Assembly: GCF_000787395.1 (NCBI RefSeq)
Contig: NZ_JRAA01000002.1
Location: forward strand, 806,001 to 870,000
Reading direction: 5' to 3'
From: Solemya velum gill symbiont
Lineage (GTDB): Bacteria > Pseudomonadota > Gammaproteobacteria > Chromatiales > Chromatiaceae
Length of the DNA stretch: 64,000 nt
Shown: piece after piece, positions 1 through 64,000 of the stretch
Layout: every line of letters begins with the position of its first letter
Position numbering within the stretch: position 1 is the first letter of the stretch
The notes under the pieces: model-generated
What the model saw: only the letters and a program-made list of their open reading frames with translations
The model's database searches: none
What the model was told of the DNA's origin: nothing
Translations under genes and position numbers: made by a program

Positions 1-574
1 CTGCCCACACTGGAATGAAACGGTGCATCTCACCGTAGAGGCGTACACGCTTGATCAAAGAGGAGCGGTAGACTTTCAAGCTGCAACCGTAGTCATGCAG
101 GCTCACACCCGTGATATTGGCTATCAGCCGGTTGGCAATCATTGACGGAATCTTGCGCAAGAGCAATCCATCCTTGCGATCCTTTCGCCAACCCTGGAGG
201 AGGTCAAGATCTCTCTCTTTTAACTCTTCGAGCATGCGCAGTATGTCATCCGGATCATTCTGCAAATCACCATCCATAGTGACTATATATTTGCCCGAAC
301 TATAGTCTATTCCCGCCTGCATCGCCGCTGTCTGGCCATAGTTTCGATGCAACTCCAGCAGGTGCACATGCTTCCCGTACTGATCAATCAGCTCTGAAAC
401 ACGCTGGGGGGTACCATCAGAACTGCCGTCGTCGACAAGAATCAGCTCCCAAGGGTAGAATGAGCCACGCATGGCTGCAGTCACTCGTTCGAGCAAGGCA
501 TCGATCGACTCTATTTCGTTATACAATGGAATCACAATGCTGAGAGAATCAGCACTGGTATCTTGATCAGACAT
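1..574 (-). CDS. Family 2 glycosyltransferase (polyisoprenyl-phosphate glycosyltransferase type), partial
   Basis: The reverse strand encodes 191 residues from an ATG at 572-574 and runs off the left edge, so the C-terminus is missing. A GT-A fold is visible: an N-terminal IVIPLYNE strand, DDGSSDG at residues 48-54 and the metal-binding DGD at 101-103 followed by LQNDP. This pattern is that of the DPM1/ArnC/GtrB group, which moves a sugar from an NDP-sugar to polyisoprenyl phosphate on the cytoplasmic face. Whether the usual C-terminal membrane helices follow cannot be seen. It is divergent from the flippase/GT39/PAP2 genes, which would use a lipid-linked sugar; the functional link is inferred from that neighbourhood. 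Confidence 0.9.
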   Translation of the reverse strand, partial: MSDQDTSADSLSIVIPLYNEIESIDALLERVTAAMRGSFYPWELILVDDGSSDGTPQRVSELIDQYGKHVHLLELHRNYGQTAAMQAGIDYSSGKYIVTMDGDLQNDPDDILRMLEELKERDLDLLQGWRKDRKDGLLLRKIPSMIANRLIANITGVSLHDYGCSLKVYRSSLIKRVRLYGEMHRFIPVWA

Positions 575-604
575 AGCTCAAACAGTCACAAGCGAGACAA
601 AGTG

Positions 605-620
605 GCGCATATAATAACCC
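605..620 (+). promoter_or_regulatory. Candidate -10 box for the glycolipid cassette
   Basis: A perfect TATAAT lies at 610-615, 25 nt upstream of the first ATG of the flippase-like gene, in the only gap between the divergent genes. No convincing -35 hexamer is seen at the usual distance. Confidence 0.35.
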
Positions 621-639
621 ATCAGGAAGCATATTAGAA

Positions 640-1542
640 ATGATGCCTGTCGCCCGCTCACGTCTACTCGTCGCAGTCATCATTGCTATCATCTACCTGG
701 CACTGGTCCATTATCTGTTTGATTTGAAGGTAATTATCTCTCAGTGGAGAGAACTTCCGGCAAGCACACTGATGCTCGCAACAGCTGGCCTGCTGATCAG
801 TTACCTCCTGCGCGCATGGCGTAACCATAATTTCTTTGCACTCGACCATTTTCCCACCAGCATTCGCCTGACCCTGATCCATAATGCGCTCAATCACTGG
901 TTACCGGCACGTACCGGGGAGTTCAGTTTTCCTCTTCTCATGAAACGTTATTTCGGGCATGGCTATGCCGGTTCCACGCACGGCTTGCTGTGGCTCAGAC
1001 TGATGGATCTGCACGCACTTGCCGGAACAGCCCTGCCGGTTTTCTACCCGTTCCTGAATACCGCGTTATTTTTTCTGCTGCTTACTGCCTGGCTCGCTTC
1101 GATGCCCCTCGCTTTCTGGCTACTCGGGCATTTCAGGCAGCACATCCTGGCAAATCCCAGCGACAAGCGACTTGCCACAATGATGAAAAAAGCCGTCAAC
1201 GAATTGACGGGGTCAAAACGCACTTTCTTCATCGCATGGCTTCTGAGCATGACCAACTGGACGGTCAAAATCTGCCTTCTCACCCTGCTGGTCACAGCTT
1301 TTGTCACGGTCCCGGCTACTGCGGCGCTGACAGCCGTCATAGCAGGTGAGCTCACGTCCATTCTGCCAATCCACGCACCCGGCGGGCTTGGCACCTACGA
1401 GGCCGGCATGTCAGCTGCTTTCACTCTCTTCAGTATAGACTTCAAATCAGGACTACAAGCGGCAGTTCAGGCTCACCTGTTTCTGCTCAATCTTGCTATC
1501 ATTAGCGCTGTTTTCGCCTTACTGATCCCTAAAAAACGATGA
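640..1542 (+). CDS. UPF0104 / lysylphosphatidylglycerol synthase TM-region family membrane protein
   Basis: A 300-residue polytopic membrane protein with about eight hydrophobic segments. The family signature is seen in three places: an RAWR motif after the second helix, an NHWLPARTGEF segment near residue 90, and a C-terminal HAPGGLGTYEAG loop. Members of this family (MprF N-domain, AglD-like) are thought to move or help use lipid-linked substrates across the membrane. It begins ATGATG and its stop overlaps the next start (ATGA), so it is translationally coupled to the GT39 gene. A flippase-like role in the cassette is inferred. Confidence 0.85.
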   Translation: MMPVARSRLLVAVIIAIIYLALVHYLFDLKVIISQWRELPASTLMLATAGLLISYLLRAWRNHNFFALDHFPTSIRLTLIHNALNHWLPARTGEFSFPLLMKRYFGHGYAGSTHGLLWLRLMDLHALAGTALPVFYPFLNTALFFLLLTAWLASMPLAFWLLGHFRQHILANPSDKRLATMMKKAVNELTGSKRTFFIAWLLSMTNWTVKICLLTLLVTAFVTVPATAALTAVIAGELTSILPIHAPGGLGTYEAGMSAAFTLFSIDFKSGLQAAVQAHLFLLNLAIISAVFALLIPKKR

Positions 1543-2996
1543 CAAGCGAAAGAAACAGCTTCGCGTGGCTTCTGCTATTTATCGCCGGCATAACGGCATA
1601 CCGCTTTTTCGCCCTTCTCGGTTACGATTACGCACTTTATACCGACGAAGCCTATTACTGGTTATGGTCAAAAGAGCTCGAGTGGGGCTATTACTCAAAG
1701 CCGCCGGTTATCGCCCTGCTGATTCGTGCAGCAACCAGCGTTTGTGGTGATGCTGAAGTCTGTATCCGTAGTATCGGTATCATTCTTTACCCATTCACTG
1801 CACTGGGAATCTACCTGACCGGAAAAACAGTTGCGAACAGCCGTGTTGGCCTCTGGGCAGCCGTTCTCTTCATCACCATGCCCGCCGTCAGCGTCTCGTC
1901 GCTTACCGCTTCGACCGATATACCACTACTGCTGCTTTGGAGTTGGAGTCTCTTCTTTTTTATCAAAGCGCTCGATGGCAACAACTGGTCGTTGTGGATT
2001 CTGCTTGGCATCGCTGGCGGAATAGGAATGCTGAGCAAATACAATTTTGCGATTTTCTTTATCTCCGGGCTTTTGTTGATGGGAATCGTGAAAACAGACA
2101 GGCATCACCTGTTGAGCATCAAGCCATGGTTGGCAGTTTTAATTGCATTCCTGGTCTTCCTGCCCAACCTCGTCTGGAATTTCAGTAATGACTTTCCCAC
2201 CATTACGCACACCTCGGAGATTTCTGGTGTTCTTAGTGAAAGCTTTTTTCACTGGGACAGCCTTGGTGGATTTCTACTCAGTCAGTTCATCATATTTGGC
2301 ATCATTTCGTTCGGAGTTTTGCTCACGCTGTTGACACGTAATAACTGGTTGCAAGAGACGAATAAAATAAGGCTGCTGTATATGGGCCTGCCGTTCCTGT
2401 TACTCATCAGCGGGATCGCACTGTTCGGAAAGAGCAACGAGAACTGGGCATCACCAACCTATGCTGCCGGAAGCCTGCTGGTAGCATGGTGGCTGTATGA
2501 CAAAGGGCTGAAAAAGCTACTCTATAGTGCTGTTCTCCTCAACCTTGTCCTCATGGTCGTAAGTACTCACCTGGACACGATCAAAACTGCCACAGGCATT
2601 GAAAACACTTCTGCCAACGATCCCTTTAAAAGGCTGCGCGGCTGGCGAGAGTTTGCAGCCCAGGTAGATGAACGGCTGTCACCAGACATGATCCTGGTAT
2701 CACCGTCACGCACCCTGTTATCACATTACCTCTATGAGGCGAAACAGCCGATCAGCAGAAGCGCCAGCTGGAATCCGAAAAACAGAATTCGCAGCCATTT
2801 TGACTTGGTGAGAGAACTCAAACAGGATGAGAACCAGACTTACCTGCTGCTTAAAGTCCGTGAGGATGACTGCCTGGCGAGCAGCTTCGACTCGTTTGAA
2901 CCACAGCCCCCAATAAGGGTCGAGATCTACGACAATTACAGCATAGAGGCAAGCGTTGCCCTTGCCCGGGGCTTCAAAGGATATCAGTGCAGATGA
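1539..2996 (+). CDS. GT39-family (ArnT/PMT-like) membrane glycosyltransferase
   Basis: A 485-residue integral membrane protein of the dolichyl/undecaprenyl-phosphate-mannose transferase superfamily. After TM1 comes the characteristic luminal loop with acidic YTDEAYYW and then YYSKPP, the signature of bacterial ArnT-like enzymes. Many hydrophobic helices follow, then a soluble C-terminal domain from about residue 370. The family transfers a sugar from a polyisoprenyl-phosphate donor to a periplasmic acceptor such as lipid A or protein. It overlaps the upstream flippase-like gene and the downstream PAP2 gene by ATGA junctions. The acceptor is unknown. Confidence 0.9.
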   Translation: MTSERNSFAWLLLFIAGITAYRFFALLGYDYALYTDEAYYWLWSKELEWGYYSKPPVIALLIRAATSVCGDAEVCIRSIGIILYPFTALGIYLTGKTVANSRVGLWAAVLFITMPAVSVSSLTASTDIPLLLLWSWSLFFFIKALDGNNWSLWILLGIAGGIGMLSKYNFAIFFISGLLLMGIVKTDRHHLLSIKPWLAVLIAFLVFLPNLVWNFSNDFPTITHTSEISGVLSESFFHWDSLGGFLLSQFIIFGIISFGVLLTLLTRNNWLQETNKIRLLYMGLPFLLLISGIALFGKSNENWASPTYAAGSLLVAWWLYDKGLKKLLYSAVLLNLVLMVVSTHLDTIKTATGIENTSANDPFKRLRGWREFAAQVDERLSPDMILVSPSRTLLSHYLYEAKQPISRSASWNPKNRIRSHFDLVRELKQDENQTYLLLKVREDDCLASSFDSFEPQPPIRVEIYDNYSIEASVALARGFKGYQCR

Positions 2997-3673
2997 AAAA
3001 TGCTGAAAACATGAATAAGGATGTCATCTGGTGGCTGGCAATAGCGATCTGGTTCACCCCGCTCTTCTGGCTGACTGATCTCGATATCCTGGTCGCATCA
3101 CTCTTCGTTGAAGATGGTGAATGGATCGGGGAAAACAATCCGTTTGCGATCTTCTTTTACGAGAGCATTCCTATCCTGATGAGAGTGTCTCTTGTCGGCA
3201 GCATTGCAGCAATCTGCTGGTTCTGGTTCAAAAAACGATCCAGGTACAGAAACTATGCAACATACCTGTTGCTGGTCCTTCTCATCGGCCCGGGACTCAT
3301 CGCCAACCTGATCCTGAAGGATAACTGGGGACGCCCAAGACCTGTGCAAACACTCGAGCTAGCCGGTGAAAATCACTATGTGCCGCCGCTCATGTTCAAT
3401 GGTGAAACCAGCGGCAAGGCAAAAAGCTTCCCCTCCGGTCACGCTTCCGCAGCATTCTCCATGTTCGCATTCTGGTTCATGGCAGCACCGGGGCGGCGTA
3501 ACAAGTACATCTTCTGGGGCGTCATGGCCTATGGCTCCCTTGTCGGCTTGAGCCGTATGGCACAAGGCGGCCACTACCTCTCAGATGTTATCTGGGCAGG
3601 GCTGATCGTTTATGCGACGGCATGGGTGCTGGCTCAGTGGTTAATAGTACCGATGCATCGGCGCTCTCCCTGA
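2993..3673 (+). CDS. PAP2-superfamily membrane phosphatase
   Basis: A 226-residue membrane protein with the complete three-part PAP2 signature: K109-x6-RP at 116-117, PSGH at 147-150 and R188-x5-H194-x3-D198. These residues build the phosphate site in undecaprenyl-pyrophosphate phosphatases (BacA-unrelated PgpB type) and lipid A phosphatases (LpxE/LpxF). The ATG at 2993 is chosen because it makes an ATGA overlap with the GT39 stop; a GTG 6 nt upstream is possible. In this operon it could recycle the lipid carrier or dephosphorylate the glycosylated lipid; the sequence does not decide between them. Confidence 0.88.
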   Translation: MKNAENMNKDVIWWLAIAIWFTPLFWLTDLDILVASLFVEDGEWIGENNPFAIFFYESIPILMRVSLVGSIAAICWFWFKKRSRYRNYATYLLLVLLIGPGLIANLILKDNWGRPRPVQTLELAGENHYVPPLMFNGETSGKAKSFPSGHASAAFSMFAFWFMAAPGRRNKYIFWGVMAYGSLVGLSRMAQGGHYLSDVIWAGLIVYATAWVLAQWLIVPMHRRSP

Positions 3674-3677
3674 ATCC

Positions 3678-3762
3678 TGGTTGTTGATTGCTGGCTAGTA
3701 AATGTCTTACCCTGAGGTCATTCCGTCTAATCAAGACCAATGACCAATGACCAACAACCAAG
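3678..3762. repeat. Heptamer tandem array with inverted partner
   Basis: Positions 3735-3762 are four consecutive heptamers (GACCAAT, GACCAAT, GACCAAC, AACCAAG). The arm CAACAACCA at 3752-3760 is the exact reverse complement of TGGTTGTTG at 3678-3686, 65 nt upstream. The array supplies the ATG of the next gene. The same architecture with a different heptamer occurs near 18.84 kb. Confidence 0.6.
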
Positions 3763-4397
3763 TAAATCCTCCTGATGTTTTGTTACTTATCGCGCCCGGC
3801 TGTCCACATTGCCCCGCTGTAATGCAAAGCCTCTCAAATCTGCTCAAGGAGGGTGTAATCGGACGCCTCGAAATCGTCAATATTGCCCCTCACCCGGAAG
3901 TTGCCGACAAGGTTGGCACCCGCTCCGTCCCATGGATGCGTATCGGTGAAGTCGAACTGAGCGGCGCCCATACACCGGAGGAAATCAGGGAGTGGGTCGA
4001 TAGATCCTCCACCTCCGATACCAGCGAAGTGATTTCCCACCTACTCGAAACCAATCGACTCGAACAGGCTATTGAGAAACTGCGCAACAACTCGGAACTG
4101 CTCAGAACCGTCATCGCACGCCTGCCAGAAGAAGAGGTTCCCTTCTCGGTACGTATTGGCATTGGCGCCATCATTGAAGAACTTGCTCATACTGATACGC
4201 TGGAAGCATCGGTACCCCTGTTACTTGAACTGGCCGCTTCAGACAATCGGCAAGCGCGTTCTGATGCTGCCCACTACCTCGGGTTTACCAAGGGAACTGC
4301 GACAGTCGTCGAAGCACTGAAAAAGCTGGGAAGTGACAGCGATATGGGAATGAGCAAAATCGCCCTCGAATCACTCGAAGCACTGGAGCAGCAATGA
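3747..4397 (+). CDS. Thioredoxin-fold protein with C-terminal HEAT-like repeats
   Basis: A 216-residue cytoplasmic protein. Residues 10-85 look like a compact thioredoxin/glutaredoxin fold with the redox motif CPHC at 19-22 and a SVPWM cis-proline loop. After a linker, residues 100-215 form alpha-helical HEAT/PBS-lyase-like repeats (a DAAHYLGF helix and an IALESLEALE helix). The redox domain may act on, or be docked to, partners bound by the repeats; no partner is known to me. The ATG sits in a heptamer array without a good Shine-Dalgarno site, and no better in-frame start is present before the CPHC motif. The stop overlaps the next ATG. Confidence 0.75.
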   Translation: MTNNQVNPPDVLLLIAPGCPHCPAVMQSLSNLLKEGVIGRLEIVNIAPHPEVADKVGTRSVPWMRIGEVELSGAHTPEEIREWVDRSSTSDTSEVISHLLETNRLEQAIEKLRNNSELLRTVIARLPEEEVPFSVRIGIGAIIEELAHTDTLEASVPLLLELAASDNRQARSDAAHYLGFTKGTATVVEALKKLGSDSDMGMSKIALESLEALEQQ

Positions 4398-4783
4398 ACA
4401 GACATGCAAGGCAACTGATCTCTCTTGGCGCCATCAACGGTTTCCTTGCCGTGGCACTCGGTGCATTCGGCGCCCATGGGCTTAAAACGATTGCATCGGT
4501 AAAGCAACTCGCCTGGTTCAAAACCGGAACCGACTATCACATGGTGCATGCTCTCGCGATACTGTTGTGCGCAGCGATTGCCATGCAACTGGATAACCGT
4601 AGCCTGGTGCGTATCAGCTACCTGTTCCAGGCTGGCATCCTGATTTTCTGCGGCACACTCTATCTAATGGCTCTTGGCGCACCTACATGGCTTGGGGCCA
4701 TTACACCGATTGGCGGTACAGCTTTGCTTGTTGCCTGGGCATGGCTTGCCTGGTCCATGATCAAAGTTCGAGGCGAAAAGTAA
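4394..4783 (+). CDS. DUF423 (YgdD-type) small membrane protein
   Basis: A 129-residue protein with four hydrophobic helices and the DUF423 signature GAFGAHGL near residue 25 followed by TGTDYHMVHALA. The family is widespread in proteobacteria and has no established function. It is coupled by an ATGA overlap to the thioredoxin-HEAT gene and ends 60 nt before the convergent gate-domain gene. Confidence 0.85.
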   Translation: MNRHARQLISLGAINGFLAVALGAFGAHGLKTIASVKQLAWFKTGTDYHMVHALAILLCAAIAMQLDNRSLVRISYLFQAGILIFCGTLYLMALGAPTWLGAITPIGGTALLVAWAWLAWSMIKVRGEK

Positions 4784-4845
4784 ATGGAGACAGCTGCTAG
4801 CTGAGATTGCCTCGATCCATCAATTTCAAAACAATCAACTGACGC

Positions 4846-5337
4846 CTAATAGATAAGCAGGTGCAAAACACTTCTGACAATAATACCAACCAGTGCACCG
4901 AAAATCGCCGCCTTCATGACATCCTTTAGTCCCGGGGTTACCGCTGAAAAAAGTGCCACACCCAGCAGGTCAAGCGGATTTGTTGCCAAACCCGCAAGTC
5001 GATTGAGTTCAGCGACTGTCAGCTGTCCTTGCTGAACCAGGTCAAGCGTCACACCCATGTAAGCTGTACCACCTGCAATGTATTTTGTCACTAATGGCAA
5101 TGCGGCAGCTTCAGACAGGTTAATCAGTGATAATAGCGGCGCCAGTGAAGCACTAATCAGTGCAATAACACCGAGTTGCTCCAGCAGGTTGACGGTAAAT
5201 ATCGCCAACAGCAGCATTGGAAGCATCTGCAACACGATGGTCAGACCCTCGTTGCCACCCTTGGAGAGGAGATCGACAAGATTCCGCTTGCCACTCTCGT
5301 CCTGCTGCTCAAGCCTATCGGCATTCGATAATTCATG
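4846..5337 (-). CDS. SpmB-like gate-domain (nucleoside recognition) half, lacking its own start
   Basis: Residues read in frame directly after the TGA at 5338-5340. The 163 codons begin HELSNADRLEQQ and contain KGGNEG, which matches the GGxEG segment before the first helix of SpmB/gate-domain proteins, then several membrane helices and a GVTLDLVQQG loop. Between the TGA and the KGGNEG motif there is no ATG, GTG or TTG in frame; the first ones (GTG, TTG and ATG, around 5232-5241) lie inside the first helix. So this half either depends on stop-codon read-through from the SpmA-like half, or is a single gene broken by a nonsense mutation or a sequence error. Transport or membrane-gate function is only inferred from the family. 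Confidence 0.6.
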   Translation of the reverse strand, partial: HELSNADRLEQQDESGKRNLVDLLSKGGNEGLTIVLQMLPMLLLAIFTVNLLEQLGVIALISASLAPLLSLINLSEAAALPLVTKYIAGGTAYMGVTLDLVQQGQLTVAELNRLAGLATNPLDLLGVALFSAVTPGLKDVMKAAIFGALVGIIVRSVLHLLIY

Positions 5338-5787
5338 TCACCACTCTTCACGGTTCGCGAACAGGTAATAGGTCGCAGACGCACCTGCGAGACCGCCTAC
5401 CAGGGAGGTAAGCAGTGTTACCCCGATATCGAGCCCGAAAGGGATCATCGGAAAGGAGGCGTTGGCCTGCGACATCACGAAGACAAGTGTCATTGCTGTC
5501 GCCAGGTGACGCCTGGAAACACCGCGCTGGTCCATCATCGTCAGTGAAGCCATGGGAGCGGCAAAACTGACGAACAGAACCTTGATGCCCGCAAACATAC
5601 CCAGGCCGGTAATACCAAAGGGCCGAACCAGTGGAGTCAGGATACGGGTAATCATGTGGAGCACACCGTAGGCATCAAGCAGTTTCATCATCGCCAACAT
5701 CACCACCATGATCGGCAGCAGTGAATAGAGTGCCAGGTCGACTGCAGTTTTTCCCGATTCGAGAATTAGCGCGATAAGTGACTCCAT
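5338..5787 (-). CDS. SpmA-like gate-domain (nucleoside recognition) membrane protein
   Basis: A 149-residue membrane protein in the Gate/nucleoside-recognition family (SpmA type), with helices around 12-35, 55-80 and 120-142 and a SQANASFPMIPFG motif typical of the family. The start at 5787 is preferred because the longer reading frame overlaps the dctM coding region; the gap to the dctM stop is 16 nt, so it probably belongs to the TRAP operon. It ends REEW-TGA-CAT and the frame stays open for another 163 codons encoding the SpmB-like half. In Bacillus spmA and spmB are separate; here the halves look like one fused polypeptide with an internal stop. Confidence 0.75.
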   Translation of the reverse strand: MESLIALILESGKTAVDLALYSLLPIMVVMLAMMKLLDAYGVLHMITRILTPLVRPFGITGLGMFAGIKVLFVSFAAPMASLTMMDQRGVSRRHLATAMTLVFVMSQANASFPMIPFGLDIGVTLLTSLVGGLAGASATYYLFANREEW

Positions 5788-5803
5788 CAGGATGCCCGTC
5801 TCA

Positions 5804-7165
5804 TCAGTAAGCGACGGATGGCAGCCAGGTAACAATCGGCGGCCACATCAGGATAATCAGTAATGCCACGAGTTGCAGCAGGATGAAAGGTGCCACGCCC
5901 TTGTAAATATCAGTTACCTTGATCTCAGGTGGGCAAACCCCCTTAATATAGAAAAGGGCAAAACCGACAGGTGGTGTCAGGAAGGATGTCTGCAGGCACA
6001 CCGCAAAGAGGATCGCGAACCAGACCAGGTCAAACCCAAGGCTCTCCATAATCGGAGCAACCAGCGGCAGAATAATCAGCGTGATCTCAACCCAGTCGAG
6101 GAAAAAGCCGAGAAGAAAAACAGCGAACAGTACAACTGCAAGAACACCCATCGGAGGCATATTCAATCCCAGCAGGGCTTCCTCAATAACAGTATCACCA
6201 CCCAGGCCACGCAATACCACGGAGAAGGCCGTAGCACCGACAAAGATCGCAAAGATGAAGGCACTCGTCTTGGTCGTCTGGAAGAGTGATTCACGCAGCA
6301 CCTCCATGTTGAGACGCTGATTGATCACCGCCAGCAACAGGGCGCCTGCAGCACCGACACCAGAGGCCTCGGTCGGCGTTGCTATCCCGAAAAAGATCGA
6401 GCCGAGAACTGCAAGTATCAGAAAGGCCGTGGGAATAATCGCCTTGACCGCATTGAAAACGATTTTCAGCGTGATCTTCTCGACATTATCCGGCACAGGG
6501 GCTGCATTCGGCTTAACCCATGCATAGACCATGATGTATCCGACGTAGAGGAATACAAGCAGAAAGCCTGGGAAAAGTGCCCCCATGAAAAGGTCGCCAA
6601 CCGAGGCATTCGGATTCGCCAGTCGGTCCGCCATCAACACCAGCATGATCGAGGGTGGAATCAATATCCCGAGAGTTCCGACCGAGCATGCCGTGCCGAC
6701 TGCAAGGCTCTTGTTGTAATTGCTCTGCATCATCACAGGCAGCGACAGCATACCGAGCAATACCACGGATGCCCCAATGATGCCGGTACTTGCCGCCAGC
6801 AGCACACCGATGAAGACCACGGTCACAGCGTAACCGCCGCGTATTCCACCAAACAGCTTGACGATATTCTTCATCAACTCTTCGGCGACACCTGAACGAT
6901 CGAGCATAATGCCCATAAAGATAAACATCGGCAGGGCAACAAGTGTCTCCTTGCCGACAAGATCCCACAATCGCTCGGGAACGAGCTGCATGCTGCTACC
7001 CCAACTGAACCAGAGGTCGGCGCCAAAATTTTCAACCATGACATGACCGACAACGGCAAACAGGACTGCTGTCCCACCCAGAACCCAGGCAACGGGAAAA
7101 CCGGAAAAGAGCAGGAGGATGAAGGTTGCGAACATCATCACAACCATGATTTGTTCAAGTGACAT
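5804..7165 (-). CDS. dctM: TRAP transporter large permease
   Basis: A 453-residue DctM-type permease with about 12 membrane helices. Family motifs seen are PMFIFMG near residue 80, TGTVG-like ACSVGTLGILIPPS near 165 and DWVEITLIILPL near 365. With DctQ it forms the sodium-driven membrane unit that takes up substrate handed over by the periplasmic binding protein. Its ATG overlaps the dctQ stop (ATGA), the usual arrangement. The gate-domain pair follows after a short gap. Confidence 0.95.
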   Translation of the reverse strand: MSLEQIMVVMMFATFILLLFSGFPVAWVLGGTAVLFAVVGHVMVENFGADLWFSWGSSMQLVPERLWDLVGKETLVALPMFIFMGIMLDRSGVAEELMKNIVKLFGGIRGGYAVTVVFIGVLLAASTGIIGASVVLLGMLSLPVMMQSNYNKSLAVGTACSVGTLGILIPPSIMLVLMADRLANPNASVGDLFMGALFPGFLLVFLYVGYIMVYAWVKPNAAPVPDNVEKITLKIVFNAVKAIIPTAFLILAVLGSIFFGIATPTEASGVGAAGALLLAVINQRLNMEVLRESLFQTTKTSAFIFAIFVGATAFSVVLRGLGGDTVIEEALLGLNMPPMGVLAVVLFAVFLLGFFLDWVEITLIILPLVAPIMESLGFDLVWFAILFAVCLQTSFLTPPVGFALFYIKGVCPPEIKVTDIYKGVAPFILLQLVALLIILMWPPIVTWLPSVAY

Positions 7166-7761
7166 CAGAATCGCCCCATCGGTTTATCAATACTCTTCGG
7201 CAGGCCGAAAAGGCCCGATGTACATTTCAGCAAGCGTGACAGTGCGACAATAGCCAGGAACACGAAAGCAATAACGATAAACATCTTTGGTAACCAGCGC
7301 GCTGGCAGTCCGTCCGGTGCGGGCGAGCGCTCGGCATTGCCAAAAGAGTCCATGAAGTAAGGGATCGAGTCATACAGAACGATGCCGATGAATGGGAGCA
7401 TCAAGAAAAGAATACCGAAAAGCTCAACCCACAAGCGGGTACGGCATGAGAAACGTTCATGAAACAGATCAACACGCACATGGTCATCATGCACCAGCGC
7501 GTAGGAGAGCCCTACCAGCCAGGTGACACCATAAAAGTGCCATGTCATCTCTTCGAGTAAAATTGAACCCTGTCCAAATACATATCGGGCGATGACACTG
7601 ACAAGGATGACCGCCATGGTGATCAACCAGAACCATGAAAAAAACCTGCCCACATGGTCCATCAGGCAATCCAGACGGTAAGATGGCCTAGTGGTCTTGA
7701 TATCCAGGTGGTGGGAGTTATCCGGGATATGACTGACTGACGGTTCTATCTTGTTTTTCAT
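7165..7761 (-). CDS. dctQ: TRAP transporter small permease
   Basis: A 198-residue DctQ-type subunit with four predicted helices and the family pattern EEMTWHFYGVTWLVGLSYAL followed by DDHVRVDLF. A long polar N-terminus precedes TM1. The ATG at 7761 is chosen because GGAG lies 6 nt upstream; a GTG at 7773 would put the Shine-Dalgarno site inside the gene. It is translationally coupled to dctM. Confidence 0.93.
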   Translation of the reverse strand: MKNKIEPSVSHIPDNSHHLDIKTTRPSYRLDCLMDHVGRFFSWFWLITMAVILVSVIARYVFGQGSILLEEMTWHFYGVTWLVGLSYALVHDDHVRVDLFHERFSCRTRLWVELFGILFLMLPFIGIVLYDSIPYFMDSFGNAERSPAPDGLPARWLPKMFIVIAFVFLAIVALSRLLKCTSGLFGLPKSIDKPMGRF

Positions 7762-7862
7762 CTTATTCTCCACGCCGCTTACGGTCTGCCCGGCTTCGTA
7801 TTCAGCATCAGATCAGGCTACCAGGAAAATCCTGTATCACAACAGCATTTTCCGGGCAGAAC

Positions 7863-7884
7863 CGCCGGGGCTTATACCCCGGCG
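7863..7884. terminator. Perfect hairpin between dctP and dctQ
   Basis: CGCCGGGG and CCCCGGCG form an 8-bp GC stem around the loop CTTATA, 15 nt after the dctP stop and before dctQ. There is no T-run on the reverse strand, so it is more likely a partial attenuator or a 3' stabiliser that gives more binding protein than permease than a full terminator. Confidence 0.55.
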
Positions 7885-7898
7885 ATCTTCAGGAGTAA

Positions 7899-8975
7899 TT
7901 ACAGATCAGACGGCAGGTAGGCAAATCCTTCCCACAGCTTGTAATTGTTCTGAAATGCCTGCTGACTCTCGTAGACGCGTTTGAAATCTGCGTCCTTCGC
8001 GCTCTCTTCAGCAAGCACCTCTTCAGTCAGGCTCTTGAGTTTCACAAGAATGTCACGCGGCAGTTTCTGCGCTGTTACACCCTTCTCACCGAAACCTGCA
8101 ATGATGGCGCCCTGGTTATATTCAGAAGTTGTCAGACCCTTGACGGTTGCCGCAGTACAGACATTGCGAATCAACGCCTTGGTATCATCGCCAAGACCAT
8201 CATATTCACCCTTGTTGATCAGCATGTAGGATGCAGTGAACGGCTGGTGCCAGCCAGGAAAGAGGTTGTACTTGACGATCTTGTTGAATCCGAGCAACTG
8301 ATCGATCTGCGGCAGCGAGAATTCGGTTGCGTCGATTGTGCCCTTCTCCAGTGCCTGGAAGAGTTCTCCCCCGGGCATCATGGTAACTGATGCACCAAGT
8401 TTCTGGATCACCTTGCCGCCGATACCGGCAAAACGAATCTTCAGGCCGTTATAGTCATCGAGGCTCTCAAGCGGCTTTTTGTACCAGCCGGCAGTTTCAG
8501 GGCCGATGATACCGCACAGTTCGGCATGCACCTTGTAGCCCTTGTTGGCATAGACTTCCTGCAGCATGTCATGACCGCCACCCTCGTAATACCATGACAT
8601 GTAAGCCCATGGCTTCAGACCGAACGGAATGGCAGCAAACAGGGGAATTGACGGAATCTTGCCCTGATCATAGCCGATCCAGGTATAGCCCGCCTTGACC
8701 TTGCCCTCACTAACTACACTGAGAATCTCGAAAGGTGGAACCAGCTTGTTCGGTTCAAATACCTTGACCTTCATCGCGCCGCCACTCGCCTGCTCGAGCT
8801 GCTCCGCTGCAAAAACAGACGGTGAGCCCAATCCTGGCAAAGAAGATTTAAATGCAACCGGCATTTTCCAGCGAACCTTGTCAATCGCCATCGCAGGTAA
8901 TGCGACTGCCAGCGAAAGTACTGCTGCACAGGCAGCCTTGCTGCCAGTGGCACAAATTTTTTTCAGGTGATCCAT
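7899..8975 (-). CDS. dctP: TRAP transporter substrate-binding protein, TakP-like
   Basis: A 358-residue periplasmic binding protein. A signal peptide covers about residues 1-30 (cut after AMA). The GLKIR motif with R181, followed by GIGG and a GGELFQALEKGTIDA segment, matches the carboxylate-binding region of DctP proteins; the later PGWHQP and 'FSLPQIDQLLGF' stretch resembles the TakP / lactate-binding subgroup that holds 2-oxoacids or lactate. A GGAGG site lies 8 nt before the ATG. It is first in its operon and is preceded by a strong promoter with an operator. The exact ligand is inferred. Confidence 0.93.
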   Translation of the reverse strand: MDHLKKICATGSKAACAAVLSLAVALPAMAIDKVRWKMPVAFKSSLPGLGSPSVFAAEQLEQASGGAMKVKVFEPNKLVPPFEILSVVSEGKVKAGYTWIGYDQGKIPSIPLFAAIPFGLKPWAYMSWYYEGGGHDMLQEVYANKGYKVHAELCGIIGPETAGWYKKPLESLDDYNGLKIRFAGIGGKVIQKLGASVTMMPGGELFQALEKGTIDATEFSLPQIDQLLGFNKIVKYNLFPGWHQPFTASYMLINKGEYDGLGDDTKALIRNVCTAATVKGLTTSEYNQGAIIAGFGEKGVTAQKLPRDILVKLKSLTEEVLAEESAKDADFKRVYESQQAFQNNYKLWEGFAYLPSDL

Positions 8976-9061
8976 GAATCTATCCTCCGGGGTTACTGTT
9001 TTTTATAGACGCGGTTAACGCTTGGTCAAACAGCATCTTTACCAAACAACCGTTAATGGTT

Positions 9062-9078
9062 AATTGGTATGACCAGCA
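9062..9078. promoter_or_regulatory. FadR/PdhR-type operator upstream of the TRAP operon
   Basis: AATTGGTATGACCAGCA has the imperfect dyad TTGGT-N3-ACCAg of PdhR/LldR-type GntR regulators. It begins at the -10 box of the TRAP promoter and extends downstream, a position that would block initiation. It is nearly identical to the site in front of the adjacent regulator gene. Confidence 0.75.
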
Positions 9079-9105
9079 TTATGGGCAGAAATCGCATCTT
9101 GTCAA
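9078..9105 (-). promoter_or_regulatory. Sigma70 promoter of the TRAP operon
   Basis: On the reverse strand a consensus TTGACA (9105-9100) is followed after 16 nt by CATAAT (9083-9078). Transcription would begin near 9071, leaving a leader of roughly 95 nt before dctP, inside the operator. Confidence 0.65.
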
Positions 9106-9219
9106 GTTTGCTTTCAATAATTCACGCAAATAATATTGCTCTAATATACTATATTTAATCGCCATTTCACCTATTCAAGCCTTTTCTTCGGTATTTTTCC
9201 AGATAAATATAACCAGGAC

Positions 9220-9248
9220 TTGCTCTTGATGACTCTCTTGCCTAGAAT
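9220..9248 (+). promoter_or_regulatory. Promoter of the regulator/lut operon
   Basis: TTGCTC at 9220-9225 and TAGAAT at 9243-9248 are spaced by 17 nt. The predicted start near 9255 falls at the edge of the operator, which suggests autoregulation. Confidence 0.5.
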
Positions 9249-9256
9249 AAAGGGAT

Positions 9257-9273
9257 AATTGGTAAGACCAGAT
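9257..9273. promoter_or_regulatory. FadR/PdhR-type operator in front of the regulator gene
   Basis: AATTGGTAAGACCAGAT shares 14 of its first 15 bases with the TRAP-side site and has the same dyad. It lies between the -10 box and the ATG of the regulator, so binding would repress the regulator and the downstream lut genes. Confidence 0.75.
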
Positions 9274-9279
9274 GGACAA

Positions 9280-10038
9280 ATGAAGAAACAACGACTCTCG
9301 GACCAGGTAGCTGCCCAGTTGGAAGGCATGATTGCCGAAGGCACACTAAAGCCCGGCGAAAGACTGCCGGCAGAACGCCAACTGGCTGAACGCCTTGGTA
9401 TCTCGCGCCCCTCACTGCGCGAAGCGATACAGAAACTCGCAAGCAAGGGCCTGATAAAAACCCGCCAGGGTGGCGGCTCATATATCGCTGAAGGTCTCAC
9501 GCATGACTTTAGCAGCCCATTGATTGCCGTACTCAAAGACAGACCCGATGCCGAGTTCGACACCCTCGAGGTACGCAAGGAACTCGAAGGTATGGCAGCT
9601 TACCATGCCGCGATGAGAGCAACAGACGAGGACCGCGAGCACATCAGCGCGTCGCTCGATCGCATGCTCGAGGCACACAGGGCAAAGGCGGACTCAAACA
9701 CAAAATTCGATGTTGATCACGCTTTCCATATGAGCATCATCGAGGCAGCACACAATATTGTACTGACGCATTTCATGCGCGGACTCAAGGATGTTCTCGA
9801 GACCACAGTGAGCATCTATCTTGATGCATTCTATGCTGACCCCGAGTTCGTTGAACAAGTCTGTCAGCAACACAAAAATATTGTCCAGGCCATTCTCGAC
9901 CGGAATCCTGATGCCGCTCGTGCTGCTGCAGTCTGCCACCTGGATTTTGCCTATCGCTTCTTCCGTGACTTTCAGACCAAGAACCGCCTTTCAGAAAGCG
10001 CCAAGTTGTACGCATCCATGTATGACGAGAACAGGTAA
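9280..10038 (+). CDS. FadR-family GntR transcriptional regulator (LldR/PdhR-like)
   Basis: A 252-residue repressor. The N-terminal 70 residues form a winged helix with the GntR signature [18 protein letters not shown] and SRPSLREA; residues 80-230 form an FCD ligand domain with the metal-site pattern [16 protein letters not shown] and a late CHLDF histidine. The FCD of this group commonly senses small organic acids. The ATG at 9280 is used; an upstream TTG lies inside the operator. It faces the TRAP operon and is followed 7 nt later by the CoA-transferase gene. It probably binds the two matching operators and is relieved by the transported acid; both points are inference. Confidence 0.9.
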
Positions 10039-10045
10039 ACAAGCA

Positions 10046-11578
10046 ATGAACAGCACTACCAGGATTGTCGCTGCAAGCAAAGCTGTCACCACCATTCCGG
10101 ATGGAGCAACAATTGCCGCCGGCGGATTTGTCGGCATCGGCGTACCGGAAGCGCTTCTCAGCGCACTGGAAGAACGATTTATCGAAACCGGCACACCCGG
10201 CAACCTGACACTGATATATGCAGCCGGTCAGGGTGATGGCAACCAACGTGGCCTCAATCACCTTGGTCACGAGGGAATGATCAAGCGCGTTATCGGTGGC
10301 CACTGGGGACTTGCACCCAAACTCGGCGCGCTCGCAAGCGATAACAAGATAGAAGCCTACAACCTGCCACAAGGCGTAATCTCACATCTCTATCGGGACA
10401 TTGCAGCAAAACGTCCGGGCGCAGTCACCCGTGTCGGTCTCGACACCTTTGTCGACCCGATACATGGCGGTGGCAAGCTCAACTCGGTCACCACGGAAGA
10501 GATTGTCCAACGTATCGAACTCAACGGCGAGACCTGCCTTTTCTACCCTGCTTTCCCAATTGACGTCGTACTGTTACGCGGTACAACTGCAGACCACGCA
10601 GGCAACATCACCATGGAGCACGAGGCGCTGCATCTCGAATCGCTGGCAATGGCACAAGCAGCAAGAAATAGCGGCGGCATTGTGATTGTCCAGGTTGAAC
10701 GTATTACTGAGCGTCATGTTCTCGGCCCACAGTTGGTGCGTATCCCCGGTATCCTCGTCGACTATGTCGTCGTCGCAGAACCGCATCAGCATGAGCAGAC
10801 ATTCGACGAGGCATACAACCCCGCCTACACAGGTGAAATCCGTGTCAGTTCAGATCATGCTGCTGTCGCCGAATTCAATGAACGACTGGCAATCGGTCGC
10901 CGTGCTGCAGACGAACTGGCTGCAGGAACAGTCGTCAATCTCGGTATCGGCATGCCCGAGGCAGTTGCGATCGCAGCCGAAGAGTCAGGACAACTCGACA
11001 GTGTCACCCTGACAGTCGAACCCGGCGGCATTGGCGGCAAACCTGCAGGCGGGCTCAGCTTCGGTGCAGCTGTCAATGCCGAGGCGATTATCGATCAGCC
11101 GGCACAGTTTGATTTCTATGATGGTGGCGGCCTCGACCAGGCTTTTCTCGGCATGGCGGAAGTAGACCGTCATGGCAACGTCAACGTCAGTCAATTTGGC
11201 ACACGTATGGCTGGTGCAGGTGGCTTTATCAACATTAGCCAGAATGCCAAGTCTGTTGTTTTTCTTGGCACTTTCACATCCGGAGGCTTGCAACTGGATG
11301 TCGGCAAGGGCACCATCCACATAAAAGAGGAAGGCAGGCAACACAAATTTGTCGAAAAGGTGCAACACCTCACTTTCAACGGCAGAGCAGCTTTTGAGCG
11401 TGGCCAGCGGGTGACATATATTACCGAGCGTGCTGTCTTTGAACTAACCGCCGAAGGGCTTCTTCTTACAGAGATAGCTCCCGGCATCGACCTTGAACAC
11501 GACCTGCTCGCACAAATGGCTTTCAAACCACTGATCGCTGCAGAGGTCAAAACCATGACAACGGACTACTTCCAATGA
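10046..11578 (+). CDS. Acyl-CoA:acetate / propionate-type CoA-transferase (YdiF-like)
   Basis: A 510-residue fused two-domain class I CoA-transferase. The alpha half carries [10 protein letters not shown] near residue 27, and the beta half begins with a second GIGMPE motif and the catalytic glutamate E325 in VEPGGIGG. The family forms a glutamyl-CoA intermediate and moves CoA between short-chain acids such as acetate, propionate, lactate or acetoacetate. The start at 10046 is preferred over the longer open frame, which overlaps the regulator. It is coupled to lutA by an ATGA overlap, so CoA transfer seems to be part of the same pathway as the Lut complex. The true acyl pair is unknown. Confidence 0.9.
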
Positions 11579-12324
11579 GCAATCAAACCACGGATACCCA
11601 TGTCTACCTGTTCGGCACCTGCCTGATCGACCTGCTCTACCCGGATGCCGGCATGGCGAGTATCGAGTTACTACAGAATGCCGGTATCCAGGTCATCTTT
11701 CCTCCTGCCCAGAGCTGTTGCGGGCAACCTGCCTTCAACTCCGGATTCCGTAGTGAAGCACGCGAGGTGGCACGTAAACAGCTCGACTGTTTCCCGAAAA
11801 GCTATCCCGTGGTTGTACCCTCTGCCTCCTGTGCCGGCATGATGAAGCACCACTGGCCGGAGTTGTTCGAAGGTAACAGGGATGAAGAGCGCGCCTATGA
11901 AATCGCCTCGCGCGTCTATGAACTGACCGAGTACCTCGTTGATCGGCTCGACTATCAGCCTGTCGACAAGGGTGAATCAACCACGGTTGCGATTCACAGC
12001 TCCTGCTCGGCACTGCGCGAAATGGGGGTTGCGGACCGCATCGAAAAACTCGTCGGAGGCCTTCAACAGGTGACTTGCGTCGAGCAAGCCTACAAGAGTG
12101 AGTGCTGTGGCTTTGGCGGTACCTTTGCGGTCAAGCAGCCGGAAATCTCCGGTGCCATGGTGACCGAAAAAGCAGCATCAATTCGGGATACAGGTGCAGA
12201 GCGTTTAATCAGCCAGGATTGCGGTTGCCTGATGAACATCGGCGGTGCTTTCGAGAAGCAGGGTGAAGGCCCCGAATGCCAGCACATCGCAGAATTCCTG
12301 CTGGAGAGAAGCAATGGATCATAA
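11575..12324 (+). CDS. lutA: Lactate utilisation (Fe-S)-binding protein LutA
   Basis: A 249-residue YkgE/LutA-type protein with two cysteine-rich CCG domains: C48-C49-G and C177-C178-G-F-G-G. The same domain carries Fe-S clusters in heterodisulfide reductase and glycolate oxidase subunits. With LutB and LutC it forms the FAD-independent L-lactate oxidation complex known from Bacillus and Shewanella. It overlaps the CoA-transferase stop and the lutB start. Confidence 0.93.
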
Positions 12325-13750
12325 GCTCGGAGAAGAGGTCAACAGCCGCTTCGGCAAGCGAATTGGTGAGGCTCTTGCCGATCCCCAGATCCGTCGCAAT
12401 TTTCGTAACGCGCTCGATGGCGTTATGGCCAAGCGTGCTGAACAGTTCCCGGATCCCGATGAACTCTGGCAACTGCGTAATCTCGACAAGGCAATCCGAG
12501 CCAACTCTCTGCACAAACTGCCACAACTGCTCGAACAGCTGGAGCAGCAACTGACGGACAACGGCATACAGGTTCACTGGGCCGTGGATGGCGAAGAAGC
12601 CAACAAGATCGTCAGCGACATTCTCGACGGCAGAGGTGTTAAAAAAATCATCAAGGGCAAGTCGATGGTGACCGAGGAGACAGGTCTCAATCATCACCTC
12701 GAGCAGCTTGGCTACGAGGTGATTGAGTCCGACCTCGGTGAGTATATTATCCAGCTGGCCGAAGAACCTCCGTCACACATCGTTGCACCGGCAATTCACA
12801 AAAGCAGGCTGGAGATTGCCGATCTGTTCGCCGAAAAGTTTCCCGACATCCCCTACACCGATGATGTCGACGAGATGACCCATTCAGCTCGCCTGATTCT
12901 GCGCAAGGAGTTCGCTTCCGCCGATGCAGGTATCTCCGGTGTTAATTTTGCCGTCGCCGAAACCGGCACCCTGTGCCTGGTCGAAAACGAGGGCAACGGA
13001 CGCCTCTCGACAACCGCCCCACCAATTCACATTGCCGTGACAGGCATCGAGAAGGTTGTTGAGAAACTCTCGGATGTTCCGCCCCTGCTGTCAATCCTGA
13101 CGCGCTCGGCAACAGGACAGCCGATTACGACTTACTTCAACATGATCAGCTCGCCACGTAAGGAGCACGAACTCGATGGCCCCGAAGAGGTTCATCTTGT
13201 GCTTCTCGACAACGGCCGCTCGGCTATCCGCGAAGATGATGAACTCGATGCCACACTGCGTTGCATTCGCTGCGGTGCCTGCATCAACCACTGCCCTGTC
13301 TACGTGCGCGTCGGCGGACACGCCTATGGCACTGTCTACCCGGGACCAATCGGCAGCGTGCTTGAGCCGCAACGCCTCGGCATCCATGAAGCCGGCAAGC
13401 TGGCTACTGCCTGCTCGCTGTGCGGACGCTGCGGTGAAGTCTGCCCGGTAAAGATCCCCCTGCCCCAGTTGATCAACCGTATCAGGGCCGAATCAAACGA
13501 AGCCGCATCGGACTCCACTGTCAGAGGGCACAACAGCCTGCGCAATCAGAAAGAGGTACTCACATGGAAGCTCTGGTCAGCGCTGTATTGTTCTCCGCTC
13601 CTGTACGGCCTCTTCACCAGAACGGCAACTGTATTACGTGTATTGGCACCATCTAAACTAGGCGCCTGGACACGTTACAGAAAAGCACCAAAGCCAGCGG
13701 CAAGAAGCCTGCACGCCATGGCTGCACGCAAAGGAGTCGATCATGAGTGA
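12314..13750 (+). CDS. lutB: Lactate utilisation iron-sulfur protein LutB
   Basis: A 478-residue LutB/YkgF protein. The LUD domain (about residues 60-290) has the family FAVAETGTLCLVENEGNGR stretch. Two 4Fe-4S ferredoxin motifs follow: C317-x2-C320-x2-C323-x3-C327 and C367-x2-C370-x2-C373-x3-C377. The C-terminal 60 residues are basic and hydrophobic. ATG 12314 was chosen because it is the LutB homology start; it overlaps lutA by 11 nt. It would pass electrons from lactate oxidation towards the quinone pool. Confidence 0.95.
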   Translation: MDHKLGEEVNSRFGKRIGEALADPQIRRNFRNALDGVMAKRAEQFPDPDELWQLRNLDKAIRANSLHKLPQLLEQLEQQLTDNGIQVHWAVDGEEANKIVSDILDGRGVKKIIKGKSMVTEETGLNHHLEQLGYEVIESDLGEYIIQLAEEPPSHIVAPAIHKSRLEIADLFAEKFPDIPYTDDVDEMTHSARLILRKEFASADAGISGVNFAVAETGTLCLVENEGNGRLSTTAPPIHIAVTGIEKVVEKLSDVPPLLSILTRSATGQPITTYFNMISSPRKEHELDGPEEVHLVLLDNGRSAIREDDELDATLRCIRCGACINHCPVYVRVGGHAYGTVYPGPIGSVLEPQRLGIHEAGKLATACSLCGRCGEVCPVKIPLPQLINRIRAESNEAASDSTVRGHNSLRNQKEVLTWKLWSALYCSPLLYGLFTRTATVLRVLAPSKLGAWTRYRKAPKPAARSLHAMAARKGVDHE

Positions 13751-14390
13751 ATCACGCAACAGGATTCTTGAGGCACTGAAAGCGCATTCTTCCGAAGCAG
13801 ATCTTCCTTCACCACCAGTCTACAAGCCGCAGCTGACGTGGTCGAAAGATGAGAAACTCGACTGCTTTCAAACGATGCTGGAAAGCGTACACGGTGAGGT
13901 TCACCGAATTCAGGAGGATCAACTTGGTGAAAAACTCGCACAACTTCTGAAACAGAAAGAGGTGAAGCGCCTGCTCTGTTCACCAAAGTTTCCGCAGGCA
14001 ATCTATGACGGCCTGAACGCAATCGAATGCCTTCGTTACGACCGACACATCAGTGAATGGAAAGAAGAACTCTTCAACTCGGTTGATGCCAGCATCACAA
14101 CCACCCTCTGTGGTGTAGCCCAGACAGGCACACTTGTACTCTGGCCTGACCGTGAGGAACCACGCCTGGCATCGCTGGTACCGCCAATTCACATTGCCGT
14201 GGTTGAGGCAGACACAATCGTCGAGACCTTTGCCGAGGCAATCAGCGAGGGCAACTGGGCATCACAGATGCCAACCAATGCACTGCTGATCTCCGGCCCC
14301 TCGAAAACTGCCGATATCGAACAGATACTTGCCTATGGCATCCATGGACCGAAACAGCTGATCGTGCTTATCGTGAATAACCAAGAGTAA
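13743..14390 (+). CDS. lutC: Lactate utilisation protein LutC
   Basis: A 215-residue LUD-domain protein of the LutC/YkgG type. The conserved C-terminal part shows CGVAQTGTLVLWP, a PPIHIAVVEADTIV strand and an ALLISGPSKTADIE motif. It overlaps lutB by 8 nt and closes the operon. It works with LutA and LutB in oxidation of L-lactate to pyruvate. Confidence 0.93.
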   Translation: MSESRNRILEALKAHSSEADLPSPPVYKPQLTWSKDEKLDCFQTMLESVHGEVHRIQEDQLGEKLAQLLKQKEVKRLLCSPKFPQAIYDGLNAIECLRYDRHISEWKEELFNSVDASITTTLCGVAQTGTLVLWPDREEPRLASLVPPIHIAVVEADTIVETFAEAISEGNWASQMPTNALLISGPSKTADIEQILAYGIHGPKQLIVLIVNNQE

Positions 14391-14420
14391 AAAAAATAAC
14401 GGGCAATCAAATATTTATAC

Positions 14421-14429
14421 TGGTATAAT
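14421..14429 (+). promoter_or_regulatory. Extended -10 promoter of deaD
   Basis: TGGTATAAT is a perfect extended -10 element (TGnTATAAT) without a clear -35 box. It would give a leader of about 105 nt that contains a 6-bp stem (TCCTGC with GCAGGA); long structured leaders are known for cold-inducible deaD mRNAs. Confidence 0.5.
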
Positions 14430-14541
14430 TAAATCTTTCAAGGGTGCCGGAGATCAGTTTCCTGCGCCCTGTTTATTTTTTAGCAGGACATAAAGATGCC
14501 CGCCATCATGGCACATCTTCTCCCCCTAGCAGGTACCAAAC

Positions 14542-16290
14542 ATGGCTGACAATGCCACCATCCAGTTCCGCGATCTCGCGCTTGCCCCGGAACTTATTAC
14601 AGCGCTCGACAAAATCGGCTACGAAGTGCCGTCACCCATCCAGGCAACCGCGATACCGCCGCTGCTGGAGAAACGCGATATTATCGGTCAGGCCCAGACA
14701 GGCACCGGCAAAACAGCCGCCTTTGCCCTTCCCTTGCTGACCCATATCAAGCTCAATCAGAAACTGCCGCAGGTACTGGTGCTCACACCAACCCGCGAGC
14801 TGGCGATCCAGGTCAGTGAGGCTTTTCAGAAATATGCTTCCGACCTGAGAGGCTTTCATGTCCTGCCGATCTATGGTGGACAGGACTACGGTACCCAGAT
14901 TCGCGCACTCAAGCGCGGTGTACATGTAGTAGTAGGTACCCCCGGACGTGTCATGGACCACATGCGCAAGGGCACGCTCAAACTCGATAACCTGCAGACA
15001 CTTGTCCTCGATGAAGCTGACGAGATGCTGCGTATGGGCTTTATCGACGATGTCGAGTGGGTACTTGAGCAGACTCCCGATGAACGCCAGGTTGCATTGT
15101 TCTCTGCAACCATGCCGCCTGTCATCCGCCGTATTGCAAACAAGCATCTCAACAAGCCGGCCGAAATCTCCATCGATGTCACTACACGTACGGCTGATAC
15201 TGTACGCCAGCGCTACTGGCTGGTCAGCGGTGCCCACAAGCTGGATGCGATAACACGCATACTCGAGGCCGAAACCTTTGATGCGACCATCGTATTCGTG
15301 CGCACCAAGACGGCGACATCTGAACTCGCTGAAAAACTCGCAGCGCGTGGCTACCGAACTGCAGCGCTGAATGGCGATATTGCCCAGAAGGAGCGCGAAC
15401 GCGTTGTCGATCGCCTCAAGACCAACAAGCTCGACATCCTCATCGCAACCGACGTGGCAGCACGCGGTCTCGATGTGCCACGTATCAGCCACGTCATCAA
15501 CTACGATATACCGCACGATACAGAATCCTACATCCACCGTATCGGTCGAACCGGTCGTGCCGGACGCATGGGCGATGCAATCCTGTTTGTCGCACCACGT
15601 GAACGCCGCATGTTGCGCACCATCGAACGCGCAACCAAGCAGGAGATCACGGCGATGGACCTGCCGAGCACGGCGGATATCAACAGCAAACGTATCGAGC
15701 GTTTCAAACAGCGCATCACCGATACCATTGCCGATGCGGACCTGGATATCTTCCACCAGGTGATCGAACAGTATCGCAGTGAGCACGATGCCGATATTTC
15801 AGCCATAGCCGCTGCACTCGCATACATGTCGCAGGGCGATGCCCCGCTTCTGCTAAAGAAACCGAGTAAACCTGAGCGCAAGCCCAAAGAGCGAGGCCAG
15901 GAGAGAGAAAGAACCCGCGACAAGCGCCAGCAGAAAGAACCTGCAAAAGAGAAACGTCGTCCGCGCAAGGATCAGGATCTCGAGGGAACAGAGCCTTTCA
16001 GAATTGAGGTGGGCAGTGAGCATGGTGTTCAACCTGCCAATATCGTCGGCGCAGTCTGTAACGAAGCGGGTCTCGACAGCCAGTACATCATGAACCTGGA
16101 AATTTTCGACACCTACAGCACCATGCGCCTTCCGGAAGGAATGCCGCGTGATGTCTTTCGTGACCTGAAGAAGGCATGGGTGTGCGGCAAACAGCTGCAG
16201 ATCAAACATCTCGACAAACCTGAAAAGACAAAACGGGTTCACAAGGCAACGAAAGAGAACCCACGCAGAAAGCCAAAGAAAAAATCCTGA
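14542..16290 (+). CDS. deaD: ATP-dependent DEAD-box RNA helicase DeaD/CsdA
   Basis: A 582-residue DEAD-box helicase. Order of motifs: Q motif, AQTGTGKT (K57), PTRELAIQV, GG, TPGR, D157-E-A-D, SAT, TDVAARGLD and HRIGRTGRAG. Residues 480-555 form a DbpA-type RNA-binding domain, and the linker and tail are rich in Arg, Lys and Glu. It unwinds structured RNA in ribosome assembly and cold adaptation. The stop is immediately adjacent to that of the convergent Na/phosphate symporter gene, with no bases between. Confidence 0.95.
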   Translation: MADNATIQFRDLALAPELITALDKIGYEVPSPIQATAIPPLLEKRDIIGQAQTGTGKTAAFALPLLTHIKLNQKLPQVLVLTPTRELAIQVSEAFQKYASDLRGFHVLPIYGGQDYGTQIRALKRGVHVVVGTPGRVMDHMRKGTLKLDNLQTLVLDEADEMLRMGFIDDVEWVLEQTPDERQVALFSATMPPVIRRIANKHLNKPAEISIDVTTRTADTVRQRYWLVSGAHKLDAITRILEAETFDATIVFVRTKTATSELAEKLAARGYRTAALNGDIAQKERERVVDRLKTNKLDILIATDVAARGLDVPRISHVINYDIPHDTESYIHRIGRTGRAGRMGDAILFVAPRERRMLRTIERATKQEITAMDLPSTADINSKRIERFKQRITDTIADADLDIFHQVIEQYRSEHDADISAIAAALAYMSQGDAPLLLKKPSKPERKPKERGQERERTRDKRQQKEPAKEKRRPRKDQDLEGTEPFRIEVGSEHGVQPANIVGAVCNEAGLDSQYIMNLEIFDTYSTMRLPEGMPRDVFRDLKKAWVCGKQLQIKHLDKPEKTKRVHKATKENPRRKPKKKS

Positions 16291-17904
16291 TTACTTGGTG
16301 ACCTTCTCAACCAGCAGCTTGCCACCGGCAAGCTGCTCGCAGTTGTGCAGGTGATGCGTAATTCTTGACAAGTGATATGCAACGCGACGCAACCAACGGA
16401 TCGCCTGCAAGCGCTGCTCTGCCGTATCAACATCTTCACGCTGTTCAGCCACCTCGCGCATCACGGCGGCACGCAAGCTTTCACGCTGTTCATCCATAAA
16501 CTGATAGTTCTGCGTCGCCAACTGCAACGCCTTATCCCATGCACCCTGCTCCTGCTTCCCCTCTATCAAATGCAACAGTGACGCAAGCCGTTCCACGCCC
16601 GGCCGCAGCAATTCATCATCAATTACATTACGAATACACTCGCGCTCTTCGCTTCTCGTTAAGAGTCGCTGCAGGTGATCAGCAACATGAATGGATGAGA
16701 GCAGCCACTTTTGGTGTCGCTCCTTCTCCCTGTGAAGCTGAATCTCATCAAGGTAATCCTGCACATAATCAATCGCAGTCTGTATCCTGACTTGCCCGAC
16801 AGACTCATCGCAGGATTCATTATTGATCTCGAATGTCAGTCGTGTCGCCAGTACTGTGCCGATATCATTTAGGGTCATTCTTGCTGTCTGCAATGCGACT
16901 TCAGGCTCGCTTAGCAGCTTTTGATCAAGACGCTCAACCAGCCGATCCTTGAACTCAGGTACCAGTCTGTACATCAGGCGTGCAAAGGCGTAGCTGAATG
17001 GCAGTACGACAATCACGCTGATCAGGTTGAAACCACTGTGAAATGCAACCAGTGCAAGCTCCGGATTCTGGCTCAACCACGCAGGCGCAAACTGGTCAAT
17101 GTAGATCATGTATGGCGACAGCAACAGCAACGCACCTATTGCTGTAAGAAGATTAAATACCACGTGGGAATAGGCGGTTCTACGTGTCTCCCGCGAACCG
17201 CCGATGGAGGCAATAACAGCTGTCACGGTTGTACCGACATCCATGCCGATCACCATTGCCACGGCCTGAGGGAGTTCAATGGTTCCTGCATTAACTGCAA
17301 CCAGCGCCGTTGCCACACCGGCACTTGATGACTGCGTGATGACCGTGATTAACAGGCCAATCAGCAGCAGTTCAATACGCCCTGTCCAGCTGTCGCCTGG
17401 AAACTGCTCAGGAGTCAATACATCCCTGAACACAACCATGCCCTGCTGAAGCGCATCGATACCAACAAATATCAGCCCGAAACCGGCTACTGCAAGACCT
17501 GCCTGAACTTTCCAACCACTCGAAAACAGCTTCAGCATGACGCCGAAAAAAATCAGCGGTAACAGCAGCACCCCCAACTTCAGCTTGAAACCGAACAGCA
17601 CAACCAGCCAGCCCGTGATAGTGGTGCCCAGGTTGGCACCGAAGATCACGCCAAGGGCGTGAGGAAAGGTCAGCAAGCCGGCAGAGACAAAACCGATGGC
17701 AGCAACCGTGGTTGCACTTGAAGATTGCAGGATTGCGGTAGAGATCGTGCCGCTTAATGCGCCACTGAAGGGGCTGTGTGTCGTATTAGCCAGCATGTGC
17801 TGCAGCGATTCGCCGGCAAGCCCGCGCAGACCGTCTGTCATGACAATCATGCCAAGCAGGAAAAGACCGATACCACCGAGTGCGTAAGCGATGCCTTCAA
17901 TCAT
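16291..17904 (-). CDS. Na+/phosphate cotransporter family protein with PhoU-like tail
   Basis: A 537-residue protein of the NptA/YjbB (PNaS) family. The two inverted membrane repeats each carry the QSSS signature, at residues 60-63 and 191-194. From about residue 330 it changes to a soluble, helical, charged PhoU-like domain. It should move phosphate with sodium; E. coli YjbB acts in export, so direction is uncertain. No phosphate-regulon genes lie next to it. Confidence 0.9.
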   Translation of the reverse strand: MIEGIAYALGGIGLFLLGMIVMTDGLRGLAGESLQHMLANTTHSPFSGALSGTISTAILQSSSATTVAAIGFVSAGLLTFPHALGVIFGANLGTTITGWLVVLFGFKLKLGVLLLPLIFFGVMLKLFSSGWKVQAGLAVAGFGLIFVGIDALQQGMVVFRDVLTPEQFPGDSWTGRIELLLIGLLITVITQSSSAGVATALVAVNAGTIELPQAVAMVIGMDVGTTVTAVIASIGGSRETRRTAYSHVVFNLLTAIGALLLLSPYMIYIDQFAPAWLSQNPELALVAFHSGFNLISVIVVLPFSYAFARLMYRLVPEFKDRLVERLDQKLLSEPEVALQTARMTLNDIGTVLATRLTFEINNESCDESVGQVRIQTAIDYVQDYLDEIQLHREKERHQKWLLSSIHVADHLQRLLTRSEERECIRNVIDDELLRPGVERLASLLHLIEGKQEQGAWDKALQLATQNYQFMDEQRESLRAAVMREVAEQREDVDTAEQRLQAIRWLRRVAYHLSRITHHLHNCEQLAGGKLLVEKVTK

Positions 17905-17933
17905 TCTTTAATCATAGACCCTCTGGAGTTTAA

Positions 17934-18821
17934 CTACCCGGGTATACCAAAAAAGATCACCGCATTGAGGTACTCAATTTTCTGCCTGACGTCATCGGGC
18001 AGCTGGCTGAGCCACTGCTCATGCCCTTCCCAAAATTCACCCAGATGCTGCCAGCCACTGTCCGGTTCATCCCATGGATTTAACTGTTCAACCGGCCACA
18101 CGGCATCGGCTCCCAGCATTAGGCGATCTGAATAGTCCAGAATCAATGCTTTCCATTTCGGCTTGAGGACTCCATCTTCATCCACAATCGGTGAACCTGT
18201 ATAGCGCAGCGGATCGCGTGCCGAGAGCTCCCACCAGAGATTAGGACAGGCTTCGAGTGCACGGCGAACTTCACGCGGACGCAAGGGCGCGCCTGCATGT
18301 GCAAGCAGCAGGTGTGCATCAGGTTCGATACGGCACAATTCAATCAGGTAGTCGGCACGACCGAATTCGACGTGAATCAGCATGGGTGTCTGTGTTTCAG
18401 CAGACAACCTCAGCAGTCCGGTTATGACCTCGGAAGTTGGTGTGGGTGAAAAACCGCCAACCAGGTGGAGTTCACCAACACCGATATAGTCGCCTGATGT
18501 CAACGCCTTTCTTGCACGTTCAGGAAGCGTCTTGTCCTGGTGCCACTGGTACCAGTCGCCATGCTCCCTGTAAGGACCATACCAGGCAAGTATTCGCTCC
18601 GGATTCTGTTTGCGCAACTCCTGAACCAGTTCGGCAGGTGTGCCGATGATTGCAGCATATTCGATCTCGTTTGCATCGAGAACCGCGATCACATCCTGTG
18701 GTGATGTAATCTCCTGCTGGTTCCACTTGTAGTGCAGGTGGACATCAAACTTGGGCGCTGCCTGTAACAGCACCGGTAAGATCAGGAGAACAACAGATAG
18801 CAGGCGTGTAGTGATTAACAT
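17934..18821 (-). CDS. Exported amidohydrolase-family (TIM-barrel) protein
   Basis: A 295-residue protein with a signal peptide (about residues 1-21, ending LLQAAP). The metal-dependent hydrolase pattern is present: HLH at the first strand (DVHLHY), LIHVEF, LLAHAGAP and a late GADAVWP aspartate. This fits the amidohydrolase-2/TatD-like TIM-barrel group, here placed in the periplasm. The substrate is unknown. It lies downstream of gatB behind an inverted repeat and may be transcribed separately. Confidence 0.8.
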   Translation of the reverse strand: MLITTRLLSVVLLILPVLLQAAPKFDVHLHYKWNQQEITSPQDVIAVLDANEIEYAAIIGTPAELVQELRKQNPERILAWYGPYREHGDWYQWHQDKTLPERARKALTSGDYIGVGELHLVGGFSPTPTSEVITGLLRLSAETQTPMLIHVEFGRADYLIELCRIEPDAHLLLAHAGAPLRPREVRRALEACPNLWWELSARDPLRYTGSPIVDEDGVLKPKWKALILDYSDRLMLGADAVWPVEQLNPWDEPDSGWQHLGEFWEGHEQWLSQLPDDVRQKIEYLNAVIFFGIPG

Positions 18822-18833
18822 AGGTTATTAAGA

Positions 18834-18892
18834 TACAAGGTACAAGGCACAAGTTGCAAGACACCTTTCATCTTTCTCCTTGTACCTTTTAC

Positions 18893-18894
<2 letters not shown>
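18834..18894. repeat. Heptamer array and 11-bp inverted repeat
   Basis: 18834-18861 holds four heptamers (TACAAGG, TACAAGG, CACAAGT, TGCAAGA). AAGGTACAAGG at 18837-18847 is exactly complementary to CCTTGTACCTT at 18878-18888, with a 30-nt loop. The right arm runs into the gatB stop codon. It may act as a 3'-end structure for gatCAB, but has no T-run. Confidence 0.65.
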
Positions 18895-20338
<1,444 letters not shown>

Positions 20339-20344
20339 GCCCTC

Positions 20345-21796
20345 CTATACGCCGGCCGGCATCTGGCGATGCCAATCGGTCTGCTGCTGGAACTGGTGAG
20401 CGACATTTAACAGTCGCGCCTCGTCGAAGTAGTTGCCGATCATCTGCAGACCAACCGGCAAGCCATTGACCGGAGCCGCCGGAATTGACATGCCGGGCAA
20501 ACCCGCCATGTTGCAAGCTACCGTGTAAACATCGGACAGATACATGGCAACCGGGTCATCAACTTTTTCACCGATTTTGAATGCAGTCGTTGGTGTTGTC
20601 GGGCCCATAATGACATCAACCTCTTCGAAAACCTTGCTGAAGTCGTCAGAGATCAGGTGGCGCAGTTTCTGCGCTTTCAGATAGTAGGCATCGTAGTAAC
20701 CGGCTGAAAGAACATAGGTACCGACCATGATGCGGCGCTTGACCTCGTTACCGAAACCCTCGGAACGGGAACGCTCATAGAGATCCTCTAGGTTGGCCGG
20801 GTCGTCACAGCGATGCCCGAAACGCACACCGTCGTAACGCGACAGGTTGGACGAGCACTCGGCATTTGCGACCACGTAATAGGTCGCAACAGCGAGATTG
20901 GTATTCGGCAGGCTCACTTCCTTGATCTCCGCCCCCAGTGCGCGATAGACATTGATCGCCTGCTCGACGGATGCACGCACATCTACATCGAGACCCTCGT
21001 CAAAATACTCTTTCGGCAAGCCGATGCGAAGTCCCTGCAGGGAGTTGTTCAGATCAGCCGTATAGTCCGGCACGGCTTCATTCGCCGAGGTTGAATCACG
21101 CTCGTCAAAACCCGCCATGGTATTGAGTAGCATCGCCGCATCTTCGGCAGATGCTGCCATCGGACCACCCTGGTCGAGACTGGATGCGAATGCGATCATT
21201 CCGTAACGGGAGACGCGACCATAGGTTGGCTTGATACCGGTAATGCCGGTAAATGCTGCAGGCTGCCGGATTGAACCACCGGTATCAGTTCCCAGAGCCG
21301 CAGCGCACAGACGTGCTGCCACCGCTGCTGCAGAACCGCCTGAAGAGCCGCCCGGCACACGCTCTTTGTCCCAGGGATTGTGTACGCAGCCGTAATAACT
21401 GTTTTCGTTGGATGAGCCCATGGCGTACTCGTCCATGTTGGTTTTCCCCAGCATCACTGCACCGGCATCGGCAAGACGCTGAACCACGGTGGCATTGTAG
21501 GGCGCGGTAAAATTATCCAGCATGCGCGAGGCGCAGCTTGTTTTAACACCATCGGTACAGAAGATGTCCTTGTAGGCAAGCGGTATTCCCGTTAGTGGAG
21601 TAACCTCTCCCTGTGCACGGCGCTCATCCGCCTGTTTTGCCTGTGCAAGTGCTGCTTCAGGCGTGACCGTAATATAGCTGTTGATCTCACCGTCGAGGCT
21701 GGCAATGCGGTCAAGATAGTGCTGCGTCAGTTCGACGCTGGAAAATTCACCGGCCGCCAGTGCTGCAGCAAGTTCGGAAACTGTGTGGGTATGCAT
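20345..21796 (-). CDS. gatA: Asp-tRNA(Asn)/Glu-tRNA(Gln) amidotransferase subunit A
   Basis: A 483-residue amidase. The catalytic Ser-cisSer-Lys triad is clear: K76 in AYKDIF, S151 in PGGSSGGS and nucleophile S175 in [12 protein letters not shown]. It hydrolyses glutamine and channels ammonia to GatB. It sits between gatC (59 nt upstream) and gatB. Confidence 0.97.
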
Positions 21797-21855
21797 ATTG
21801 TTGCCTTGTCAGGATGGCTACTTGTATTCAGGTTAAAACAGGTCGCAAATGGGAA

Positions 21856-22143
21856 TCATTCAATGACTTTTGGTACCAGGTAGAGCCCGTTTTCGGCTGC
21901 AGGCGCTATTTGTTGCACCTTGTCGCGCAGATTGGTCTCTGTGACCACATCTTCACGCATGCGCTGCGCCATGTGTAACGGGTGAGCCATCGGTTCAACA
22001 CCGCTGGTATCGACCTGCTCCATCGTATCGACCAGGCCAAGAATACGTGTCAGCGCATCGCTGAGCTCCGCGGTTTCCGTCTCATCCACGGCAAGGCGGG
22101 CGAGATGCGCTATTTTTTTGATATCACTCTGATCCAGACTCAT
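21856..22143 (-). CDS. gatC: Asp-tRNA(Asn)/Glu-tRNA(Gln) amidotransferase subunit C
   Basis: A 95-residue GatC with the family pattern [10 protein letters not shown] at the N-terminus and MRED plus [16 protein letters not shown] at the C-terminus. The start at 22143 (MSLDQSDI) matches family length; an ATG 36 nt upstream would add an unusual extension. It wraps around GatA and GatB and stabilises them. Confidence 0.93.
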
Positions 22144-23594
<1,451 letters not shown>

Positions 23595-23601
23595 TGAGGA
23601 C

Positions 23602-23631
23602 CCCCTGATCTCATACAGACTCGATCAGGGG
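23602..23631. terminator. Hairpin between mreB and mreC
   Basis: CCCCTGATC (23602-23610) pairs perfectly with GATCAGGGG (23623-23631), 9 bp with a 12-nt loop, 7 nt after the mreB stop. No U-tract follows. It probably stabilises or processes the mreB 3' end or attenuates read-through into mreC, so that mreB is made in excess. Confidence 0.55.
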
Positions 23632-23659
23632 ATCCTGAAATAATAGGGAGGAGACTCCG

Positions 23660-24595
23660 ATCAACCTGTTTCTCCCCGAAGGCTACTCTTCAACAATAAA
23701 GCTCGTGCTGGGTGTAGCTATTGCGATTACCCTGATGGTTGTCGATCATCGTCGTCACGATAGCCTACAGCAGCTCAGAGACACAGTCGCTATTGTCAAT
23801 TACCCGATTCAGCTGGCCGCTGAAACACCGGGGGATTTCATCAAGTGGACCTCCGAATCCATCTCGAACTACAACCACCTGCTTGATGAAAACAGGCGCC
23901 TGAACAAGGAAAACCTCCTCTTGCAGGGCGGCATGCAACGTTTCAAGGCGCTCGAGGAAGAGAACCAGCTGCTGCGTGACCAGCTCGGTGCTTCGCTGCG
24001 TGTCGGCGAACGTGTCACCCTGGCCGAAATGACCAAGGTCGACCTGTCACCCTATCGGCAGCAGATCTGGATCAACAGGGGCAGTAACGCAGGCGTCTTC
24101 ACCGGCCAGGCCGTTATCGATGCGCATGCGATCATGGGACAGGTGATCGAGGTCACTCCTTTTCGTTCCGCAATTCTTCTGATCACAGACACCCTTCACT
24201 CGATTCCTGTACAGGTACTGCGTACCGGGCTGCGTACTGTTGCCAAGGGCACAGGACGTATTAATAATCTCGAGCTACCCTATTTGCCGAGATCGGCAGA
24301 TGTTCGCGTCGGAGACCTGCTGGTCTCGTCCGGCCTCGGTGGGCGCTACCCTTCCGATTACCCTGTCGCCCGCATCACCAGTGTTGGTCGCGATCCTAAC
24401 GGCGCCACCACCATTGCTGCAGCGCCTCTCGCACGTCTCGCTGTTGATGAGCAGGTCATGCTGGTTTGGAGCCTCGATGAAAAACTCCAGGCCGTTCCGG
24501 TTGACGAGCCGGCTGAAGAGTCAGCTGATGAACCAGTCAATGAGCCAGCGGATGAGCCTGCTGACGAAGCTGAACAGGGAGAGAGCGAAGAATGA
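23660..24595 (+). CDS. mreC: Rod-shape determining protein MreC, probable ATC start
   Basis: MreC with an N-terminal TM helix, a coiled coil (around residues 60-100, rich in ENRRLNKEN-type heptads) and the two beta-barrel domains. The first ATG/GTG/TTG in frame, a GTG at 23705, would cut into the TM helix. Reading back to the in-frame stop at 23636, an ATC at 23660 lies 6 nt after GGGAGGAG and gives a normal N-terminus (NLFLPEGYSS before the helix), 311 residues in all. I therefore infer an AUC start. The last 35 residues are an acidic repeat tail. The stop overlaps mreD. Confidence 0.85.
   Translation: MNLFLPEGYSSTIKLVLGVAIAITLMVVDHRRHDSLQQLRDTVAIVNYPIQLAAETPGDFIKWTSESISNYNHLLDENRRLNKENLLLQGGMQRFKALEEENQLLRDQLGASLRVGERVTLAEMTKVDLSPYRQQIWINRGSNAGVFTGQAVIDAHAIMGQVIEVTPFRSAILLITDTLHSIPVQVLRTGLRTVAKGTGRINNLELPYLPRSADVRVGDLLVSSGLGGRYPSDYPVARITSVGRDPNGATTIAAAPLARLAVDEQVMLVWSLDEKLQAVPVDEPAEESADEPVNEPADEPADEAEQGESEE
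24501..24585 (+). repeat. In-gene acidic repeat at the MreC C-terminus
   Basis: Roughly 12-nt units encode ADEP/NEPA-like tetrapeptides (DEPAEES, ADEPVNEP, ADEPADEA). The tail is disordered and strongly acidic and lies outside the conserved MreC barrel, in the periplasm. Such repeats often vary in copy number between strains. Confidence 0.6.
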
Positions 24596-25083
24596 GCGTT
24601 CATGTACAGCAGCGTGGCTACTACCTGATCATACTGACATTAGTTATCGCACTGATATTCAACTACTTGCCGCTTTCAGAACAGGCCAGCCGGCTACGCC
24701 CTGACGTACTACTGATCGTTCTCATCTACTGGGCAATGGCACTGCCTAATCGTGTCGGCATGCTCACCGGTCTTTTCGCCGGCCTGCTGATGGATGGTGC
24801 AACCAGCAACCTCATGGGGCAGCATGCATTCGTTTATGTCATCAGCCTGTGGGTGATTTCCATCTATCACAAGCGACTGCGGGTTATCTCGCGCTGGAAC
24901 CAGACTCTCAGCGTGATCCTCCTGCTGCTGTTCGGAAAGCTGGTTGATGCATTTGTGCTTGGTGTCACCCATGCGGTCATCCCTGACCTGAAATTCTGGG
25001 CCTCTCCTTTTATCACTGTGTTCATCTGGCCCTGGCTGTTTCCCTTTTTAAGGAACTTTCGTCAGAGTTTCCGGATCTCTTAA
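24592..25083 (+). CDS. mreD: Rod-shape determining membrane protein MreD
   Basis: A 163-residue polytopic membrane protein with five to six hydrophobic helices. The MreD pattern is seen: an early RPDVLLIVLIYWAMALP stretch and a later GLLMDGATSNLMGQHA loop. It links MreC with MreB and PBP2. It overlaps mreC by ATGA and ends 2 nt before mrdA. Confidence 0.93.
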   Translation: MSVHVQQRGYYLIILTLVIALIFNYLPLSEQASRLRPDVLLIVLIYWAMALPNRVGMLTGLFAGLLMDGATSNLMGQHAFVYVISLWVISIYHKRLRVISRWNQTLSVILLLLFGKLVDAFVLGVTHAVIPDLKFWASPFITVFIWPWLFPFLRNFRQSFRIS

Positions 25084-25085
25084 AC

Positions 25086-26921
25086 ATGGCCGGACCTGAA
25101 CGTATCAACAAGAGCGGGCTGGCACTTTTCCGCTCACGCGCCATTATGGCAACCCTGCTGGTGGTCGGCGCAATGACCATCATCATCTCCCGCATGATGT
25201 GGCTGCAAGTCGATAACTATGTACACTACGCAACACTCTCTGCCGACAATCGCATCAAGCTGCTGCCGCTGCCGCCACCACGAGGAAACATTTACGATCG
25301 CGCCGGGCGGGTTCTTGCCAAAAATATCTCCACCGTTGACCTTCTGATCGATCCTGAGCAGGTTCAGGATATGCAGGCCACAATCGACCAGATCAACACC
25401 ATACTCCCGCTTAGCAAGGAGGAGGTCGATCGTTTCAAACGCCAGAAACGGCGTACCCGGCGTTTCCAGAAAATTCCCATCAAGCATAACCTGTCAGATG
25501 CAGAAATGGCCCGTTTCGCTGTCGAAAGGCATCGCTTCCGGGGCGTTGAACTGGGTGTCACGCAAAGACGAAATTACCCCTACAGCGAGCTCACTGCACA
25601 CGTGGTCGGTTATATAGGCCGTATCAATGAAAGGGAGCTGGAGAGCATCGATCAGAACGACTACGCAGGAACCACCCACATCGGCAAGACGGGCCTGGAG
25701 AAGTTCTATGAATCCCACCTGCACGGGGAGGTCGGGGTTAAAAAGGTCGAGATCGACGCAGCAGGCCAAATTATTCGCACACTGGAAGTCACTCCGCCCA
25801 TACCGGGCAAGGACCTGCATCTCTATTTTGATGTTGAACTGCAACGTACGGCAACAGATGCACTTGGCGAGCACAATGGTTCCGTGGTCTCTATCGAGAC
25901 AGCTACCGGCGGTATACTGACGCTTGTTAGCAAGCCATCATTCAACCCCAACAGCTTCGTTAATGGTATTGGCTTCAGCGAGTATAACGAACTGCGTGAC
26001 GCCCGCTCCCGCCCGCTCTTCAATCGCGCAGTCAACGGCAGCTATCCTCCCGGTTCAACGGTCAAGCCATTTATCGGGCTTGCAGGACTTGAGCAGGGGG
26101 TTGTATCAATCAATCATCGCATCAGCTGTGCCGGCAGCTACCGCATCAAGGGGCGTGGGCGTAAATTCAGGGACTGGAAACGCAGCGGACATGGGGTCGT
26201 CAGCATCGACAAAGCGATTTACCGCTCGTGTGACGTCTATTTTTATGATCTCGCCCACAGCATGGGAATCAGGAAATTCCACGATTATCTCGACAAGTTC
26301 CACTTTGGCCGGCGTACGGGTATCGACATGCCGCGTGAAACCACTGCCATCCTGCCTTCACCGGAATGGAAAAAAGGACGTCATGGCGAGAACTGGTATC
26401 CCGGGGATACGGTCAATGTCGGTATTGGCCAGGGCTATTTTCAGGTCTCCCCTCTGCAACTGGCTTATGCAACCACGATTCTGGCCAGTGATGGCCGGCG
26501 CATTGCCCCACGTCTTGTTGCCCGAATCGGCGACACACCGACACTGGAGAAAGTGGACTCAAACAGTCCGATAGAAAAAGTTGACGAACACAATTGGGAA
26601 GCTGTCCTCGAGGGCATGGTACATGTTGTCGAAACCGTCGGCGGTACCGCACGCCGCATCCGCAATGACGATTACCGTATCGGTGGAAAAACCGGCACGG
26701 CACAGGTGTTCTCCTTGAGTGAAGATGAAGAGTATGACGAAAAAGGCCTGCGCAAGGAACTGCTGGATCACGCACTCTTTATCGCCTTTGCACCGGTAGA
26801 GACACCTGAGATTTCCATCTCGGTGATTGCCGAACATGGAGGCCATGGCGGATCAACCTCTGCCCCGGTTGCGAAGGCCGTCATGGATCAGTGGTTCCTG
26901 GAAAGCGGGGGTAGCGAGTGA
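25086..26921 (+). CDS. mrdA: Peptidoglycan transpeptidase PBP2
   Basis: A 611-residue class B penicillin-binding protein. After one N-terminal TM helix comes the pedestal domain (PPPRGNIYDR near 60), then the transpeptidase domain with acyl-ester serine S324 in GSTVK, the YRSCD motif as SxN-equivalent region and GGKTGTAQ. It crosslinks lateral-wall peptidoglycan in the elongasome together with RodA, whose gene overlaps its stop. Confidence 0.97.
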   Translation: MAGPERINKSGLALFRSRAIMATLLVVGAMTIIISRMMWLQVDNYVHYATLSADNRIKLLPLPPPRGNIYDRAGRVLAKNISTVDLLIDPEQVQDMQATIDQINTILPLSKEEVDRFKRQKRRTRRFQKIPIKHNLSDAEMARFAVERHRFRGVELGVTQRRNYPYSELTAHVVGYIGRINERELESIDQNDYAGTTHIGKTGLEKFYESHLHGEVGVKKVEIDAAGQIIRTLEVTPPIPGKDLHLYFDVELQRTATDALGEHNGSVVSIETATGGILTLVSKPSFNPNSFVNGIGFSEYNELRDARSRPLFNRAVNGSYPPGSTVKPFIGLAGLEQGVVSINHRISCAGSYRIKGRGRKFRDWKRSGHGVVSIDKAIYRSCDVYFYDLAHSMGIRKFHDYLDKFHFGRRTGIDMPRETTAILPSPEWKKGRHGENWYPGDTVNVGIGQGYFQVSPLQLAYATTILASDGRRIAPRLVARIGDTPTLEKVDSNSPIEKVDEHNWEAVLEGMVHVVETVGGTARRIRNDDYRIGGKTGTAQVFSLSEDEEYDEKGLRKELLDHALFIAFAPVETPEISISVIAEHGGHGGSTSAPVAKAVMDQWFLESGGSE

Positions 26922-28057
26922 TGGAAGAGTACGGCTACTCACCTCCCCCGCAAAAAAGGAGCGGCAAGGCGCTTCTGCATCTCGATCTGCCACTGCTGAC
27001 AGGCCTGCTGCTGCTGTGTGCCTTCGGCCTGCTGATGCTCTACAGCGCCAGTGACAGTGACATGGGCCTGCTAAAACGCCAGCTGCTACACCTCGGTTTT
27101 GCCTTTGGCATTCTCTTCATCGCCGCGCAGATCACTCCCTCCGTATTGAGGTTCGTCTCTCCCTGGCTCTATATCGGCGCCCTGCTCCTGCTGATCGGCG
27201 TGCTTGTCATGGGCGAGATTGGCAAGGGCGCCCAGCGCTGGCTGGATCTTGGCTTTATCCGCTTCCAGCCCTCCGAAATAGCCAAACTGGCGGTGCCGAT
27301 GATGGTGTGCTGGTTCCTTGCCACACGAAAGCTCCCGATCAGGCCACTGACAACCATTGCCGCCCTGGTGCTGGTGTTGCTGCCAGCCGCCCTGATTGTG
27401 CGCCAGCCTGACCTGGGTACGGCGCTGCTGGTTGGTGCTGCAGGCCTGCTGGTGATCTACTTTGCCGGATTCAGCTGGAAGCTGATTATCCTGCTGGTGG
27501 TCGTACTGGGAGTTGCAGTTCTGGCGGTCGTAAACAACCCCGACCTGCTCGATCTGGTTCTGCACGAATATCAGAAGAAACGTGTATTGACGCTCTTCAA
27601 CCCGGAGAACGATCCGCTCGGCGCCGGCTACCATATCATCCAGTCGAAGATTGCCATCGGTTCCGGTGGTATCTATGGCAAGGGGTGGCTCAACGGAACC
27701 CAGTCGCATCTCGAATTCTTGCCGGAACAGCATACCGATTTCATATTTGCCGTGATCTCTGAAGAGCTCGGCCTGATCGGCGTCATCACCATGCTGCTGC
27801 TCTACATGTTTATCATCCTGCGCGGACTCTATATCGCATCGGTTGCACAAACACCTTTCAGGCGTCTGCTTGCAGGCGCACTGACACTGACCTTCTTTAT
27901 CTACCTACTGGTCAATACCGGTATGGTCAGCGGAATTCTGCCTGTTGTCGGTGTGCCTCTGCCACTCATCAGCTACGGTGGCACATCACTGGTCACAATC
28001 ATGGCGGGCTTCGGTATGATTATGTCCGTTCACTCTCATTCTGCAGCGAGATACTAA
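26921..28057 (+). CDS. rodA: Peptidoglycan glycosyltransferase RodA
   Basis: A 378-residue SEDS protein with ten hydrophobic helices. Conserved features include GKGAQRWLDLGFIRFQPSE, the RQPDLGTALL loop with the essential Asp and the FLPEQHTDFIFAVISEELG segment, ending LPLISYGGTS. It polymerises lipid II for PBP2. The ATG at 26921 overlaps the mrdA stop by one base; a GTG just before it is an alternative. Confidence 0.97.
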   Translation: MEEYGYSPPPQKRSGKALLHLDLPLLTGLLLLCAFGLLMLYSASDSDMGLLKRQLLHLGFAFGILFIAAQITPSVLRFVSPWLYIGALLLLIGVLVMGEIGKGAQRWLDLGFIRFQPSEIAKLAVPMMVCWFLATRKLPIRPLTTIAALVLVLLPAALIVRQPDLGTALLVGAAGLLVIYFAGFSWKLIILLVVVLGVAVLAVVNNPDLLDLVLHEYQKKRVLTLFNPENDPLGAGYHIIQSKIAIGSGGIYGKGWLNGTQSHLEFLPEQHTDFIFAVISEELGLIGVITMLLLYMFIILRGLYIASVAQTPFRRLLAGALTLTFFIYLLVNTGMVSGILPVVGVPLPLISYGGTSLVTIMAGFGMIMSVHSHSAARY

Positions 28058-28061
28058 ACAT

Positions 28062-29036
28062 ATGAAAACGATCGTCTTTCTTATATCTGCCCTACTCGCC
28101 CTTTCTGCCTGTGCCTCCTCGCAGGAAAAAACTATCTCGGTCACGCAGAAAGAGTTCGCACAACAGATGGCTGAGTGGCACGGTTTTGACGCAGCCGCAA
28201 TCAGCGCCTGGCTCAACAAGGCACAACACCGCGACTCTATCATCGAGGCAATGACCCGTCCGGCAGAGGGCAAGCCGTGGCATCTGTACCGCAAGATCTT
28301 TATAACAAACAGGCGCATCAAGGGGGGTGTTTCATTCTTCAACACCCACAGGGATCTGCTGCAGCGCGCCTACGACGAGCATGGCGTTGACCCTTATGTC
28401 ATCACCGCAATCATTGGCGTTGAAACCAGCTATGGTGCAAACACGGGATCCTATCCTGTCATAGACGCATTGAAGACTCTCAGCTTCGGCTATCCGAGGC
28501 GGGCGGATTTTTTCCGCAAGCAACTCGAAGAGTTTTTCCTGATGGCGCGCGAGGAGAATCTTGACCCCATGCAGCCCAAGGGTTCATATGCCGGTGCCAT
28601 GGGTATGCCACAGTTCATCCCGTCGAGTTTCCGCAGCTACGCTATCGATTTTGATGCTGACGGGAAACGCAACCTGTGGGACAACCATGCTGACATTATC
28701 GGCAGCGTGGCTAACTATTTTGCCGTTCACGGCTGGCAAAAGAACCAGCCCGTTGCACGCCTGCTTCCCACAAAGCCAGAGGGACTGGAACCCGGAAGCC
28801 GCAGGGGCCAAAAACCGAATATCTCGCCAGAACAGCTGAAGAACGCCGGCATCACCCTGACAAATGGCGGGGAGAGTGTCGGTAATACTTCCATCATCAA
28901 GCTGCAGCAGGAAAAAGCAGCCGAATACTGGCTGGGCTTCAATAACTTCTACGTCATTACAAGGTACAATCACAGTAACCTGTATGCCATGGCTGTCTAC
29001 CAGTTGTCTGAAGAGATACGCAAGGCATCCAAATAA
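28062..29036 (+). CDS. mltB: Lytic murein transglycosylase B (lipoprotein)
   Basis: A 324-residue MltB. A lipobox LSAC puts the lipidated cysteine at C17. The SLT-like domain has catalytic E121 in IIGVETSYG, followed by AYAGAMGMPQFIPSSF-like motifs and DFDADGKRNLW, an EF-hand-type calcium loop. It cuts glycan strands to 1,6-anhydro ends at the outer membrane inner face. It directly follows rodA. An rlpA gene, often located between mltB and dacA, is not present. Confidence 0.95.
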   Translation: MKTIVFLISALLALSACASSQEKTISVTQKEFAQQMAEWHGFDAAAISAWLNKAQHRDSIIEAMTRPAEGKPWHLYRKIFITNRRIKGGVSFFNTHRDLLQRAYDEHGVDPYVITAIIGVETSYGANTGSYPVIDALKTLSFGYPRRADFFRKQLEEFFLMAREENLDPMQPKGSYAGAMGMPQFIPSSFRSYAIDFDADGKRNLWDNHADIIGSVANYFAVHGWQKNQPVARLLPTKPEGLEPGSRRGQKPNISPEQLKNAGITLTNGGESVGNTSIIKLQQEKAAEYWLGFNNFYVITRYNHSNLYAMAVYQLSEEIRKASK

Positions 29037-29056
29037 CCTGAACCAAAGAGAGTCGC

Positions 29057-30187
29057 ATGCAACACTTTTCAAAAATTCTCATCACCCTCTTTTTTCTGCT
29101 GGTCTCCGGCACAGCAATGGCCGTTATTCCACCCCCGTCGGTTGCGGCAAATGGCTACCTGCTGGTTGAAATGGAGACGGGCCAGGTCCTTGCAGAACAG
29201 AATGCCTCAAAAAAACTGGAGCCTGCCAGTCTGACTAAAATCATGACGGCACACGTCGTCTTCATGGAATTGGAAGCAAAGCGCATTTCACTTTCCGACA
29301 TGGTGCTGATCAGTGAAAAGGCATGGCGTACCCAGGGCTCGAAGATGTTTATTGAGGCCAACAAGGAGGTCAGTGTCGAAGACCTGCTGAAAGGGCTTAT
29401 CATACAGTCAGGCAATGATGCAGCGATTGCACTGGCCGAGCATGTTGCAGGTTCAGAGGAGGCATTTGCCACCCTGATGAACCAGGAAGCAAAAAAACTC
29501 GGCATGAAAGACAGCCACTTCACAAACTCTTCAGGCCTTCCCGACGAAAATCACTATACAACGGCTCGCGATATCGCCCTTGTGACCATGGCCAGTATTC
29601 GTGACTTCCCTGAATACTATAAGTGGTATTCAGAACGTGACTTTACATTTAACGAAATCAAGCAGGACAACAGGAACACCCTGCTGTGGCAGGATGCAAC
29701 GATTGATGGCGTCAAAACGGGGCACACCGAAGCAGCCGGCTACTGCCTGGTTTCTTCTGCACTGCGCGACGGCAGACGCCTCGTATCCGTTATCATGGGT
29801 GCGCAGAGCACTTCTGCGCGAGCGACAGAATCACGCAAGCTGCTTAACTACGGATTCCGCTTTTATGTCACCAAGAAACTCCTCAGCGCCAACAAGCCGT
29901 TGCAAAAGGTCAAAGTATGGAAAGGTGCGACAGAGACAATTGATGTCGGTATAGCAAAAGACCTGGTTCAAACAATACCGCATGACAGCACTGACAAGAT
30001 CAAGGCAAGTCTCACGGTAGATGCATCACTGGTTGCACCAATCAGCAAGGGAACCCGGCTTGGCAGCGTCAAGGTGACACTGGACGACAAAACCCTCGCG
30101 ACACTGCCGCTGGTCGCCCTTTCCGATGTCGAATCAGGCAGCATCTTCGTGGTTATCAAGGATTCTGTCTTGTTAATGCTGCAATAG
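29057..30187 (+). CDS. dacA: D-alanyl-D-alanine carboxypeptidase (PBP5/6 type)
   Basis: A 376-residue low-molecular-mass PBP with signal peptide (about residues 1-22). Catalytic motifs are S58-L-T-K61, S118-G-N120 and K220-T-G. The C-terminal beta domain spans about 280-360 and the end is an amphipathic anchor. It trims the fifth D-Ala from stem peptides. The neighbouring D-amino-acid aminotransferase fits with use of the released D-Ala. Confidence 0.95.
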   Translation: MQHFSKILITLFFLLVSGTAMAVIPPPSVAANGYLLVEMETGQVLAEQNASKKLEPASLTKIMTAHVVFMELEAKRISLSDMVLISEKAWRTQGSKMFIEANKEVSVEDLLKGLIIQSGNDAAIALAEHVAGSEEAFATLMNQEAKKLGMKDSHFTNSSGLPDENHYTTARDIALVTMASIRDFPEYYKWYSERDFTFNEIKQDNRNTLLWQDATIDGVKTGHTEAAGYCLVSSALRDGRRLVSVIMGAQSTSARATESRKLLNYGFRFYVTKKLLSANKPLQKVKVWKGATETIDVGIAKDLVQTIPHDSTDKIKASLTVDASLVAPISKGTRLGSVKVTLDDKTLATLPLVALSDVESGSIFVVIKDSVLLMLQ

Positions 30188-30226
30188 CCCCTATTTACAT
30201 GGAATAGCATTTGGCAGCGGCACATC

Positions 30227-31096
30227 ATGTCATTAAACATCTATCTCAACGGCGAGTATTTACCAAAGGAGCAGGCAACTATCTCGGTTTTTGACCGTGG
30301 TTTCCTGTTTGGTGATGGTGTGTATGAAGTCATTCCAGTTTATGCAGGTAAGCTGTTTCGATTTGATCAACATATTGAGCGTCTCAACAACAGCCTTGCT
30401 GCCATTCTGATTAAACCGCCCCTGCTACTCGAAGAGTGGAGAGGTATTGCAGAACAGTTAACCGCACAACTGCCGGGACGTGATCAATCTCTCTACCTGC
30501 AGGTTACACGCGGCTCGGGACACGACAGGGAACACGCGATACCGCGGGATATCGAGCCCAACCTGTTGGCAATGACACGCCTGCAAGGCTCTCCGGACGA
30601 GAAGATCAAGTCTCACGGTGTGAGTGTCGTTACCCTTGATGATGACCGCTGGAAGCACTGCAATATCAAAGCAATCACCCTGCTCCCCAACCTGCTTGCC
30701 AAGCACAGGGCGAAACAGGAACATGCTGATGAAGCGATCCTGATCCGCGACGGCAAGGCGCATGAGGGTGCTGCCAGCAATTTGTTTATGGTAAAAGACG
30801 GGCTTCTGATCACGCCACCAAAGAGTGACATGCTGCTGCCGGGGATCACCCGAGACCTGGTTCTTGAACTCGCTCGCCATAGCGGCACAGCCCACTGTGA
30901 AGCAGATATCCATGCTGATGACCTCGAGGAGGCAGATGAAATCTGGATTACCAGCTCAAGCAAGGAGATTGCACCAGTGATCTCGCTCAATGGCAACCCG
31001 GTAGGTGATGGACAACCCGGTCCAATCTGGAAAAATTTTAACGCCCTGTTTGATGCATGCAAAGAGCGCTTGAGAATCGAAGGTGAATGCAGATGA
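30227..31096 (+). CDS. dat: D-amino acid aminotransferase (class IV PLP)
   Basis: A 289-residue fold-type IV aminotransferase. The N-terminal ISVFDRGFLFGDGVYE motif and PLP lysine K148 in NIKAITLLPN are those of bacterial D-amino acid aminotransferases; EGAASNLFMV and a PGITRDLVLELA motif follow. It interconverts D-Ala/2-oxoglutarate and pyruvate/D-Glu. Related enzymes are IlvE and PabC, so substrate class is assigned by motif only. It overlaps ybeD. Confidence 0.88.
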   Translation: MSLNIYLNGEYLPKEQATISVFDRGFLFGDGVYEVIPVYAGKLFRFDQHIERLNNSLAAILIKPPLLLEEWRGIAEQLTAQLPGRDQSLYLQVTRGSGHDREHAIPRDIEPNLLAMTRLQGSPDEKIKSHGVSVVTLDDDRWKHCNIKAITLLPNLLAKHRAKQEHADEAILIRDGKAHEGAASNLFMVKDGLLITPPKSDMLLPGITRDLVLELARHSGTAHCEADIHADDLEEADEIWITSSSKEIAPVISLNGNPVGDGQPGPIWKNFNALFDACKERLRIEGECR

Positions 31097-31362
31097 ATCA
31101 AGAAACCGATGAAATCATGCAGTACCCCTGTGAAATTGCCATCAAGGCAATGGGAAAGCACGAGCCCGGCTTTGAGGAAGTCGTTGTCGAGATCGTGACC
31201 CGTCACGTGGGAGAACTGAAAGATGGCTGCGTCAGCTGCCGACCCAGCAAGGGAGGCAATTTCCTTGCCGTGACAGTGCGCGTGCAGGCTGAAAGCCGTG
31301 AACAGATGGATCGTATCTATCTTGAATTAACCGCCCACGAACGCGTCTCACTCGCACTGTGA
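31087..31362 (+). CDS. ybeD: DUF493 / YbeD-family protein
   Basis: A 91-residue cytoplasmic protein of the YbeD family (ACT/ferredoxin-like fold), with YPCEIAIKAMG near the N-terminus and QMDRIYLELTAHERVSLAL at the end. Function is not established, but the gene is commonly joined to dacA and lipB as here. ATG 31087 or 31093 are both possible; both overlap the upstream stop. Confidence 0.92.
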   Translation: MQMNQETDEIMQYPCEIAIKAMGKHEPGFEEVVVEIVTRHVGELKDGCVSCRPSKGGNFLAVTVRVQAESREQMDRIYLELTAHERVSLAL

Positions 31363-31363
31363 C

Positions 31364-31999
31364 GTGAACCGGCAGAATACACAGCTGAGGCTGCGCCAGC
31401 TCGGAAACATGAGCTACCAGTCAGCCTGGCAGGCGATGCAGGATTTTGTCACGCATCGGCAGAAGGACGACCTGTCCGAAATCTGGCTTGTAGAACACCC
31501 GGCGGTTTTCACCCAGGGGCAGGCAGGCAAGGCCGAGCATATTCTGAACCCCGGCGATATTCCCATCGTCCAAAGTGACCGCGGTGGACAGGTTACCTAC
31601 CATGGGCCCGGTCAGGCTGTTGTCTATATTCTTATTAACCTCAAGGAAGCCGATATCGGCATCAGAACACTGGTGCAGACTATCGAGGAAGCGGTTATTC
31701 GCCTGCTTGCAAATCATGAAATTACAGGCGAGCGTCGTGAAGGTGCTCCCGGCATCTATGTCAATGAAGCCAAAATCGCCTCAATTGGCCTGCGTGTAAA
31801 AAAATTCAACACCTACCATGGCGTCAGCATCAACACCGACATGGACCTGGAACCCTTTAGCCGCATAAATCCATGCGGTTACGAGGGACTTGCAGTCACT
31901 GACCTTAATAAAGAGGGCTCTCATGCATCTGTAGCATCGGTACAGACGGAATTTGCATCAGAATTGGCAGAACTTCTGGGGTACACTATCATTTCATGA
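31364..31999 (+). CDS. lipB: Octanoyltransferase LipB
   Basis: A 211-residue octanoyl-[ACP]:protein N-octanoyltransferase. Catalytic residues C171 (INPCGYEG) and K137 (EAKIAS) are present, as is RGGQVTYHGPGQ. It attaches octanoate to lipoyl domains before LipA adds sulfur. The start is a GTG directly after the ybeD stop; it is needed to retain the first beta strand, since the first ATG is 15 codons later. Confidence 0.95.
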   Translation: MNRQNTQLRLRQLGNMSYQSAWQAMQDFVTHRQKDDLSEIWLVEHPAVFTQGQAGKAEHILNPGDIPIVQSDRGGQVTYHGPGQAVVYILINLKEADIGIRTLVQTIEEAVIRLLANHEITGERREGAPGIYVNEAKIASIGLRVKKFNTYHGVSINTDMDLEPFSRINPCGYEGLAVTDLNKEGSHASVASVQTEFASELAELLGYTIIS

Positions 32000-32017
32000 A
32001 TTTTGCAAAATACCACC

Positions 32018-32995
32018 ATGGACAGTAAAGACCTCACACCGCCCTCGCGTAAAAGCAGCGACACCCACCAGAGGGGCGCGGAAAAAGTCTCACGCATTCC
32101 GGTCAAGGTCGAGAAAAGTGGCGAACTTCTGCGAAAACCTTCATGGATACGCGCAAGGGCGCCATCCGGCAAGGGAACTGCACGCATCAAGGAGATTCTG
32201 CGCAAACGCAAGCTGAGTTCAGTCTGCGAGGAAGCACTATGCCCCAATCTGGGTGAATGCTTCAGTCATGGCACAGCAACCTTTATGATCATGGGTGACA
32301 TCTGTACACGCAGGTGCCCATTCTGCGATGTGGCCCATGGCAAGCCCCTGCCACTTGATGCAGATGAACCACGCCAGCTGGCCGAAGCAATCAGGGAGAT
32401 GCAGCTCAACTATGTCGTCATTACATCGGTTGACCGTGATGACCTGCGTGACGGTGGTTCTGCTCACTTTGCCTCCTGTATTGAACAGACGAGACAGGAA
32501 TCACCGCAGACAAAAATCGAAGTTCTTGTTCCTGATTTCAGGGGACGCCTTGAGGCAGCTCTCGATTCCCTCTCTGCTGCTCCGCCTGACGTCTTCAATC
32601 ACAACCTTGAAACCGTACCGCGGCTCTATAAAAAGGCGCGCCCGGGAGCAGATTACGAATGGTCGCTGCAGCTCATCAAGGCATACAAGAAACAGCAACC
32701 TGATGTACTGACAAAATCGGGGTTAATGGTAGGGCTCGGCGAGGAGCTTGATGAAGTACGCGAAGTAATGCAGGCGTTGCGTGATCACGATTGCGACATG
32801 CTCACAATTGGCCAGTATCTCCAGCCCAGCAGGGATCACCTTGCTGTCGAGCGTTTCATTACACCGGAAGAGTTTGATCAACTGGCCGAAGATGCCAAGG
32901 CAATGGGATTTACCAATGTTGCCAGCGGCCCGATGGTGCGCTCCTCCTATCATGCAGATCAACAGGCAATTTCTCATCTCGACAAGAATGGATAG
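32018..32995 (+). CDS. lipA: Lipoyl synthase LipA
   Basis: A 325-residue radical-SAM enzyme. The auxiliary cluster cysteines are C70, C75 and C81 ([12 protein letters not shown]) and the SAM cluster is C96-x3-C100-x2-C103; the C-terminal RSSYHA serine ligand is present. It inserts two sulfur atoms into octanoyl groups. I use the ATG at 32018; an in-frame TTG at 32003 would add five residues. Confidence 0.95.
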
Positions 32996-33003
32996 CAGCT
33001 GCT

Positions 33004-33834
33004 ATGAATTTTGAACTCATCCGTGCACTGGAAACACTATTATTACCACCAAGCGGACTTATTACGCTTGGAATCATCGGTCTGCTCTTCGGTTTCACCC
33101 GGAGCGGCAGGCAACTTCTCGGTATCAGCATGTTACTGCTCTACCTTATGAGCACAACCTATGTCTCGGCGTGGATGAACAGCCGACTCACGTACCAGTA
33201 TCCTGCTGTAGATCCGGCCCTGTTGAAAAGTGAAAATGCACCCCAGGCACTGGTGGTCCTTGGCGGAGGTTATTATGGTGAATCTGTTGAGTATGGCAAC
33301 ACCGCAATCGGTCCTTTCTTTGCAGAACGAATTCGCTATGCCGCATGGTTGGCAAAACAGACTGAGCTGCCAATTATCGTCAGTAGTGGAAAAGCTGATG
33401 CACCGGCTGCAGTGCGTATTCTGAAAGAGGAATATGGGATTGAAAATGTCACGCAAGAAAGCAATAGCTGGACAACGGATGACAACGCACGCTACATCAA
33501 TCAGTTAATAAAAGAAAAGGAGATAGGTAAAATCGGTGTCATTACGCATGCCTGGCATATGCCGCGCGCAATGTGGAGCCTCGAGTCACATAATATTGAC
33601 GCTACCGCCCTGCCAATGGGCCTGCTGGCATCTATGCCGGCATTTGACGATTACAATAGCTGGTTACCCTCCATGGCAGCCCTGGTACGCAGTCGAAATG
33701 TGATGCACGAGTTTTTCGGACTGATCTGGTATCAATTAAGAGGCATGGGAGAGACACTCGTTGATATCTTCAGCTTCAGTGCAGAGGATACGACTGCAGA
33801 GACAGACTGGCAGAACCCGATCAAACAGGATTGA
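33004..33834 (+). CDS. DUF218 (ElyC/YdcF/SanA-like) membrane-anchored protein
   Basis: A 276-residue protein with two N-terminal hydrophobic helices and a DUF218 domain (about residues 75-240). The domain signature LVVLGGGYY, SSGK, ESNSWTTDDNA and ITHAWHMPRA is clear. ElyC and SanA relatives take part in envelope and lipid-carrier homeostasis. It is the last gene before the terminator. Confidence 0.88.
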   Translation: MNFELIRALETLLLPPSGLITLGIIGLLFGFTRSGRQLLGISMLLLYLMSTTYVSAWMNSRLTYQYPAVDPALLKSENAPQALVVLGGGYYGESVEYGNTAIGPFFAERIRYAAWLAKQTELPIIVSSGKADAPAAVRILKEEYGIENVTQESNSWTTDDNARYINQLIKEKEIGKIGVITHAWHMPRAMWSLESHNIDATALPMGLLASMPAFDDYNSWLPSMAALVRSRNVMHEFFGLIWYQLRGMGETLVDIFSFSAEDTTAETDWQNPIKQD

Positions 33835-33868
33835 AACTGCTTCTCCCTGTCTAAATATCCAAACAATA

Positions 33869-33895
33869 AAAAAGCCGGGCATTGCCCGGCTTTTT
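33869..33895. terminator. Strong bidirectional Rho-independent terminator
   Basis: A 12-bp perfect stem (AAAAAGCCGGGC / GCCCGGCTTTTT) with an ATT loop lies between the convergent DUF218 gene and rplQ. The A and T runs on either side allow use in both directions, ending the lip region and the ribosomal supercluster. Confidence 0.92.
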
Positions 33896-33917
33896 CTGTT
33901 CAGTTTCTGAACAACTT

Positions 33918-34325
33918 TTATGCAGCAGCTTCTTCCGTAGATACCATATCGGTGTCGGCTTCAACAATGACACGGTCAACGAGTTCAACATAACACATTG
34001 GCGCCTTGTCACCTTCACGATAGCCAGCCTTGAGGATACGCAGGTAACCTCCAGGACGATCCTGGTAACGTGGGCCCAGCTCGGCAAAAAGCTTTCCGAC
34101 AGCTGCATCACTGCGCAGACGGCTGAAAGCGAGACGACGCTTGGAAACACTGTCACTCTTGGCCAGGGTAATCAGTGGCTCAATAACGCGACGCAGCTCC
34201 TTGGCTTTCGGCAAGGTGGTTTTAATCAGCTCATGTTCGATCAGTGAGCATGTCATGTTGCGGAACATCGCTTTGCGATGACTGCTGTTACGGTTTAACT
34301 TGCGACCGGATTTACGATGACGCAT
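33918..34325 (-). CDS. rplQ: 50S ribosomal protein L17
   Basis: A 135-residue L17, beginning [17 protein letters not shown] and containing [10 protein letters not shown]. It lies near the peptide exit region of the large subunit. It is the last gene of the alpha operon, followed by the terminator. Confidence 0.97.
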
Positions 34326-34386
34326 CTTCTTCTACCTAAATAACTTGAGGCCCGTCAGAGGACAGGCACTGGATAATATTTTACGA

Positions 34387-35382
34387 TCAGTTATTGATCA
34401 CGTCTTCAAACTGCTCTGGCGGCCAGTTCTCGAGTTTCATACCGAGATTCAGACCACGAGAAGCGAGGACATCCTTGATCTCGGTCAGAGATTTCTTGCC
34501 CAGGTTCGGGGTTTTCAGCAGCTCAACCTCGGTACGCTGTACCAGGTCACCGATAAACATAATGCTTTCGGCCTTGAGGCAGTTTGCTGAACGGACTGTC
34601 AACTCGAGATCGTCTACAGGGCTGAGCAGGATCGGAGCAAATTCTGGCTCTTTCTCTTTCTCTTCCTCTGCTTCTGCATTGATTGTTGCATCGAGCAGAA
34701 CAAATGCAGAGAGCTGATCCTGCAGGATAGTCGCTGCACGGCGAATTGAATCTTCAGGATCAATTGTTCCGTCAGTGTCAAGATCGAGAATCAGCTTGTC
34801 GAGGTCAGTACGCTGCTCTACACGGGCCGCTTCAACAGAATAGGCAACACGACGAATTGGTGCATATGTAGCATCAAGCTTGAGCCAGCCAATCTGTGTC
34901 TCGCTCTCGTCATACTCACGTGCCGTTGAAGGCTCGTAACCACGTCCACTCTGAACCTTGAGCTTCATTTTCAGATCAGTATCACCGGTAATATTGGCAA
35001 TAATGTGATCAGGATTCGCAATCTCGACATCATGATCGAGCTGGATATCTGCCGCCGTGACGACTGCCGGACCTTTTTTCTCAAGAGTCAGAACGGCTTC
35101 ATTACGATTATGCAGAGTTACAGCAAGATTCTTCAGATTCAGCAGAATCTCTAGAACATCTTCCTGAATACCATCAATACCTGAGTATTCATGCTCGACG
35201 CCTTCAATCGCAACACCGGTAATTGCACTACCCGGCATGGATGAAAGCAAAATGCGACGCAGGGCATTACCCAGCGTATGGCCAAAACCACGCTCGAGAG
35301 GCTCGAGTGTGACTTTCGCATGTGTATCTGTGACCGTATCGATCTTGACGATGCGAGGTTTCAGAAAATCATTAACCGACAT
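34387..35382 (-). CDS. rpoA: RNA polymerase subunit alpha
   Basis: A 331-residue alpha subunit. The N-terminal dimerisation domain starts [12 protein letters not shown] and includes [22 protein letters not shown]; the linker near 240 is acidic ([11 protein letters not shown]); the C-terminal UP-element-binding domain has RSANCLKAE and [14 protein letters not shown]. It nucleates assembly of core polymerase. Confidence 0.98.
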
Positions 35383-35403
35383 GTGCAGCCCTCAGCTAGT
35401 ACT

Positions 35404-36024
35404 TTACTTGGAGTAGAGTTCGACGATCAGCTGTTCAGTAATCTCAGCTGGCAGATCGACGCGATCAGGAGAGCGCTTGAATACACCTGACATACCCTTG
35501 GTATCGACTTCCATCCACTCTGGGAAACCATACTGCTCAGCAACCGCAATAGAGTTCTGAATGCGTACCTGGTTACGGGCTTTTTCACGAACAGTTACAA
35601 CATCTTCAGGACTAACCTGGAATGAAGGAATGTTCACAAGCGCACCGTTAACCTCGATTGCCTTATGGCTGACGAGCTGGCGTGCTTCTGCGCGGGTTGC
35701 ACCGAAGCCCATACGGTAGACAACATTGTCGAGACGACGCTCGAGAAGTTGCAGCAGGTTTTCACCTGTCGCACCCTTTGTAGAAGCTGCCTTCTTGTAG
35801 TAGTTACGGAACTGACGCTCCATAACACCATAGATGCGGCGAACTTTCTGCTTCTCGCGAAGCTGGAGACCATAATCAGACAGACGGCTGCGACGCTCGC
35901 CATGCTGACCGGGCACTTTTTCCATGTTGCACTTGGAGTCGAGCGCACGAACGCGGCTTTTGAGGCCAAGGTCAGTGCCTTCGCGACGACTAAGTTTACA
36001 TTTTGGACCGATATATCTTGCCAT
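35404..36024 (-). CDS. rpsD: 30S ribosomal protein S4
   Basis: A 206-residue S4 with [16 protein letters not shown] at the N-terminus and the S4 RNA-binding fold ([20 protein letters not shown]). It starts 16S assembly and in E. coli represses the alpha operon by binding the rpsM leader. Confidence 0.97.
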
Positions 36025-36039
36025 GCTTGAATACCTGAA

Positions 36040-36426
36040 TTAAACGCGACGTTTTTTCGGAGGACGACAGCCGTTATGCGGGATCGGGGTAACGTCAGCA
36101 ATGCTGGTTACCTTGAATCCCAGTGCATTCAATGCACGCACGGCTGATTCACGACCTGGGCCTGGACCCTTGACATTAACGTCGATGGTCTTCATACCAA
36201 ATTCTTTTGCTTTCTCACCACAACGCTCTGCTGCAACCTGTGCTGCAAAGGGTGTACTTTTACGCGAGCCACGGAATCCTGATCCACCTGCTGTTGCCCA
36301 GCAGAGGACGTTACCCTGGCGGTCACTGATAGTAATAATGGTGTTATTGAACGACGCGTGAACGTGTGCAATACCATCAGTTACTGTCTTTTTGACCTTC
36401 TTCTTTGTACGCGTCGGTTTTGCCAT
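36040..36426 (-). CDS. rpsK: 30S ribosomal protein S11
   Basis: A 128-residue S11, with the conserved [16 protein letters not shown] strand and a C-terminal [13 protein letters not shown]. It lines the platform near the E site. Confidence 0.97.
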
Positions 36427-36449
36427 AATGCTTCCAACTCTCTAAGAGA

Positions 36450-36806
36450 TCATTTCTTGATCGGACGACGCGGGCCCTTACGGGTACGCGCATTGGTTTT
36501 AGTACGCTGACCGTGTACCGGCAGCCCACGACGATGACGGATACCACGGTTACAACCGAGGTCCATCAAACGCTTGATGTTCATTGAAACTTCACGACGC
36601 AGATCGCCTTCAGTGGAGAACTTCGCCACTTCTGTACGCAGTCCTTCTACTTCTGCATCTGTCAGTTCCTGAATTTTTCTGTCTTCCGCAACTCCGGCTG
36701 CTGCACAAATCTGCGCTGCACGAGTGCGTCCAATACCGTAAATTGACGTAAGCGCAATTACAGTATGCTTTCTGTCTGGAATATTTACACCAGCAATACG
36801 GGCCAT
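36450..36806 (-). CDS. rpsM: 30S ribosomal protein S13
   Basis: A 118-residue S13. The start at 36806 ([14 protein letters not shown]) matches the family; the longer open frame has no support. [18 protein letters not shown] is the decoding-head tail. It is first of the alpha genes after rpmJ. Confidence 0.97.
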
Positions 36807-36841
36807 TACATTAGCTCCTGATACAAACCTAGTTCGCACGA

Positions 36842-36886
36842 TACGCGAAAACGCGTAATCTTATCGCGACTCTTCATCAAAATCAA
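36842..36886 (-). promoter_or_regulatory. Candidate internal promoter and hairpin upstream of rpsM
   Basis: On the reverse strand TTGATT and TAAGAT are 17 nt apart (36886-36858). Just after, TACGCG-TTTT-CGCGTA forms a 6-bp tetraloop hairpin (36857-36842). The 89-nt gap before rpsM is where E. coli has the S4-binding alpha leader; a full pseudoknot was not established here. Confidence 0.35.
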
Positions 36887-36895
36887 CCTCGGCTA

Positions 36896-37009
36896 TCAGC
36901 CTTGGCGTTGCTTGTGACGTGGATCCTTACAGATAACACGCACCACGCCGTTACGCTTAACAACCTTGCAGTTACGGCAAATTTTCTTAACGGAAGCTCT
37001 CACTTTCAT
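36896..37009 (-). CDS. rpmJ: 50S ribosomal protein L36
   Basis: A 37-residue L36, [17 protein letters not shown] at the start. It is of the zinc-binding type, with C11, C14, C27 and H32. It lies between secY and rpsM, as in E. coli. Confidence 0.95.
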
Positions 37010-37035
37010 GATCGATTCTCTCTCTCTAAAACGAC

Positions 37036-38385
37036 TTAACGAAGACGACCAGCGCCGCCGTAACTCTTGAAATTAGCTTTCTTCATCAGGCCTTCATATT
37101 GATGCGACATCATATGAGCCTGTACCTGTGCCATGAAATCCATGACTACAACCACGATAATCAACAGCGAAGTACCACCAAAGTAGAAAGGTACATTCAA
37201 TCCAACAATCATGAACTCTGGCATTAGACAAACTGCAGTGATGTAGATTGCACCAGCCAGTGTCAGGCGGGACATTACACCATCGATATAATTTGCCGTC
37301 TGCTCACCTGGGCGAATGCCTGGAATAAAGGCACCTGATCGCTTCAGGTTGTCAGCAGTATCACGGGAATTGAAAACAATCGCCGTGTAAAAAAAGCAGA
37401 AAAATATAATTGCCAGTGCATAGAGTGCTGTATACACGGGCTCACCAGGCGCTAATGTACCGGTGAAATCCTGCAGCCAGCGCATACTTTCGCCCTGGCC
37501 AAACCACTGCCCCAGTGTTGCAGGGAAGAGGATAATACTTGATGCGAAAATGGGTGGAATTACACCAGCCATATTCAGCTTCAGAGGCAAGTGACTGCTC
37601 TGGGCAGCGAACATCTTGCGGCCTTGCTGGCGCTTCGCATAGTTAACTGTAATACGGCGCTGGCCACGCTCGACGAAAACGACGAAAGCTGTGACTGCTA
37701 TTGCCATGACGAGTATGAAGAGCACCATAAGTGCATTCATCTCACCTGTACGAACCAGTTCAAGAGTACCGCCAATTGCAGAAGGCAATCCTGCAACGAT
37801 ACCGGCAAAGATCAGGATCGAGATACCGTTTCCGAGACCACGTTCGGTGATCTGCTCACCAAGCCACATCAGGAACATGGTTCCGGTGACCAGTGCAACT
37901 GACGCTATCAGTACGAAGCCCCAGCCCTGGTTGACAACCACGTCCATACCGCCCGCCTGCTGGCCTCTTAGTGCCATGGCGATACCAACCGACTGAAAAG
38001 TCGCCAGTACCACGGTTCCGTAACGGGTGTACTGTGTAATCTTCCGCTGGCCTGCCTCGCCCTCTTTCTTGATCTGCTGCAGTGCCGGTACTGTAGCTGA
38101 CATCAGCTGCATAATGATCGAAGCAGAGATGTAAGGCATGATGCCCAGTGCAAACAGACTGGCACGTTCGAGTGCGCCACCGGAGAACATGTTAAACATA
38201 TCCAGGATGGTGCCCGACTGCGAGTTAAACAGTGCAGCCAGGGCTGCCGGATTGACGCCGGGAACCGGTACAAATGTTCCGATCCTGTAGACGATCAATG
38301 CACCGATCATGAAGAAGATACGCTGACGCAATTCAGTCAGTTTACCAAGATCTCCAAGTCCGCCTGTCAGCTGTGGGTTTGCCAT
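37036..38385 (-). CDS. secY: Protein translocase subunit SecY
   Basis: A 449-residue channel subunit with ten membrane helices. Typical features are VPVPGVN in the first loop, the plug region near residue 65, and the conserved cytosolic loops [19 protein letters not shown] and RPGEQT. It forms the SecYEG pore for export and membrane insertion. It sits in the spc operon between rplO and rpmJ. Confidence 0.98.
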
Positions 38386-38392
38386 TGCTCAG

Positions 38393-38827
38393 TTATGCCT
38401 CGACTTTTCCGCCAGCTTTCTCAATTGCTTCACGTGCACCCTTGGTTGCACCGATGCCCTGAAGCGTAACAGCCTTGCTGATTTCGCCAGACAGGATCAC
38501 CTTTGCGCGCTTCATGCTGTGCGGCAGGATATCTGCCTCGTAGAGCGCTTTCATATCAACTACGTCAGCTTCAACCTTGGCAATTTCCGACAGGGTCAGT
38601 TCAGCAGTGATTTTCGCTTTACGAGATTTGAAACCTACTTTTGGCAGGCGACGCTGCAGCGGCATCTGGCCGCCTTCAAAACCGATCTTGCTGAAACCAC
38701 CAGAACGTGATTTCTGACCCTTGTGGCCACGACCACAGGTCTTTCCAACACCGCTTCCGATTCCGCGACCGACACGCTTGCGGTCCTTGCGGCTACCCTC
38801 TGCAGGGCTCAATGTATTCAGACGCAT
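38393..38827 (-). CDS. rplO: 50S ribosomal protein L15
   Basis: A 144-residue L15, starting [22 protein letters not shown], with the [12 protein letters not shown] loop. It stabilises the 23S core around the 5S contact. Confidence 0.97.
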
Positions 38828-38828
38828 C

Positions 38829-39017
38829 TCAGGCCTCCTCTACTCTAACCATGTAATACACTTTGTTAGCCATGCCACGAGTGGATGGAGTGTCTTCAAC
38901 CTCTACGGTCTGATGCATACGACGCAGACCAAGTCCACGTACACAAGCCTGGTGCGCCTTGATGCGACCTGACATGCTGCGCGTCAGAGTAACTTTCATC
39001 ATCTTTTTGTCAGACAT
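38829..39017 (-). CDS. rpmD: 50S ribosomal protein L30
   Basis: A 62-residue L30 with the pattern [19 protein letters not shown]. It is two nt upstream of rplO. Confidence 0.95.
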
Positions 39018-39022
39018 GGTAT

Positions 39023-39532
39023 TTACCCCAGAATTTCTTCAACGGTCTTGCCACGCTTGGCAGCAACCATTTCAGCATCGTTCATATTAACCAGGCCGTT
39101 CATGGTGGCGCGAATAACATTGATCGGGTTATTCGTTCCGACACACTTGGCGAGTACGTTATGTACACCAACCGCCTCAAATACGGCACGCATTGCACCG
39201 CCGGCGATGATACCTGTACCTTCTGATGCAGGCTTCATGAAGACATTCGCTGCACCATGGTAACCATTCATCGGATACTGAAGAGTGCCACCGTTGAGCT
39301 TCACATCTTTCATATTGCGACGTGCATTTTCCATCGCTTTCTGAATTGCAACCGGAACCTCGCGAGCCTTGCCCTGGCCGAAACCAACGCGCCCTTTTCC
39401 GTCACCTACGACAGTGATTGCTGCGAAACCGAAAATACGTCCACCTTTTACGGTCTTGGCTACACGGTTAACAGCAACCAGCTTTTCAATCAGCTCTTCG
39501 TTCTCAGCCTGCTGCGCTTTATAATTTGCCAT
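39023..39532 (-). CDS. rpsE: 30S ribosomal protein S5
   Basis: A 169-residue S5. The double-stranded RNA-binding-like N-domain has [15 protein letters not shown] and [15 protein letters not shown], important in decoding fidelity. It precedes rpmD. Confidence 0.97.
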
Positions 39533-39543
39533 TGCTGTTCTCC

Positions 39544-39900
39544 CTAGAAATCCAGTCCGCTTTCACGTGCGGCATCAGCCAGCGCCTTGACGCGGCCATG
39601 GTATTTGAAACCGGCACGGTCAAATGCAACTGTTTCAACACCTGCGCTTTTTGCACGTTCAGCAATTGTTTTACCGACGCTCGCTGCTGCTGCAACATTA
39701 CCGGTACTGCCTTCGATCGAATCGCGGAGTGCTTTCTCTGTAGTAGAAGCGGCTGCAACGACTTCGGAACCGTTTGCTGCAATAACCTGCGCGTAAATAT
39801 GACGCGGCGTGCGGAAAATAGTCAGGCGCGGCTTGTTGAGCTCGCGGATTTTCGCACGGGTCTTGCGTGAACGGCGTATTCTGCTTAATTTCTTGTCCAT
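39544..39900 (-). CDS. rplR: 50S ribosomal protein L18
   Basis: A 118-residue L18, with [20 protein letters not shown] and a C-terminal [23 protein letters not shown]. It binds 5S rRNA. Confidence 0.97.
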
Positions 39901-39911
39901 TATCTCGCCCC

Positions 39912-40441
39912 TTACTTCTTCTTGGCTTCTTTACGCATGACATACTCGTCTGCGTAGCGAACACCCTTACCCTTGTACGGCTCTGGTGGACGATAGGCGC
40001 GAATTTCTGCGGCTACCTGGCCAACCTTCTGCTTGTCACTACCTGAGACAACAATCTCGGTCTGTGACGGCGTTTCAATGGTAATGCCTTCTGGAACCGG
40101 GTAATCAACCGGGTGAGAAAAACCGAGGTTGAGGTTCAGAACCTTGCCCTTGGCTTGCGCACGATAACCGACACCAATCAGGGTCAGTTTTTTCTGGAAA
40201 CCGGTAGTACAACCGACAACCATATTATTAATCAGAGCGCGGGTCGTACCAGCATGAGCCCATGAAGATTTGCTTTCATCGACGATCGAAACACGAATTT
40301 CGCCATCTTCAAGCACAACCCTTACATCGGGATGCACAGTCCAGGTTGACTGACCTTTACCACCTTTAACAGTGACATTCTGGCCATCGATTTTGACATC
40401 GCGCCAGAGAGAGCGATCGGTGCTTTTGCAACACGTGACAT
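39912..40441 (-). CDS. rplF: 50S ribosomal protein L6, frameshifted as read
   Basis: L6 is recognised in two frames. An ATG at 40439-40441 with GGGAG upstream encodes [11 protein letters not shown], the normal L6 start; from about 40405 the continuing L6 sequence ([16 protein letters not shown] to the C-terminal [15 protein letters not shown]) is in the next frame. The full span is 530 nt, one short of a whole number of codons; with one more base it would give 176 residues, the family size. The break lies in a CTCTCTCTGGCGCG tract near 40400-40415. L6 is essential, so a sequence or assembly error is more likely than a true mutation. Confidence 0.85.
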
Positions 40442-40452
40442 GGTTGGCTCCC

Positions 40453-40848
40453 TTATGCGACGTAGGCAACGACTTCGCCACCGTGTCCGGCCTTACGGGC
40501 TGAACGGTCACTCATGATGCCTTTGGATGTGGAAATAATTGCAACACCGAGTCCGCCACGGACAGAAGGCAGCTCATCTTTATTCTTGTAGATGCGCAAA
40601 CCGGGACGGCTGATACGTTGCAGGAGATCAATAACAGGCGCGCCCTGGAAGTACTTGAGCTCAATGGTCAGCTCGGGCTTACCGCCGTTATCGGAAATAT
40701 TTGAATCAGAGACATAGCCTTCGTCTTTAAGAAGCGTAGCAATTGACGACTTCAGCTTTGAAGCAGGCATAGTCACAGAGCCTTTCTGGCGCTCTTGTGC
40801 GTTGCGAATGCGTGTAAGCATATCCGCAACCGGATCTGACATACTCAT
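40453..40848 (-). CDS. rpsH: 30S ribosomal protein S8
   Basis: A 131-residue S8, with [15 protein letters not shown] and a C-terminal [24 protein letters not shown]. It binds helix 21 of 16S rRNA and in E. coli represses the spc operon. The start MSMSDP can be 40848 or 40842. Confidence 0.97.
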
Positions 40849-40907
40849 ATGTATTCCTCTTCGGTCAGGCCGTCTTCACGACGCGATACCATAAAATCAA
40901 TAAACGA

Positions 40908-40941
40908 CTCCCGGAACCTGTTTAGAGGTTCCTTTTGGGAG
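40908..40941. other. Two-tier RNA hairpin between rpsN and rpsH
   Basis: In the 149-nt rpsN-rpsH gap, read on the reverse strand, an outer stem CTCCC/GGGAG with a one-sided AAAA bulge encloses an inner stem GGAACCT/AGGTTCC with a 6-nt loop. It is the largest gap of the ribosomal run. It could be an mRNA processing or autoregulatory site; it does not match the S8 site as I know it from E. coli. Confidence 0.6.
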
Positions 40942-40997
40942 CCGCGCATTATACAGAGTTATAACCCCCGACTGCAAGTGGGAGTTAACACATTTTT

Positions 40998-41303
40998 TTA
41001 CCAGCTGGCTTTTTTCAAACCTGGTACGTCACCGCGCATTGTTGCTTCGCGCAGCTTGTTGCGGCACAGGCCGAACTTGCGGTAAACACCGTGTGGACGT
41101 CCAGTGATGCGGCAGCGACGTTGCTGACGTGCCGGGCTTGCATCGCGTGGCAGCTTCTGCAGCTTCAGTACTGCCTCGTCAACTTCCTCGAAACTACTTT
41201 CAGGGTTGTTGATGATCGCTTTCAGTGCGGCACGCTTTGCGGCAAATTTTGCGACTGTTTTCGCCCGCTTTGCTTCACGGGCAATCATGCTTTTCTTAGC
41301 CAT
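40998..41303 (-). CDS. rpsN: 30S ribosomal protein S14
   Basis: A 101-residue S14 of the long, zinc-free type, with [15 protein letters not shown] at the start and [25 protein letters not shown] in the core. It lies between rplE and rpsH. Confidence 0.97.
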
Positions 41304-41318
41304 AAATCTCTATTCCAC

Positions 41319-41855
41319 TTACTTGAATGGGAAGTTGAATGCTTCGAGAAGCGCGCGCCCCTCTTCGTCATTCTTCGCAGTCGTGGTGATAGTGATATCC
41401 ATTCCGCGAATTGCATCGACTTTATCGAAATCAATTTCAGGGAAGATGATCTGCTCACGTACACCCATGGAGTAGTTTCCACGACCGTCAAATGATTTAC
41501 CGTTGAGTCCGCGGAAATCGCGAATTCGCGGCGTTGCGATATTGATCAGGCGGTCAAGGAACTCATACATACGCTCACTGCGCAGTGTGACCTTACAACC
41601 AATTGGCCAACCTTCACGAACCTTGAAACCAGCAACTGATTTACGTGCCAGGGTCACGACTGCCTGCTGACCGGCGATTTTCTCCATGTCTGCCTTGGCA
41701 TTCTGGAGGATCTTCTTGTCGCCAAGCGCTTCACCAACACCCATATTGAGTGTGATTTTCTCGATACGCGGAACCGCCATGACACTGCTGTACTGGAATT
41801 TCTCCATCAGCTGTGGAACGACTGCTTCGCGATAATGATTTTTTAACCTTGCCAT
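41319..41855 (-). CDS. rplE: 50S ribosomal protein L5
   Basis: A 178-residue L5, with [11 protein letters not shown] and [20 protein letters not shown]. It binds 5S rRNA with L18 and touches the P-site tRNA. Confidence 0.97.
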
Positions 41856-41867
41856 CTCTAAATCACC

Positions 41868-42191
41868 TTAAACGTCGACGACTTCGCCATTTGATTTGAA
41901 GTATCGAACCTTGCGACCATCTTCAAGTGACTTGATACCTACTCGGTCCGCCTTGTCGGTGACCGGATTGTAGAGACCAAGGTTTGAAAGATCGATTGGC
42001 ATCTCTTTATCGACGATGCCGCCTGTTTCACCCTTGTTGGGGTTCGGCTTCACATGTTTCTTTGCGATGTTGATGTTCTCAACAGTGGCACGTCCATCCT
42101 CACCAACAGTAAGAACTGTGCCACGCTTGCCCTTGTCCTTGCCAGCAAGAACAACAACATCATCACCTTTACGAATTTTACTTATTGCCAT
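41868..42191 (-). CDS. rplX: 50S ribosomal protein L24
   Basis: A 107-residue L24 with the KOW motif ([19 protein letters not shown]). It nucleates 50S assembly. It lies between rplN and rplE. Confidence 0.97.
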
Positions 42192-42201
42192 GACTGCGAC
42201 C

Positions 42202-42570
42202 TCAAAGCACTTCTGGTGCGAGCGAGATTATTTTCATAAATCGCTCACTACGTAGTTCACGTGTAACCGGGCCGAAAATACGGGTTCCGATCGGCTGCAG
42301 GTTCGCGTTCAGCAGCACTGCTGCATTGCCATCAAAACGGATCAGAGAACCGTCCGGACGACGCACACCTTTACGGGTACGAACAACGACAGCGTTGTAC
42401 ACGTCACCTTTTTTGACCTTTCCACGCGGAATCGCATCCTTGATACTGACCTTGATGACATCACCAATTGCAGCGTAACGGCGGTGCGAACCACCCAGTA
42501 CCTTGATGCACTGAACACGTTTTGCACCGCTATTGTCGGCGACGGTCAGCATTGTTTGCATCTGAATCAT
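42202..42570 (-). CDS. rplN: 50S ribosomal protein L14
   Basis: A 122-residue L14, beginning [19 protein letters not shown]. It is the first gene of the classical spc operon and forms an inter-subunit bridge. No terminator or clear new promoter was seen between rpsQ and rplN, a 53-nt gap. Confidence 0.97.
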
Positions 42571-42623
42571 CTGTTTGCTCCAGGCAAATAATTCTTGTTT
42601 CTATCGAAAATGGCTGGCCGCGA

Positions 42624-42893
42624 CTAGACGCGTGCAGGCCTTTCGATAATCTCTACCAACTGCCAGCGCTTGCTCTTCGAAAGCGGGCGGCACTGTTCAA
42701 CCATAACTACATCTCCGGTGCGACACTCATTGTTCGCATCGTGTGCATGCACCTTGGTTGAACGACGAACGTACTTGCCGTACAGCGGGTGCTTGACCTT
42801 TCGCTCGACAACTACAGTGATGGACTTATCCATCTTGTTACTGACAACCCGGCCCGTCAGGGTACGGTTTGAAACTGTCTGTTCTTCACTCAT
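42624..42893 (-). CDS. rpsQ: 30S ribosomal protein S17
   Basis: An 89-residue S17 with an OB fold and the [21 protein letters not shown] start. It overlaps rpmC by ATGA and closes the S10 set. Confidence 0.97.
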
Positions 42894-43090
42894 GATGCGT
42901 CACCTGACTGCATTTCGTTCAACACGGTTTTGACGCGTGCAATATTCTTGCGCACTTCACCCATCATGTGAGGACGTGCAAGCTGACCTGTGCCCTGCTG
43001 CATACGCAGGTTGAACTGCTCTTTGAGCAATTCCTGCAGTGTCTCTTCCAGTTCTGACGGAGTCTTGCTCCGAAGTTCGTTCGCATTCAT
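42890..43090 (-). CDS. rpmC: 50S ribosomal protein L29
   Basis: A 66-residue helical L29, with [22 protein letters not shown]-type helices. It sits at the exit tunnel near the trigger-factor site. It overlaps its neighbours on both sides. Confidence 0.96.
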
Positions 43091-43503
43091 CAGAGGATCG
43101 TCCGCTTGGTGAAGGATGTCGCTATCGGAAGCTTTGCAGCTGCGAGCTTGAATGCCTCGCGTGCCAGTTCCTCGGTAACACCTTCAATTTCATACAACAT
43201 GCGTCCTGGCTGGATCTGGGCAACCCAATACTCTACGTTACCCTTACCTTTACCCATACGCACTTCAAGAGGCTTTTTGGTGATCGGCTTATCCGGGAAT
43301 ACACGGATATACAGCTTACCGCCACGCTTTACTGTACGAGTAATCGTACGACGCGCTGCCTCGATCTGTCGTGACGTGATACGGCCACGGCCAGTTGCCT
43401 TGAGTCCGTACTCGCCAAAGCTGACTTTAGAGCCTGACTGGGCGAGACCACGGTTACGGCCTTTCTGGACTTTACGGAATTTTGTACGTTTTGGTTGTAG
43501 CAT
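43090..43503 (-). CDS. rplP: 50S ribosomal protein L16
   Basis: A 137-residue L16, starting [19 protein letters not shown]. The R81-region loop ([21 protein letters not shown]) that YcfD-type enzymes hydroxylate is present. It contacts the A-site tRNA. Confidence 0.97.
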
Positions 43504-43506
43504 GAC

Positions 43507-44205
43507 TTAATCCTTCTTGCCTCGGCCTTTGCCGCGACCTTTAGTCTGCTTCGGCTCATCATCAAACTGGGGACGGTCACCAAAGACTTCACCCTTGAAG
43601 ATCCACACCTTGATACCAATGATTCCGTAGGTTGTGTTCGCTTCAGCAGTACCATAATCGATATCTGCACGCAGAGTGTGTAGAGGTACGCGGCCTTCGC
43701 GATACCATTCGCTACGAGCAATCTCAGCACCGTTGAGACGACCGGCAATATTGATCTTGACGCCCTGCGCACCGAGGCGCATGGAAGTCTGAACCGAACG
43801 CTTCATTGCACGACGGAACATGACACGACGCTCAAGCTGCTGTGCAATGCCTTCAGCAACCAGGGTTGCATCGAGTTCCGGCTTGCGAATCTCTTCGATA
43901 CTGATGTGTACCGGAATACCCATCTTTTCAGATACGGCAGCACGCAGCTTGTCGATATCTTCGCCTTTCTTACCGATAACCACGCCAGGACGTGCAGTAT
44001 GAATGGTGATGTGTGCGTTGTTTGCCGGACGATCGATCTGAATACGACTGACAGAAGCCTGTGAAAGCTTCTTCTTCAGAAAATCACGAACCTCGAGGTC
44101 CTGATTCAGCAGATCTGCATACTCACCGGAGTTTGCATACCAACGTGAAGTATGGTCTGCAACGATTCCGAGACGCAATCCGGTAGGATGTACTTTTTGA
44201 CCCAT
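43507..44205 (-). CDS. rpsC: 30S ribosomal protein S3
   Basis: A 232-residue S3. The KH domain has [15 protein letters not shown], followed by the conserved [20 protein letters not shown]. The end is a lysine/glycine-rich tail. It lines the mRNA entry channel. Confidence 0.97.
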
Positions 44206-44219
44206 AATTGCTTCCTTCC

Positions 44220-44555
44220 CTAGTCGTCCGCCACAGTCACAGTAATGTGGCTGGTACGCTTGAGGATACGTGTCGCACGGCCTTTGGCTCGTGCACGAAT
44301 ACGCTTCATGGTCGGTCCCTCGTCTACGCAGACAGCTGCGACCTTGAGCTCGTCAATATCTGCACCTTCATTGTGCTCGGCGTTTGCAATTGCCGAATCC
44401 AGGACCTTCTTGACAAGGGCTGCGCCCTTTTTCTTGCTGAAGGCCAAAATGTCTAGTGCTTCTTCTACGGGCAGTCCGCGAATCTGGTCAGCCACAAGGC
44501 GTCCCTTCTGGGCTGATAAACGCGCATGCCGGTGTTTTGCCATAACTTGCATCAT
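44220..44555 (-). CDS. rplV: 50S ribosomal protein L22
   Basis: A 111-residue L22, with [18 protein letters not shown] and the tunnel-lining hairpin [21 protein letters not shown]. Start 44555 or 44552 (ATGATG). Confidence 0.97.
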
Positions 44556-44563
44556 CAGTCCCC

Positions 44564-44836
44564 TTATTTCGCTTTCTTATCCGCACTGTGACCGCGATAG
44601 GTGCGGGTCAGTGCGAATTCGCCCAGTTTGTGTCCTACCATGTTCTCGTTAACGAGAACCGGTACATGCTGGCGTCCGTTATGGACCGCAATAGTCAACC
44701 CGACCATGTCAGGTGAAACCATTGAGCGACGTGACCAAGTTTTGATCGGCTTGCGATCATTATTGGCCACCGCCTGCTCCACCTTCTTCTGAAGGTGGTG
44801 GTCGATAAATGGACCTTTTTTTACTGAACGTGGCAT
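44564..44836 (-). CDS. rpsS: 30S ribosomal protein S19
   Basis: A 90-residue S19, [19 protein letters not shown] at the start, with [16 protein letters not shown]. It binds the 30S head with S13. Confidence 0.97.
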
Positions 44837-44852
44837 TTTTACTCTACCTCAA

Positions 44853-45683
44853 TTATTTACGACCGCGACGACGTACAATCATCTTGTCCGTACGTTTATT
44901 GCTTCGCGTCTTGAATCCCTTGGTTGGCGTGCCCCATGGGCTCACCGGATGACGACCACCAGATGTGCGGCCTTCACCACCACCGTGCGGGTGGTCAACC
45001 GGGTTCATTGCAACACCGCGAACCGTTGGACGCACTCCGCGCCAGCGAGTCGCACCGGCCTTGCCGAGTGAACGCAGGTTGTGTTCCGAATTACTGACTT
45101 CACCGATAACAGCACGGCACTCAACAAGTACCCTGCGCATCTCGCCAGAACGGAGCCTCAGTGTCGCATGTGCGCCTTCACGGGCGACCAGCTGTACCGA
45201 GGTACCAGCACTGCGAGCGAGTTGAGCACCTTTACCAGGCTTCATCTCGATACAGTGAACGACTGAACCGATCGGGATATTGCGAAGTGGCAAACAGTTG
45301 CCCTTTGCAATTGGTGCATCACTGCCGGAAACGACACTGTCGCCAGCCTTGAGCCCCTTCGGTGCAATAATGTAGCTACGCGCTCCATCTGCAAACTTCA
45401 GCAATGCGATATTCGCAGTGCGGTTTGGATCGTACTCAAGTCGCTCAACGGTGGCTGGAATGCCATCCTTTGAATTGCGCTTGAAATCGATAACGCGATA
45501 ACGCTGCTTGTGACCGCCGCCACGATGACGCGTGGTAATACGGCCATTGTTGTTACGTCCGCCGCTCTTGCTTTTCTTTTCGATCAGGGGTGCATAAGGA
45601 GCACCCTTGTGCAGATCAGGATTTGAGACCTGAACGACAAAGCGACGACCCGGCGATGTTGGTTTTGACTTTTGAACTGCCAT
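44853..45683 (-). CDS. rplB: 50S ribosomal protein L2
   Basis: A 276-residue L2, with the [12 protein letters not shown] motif and the [15 protein letters not shown] loop that carries the essential histidine near the peptidyl-transferase centre. Confidence 0.98.
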
Positions 45684-45712
45684 GATTGCAATCTGCCTAT
45701 TCTTTAACTAGC

Positions 45713-46006
45713 TCACGCGCTCGGCATGAAGTCGATTTCCTGGCCTTCCTTCAAACGGACATAGGCCTTGCGTGTGTCAGAACGACGTCCGAAACGAGCA
45801 CCGAAGCGCTTGGTCTTACCCTTCAGGTTAACCACGCGGACTGACTCAACGTCGACTTCAAACATCTTCTCTACCGCAGCACGAATTTCCGGTTTGGTTG
45901 CATCCGCTACAACGTGGAAAACAACCTGGTTGGATTCGCCTGCCATTGCGCTCTTCTCTGAAACAATCGGAGCGAGCAGTACTTTCATTACGCGTTCCTG
46001 GTTCAT
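45713..46006 (-). CDS. rplW: 50S ribosomal protein L23
   Basis: A 97-residue L23, with [13 protein letters not shown] and [18 protein letters not shown]. It docks trigger factor and SRP at the tunnel exit. It overlaps rplD by ATGA. Confidence 0.97.
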
Positions 46007-46614
46007 GAGAGACGCTCCTCAATTTTCTTCAGTGCTGCTGGAGTAACGATAACCTTGTCGTATGCGATCAGGCTGGCCGGATCGACATCCATATTGTCGC
46101 GCACATCAATCTGGTAGAGATTGCGCGCGGCAAGAATCAGGTTCTCGTCGAGATCATCAACAATAATCAGCGCATCATCTGCATCAAGCTCTTTAAGCTT
46201 GCCGACCAGTTCTCTGGTCTTTGGAGCAGAGAGGCTGAAATCTTCAACCACGACCAGACGCTCCTGGCGCAACAGCTCGGACAGGATGGAAACCATCGCG
46301 CCCTTGTACATTTTGCGATTGACCTTCTGGCTGAAATCACGTGGCTGTGCAGCAAATGTCACACCACCAGCGCGCCAGATAGGGCTGCGCGAGGTACCGG
46401 CACGTGCACGGCCTGTACCTTTCTGACGCCACGGCTTGGCGCCGCCGCCTCTTACTGTAGAACGGTTTTTCTGCGCCTTGGTACCGGAACGGGCACTATT
46501 AAAGTATGCCTTGACGACCTGGTGAATCAGCGATTCGTTGTAATCGGCGCCAAATACCTGGTCAGAGACCTGGATGGCAGAACCGTTTTGAACATTCACA
46601 TCCATTGTCATCAC
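46003..46614 (-). CDS. rplD: 50S ribosomal protein L4
   Basis: A 203-residue L4. The tunnel loop has [20 protein letters not shown]. In E. coli L4 represses the S10 operon through the S10 leader; in this genome tuf is joined to rpsJ and no such leader is seen. It overlaps rplC. Confidence 0.97.
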
Positions 46615-47258
46615 CCCTTACTCGCGAACTTGACTGCAGGAGTCACGATTACATTACCGCCATTTGCACCGGGAACTGCACCCTTCACCAGCAGCAGGTT
46701 GCGGTCAGAATCGACACGTACAACCTCGAGGCTCTGAACGGTTGTCTTCACGTTACCCATGTGACCAGCCATTTTCTTGCCCTTGAATACGCGACCAGGA
46801 GTCTGACACTGCCCGATTGAACCCGGTGCGCGATGCGCCAGCGAGTTACCATGGGTAGCATCCTGCATTTTGAAGTTATGGCGCTTGACGCCACCTGCAA
46901 AACCCTTACCTTTCGAAGTACCGCAGACATCAACCTTCTGGCCTGCTTCAAACATCTCGACAGTGAGCTCGCCGCCAACTTCAGGAGTTTCTCCCTCGAC
47001 ATCATCGAGACGAAATTCCATCATTTTGCGACCTGCTTCAACACCTGCTTTCGCGTAGTGACCAGCCTCGGGCTTGGTTACACGAGATGCTTTACGGCTA
47101 CCGACAGCAATCTGAATTGCCTCGTATCCGTCGGTCTCTTCGGTACGCACCTGGGTTACACGGTTAGGTGCAACCTCTATCACGGTGACTGGCACAGACG
47201 CGCCGTCTTCAGTGAAGACACGTGTCATTCCAGCTTTACGTCCTACAACACCAATCAT
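46611..47258 (-). CDS. rplC: 50S ribosomal protein L3
   Basis: A 215-residue L3, with [15 protein letters not shown], and the [21 protein letters not shown] loop, whose glutamine is methylated in E. coli by PrmB. It reaches the peptidyl-transferase centre. Confidence 0.97.
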
Positions 47259-47268
47259 GTTCGTTTCC

Positions 47269-47586
47269 TCAGTTCAGCTTGATCTGGACATCAACGCCAG
47301 CGGCCAGGTCCAGCTTCATCAATGAATCCACTGTCTTGTCACTTGGATCCATGATTTCCAGCAGACGCTTGTGCGTGCGGATTTCATACTGGTCACGTGC
47401 GTCTTTGTTGACGTGTGGTGAAACCAGAATCGTGTAACGCTCTTTCTTGGTCGGCATAGGGATTGGACCCTTGACGACTGAACCAGTGCGCTTTGCCGTT
47501 TCTACGATCTCTTTAGCCGACTGATCAAGCAGACGATGATCAAATGACTTGAGACGGATACGGATTCTCTGACTTGCTGTTGCCAT
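47269..47586 (-). CDS. rpsJ: 30S ribosomal protein S10
   Basis: A 105-residue S10, with [21 protein letters not shown] and [15 protein letters not shown]; also NusE in antitermination. It begins only 5 nt after the tuf stop, so str and S10 genes form one run. Confidence 0.97.
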
Positions 47587-47591
47587 ATCTA

Positions 47592-48782
47592 TTACTCGAT
47601 AATCTTTGCTACAACACCGGCGCCAACAGTACGGCCACCTTCGCGAATCGCGAAACGCAGGCCTTCTTCCATTGCGATCGGTGCAATCAGCTTCACGGTC
47701 ATCTTGACGTTATCGCCAGGCATAACCATCTCTACGCCTTCCGGCAGGTCACATGCGCCAGTTACGTCCGTGGTACGGAAGTAGAACTGGGGACGGTAAC
47801 CGTTGAAGAATGGCGTGTGACGGCCACCTTCGTCCTTACTCAGGACATAAACTTCTGCTTCGAAGTATGTGTGAGGCGTGATTGAGCCCGGCTTCGCCAG
47901 AACCTGACCACGCTCAACATCTTCACGCTTGGTACCACGCAGCAGGACACCAACGTTATCGCCAGCTTCACCCTGATCGAGCAGCTTGCGGAACATCTCA
48001 ACACCTGTACATGTAGTCACCTCGGTGTCCTTGATACCAACGATTTCGATCTCTTCACCAACTTTAACCACACCACGCTCTACACGGCCGGTTACGACGG
48101 TTCCACGACCGGAGATTGAGAAGACGTCCTCAATCGGCATCAGGAATGGCTGGTCAATCGCACGCTCTGGCTCAGGAATGTATGAGTCCAGTGCTTCTAC
48201 CAGCTTGATCACTGATGGTGCGCCAATGTCTGACGTGTCGCCTTCCAGCGCCTTCAGTGCAGAACCAATGATGATTGGAGTATCGTCACCCGGGAATTCG
48301 TAGTCGCTCAGCAGCTCACGGATTTCCATCTCAACCAGCTCAAGCAGCTCTTCGTCATCAACCATGTCGGCCTTGTTCATGTAAACAAGGATGTATGGAA
48401 CGCCAACCTGGCGTGACAGAAGGATGTGCTCACGTGTCTGCGGCATGGGGCCGTCAGCAGCGGAACAGACCAGGATCGCGCCGTCCATCTGCGCCGCACC
48501 GGTAATCATGTTCTTGACGTAGTCCGCGTGTCCGGGGCAGTCAACGTGTGCGTAGTGACGCGTTGGTGACTCGTACTCCACGTGCGAGGTCGCAATGGTG
48601 ATACCGCGCTCACGCTCTTCCGGTGCATTATCGATCTGGTCGAAAGCTTTCAGCTCTCCACCCCAGGTCTCTGCACACACTCGAGTCAGTGCCGCTGTCA
48701 GTGTTGTTTTACCGTGGTCAACGTGGCCAATTGTACCAACGTTCACGTGCGGTTTCGTACGTTCAAATTTTTCCTTGGACAC
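47592..48782 (-). CDS. tuf: Translation elongation factor Tu
   Basis: A 396-residue EF-Tu. The G domain has [17 protein letters not shown] and NKADM; switch I carries RERGITI. Domains 2 and 3 are complete. It brings aminoacyl-tRNA to the ribosome. It is located between fusA and rpsJ. A second tuf copy is not in this window. Confidence 0.98.
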
Positions 48783-48821
48783 CGTAGCTACCCTCTAAAA
48801 AATACTGTTAGGACTATTTCG

Positions 48822-50903
<2,082 letters not shown>

Positions 50904-50936
50904 GACCCGATCTTCCCCGGTTTCCCTGGTTTGCTG

Positions 50937-51422
<486 letters not shown>

Positions 51423-51426
51423 CTAA

Positions 51427-52107
<681 letters not shown>

Positions 52108-52569
52108 TCAGGATTCGATCTCGATATGGAAGGGAATATGAATCAGGCTGTTTTCATCAGAAATTGTTAACAAAAACTCCCACTGCATACGCTTCAGAGT
52201 ACAGATTGGCAGCATGAAGTCTGCATGATCAACCTGTTCGTCGCCGGGCTTAAAGTTGAAGCGGTTGAAGCCCATATTCATATTAATGCCGGTCGCTTCA
52301 AGCGTGGTTGCGTGCCATTTCCCTGTGGCAGTCACTTCTGCCTGCAGCGGCTTCATCGGCTTAATGGCATCCTTCGGCAGAATCTGCATCTGAACCTGCG
52401 ACCCATCCGGCAGTTCTGCCATACACGCCTGCAAAGAAGGCTCGCAAGCGATCGGCTCGAGAGTCACACTCGGAAGAGCCGTATCACCCGGAGCGGGTGT
52501 ATCTGTCAGAAATCGCCCTGCCAGCAGGGCTGCCGCGAACAGAACAATAATTAGCGCAATCTGCTTCAC
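52108..52569 (-). CDS. Uncharacterised exported protein, FixH/YtkA-like
   Basis: A 153-residue protein with one N-terminal hydrophobic segment (about residues 4-20) and a periplasmic domain. The motif NMNMGFNRFNF and a later LPICTLKRMQWE resemble the FixH/YtkA immunoglobulin-like family, some of which act in copper handling. Three or more cysteines occur in the domain. It ends just upstream of the rpsL promoter. The match is by eye and weak. Confidence 0.6.
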   Translation of the reverse strand: MKQIALIIVLFAAALLAGRFLTDTPAPGDTALPSVTLEPIACEPSLQACMAELPDGSQVQMQILPKDAIKPMKPLQAEVTATGKWHATTLEATGINMNMGFNRFNFKPGDEQVDHADFMLPICTLKRMQWEFLLTISDENSLIHIPFHIEIES

Positions 52570-52579
52570 ATCCAGAGTC

Positions 52580-53104
52580 TCAGTGTTTCATGTCGGCCAG
52601 GTGAGAAAGCCACAGTGCAGCGCCCAGAAAAGCGATACCGAAAGCAAAATAGAGCAAATCGAGTGGTGTATTAAAGTCCATGCCCAGCGCAAATTCGAAG
52701 TAGCGCACGATCAGGATCATCAGTACAACCTTGGCAAGGCGCGCCTTGAGATCATCGAGGCTGTTGATAACCAGCACCTTTGACGAGGTCCCGGACTCTT
52801 CTGCCTGGCCTATTTTACTGATGAACAGTTCGTAAAGTCCCATACCAAAAATCAACAGCACGGTTGCGAGCAGGTAACCATCGACCATCTCGACTACATG
52901 GGTGACCGTCTCCGCCCTCAATTCGACACGATCAACCGCCGTCAGCTCAGGCGAGCCATAGTTCAGAACATGTGTGACAAGAATCCAGGCATCGACTGTT
53001 GACATATAAAAAAGCGCGATCGCAGAGACAAGGCTCGATACAACCGCTAGTAGTACGACAAGGCGCGACGACCAGATCGCACCCTCAAACCAGCGTCCAA
53101 TCAT
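52580..53104 (-). CDS. YqhA/UPF0114-family membrane protein
   Basis: A 174-residue inner membrane protein with four hydrophobic helices. The family pattern FEGAIWSSRLVVLLAV near the N-terminus and the VLVINSLDDLKARLAKVVLMIL segment are present. Function is unknown; the segment order fits UPF0114. It lies 10 nt before the FixH-like gene. Confidence 0.85.
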   Translation of the reverse strand: MIGRWFEGAIWSSRLVVLLAVVSSLVSAIALFYMSTVDAWILVTHVLNYGSPELTAVDRVELRAETVTHVVEMVDGYLLATVLLIFGMGLYELFISKIGQAEESGTSSKVLVINSLDDLKARLAKVVLMILIVRYFEFALGMDFNTPLDLLYFAFGIAFLGAALWLSHLADMKH

Positions 53105-53143
53105 AATAATCTCAGTCCAGTAGTTTTAGCATATAAAGGTATT

Positions 53144-53977
53144 CTAACCCGGCTTGCGCTGGCATGGACAATCAATTGCATAAAGTACGGGAGGCTCCAC
53201 GTCAATGCGCAGAGCAGACAATTCACCGCCCCACAGGCACCCCGTGTCCAGTGCCCATGTATTGGCTTCATGGTGATAACCGAGCATCGACCAGTGTCCG
53301 AACAGAAGTTTGATATTCTCCGATTGTCGCCCGGGTACCAGGTACCATGGCAAAAGCCCCTTCTTCTGGGAACCCGGCGCACCCTTCTCATCGAGAGCCA
53401 GGTGTCCATCCTGCGTACAGAAGCGCAGTCGCGTAAAGCAGTTGGTAATAAAGCGGAGACGTTCCTGCCCGCCCAGATCCTCGCTCCAGAGGTTCGGTTT
53501 GTCGCCATACATCTCGGCAAAATAGTGCTCTCTGCAGCGTTGATCGGCAAGCACCGACTCCACCTCCTGTGCACAGGCGAGAGCCTGGGTCAGGTCCCAT
53601 TGTGGCGGCAAACCGGCGTGTATCAGGCAGAAGTCAAATTCCGGGGTCGTATGCATCAAGGGGCGCAGGCACAGCCACTCGAGTAACTCGTCGCGATCAG
53701 GCGCATCAAAAATGGGCTGAAGATCATTTTTCAGCTTCTTCTTGCCCCCCGTACTCCAGGTCGCGAGCAGATGCAGGTCATGATTGCCGAGCACACATAC
53801 CGCGCTGCCCCCCAACTCCTTGACGAAGCGCAGAACTTCCAGTGACTTGGGTCCGCGATTGACGAGATCGCCTGCGAACCAGAGCTGATCCTGTTGTGCG
53901 TCGAATTCGATATGCTCAAGGAGGCGCTGTAATTCATCAAAACAGCCCTGCACATCGCCGATTACATAAGTTGCCAT
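53144..53977 (-). CDS. apaH: Bis(5'-nucleosyl)-tetraphosphatase (symmetrical) ApaH
   Basis: A 277-residue metallophosphatase. The PPP-type motifs GDVQG, GDLVNRG and GNHDLH are present, and a late GHW as metal ligand. It splits Ap4A to two ADP and also removes Np4 caps from RNA. It is often next to ksgA, which is not in this window. Confidence 0.95.
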   Translation of the reverse strand: MATYVIGDVQGCFDELQRLLEHIEFDAQQDQLWFAGDLVNRGPKSLEVLRFVKELGGSAVCVLGNHDLHLLATWSTGGKKKLKNDLQPIFDAPDRDELLEWLCLRPLMHTTPEFDFCLIHAGLPPQWDLTQALACAQEVESVLADQRCREHYFAEMYGDKPNLWSEDLGGQERLRFITNCFTRLRFCTQDGHLALDEKGAPGSQKKGLLPWYLVPGRQSENIKLLFGHWSMLGYHHEANTWALDTGCLWGGELSALRIDVEPPVLYAIDCPCQRKPG

Positions 53978-54087
53978 GCATGCCCCGGATTATTCATTCG
54001 CAACCAAGTATACATACTCTCAACCCCGATGGAATATGCTAATCTTGAATTTTGCAGCGGGCATCACAGAAGAGGAATAGCAGAGGC

Positions 54088-54507
54088 ATGAAAGCACGAG
54101 TCAAATGGGTCGAAGGCATGATGATGGTAGGTGAATCTCCAAGCGGCCACGGGGTTGTTATGGATGGACCTCCCAACCTTGGCGGTCAAGACCTCGGTGT
54201 TCGTCCAATGGAGATGTTATTGCTCGGCATGGGCGGCTGCACCCAGATTGATGTGATGATGATCCTCAACAAGTCCCGTCAACAGGTCTCCTCCTGCGAA
54301 GTCATCCTTGATGCGGAACGTGCAGACGAAATACCGCAGGTTTTCACGCGTATCCACGCCCACTTTATCGTCAAGGGACGCGACCTTAGCGAAAAACACG
54401 TCAAGCGAGCCATCGAGTTGAGTGCCGAAAAATACTGTTCAGCCTCAATCATGCTCGGCAAAATGGCGAAAATAACCCACGATTATGAAATTATCGAGGA
54501 GGATTGA
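54088..54507 (+). CDS. OsmC-family protein (YhfA-like)
   Basis: A 139-residue OsmC-fold protein. The peroxidatic-type cysteine pair is seen: one in GMGGCTQID and one in SSCEVILD. The family reduces organic peroxides or binds reactive small molecules. The ATG at 54088 (MKARVKWVEG) matches family length; an upstream start has no support. Confidence 0.88.
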   Translation: MKARVKWVEGMMMVGESPSGHGVVMDGPPNLGGQDLGVRPMEMLLLGMGGCTQIDVMMILNKSRQQVSSCEVILDAERADEIPQVFTRIHAHFIVKGRDLSEKHVKRAIELSAEKYCSASIMLGKMAKITHDYEIIEED

Positions 54508-54509
54508 TC

Positions 54510-54929
54510 ATGAGACCGGAAAAAATGCTTGGAATGCGCCATGTCGCACTCTTCGTGCGCGATCTCGAGGCGTGTGAAAACTTCTATATCAATCTGCTCG
54601 GCATGGAGCTCGAGTGGCGTCCTGACCATCAGAACGTCTACCTGACGTCGGGCAGTGACAACCTGGCGCTGCACCAGGCATCCACGGAGCACCAAAGGGA
54701 TGAAGCCGGCCAGCGACTGGATCATATCGGTTTCTTCGTCAACGCGGCTGAAGAGGTCGACCGCTGGTTCGAGTTCCTGCAGGATCATGATGTCAAAATG
54801 CGGACTAAACCACGCACGCATCGTGACGGCGCGCGCAGCTTCTACTGCTACGATCCGGATGGCACACATGTACAGATCATTCACCACCCGCCGGTCAGCC
54901 AGTGGGAGGCATTGAGGGGTGTTAACTGA
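54510..54929 (+). CDS. VOC-family (glyoxalase/bleomycin-resistance fold) protein
   Basis: A 139-residue two-module VOC protein, with MRHVALFVRDLEACENFY in module 1 and DHIGFFVNAAEE in module 2, ending with a YDPDGTHVQIIHHP strand. The metal ligands (H, H and E/Q type) are largely in place. The substrate is not predictable. ATG 54510 has GAGGAGG 6 nt upstream. The gene begins 2 nt after the osmC-like stop. Confidence 0.85.
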   Translation: MRPEKMLGMRHVALFVRDLEACENFYINLLGMELEWRPDHQNVYLTSGSDNLALHQASTEHQRDEAGQRLDHIGFFVNAAEEVDRWFEFLQDHDVKMRTKPRTHRDGARSFYCYDPDGTHVQIIHHPPVSQWEALRGVN

Positions 54930-55021
54930 CCGGGAAATGTGAAATGCACTTTTTCCTTGCCCTGACAGCGACTTGGGCATAAAGTGCGCCCCGGTTTAAT
55001 ATTCACCCAGGTTCGACGTCG

Positions 55022-55837
55022 ATGGCGAGAAAGCGCAAACTCAAACTGCACGGGTTTAACAACCTGACAAAAACACTGAGTTTCAACATCTATGACATCT
55101 GCTATGCAAGAAGCAAGGAAGAGGTCAGCTCATATATAGAGTATATAGACGAGGCATATAATGCCGAGCGCCTGACCAATATCCTGACGGATGTTGTCGA
55201 TATCATCGGTGCCAATATCCTCAATGTCGCCCACCAGGACTATGATCCGCAGGGCGCCAGCGTCACCATGCTAATCTCCGAGGAACCGATTGCAGCTGAA
55301 AAGCTCTCCAACACCGAGGCACCGGGCCCTCTTCCCGACAGTGTTGTGATGCATCTGGACAAAAGCCACGTGACCGTGCACACCTACCCAGAGAGCCACC
55401 CGGAAAACGGCATCAGTACCTTCCGTGCCGATATTGATGTTTCGACCTGTGGACGTATTTCACCCCTGAAAGCGCTCAACTACCTGATCCACTCGTTTGA
55501 CTCAGACATTGTCACGCTCGACTACCGCGTGCGAGGCTTCACCCGCGACGTTAACGGCAAAAAACACTTTACCGATCACAACATCAACTCGATTCAGAAT
55601 TATCTCGCTGCTGACACCAAGCGGCGCTACCAGATGATCGACGTCAATGTCTACCAGGAGAACCTGTTCCATACCAAGATGCTACTCAAGGATTTCAATC
55701 TGGACAGCTACCTGTTCGGCGTCGATGCCGATGACATCCCTCCCAAGGAACAGCGCTTGATCGTCGAGGCACTGAAGCGCGAAATGCTCGAAATATTTTA
55801 CGGACGTAACATTCCGAAAGGGATGAAATTGATGTGA
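55022..55837 (+). CDS. speD: S-adenosylmethionine decarboxylase proenzyme
   Basis: A 271-residue E. coli-class SpeD. The self-cleavage site K114-S115 in [12 protein letters not shown] is present; the serine becomes the pyruvoyl group. The [17 protein letters not shown] motif carries the active-site cysteine. It makes the aminopropyl donor for spermidine. speE does not follow it here. Confidence 0.95.
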
Positions 55838-55853
55838 AGCGCTTACCCCATCA

Positions 55854-56606
55854 TTAGGGCAGGGGCACCCATTCGACACGGGTATCGATCGAGCCATCGT
55901 CGTTTAACTCTATCACCCTGTAGCCAGGCGGCCTGTCATCAAAATCCGATTCTTCCGAAAAGGGTACGAACTGTACGCAGGTAGAAGGCGTGCCCAGCAT
56001 CCTGATACCTTTGTGTATGCAGTCCAGTTGTTGATGAATATGTCCGCAAACCACGCCGCGTACGCGTGCTGATGTCCCGACTGCATCCCAGAAAAGATCA
56101 CTGTTCTCCAACCCGATATCATCGAGCCAGACAGTACCGACCGGATAAGGGTGGTGATGCATGAAAATCAGAATATGGCTGGCACTGGTCGATGAAATGG
56201 TCTCGATGAGATTATCCAGTTGCTCCTGGCCCAGGGAGCCATGTACCTCACCTGGTACCGAGGTATCGAGAAACACCAGCTGCCATTCACCAAGTTGCAG
56301 TTCACCGCAGCAACTCACGCTACCGTCACTGAAACTGGCCGACATCATGGCTCTGTCGTCATGGTTACCGGGAAGAGTCACTACAGGGGCATCAAGCAGC
56401 GACACCATTTGTCCGAAGCGGTTGTATATCTCCGGATGAGGATCCTGTGCAAGATCGCCGGTTGCCGCAATCAGTGCAGGGATTTGCCCACGATTTTTGA
56501 TACTGGCAAGTACTGCTGCCAGTGAATCGTCCGTATTGACACAGGACTGCCTGATTTCACCGGGCTCCCGGTGCATGTGCATATCCGTAATCTGGATCAG
56601 TTGCAT
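55854..56606 (-). CDS. cpdA: 3',5'-cyclic-nucleotide phosphodiesterase, CpdA-like
   Basis: A 250-residue class III phosphodiesterase. Metal-binding motifs are D8-M-H10, TGDLAQD, LPGNHDD, MHHHP and CGHIHQ. CpdA hydrolyses cAMP, but close homologues act on other phosphodiesters. Start 56606 (MQLIQITDMH) is preferred over a TTG 18 nt upstream, with GGGAG in front. Confidence 0.88.
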   Translation of the reverse strand: MQLIQITDMHMHREPGEIRQSCVNTDDSLAAVLASIKNRGQIPALIAATGDLAQDPHPEIYNRFGQMVSLLDAPVVTLPGNHDDRAMMSASFSDGSVSCCGELQLGEWQLVFLDTSVPGEVHGSLGQEQLDNLIETISSTSASHILIFMHHHPYPVGTVWLDDIGLENSDLFWDAVGTSARVRGVVCGHIHQQLDCIHKGIRMLGTPSTCVQFVPFSEESDFDDRPPGYRVIELNDDGSIDTRVEWVPLP

Positions 56607-56687
56607 CAGTCTGTAGACTCCCAACCACTAGAACAGGCATTATACTCTATTGAATACCGGTAACCGGCAAGCTGATATAACACCTGA

Positions 56688-57119
56688 ATGGCAACAAGTA
56701 TGAATGATGAATTGACCCAGGCAACAAACCTGCAACAACTTGGGAACGAGGTGAAACGCAGCGGACGACCTCTCCTGCTCCTCTTCACACAGGAGCACTG
56801 CGACTATTGCCATCGCCTCAAGGAAGAGATATTCCTTCCCATGAATCGAAATGCGGCGGAACGCGAACGCGTCCTGATCCGGGAGGTCAGCATTGATTTG
56901 GGTAACGAGATAACCTATTTCGATGGTACCGTGGAAGAGGGCTACCTGTTCTTCAAGAAGTACGGTCTTTTCGTCACACCCACTGTCATTCTGCTTGATT
57001 CGACCGGAACGCAAATCGGCAAGCCGTTACTCGGCGCCAACACGCTGGAGATGTACGGCTGGTATCTCGACGTGGCGATCGATGACGCCCGCCAGACAAT
57101 ATTAGCCAATCAGAAGTAG
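56688..57119 (+). CDS. Thioredoxin-fold protein (SoxW-like)
   Basis: A 143-residue protein with the redox motif C38-D-Y-C41 after TQEH, and a later FVTPTVILLDSTG with cis-proline. It resembles SoxW/thioredoxin-like DUF proteins; it has no clear signal peptide, so cytoplasmic location is likely. It overlaps the convergent beta-barrel gene by 10 nt. Confidence 0.82.
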   Translation: MATSMNDELTQATNLQQLGNEVKRSGRPLLLLFTQEHCDYCHRLKEEIFLPMNRNAAERERVLIREVSIDLGNEITYFDGTVEEGYLFFKKYGLFVTPTVILLDSTGTQIGKPLLGANTLEMYGWYLDVAIDDARQTILANQK

Positions 57120-58297
57120 CGCGCCAGTTCGACCTGCACGAAACTGTCTTTCTCGAAAGCAGCCAGTGGATCATTCACATCCACGTCAGCAAACAGCTGC
57201 GCCTCGACACTCAGCTTGTAATTCTGCCCGATGCGGCGGCTCGCCTCGACCCTGAAGGTTTTACTCGAATGGTCAAGATCGATAATGGCACCAGCCAGCA
57301 GCTCACTGCTCTGGGCATCGTTGAGCGTCAGGCGTGCACCAACGAAAAGATCATTCTGAAACGGGGCCTGCCCATCAGTGCCACGTGAATCATAGAGGTA
57401 TTCACCTATCACCCCGAGGTCCAGCGCAGAGTCGTTGATACCGACAAAGGTGTACTCAAAACCACCGGTGGCCGCCCAGTAGTCTTCGACACTGGTACTA
57501 CGATGCACTGCCTCCAGCTTCCACAACCACGCTTCGCCGGTGTACTGCAACTCGAGACCTGCCTGCTGCAACTGGTAATAGTATGGGGCAAGCAGCTCAA
57601 GTGGCTTGTCCGGGTGAGCAATAAAACCAGGCTCACGCGAGGTACCGTCAAACCACGACAGCGCATAGTCGACATTGCCGAGATAGCCGTTCCAGCGCAG
57701 TGAATAATCGAAATGGCGCTGTTCGTCATCCGACTCATAGGCAGCACTGTCGGTATCAACCGGCATCGAGGTACGTAAACGGCCATTGATGCCGGGAAAG
57801 GTACGCTCACGAAACCAGGGCATGAGGAAAACATCGATACTCCCGGTATCAAACACACGCGTGACCCGAACCATCGGCTGGCCAAGTTTCTCTTCACCGT
57901 CTACGCTCTCGACCAGGTCAGTCTGGTTGATGATATCGACCAGGTGCTGCGACTCGGTAACGCCCCAGAACACCTTGCTGATTCCGGCACGAAATTCCCA
58001 GCCATCCATGACGTGGAGATAACTGAGTTCACGGATATCTGCATGGGTACGTTCATCATCCATGCTGTCGAGACGCACGAAGGGAATAAAGGTAAAACCA
58101 TCCTTGCCGTCATTCCACTGGTGACGATATTCCGGCTGGAAGCTGAGTGAAATCCCTTCGCTCCCCTGCCCTTGCCACTGTGGACTTGAGGTGAAATAAC
58201 GGCCTTCAACGGCGATATTGCCTGACCAGTCAGCGACAGCAACAGATGAGAGAAGCGGCAACAGGCCGGCGAGTAGTATTGATTTATATTGAGTCAT
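57110..58297 (-). CDS. Outer-membrane beta-barrel protein of unknown function
   Basis: A 395-residue protein with a signal peptide (about residues 1-22, ending VAVAD) followed by alternating amphipathic strands and a terminal aromatic (ARYF), as for BamA substrates. Segments such as EFRAGISKVFWGVTESQHLVD look like DUF1302/alginate-export-type porins. Substrate is unknown. It is the last gene of the RND cassette, 18 nt after the methyltransferase gene. Confidence 0.8.
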   Translation of the reverse strand: MTQYKSILLAGLLPLLSSVAVADWSGNIAVEGRYFTSSPQWQGQGSEGISLSFQPEYRHQWNDGKDGFTFIPFVRLDSMDDERTHADIRELSYLHVMDGWEFRAGISKVFWGVTESQHLVDIINQTDLVESVDGEEKLGQPMVRVTRVFDTGSIDVFLMPWFRERTFPGINGRLRTSMPVDTDSAAYESDDEQRHFDYSLRWNGYLGNVDYALSWFDGTSREPGFIAHPDKPLELLAPYYYQLQQAGLELQYTGEAWLWKLEAVHRSTSVEDYWAATGGFEYTFVGINDSALDLGVIGEYLYDSRGTDGQAPFQNDLFVGARLTLNDAQSSELLAGAIIDLDHSSKTFRVEASRRIGQNYKLSVEAQLFADVDVNDPLAAFEKDSFVQVELARYF

Positions 58298-58315
58298 ATT
58301 TTTTTCAGATGTCGT

Positions 58316-58780
58316 CTAGATCCAACGGCGCACGCGCTCCTTGTACTGCAGATACTGGCCGCCAAACTTCTCCTCGAGAATACGTTCCTCGTGTTGAATC
58401 TGCTGTGTGTTGAGCAGCCACACAAATATCGGCAGCAGCATCCACGGAAGCAATTCACCGAGCAGAATCGCCCAGCCAGTCAGGAGAAGAAGCAGGCCGA
58501 GGTACATGGGGTTACGCGTAACCCGGTACATGCCGCCAGTAACAAGGGAGGAGGTTTCATGTAACCGTAACGGATGAAAAGTGGTTTTCGCCCTGAGAAA
58601 AAGTCCAAGCGACCAGAGGTCGATACTGATCGCAATTGCCATAACGATATAGCCGAACCGGTTCCATGGATCAGGAATCAGTTCAACAATCGGAAAGCCA
58701 TTTGCTACCGCCCACATCGCTGCGGCAAAGAGGAGCGCAAATACGGGTGGAAATATTTTTGGCAGCGGCTGTTGCATCAT
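58316..58780 (-). CDS. ICMT/PEMT-like membrane methyltransferase
   Basis: A 154-residue membrane protein with four or five helices. The isoprenylcysteine carboxylmethyltransferase-like SAM motif is visible: GGMYRVTRNPMYLGLLL, then the late EERILEEKFG glutamates. Bacterial members methylate lipids or small molecules. It is placed between the LolA-like gene and the beta-barrel gene with gaps under 20 nt, so is probably co-transcribed. Confidence 0.85.
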   Translation of the reverse strand: MMQQPLPKIFPPVFALLFAAAMWAVANGFPIVELIPDPWNRFGYIVMAIAISIDLWSLGLFLRAKTTFHPLRLHETSSLVTGGMYRVTRNPMYLGLLLLLTGWAILLGELLPWMLLPIFVWLLNTQQIQHEERILEEKFGGQYLQYKERVRRWI

Positions 58781-58794
58781 TCTCTTTCGCAGAT

Positions 58795-59577
58795 TCAGCG
58801 CAGGCGAGCCAGCGCGTTCTTGTTGAAATCACCATCACCAAGCCCGGTATTCAACTTGTAGTTTGCCCACTTCAGCGTAGTCGACTTCCCGGTCAGGTGA
58901 TTCTGCATGAACATCTCGTCGGCTCGCCAGAAATTGCCGTAAGTTTTGTAACCCTTCCATGTCAGCGTCTTCAGCTTTGAGCCCTTGCGGTCATAGTAGT
59001 CAATCTTGACCGGTCGGTACTCCCTGGCATCCAACCATGCAACCTGCTTCGAGTAGCCTGAATGCTTGTAGGCGGGTGTGCGCTCAAGCACATGGCATTT
59101 CCAGCCCTTGCCGCACGCCTCTTCCTTCAGGTACTTGTAGCTGTATTTTTCAATCTCCTGCGACCCCAGGTCCTCGAAAGCGAATTCGCTACCCATAAAA
59201 GGACCCGACTTGTTGCGTGAGGAGATACGCTTGACGCGTTTCAGTGCCGGCAGGTAGAGCCACTGGTCATCGGGCTTGAGACCATGCGAAAAAGTCAGCA
59301 TGGCAGTTCCCTTGATATCCGCCGGTTCATCAAACAGGGAGAGGCTCTTGTCACCATCGCCTTTCTGCTCAAGAGACTTAGTGCGTATCTTGCGTATACT
59401 CTCCTCACCCGAGCGGTTACGCAGCGTCATGATCATGTTAGCAGTCTGGTCTTTCCAGCCAGTGTCACGTGCATCAGCAGCCTGTGCAATACGCAGTCCT
59501 TTCTCTTCAGGGGATTCAGCAAGTACCGGCAACGTAAATGTTGCAAGCAGCAGAATACCGATCATTTTTTTCATCAC
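58795..59577 (-). CDS. LolA-like outer-membrane lipoprotein-sorting family protein
   Basis: A 260-residue exported protein with a signal peptide (about residues 1-20, ending VLAES). The LolA-like fold family PF17131-type pattern is seen: a DQTANMIMTLRNRSG strand, DQWLYLPALKRVKRISSRN and GSEFAFEDLGS. Such proteins are nearly always paired with MMPL/RND exporters and may carry a lipid between membranes. It is 25 nt downstream of the RND gene. Confidence 0.88.
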   Translation of the reverse strand: MMKKMIGILLLATFTLPVLAESPEEKGLRIAQAADARDTGWKDQTANMIMTLRNRSGEESIRKIRTKSLEQKGDGDKSLSLFDEPADIKGTAMLTFSHGLKPDDQWLYLPALKRVKRISSRNKSGPFMGSEFAFEDLGSQEIEKYSYKYLKEEACGKGWKCHVLERTPAYKHSGYSKQVAWLDAREYRPVKIDYYDRKGSKLKTLTWKGYKTYGNFWRADEMFMQNHLTGKSTTLKWANYKLNTGLGDGDFNKNALARLR

Positions 59578-59602
59578 TCACTCCGGTTGTATCTTCGTCA
59601 AT

Positions 59603-61915
59603 TCAATTAGCCTGTTTCGGCTTTTCACTGCCCTGTAACCAGCTGTCAAATCGCATCAACAACGGTGGCAGGAAAAAGAAGTCGGCAAACAGCGCCAGTG
59701 CAATTACTATTGAGACAAGTAAACCCATAGAGCTGTTCAATTCAAAAGATGAAGTTGCCAGCACCATGAAGCCTGCGACCAGTGCCACCGAGGTCACCCA
59801 CAGGGCAACGCCAACAGTTCTGAAGGCATAACGCACAGCGTTGGCTGCATCCAGTCCCTGTTCGCGACGAGCACGCAGGTACTTGCTGAGAAAATGGATC
59901 GCGTCGTCGACTACAATACCCAGCGTCATCGCGGTCACCACCGAAACGCCAAGACCGATTTCACCATCGATAACAGCCCAGATACCAAATGCCATACCAG
60001 CCGGGGCCAGGTTCGGGACCAGGCTGACAAAGCCATAGCGCCATGATTTGAGCGCAACCATCAGGATAAGCGAAATCAGTACCAGGGCGACCAGGGTGCC
60101 TCCCAGCATACTCTTGATATTGCGTGTGCCGATATGCGAGAACATCACCGTCGGGCTGGCCCCGAAGGTGAGAATATCCGGCGTATTTTCCGCCATCCAG
60201 TCGTACACGAGTTCTTCGAACTCCAGCACCTCGTTGGTCGACATGGTCTCCATGGTTACAGACAGGCGGGTTGCCTGCTTGTTGATATCGATCTGGTTAT
60301 TCAGATCCAGCCCATACGGCAGTGACATCTCGTAAAGCAGCAGGTACTGGGCAGCCAGGTCACGCTGCTGCGGCAACTTGTGCCATGCCTCATCATCACC
60401 GTGCATATTCCGGTTAAGACGCTTGAAAACATCTGTAATGGTACTGACATGCATGACATTCGGCTGGGCTCTCAGCCAATTGGCAAGATCCTCGACCTGT
60501 TGCAAATTCTTCGGATCTGATACACCGCCATCGCTGCCGCTATTCAGTGAATAATCGATGAAATAGACACCTGTCAGATTTTCGACCACAAAGTCTGTGT
60601 CAGTTCTGAACTGGATACGTTCATCAAAGTATTCAACAAACACATCGTTAGTCTCGTTCATCGGAACCAGTGCAACCAGTGCCAGTATCAGTGCGCCCAT
60701 ACCGACCAATAGCTGTTTCCTGAATTTGATAATCCAGTCAGCCAGTTTCAACATCACGTGACTATCATGCTGTTCATGCTCCTTAACCATGGAAGGCAGT
60801 AGTGTCGCCAGAGCAGGCAGAAAGCTGACAGAGAGAAGAAAGGCGATAATCACACCAATTGCAGAAGTGTTTCCAAGATCACCAAAAGGCGGTGCATCTG
60901 AGAAATTAAGCGTCAGGAATCCAATCGCGGTGGTTGCCGAGGTCAGGAACACCGGGCTGAAGTTAATGCGCATACTCTCAACCATCGCCTGATTTTTATC
61001 ATGGCCTTGTCGCAAGCCCTGCATCCAGTTAGTAAGAATATGCACACAGTCAGCTACAGCTAGTGTGAGAATAATCGCCGGTGCAGACATCATCGGCCCG
61101 GTCAACGGTATCCCCATCCAGCCGGCTAGTCCCATCGCGGAAATGACCGACATGATAATCACCAGGGCGGTGACAAGGGTACCGACAACACCACGCAACT
61201 GGATAAAAACAGTCACAACAATCAGAAGGAATGCAAGCGGCAACAGGTTGCTCGCATCATACTGGGACGCCTCGGCGAAGGCACTGTTCATCATCACCAC
61301 GCCAGTCAGGTAGACCTGCAAATCCGGGTAGGTTTCCTCCACATATGCTGCAATCTCACGCACCTTGCCGACCACGTCTGGAACTTCTTCTACCGGATTC
61401 AAGCCAGGTAGTTCGACCGTGATATTAATCGCAGTCACATGACCCTGCGGTGAGACCAGTCGGCGCTTCAGCAATGGCTCCTTGAGAGCGACGGACTTGA
61501 TATATTCGACCTCTTCATCACTCAGCCCTGCCGGTTCATCGATCAGGTCAATGACGGTCAGGTCATCTTCTTCGGAAAACGAGTGTTGAAAGTTGCTCAG
61601 CGAGTCGACACGCAGTGAATAGGGCACCTGCCACGAACGCTCCGTGACATCTATAATTGCCTCGTAGACATCACGAGTAAAGACATTGCCTCCCTTGGGT
61701 TCGAGCACAATAAGGACATTGTCATTCTTGGTGTAGGTATTCTGGAGTTCCTCGAAGGCTGTCAGCTGCGGGTTCTCCTTGCTGAAAAAGACCCGGTAAT
61801 CGCTTGAGAATGCAAGAAAACGCCCGCCGCTCGCCGCCAGGGCTACCAGCAGTATGGTCGCAACGATTACCAGCCAGCGATAACGCAATATGCCCGCTGC
61901 ATATCTTTCATTCAT
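59603..61915 (-). CDS. MMPL/RND-family exporter
   Basis: A 770-residue RND transporter with two repeats, each of one helix, a periplasmic domain and five helices. In each repeat helix 4 carries the charged motif, as in VADCVHILTNW and VVDDAIHFLSKY. The size and the lack of a fused adaptor are those of hopanoid/lipid-type MMPL transporters (HpnN-like). With the LolA-like protein it could move a lipid from inner membrane to the barrel partner. Substrate is inferred. Confidence 0.9.
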   Translation of the reverse strand: MNERYAAGILRYRWLVIVATILLVALAASGGRFLAFSSDYRVFFSKENPQLTAFEELQNTYTKNDNVLIVLEPKGGNVFTRDVYEAIIDVTERSWQVPYSLRVDSLSNFQHSFSEEDDLTVIDLIDEPAGLSDEEVEYIKSVALKEPLLKRRLVSPQGHVTAINITVELPGLNPVEEVPDVVGKVREIAAYVEETYPDLQVYLTGVVMMNSAFAEASQYDASNLLPLAFLLIVVTVFIQLRGVVGTLVTALVIIMSVISAMGLAGWMGIPLTGPMMSAPAIILTLAVADCVHILTNWMQGLRQGHDKNQAMVESMRINFSPVFLTSATTAIGFLTLNFSDAPPFGDLGNTSAIGVIIAFLLSVSFLPALATLLPSMVKEHEQHDSHVMLKLADWIIKFRKQLLVGMGALILALVALVPMNETNDVFVEYFDERIQFRTDTDFVVENLTGVYFIDYSLNSGSDGGVSDPKNLQQVEDLANWLRAQPNVMHVSTITDVFKRLNRNMHGDDEAWHKLPQQRDLAAQYLLLYEMSLPYGLDLNNQIDINKQATRLSVTMETMSTNEVLEFEELVYDWMAENTPDILTFGASPTVMFSHIGTRNIKSMLGGTLVALVLISLILMVALKSWRYGFVSLVPNLAPAGMAFGIWAVIDGEIGLGVSVVTAMTLGIVVDDAIHFLSKYLRARREQGLDAANAVRYAFRTVGVALWVTSVALVAGFMVLATSSFELNSSMGLLVSIVIALALFADFFFLPPLLMRFDSWLQGSEKPKQAN

Positions 61916-62064
61916 CCATTTGCCCTCGTTTAAAACACTGCATTAAGGAGAAATACGGCATGCTCCCTGCCATATTGAGTGCAAATAATAACAAACATCC
62001 TTGCAGAAATACCCTCATTTATTCCTCGAATCATAGTGCTCTGGTTCCATGCTATGCTCCGGTC

Positions 62065-63210
62065 ATGAAAACGCCGACACTCATCCAGAGCCTGACACAG
62101 CTTGTTGCCGCACCTTCAGTGAGCAGTACCAGTCCGGGCTGGGACCAGGACAACCGCAAGGTAATCGAACTGCTTGATCAGTGGTTCAGCAGCCTCGGTT
62201 TCACGACACTTATCCAGCCAATTCCCGGCTGCCCGGACAAGTTCAATTTAATCGCCAGCGCTGGCTCTGGTGAACAGGGATTAGTACTGGCAGGCCACAC
62301 GGACACTGTCCCCTACGACGAGGGACGCTGGCAGGTCGATCCATTCAAACTCTCGGAGCGTGACAACAGGCTCTACGGACTCGGCAGCTGCGACATGAAG
62401 GGCTTTTTCAGTCTTGTACTTGAGGCAGTGCGTGACCTGGACCTGAAACAGCTGAAACAGCCATTGACCATCATAGCCACTGCTGATGAAGAGACCACCA
62501 TGTGCGGTGCCAAGGCACTAGGAAACCTTGGACAACACCTCGGGCGCCACGTAGTGATCGGCGAACCAACCAGTAACCGTCCAATCCGCATGCACAAAGG
62601 CATGATGATGCGCGCATTGCGTATCCGGGGTTCATCCGGCCACTCAAGTGATCCTTCTCTTGGTAACAGTGCACTGGATGCGATGCAGGCCGCAATGCAG
62701 GAACTGCTCGAATGGCGCAAGCAACTACAAGAGAACTACCGCAACCCCCTGTTTGCTGTCGAAGTGCCAACTCTCAACCTGGGGCATATTCACGGCGGAG
62801 ACAGCCCTAATCGCATTTGTGCAGAGTGTGAACTCCATTTCGACCTGCGTCCGCTTCCCGGTATGAACCTCGATCAATTACATGGTGAAATCGAGCAACT
62901 CATCGAAAAACGGCTTGGAGATCGAGGTCTGCAGATCACGCTGGAAAAGACATTCGATGGAATCCCACCGATGGAAACAGCTGCTGAAGCGGCGATAGTG
63001 AAAGCTGCCGAGAGCCTGACAGGGCACCAGGCAGAAACAGTTGCCTTCGGCACCGAGGCACCTTATTTCAACGCCATGGGTATGGAGACTGTCGTTATGG
63101 GGCCAGGCGATATCGCGCAGGCACATCAGCCAAATGAGTTTGTCGCCATTGATCAGTTACAGCCGGGTGTTGATATTCTCAAGTCCCTGATCAAAAAGTT
63201 TTGCCTTTAA
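62065..63210 (+). CDS. argE: Acetylornithine deacetylase
   Basis: A 381-residue M20 peptidase-family enzyme. Metal ligands include H78-x-D80 (GHTDTVP), D110 in GSCDMKG and the catalytic pair E142-E143; a late GTEAPYF completes the site. It releases ornithine and acetate in arginine synthesis. The ATG at 62065 (MKTPTLIQSL) is preferred; a much longer open frame upstream would run into the RND gene region. argA does not follow, so operon partners are not seen. Confidence 0.93.
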   Translation: MKTPTLIQSLTQLVAAPSVSSTSPGWDQDNRKVIELLDQWFSSLGFTTLIQPIPGCPDKFNLIASAGSGEQGLVLAGHTDTVPYDEGRWQVDPFKLSERDNRLYGLGSCDMKGFFSLVLEAVRDLDLKQLKQPLTIIATADEETTMCGAKALGNLGQHLGRHVVIGEPTSNRPIRMHKGMMMRALRIRGSSGHSSDPSLGNSALDAMQAAMQELLEWRKQLQENYRNPLFAVEVPTLNLGHIHGGDSPNRICAECELHFDLRPLPGMNLDQLHGEIEQLIEKRLGDRGLQITLEKTFDGIPPMETAAEAAIVKAAESLTGHQAETVAFGTEAPYFNAMGMETVVMGPGDIAQAHQPNEFVAIDQLQPGVDILKSLIKKFCL

Positions 63211-63220
63211 ACAGAAATTG

Positions 63221-63245
63221 ATCGCCCCGGGACGGGGCTCCTACA
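63221..63245 (-). repeat. REP element (GTAG-type palindrome)
   Basis: On the reverse strand a GTAGGA head is followed by the palindrome GCCCCG-TCC-CGGGGC. This head-plus-stem layout is that of REP elements mobilised by RAYT (TnpA-REP) transposases. It sits in the 70-nt gap between the convergent argE and TgpA-like genes. It may also act as a terminator-like 3' structure. Confidence 0.65.
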
Positions 63246-63280
63246 TACACACCTTGCTCTGCAGGAAGCAGCAATGCCGA

Positions 63281-64000
63281 TTACTTCCAGACCCGTTTAT
63301 AACGCAGCTTGAAGAGCTCGTGCTTTAAGTTTTTCAACGCCTGTTCCCTCTCCTGCTCAGGTACGGATTCGTACTCCAGCCTGGTGAACAGCCCGGTAAC
63401 CAGCTGCAATGAAGGCCCCCATGCAGGCGCATCTTGCGCAACGCGGTGTGCAAATTCATCCGGTGTCTCATTCGGCTGGCGCTCATATCCCTGTTTCTCC
63501 AGCATGCGACAAATCTTCAGATAGAGTCGCTGGTGTGGCTCCAGGTGACGTCCGTGCAACCAGGCCCGGTAGAGAAATGGCAAGGAGGCAAGCAGGGTCA
63601 CAAGCAGCAGAAGCACGGCAATCCGCCAGGCTGTGATATCTCCCAGCAAACGTTTCATAACATCAATCTGCAACTGGCCGCGGTAATTGAGTACCCATTT
63701 TGTCCATTGGTAATTGAGCATCTCGTATCGCAAGCGCAGCTGATTGATCCAGGGGATATCACGGTAGCGGTATGGCGACAGGAAATCATCAGGCAGAAAC
63801 TCTTCCGCTACTGCCTCCATCGCTCGCTGCAGGCCTGATTCGATGCGCAGGGGTGATACCGCCCCGGTTGGATCGACGCGCACCCAGCCCTGATCTTCCA
63901 GCCACACCTCAGCCCAGGCATGAGCGTCGTACTGTCGCACGGAGACGACCCCGGTCAAGGGGTTCACATCACCGCCCTGGTAACCTGCCACCACCCGTGC
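63281..64000 (-). CDS. TgpA-like transglutaminase-family membrane protein, C-terminal part
   Basis: The visible 239 residues are the C-terminal part of a DUF3488/transglutaminase protein; the frame runs off the right edge. VAGYQGG and DAHAWAEVWLEDQGWVRVDPT give the catalytic His/Asp end of the core domain; a TM helix near 63.6 kb and a cytoplasmic tail follow. The cysteine would lie beyond the window. Such genes usually follow MoxR and DUF58 genes. Confidence 0.88.
   Translation of the reverse strand, partial: ARVVAGYQGGDVNPLTGVVSVRQYDAHAWAEVWLEDQGWVRVDPTGAVSPLRIESGLQRAMEAVAEEFLPDDFLSPYRYRDIPWINQLRLRYEMLNYQWTKWVLNYRGQLQIDVMKRLLGDITAWRIAVLLLLVTLLASLPFLYRAWLHGRHLEPHQRLYLKICRMLEKQGYERQPNETPDEFAHRVAQDAPAWGPSLQLVTGLFTRLEYESVPEQEREQALKNLKHELFKLRYKRVWK

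Follow-up and report, generated by a model that had tools for sequence, protein, structure and literature searches.

A small membrane methyltransferase gene within a conserved MMPL, LolA-like and outer-membrane barrel gene row of the Solemya velum gill symbiont

The window analysed here is a stretch of 64,000 nucleotides from the genome of the Solemya velum gill symbiont (contig NZ_JRAA01000002.1, positions 806,001 to 870,000). It contains a row of four genes (Table 1) in the order MMPL pump, LolA_like carrier, methyltransferase and barrel, separated by gaps of 25, 14 and 18 nt. (The listed start codon of the LolA_like gene is GTG, and an ATG follows directly.) These values agree with the original prediction, which had described four genes on one strand with gaps of 14-25 nt. 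Its claim that the set spans inner membrane, periplasm and outer membrane was borne out as well, with the unit conserved. No ketosynthase, ACP or LolB-like gene was found among the eight window ORFs scanned with Pfam, nor did inspection by eye of the listed ORFs between 48.8 and 64 kb reveal one; the surroundings of the row showed no recognisable biosynthetic cluster.

Table 1. Features of the gene row (coordinates refer to the window)
Feature	Coordinates	Strand	Size, family or basis
MMPL/RND pump, HAE3-like	59603..61915	minus	770 aa; PF03176
LolA_like periplasmic carrier	58795..59577	minus	260 aa; PF17131
Small membrane methyltransferase, PEMT/ICMT type, accessory gene	58316..58780	minus	154 aa; PF04191, PF04140
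Outer-membrane barrel, distant DUF1302 relative	57110..58297	minus	395 aa; hhalign, AlphaFold model
Barrel signature, residues 105-142	57872..57985	minus	best-conserved part of alignments A1 and A2

The pump matched PF03176 with 134.7 bits (cut-off 20.5). Its best NCBIfam model was TIGR00921 (HAE3, E 9e-59), but because the score of 199.2 bits was below the cut-off of 351.9, the pump is termed HAE3-like. Residues D670, D671, H674 and H292, which we take to form the proton relay, were identical in all 64 aligned trio loci (see below) that have a residue there; D289 was present in only 39. A crude hydropathy scan gave nine segments (the RND fold has twelve membrane helices). The carrier matched PF17131 with 213.6 bits (cut-off 30) and is the only protein of its own genome to do so. 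The solved structure 3bk5 is related to it (E 1.8e-87), and the carrier's match to the NCBIfam LolA1 model was weak (13.9 bits, cut-off 100).

For the barrel no Pfam family was found even at E values up to 10, DUF1302 (PF06980) included, and among 57 barrel relatives only two matched PF06980 with an E value no higher than 0.1, the lower being 5.9e-6. However, alignment of the barrel family with four DUF1302 proteins by hhalign gave a probability of 97.0 and an E value of 1.1e-10 over 340 columns, and the barrel of one locus (L223) matched both families. Judged by these profile comparisons, the window barrel is a distant member of the wider DUF1302 superfamily. The identification of the fourth gene as an outer-membrane barrel, made in the original prediction, was confirmed by a hydrophobic N-terminal segment (crude hydropathy scan), a C-terminal Phe shared by 29 of 29 homologues and the structure prediction proposed at that time. 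The AlphaFold model (pLDDT 91.1) has 18 strands of at least 8 residues, and its closest structures among the PDB matches listed were OprD/Occ porins and AlgE (Z ~23). The barrel is predicted to have an 18-strand OprD/AlgE-type fold; since a single fold fills the list of matches, families outside the list may resemble it too. The signature, GxxKVFWGVTExxHLVDIINQTDLVExxDGExKLGQPM, is in the model mainly a long loop joining two strands, and its WG part aligns with DUF1302.

The barrel was found conserved beside MMPL and LolA_like in relatives by the gene-neighbourhood comparison suggested with the original prediction. Both partners were located upstream of the barrel on the same strand in 54 of the 63 GTDB loci with enough flank, and LolA_like adjoined the barrel in 29/30 loci of relatives. 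This order was found again in many genera, and a TetR gene preceded 52 of 72 MMPL ORFs. The natural unit consists of three genes, MMPL, LolA_like and barrel (the trio), in which the barrel is a partner as constant as the carrier. Of the four-gene unit originally proposed, the trio part stood, but the methyltransferase proved not to be a constant member: it was present in the row in 8 of 80 GTDB loci and in three of the 30 loci of relatives. Trio carriers include Cycloclasticus and Oceanospirillaceae loci, and many, going by their record titles, are sulfur oxidisers and their symbionts (Thiotrichaceae, Thiosymbion, Thiodiazotropha, Sedimenticola). Other genes were also seen in the trio gaps, namely a small OMP_b-brl barrel (L092, L095, L098) and a MAPEG gene (L091).

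The methyltransferase matched PEMT (PF04191, 49.6 bits, cut-off 25) and ICMT (PF04140, 27.6 bits, cut-off 24). The NCBIfam models of isoprenylcysteine methyltransferase (47.1 bits, cut-off 160), LmtA (33.2, cut-off 325) and MddA (24.1, cut-off 270) all scored below cut-off, and the substrate therefore cannot be read from a name. Counting the window, the gene occupies the same place in 11 loci, with 49-62% identity to the window copy and 42 residues identical in all 11 (including R89 N90 P91 M92 Y93 and E131 E132). In a tree of the trio all ten in-row cases tested fell within one clade of 13, to which Thiotrichaceae and the family of the window itself belong. Three members of the clade have no in-row methyltransferase (L068, L088 and L094). 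Two of these, L068 (genome G059) and L088 (Thiosymbion), are the nearest sisters, and G059 has no match to the enzyme anywhere at E 1e-3. The tree suggests one gain and two losses. A dN/dS of 0.115 (G002 vs G060) indicates purifying selection, and a search for phage carriage gave no match. The methyltransferase is a lineage-specific add-on to the trio. The possibility, raised with the original prediction, that the four genes are chance neighbours was rejected because the trio is conserved and its order recurs, and because 11 loci of a single clade keep the methyltransferase at the same position.

It seems rather unlikely, though it deserves weighing, that the methyltransferase is a bystander, that is a small mobile gene that entered the row a single time, is merely co-transcribed and has an unrelated lipid or small-molecule target. 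Its orthologues also exist away from any trio (47-54% identity; genomes G156, G274, G362, G162 and G212), OMP_b-brl and MAPEG genes enter the trio gaps too, and three of the 13 clade members have lost it. Genome-wide co-occurrence of methyltransferase and barrel is weak (25/97 vs 28/179, p 0.054, 276-genome sample); an apparent excess in the first 142 genomes fell to this level in the larger sample and was discarded as support. Against the bystander reading stand the fixed position at the identities given above, the purifying selection and further linkage: PEMT-type methyltransferases of at least two subfamilies adjoin MMPL/LolA_like in three other arrangements (G204, G091 and G030). The G030 system (L080) resembles the window row in that MMPL, a PEMT-type methyltransferase, LolA_like and a DUF1302 barrel follow one another on the same strand, but differs by an extra alpha/beta hydrolase, the gene order and the methyltransferase subfamily. 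In 69 genomes, five methyltransferase-LolA_like pairs were seen within 5 kb where 0.54 were expected from about 77-78 methyltransferase (E ~1e-8 or better) and about 124-125 LolA_like matches, counted by eye. Three of the five represent one orthologous row, leaving three events and a Poisson p of ~0.018, a generous value since G030 and G091 were known before the test. G204 was left out because its contig ends inside MMPL; G063 (7 kb) and G100 (11 kb) lie beyond the 5-kb limit. Locus L077 (G063) was rejected as an in-row case: its gene lies ~4 kb beyond MMPL on the opposite strand and belongs to another subfamily.

Trio-like systems in hydrocarbon degraders suggest another function, in which the line would take up or detoxify foreign hydrocarbons such as alkanes, terpenes and fatty esters; we hold this to be improbable here. 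The Cycloclasticus and Oceanospirillaceae carriers would fit it, but the many sulfur oxidisers and symbionts are, to our knowledge, not hydrocarbon degraders, and hydrocarbon efflux offers no obvious place for a methyltransferase. AmeABCD of Castellaniella defragrans, whose deletion lowered monoterpene tolerance and raised Nile Red accumulation, resembles the window row as a conserved cassette of HAE3 pump, LolA-superfamily periplasmic protein and DUF1302 outer-membrane protein (PMC6394551). It differs in that AmeB is a DUF1329 protein (451 aa), AmeA is a full DUF1302 protein (605 aa) and a second periplasmic protein, AmeC, is present; the available sections of that paper report no methyltransferase. 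The window row does have pump, carrier and DUF1302-type barrel together, within the limits of an HAE3-like score and a distant DUF1302 relationship. An AmeC-type gene is absent, since gaps of 14-25 nt cannot hold one, and we therefore consider that the row works like AmeABCD but do not file it as a member. On n-C28, Thalassolituus oleivorans raised TOL_3187 42-fold, and TOL_3188 as well (PMC6304351). TOL_3187 combines MMPL and LolA-like domains in a single protein and is followed by the porin-like TOL_3188, which has no known domain; the likeness to the window proteins is one of domain content and gene order as described. No such fusion was seen in the loci examined, where no MMPL ORF exceeded 860 aa. 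In Pseudomonas putida, PP_0765 (DUF1302) and PP_0766 (DUF1329), which matter on Tween 20, were co-folded with PP_2018/PP_2019 as a proposed transport system including the inner-membrane transporter (PMC10866462). Unlike the window row these genes lie in two places, and the available text mentions no methyltransferase.

The main rival is a system responding to iron or haem limitation (siderophore export or haem-linked transport), with the methyltransferase in the same response or tailoring a metallophore; this too we regard as improbable. In Porphyromonas gingivalis and Prevotella intermedia, operons of TetR, MMPL, LolA-like and hypothetical genes, which share the TetR gene with window-type rows, were among those most responsive to iron depletion (PMC10434189), and hemin limitation of P. 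gingivalis likewise drew a response from such an operon (PMC10470040). ICMT-family genes elsewhere in the two genomes rose 3.7- and 12.2-fold (PMC10434189), and mycobacterial MmpL4/5 are described as siderophore exporters. A Prevotella nigrescens record has MMPL, LolA-like and DUF1302 genes in the order of the trio. However, the Bacteroidota carriers are distant (32% identity for the P. nigrescens LolA-like protein), these rows have extra ABC-transporter genes and no in-row methyltransferase, and nothing recognisable as an iron-uptake gene came up in the Pfam scan of eight window ORFs.

Further comparisons favour a lipid-like cargo. On Sulfitobacter plasmids the row reads type I polyketide synthase (KS, AT, DH, ER-like, KR and ACP domains), MMPL (37% identity to the window protein), LolA-like (45%), galE and barrel (28%, signature kept). 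Beside this polyketide synthase the trio is part of a cluster making a lipid-like chain. In Leisingera a more distant LolA-like/MMPL pair lies among biosynthetic genes. The aryl-polyene cluster of E. coli CFT073 provides, by analogy, a precedent for RND pump (ApeM), LolA-like protein (ApeL) and SAM methyltransferase (ApeB) serving one outer-membrane lipid (PMC8253772). It has its own LolB-like ApeN and a full synthase cluster, and its gene table, unlike the window row, holds no DUF1302 barrel; of ApeB the available text says only that it depends on SAM and acts on the aryl head (PMC8253772).

Taken together, we think it probable that the trio exports a hydrophobic cargo and, given such export, somewhat probable that the methyltransferase acts on that cargo. 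The combined reading, a dedicated route outwards for a small hydrophobic or amphiphilic molecule that is methylated in this clade, is our best explanation and is proposed tentatively. Driven by the proton gradient, the MMPL pump would draw a lipid or lipid-like product out of the inner membrane, the LolA-fold carrier would cover its greasy part during the periplasmic crossing, and the DUF1302-type barrel would insert it in the outer membrane or pass it across. At the inner membrane, before the cargo is loaded or while it is, the membrane-embedded, SAM-dependent methyltransferase would methylate one of its polar groups (carboxyl, phosphate or amine). We infer direction, cargo class and methylation target alike. 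The trio order, the TetR gene, the Sulfitobacter and Leisingera clusters, the related AmeABCD and P. putida systems, the aryl-polyene precedent, the single methyltransferase clade, dN/dS and the recurrent linkage speak for this reading; the lack of a recognised cluster beside the row, the stand-alone orthologues, the weak co-occurrence and the methyltransferase-free L068, L088 and L094 speak against it. Of the closest solved folds of the barrel, OprD/Occ porins mostly import hydrophilic solutes, which counts against export, and AlgE is an exporter. The Thalassolituus alkane case also counts against it, its authors having interpreted it as uptake (PMC6304351). Hopanoids and wax esters or triacylglycerols were rejected as cargo: the symbiont's own genome has no match to squalene-hopene cyclase (5/142 relatives have one) or WS/DGAT (3/142). 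More doubtful is a stronger form, a methylation-coupled four-part export line in which methylation may license loading onto the LolA fold, and in which such coupling beside MMPL-LolA_like-DUF1302-type exporters arose at least twice, with different methyltransferase subfamilies as the source.

Among the open-access papers listed by our literature searches we saw no description of a PEMT-type methyltransferase inside an MMPL-LolA_like-barrel row, and we found no experiment that identifies what this branch carries. Rows of the MMPL-LolA_like-DUF1302 type occur widely, and a structure related to the carrier has been solved. The one architecture unites separate reports of tolerance to monoterpenes, growth on alkanes or Tween, iron-starvation operons and a polyketide cluster. 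The Sulfitobacter polyketide cluster, whose product could be identified, offers a first handle on the cargo. The in-row methyltransferase clade offers a second, since the compound would be traceable by a shift of 14 mass units upon loss of the methyltransferase.

Four open reading frames were found closely packed on the minus strand with gaps of 25, 14 and 18 nt, just as the original prediction had placed them. The structure of a near relative of the LolA-like protein has been solved (3bk5, E 1.8e-87), and solved ICMT enzymes match the methyltransferase (MT) weakly (4a2n, E 1.5e-5). Scores of the MT with the named-enzyme models were far under every cut-off. The symbiont's own genome holds a further RND match (L002, G000:C3:11872-12543) with one TGA within a 1033-codon open frame, which may mean a decayed gene or recoding.

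Genes of the four-gene row and its neighbours (coordinates in the window)
Feature	Position	Strand	Remark
MMPL	59603-61915	-	Pfam match above cut-off
LolA_like (PF17131)	58795-59577	-	Pfam match above cut-off
Methyltransferase (MT), PEMT/ICMT	58316-58780	-	Pfam match above cut-off
Barrel	57110-58297	-	No Pfam match
Thioredoxin-like gene (PF13098)	56688-57119		Convergent with barrel gene, 10-nt overlap at barrel end
Gene near row	55854-56624		Above 3',5'-cAMP phosphodiesterase model cut-off
S-adenosylmethionine decarboxylase family gene near row	55022-55837

By profile comparison the barrel is a distant relative of DUF1302 (PF06980), lying under the Pfam cut-off, because hhalign against four DUF1302 proteins gave a probability of 97.0 (E 1.1e-10, 340 columns) and because one locus, L223, matches both families. 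The WG motifs were in register in the hhalign alignment, and two of 57 barrel relatives matched PF06980 at E 0.1 or better. Alignment of 29 relatives revealed an unusually constant stretch, GxxKVFWGVTExxHLVDIINQTDLVExxDGExKLGQPM (the signature), and every one of the 29 ends in Phe. The AlphaFold model (57 sequences, pLDDT 91.1) has 18 strands of at least 8 residues. Among solved structures it comes closest to OprD/Occ porins, a BenF-like porin and AlgE (Z ~23, rmsd ~3-4 over ~300 residues), AlgE being the top Foldseek match.

The barrel had a match in 50 of 142 relatives (above 200 bits in 44). At 30 loci of relatives, the window's own included, the LolA_like gene adjoins the barrel in 29 and the MT is present in three. 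At least 569 stretches of GTDB contigs encode barrel relatives; the best 80 were kept, so that the counts favour close relatives, and in some cases the contig stops before the row can be judged. Where at least 3.8 kb of upstream sequence was available (63 of the best 80 loci), LolA_like and MMPL genes lay upstream of the barrel on the same strand in 54. The nine exceptions were L098, whose LolA_like gene is only slightly past the set distance, L151, in which MMPL was not found, and seven lone barrels without adjoining pump or carrier (L089, L113, L122, L140, L148, L152, L154). L148 belongs to Marithrix. A LolA_like gene was present somewhere in all nine genomes searched (the seven lone-barrel genomes, G118 and G091), and in all lone-barrel genomes except G148 (six of seven) the best LolA_like match has MMPL in its 1.5-kb flank. 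Of the 72 MMPL ORFs with visible room, 52 are directly preceded by a TetR gene, which is of three kinds across the loci; no such gene precedes MMPL in the window, L068 or L070. Genome G138 has nine LolA_like matches, and the two stretches of it that were inspected (C71, C95) both carry MMPL and a DUF1302-type barrel beside LolA_like. Several cargo-specific copies in this genome are suggested.

METHYLTRANSFERASE stands in the row, between LolA_like and barrel, in the window, L069 (G002), L070 (G060), L090, L091, L092, L093, L095, L098, L099 and L147, and an in-row MT occurs in 8 of the 80 best GTDB loci (of at least 569). A quick tree was built from 65 rows, with the MMPL, LolA_like and barrel sequences of each joined. 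In it all ten in-row cases with the full trio (the row minus the MT) fell into one starred clade of 13; the MT is missing from the other three members, L094 and the pair L068 and L088 (Thiosymbion and a sister). Read from this tree, the history of the in-row MT would be one gain and two losses, with L077 left out of the MT group; scored as MT by the script, L077 raised the number to four changes. Forty-two MT residues are identical across all 11 in-row copies. Between G002 and G060, dN/dS was 0.115 for the MT, 0.081 for MMPL, 0.069 for LolA_like and 0.082 for the barrel. L070 shares its wider neighbourhood with the window (translation genes, apaH-like, OsmC-like and thioredoxin-like genes and a peptidase, named by eye). 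A small OMP_b-brl barrel is inserted between LolA_like and MT in L092, L095 and L098, and a MAPEG protein gene in a row gap of L091 (L091:8161-8580).

Some findings speak against a coupling of the MT to the trio. Orthologues of 47-54% identity lie away from it in G156, G274, G362, G212 and G162; in the first three the neighbouring gene is rsgA-like, and G162 is without barrel and LolA_like. Genome-wide co-occurrence was also weak (25/97 barrel genomes vs 28/179 others, p 0.054). Near LolA_like genes, counts by eye gave five MT matches in three events vs ~0.5 expected, a modest excess. METHYLTRANSFERASES was found beside such pumps elsewhere in G204, G091 and G030. In G204 the MT adjoins TetR and MMPL, within which the contig stops; in G091 it adjoins TetR and LolA_like, followed by a broken barrel, with MMPL further upstream. 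A second, more distant system of G030 (L080:224-7165) encodes on one strand MMPL, an alpha/beta hydrolase, PEMT, LolA_like and DUF1302; an unnamed membrane gene is also in this row. G138 (L221) has a core of this kind without hydrolase and MT. In the MT tree the G030 and G091 copies belong to another subfamily than the window's MT, G204 is placed near the in-row group in an unsettled position, and the in-row copies were not recovered as a single clade, with which the tree is still compatible.

Published reports describe related systems. AmeABCD deletion lowered monoterpene tolerance and raised Nile Red accumulation (PMC6394551), TOL_3187 was up 42-fold and TOL_3188 only on n-C28 (PMC6304351), and DUF1302/DUF1329 proteins were required on Tween 20 (PMC10866462). 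TetR-MMPL-LolA-like-hypothetical operons were strongly induced by iron or hemin limitation (PMC10434189, PMC10470040), and ICMT-family genes outside the MMPL operon were co-induced by iron depletion in two Bacteroidota, 3.7- and 12.2-fold (PMC10434189). An aryl-polyene lipid system comprises RND, LolA-like and SAM methyltransferase (PMC8253772).

Plasmids of Sulfitobacter sp. DSM 110093 and S. dubius carry a type I polyketide synthase (KS, AT, DH, ER-like, KR and ACP domains), MMPL (37% identity), LolA-like (45%), galE and a barrel (28%, signature kept), together with condensation-domain and Mur-ligase genes. Leisingera has a more distant LolA-like/MMPL pair amid biosynthetic genes, with no barrel named at the locus, and Prevotella nigrescens a row of MMPL, LolA-like and DUF1302. 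The trio is also carried by Halioglobus pRR3-57 and, with a divergent barrel, by Pseudoalteromonas rhizosphaerae plasmid p1 (L224, 23.9 kb), where it adjoins gmtX, an integrase and gmtY; a mobile element can therefore carry it. Searches of the symbiont's own genome gave no match to hopene cyclase or WS/DGAT.

The trio is a poorly understood architecture, previously described piecemeal. The window has a form of it that is specific to one clade, in which a PEMT-type methyltransferase has joined the row. The likeliest function of this row would be to move a hydrophobic molecule, methylated by the PEMT-type enzyme, outwards, the direction, cargo and methylation target being those we infer.
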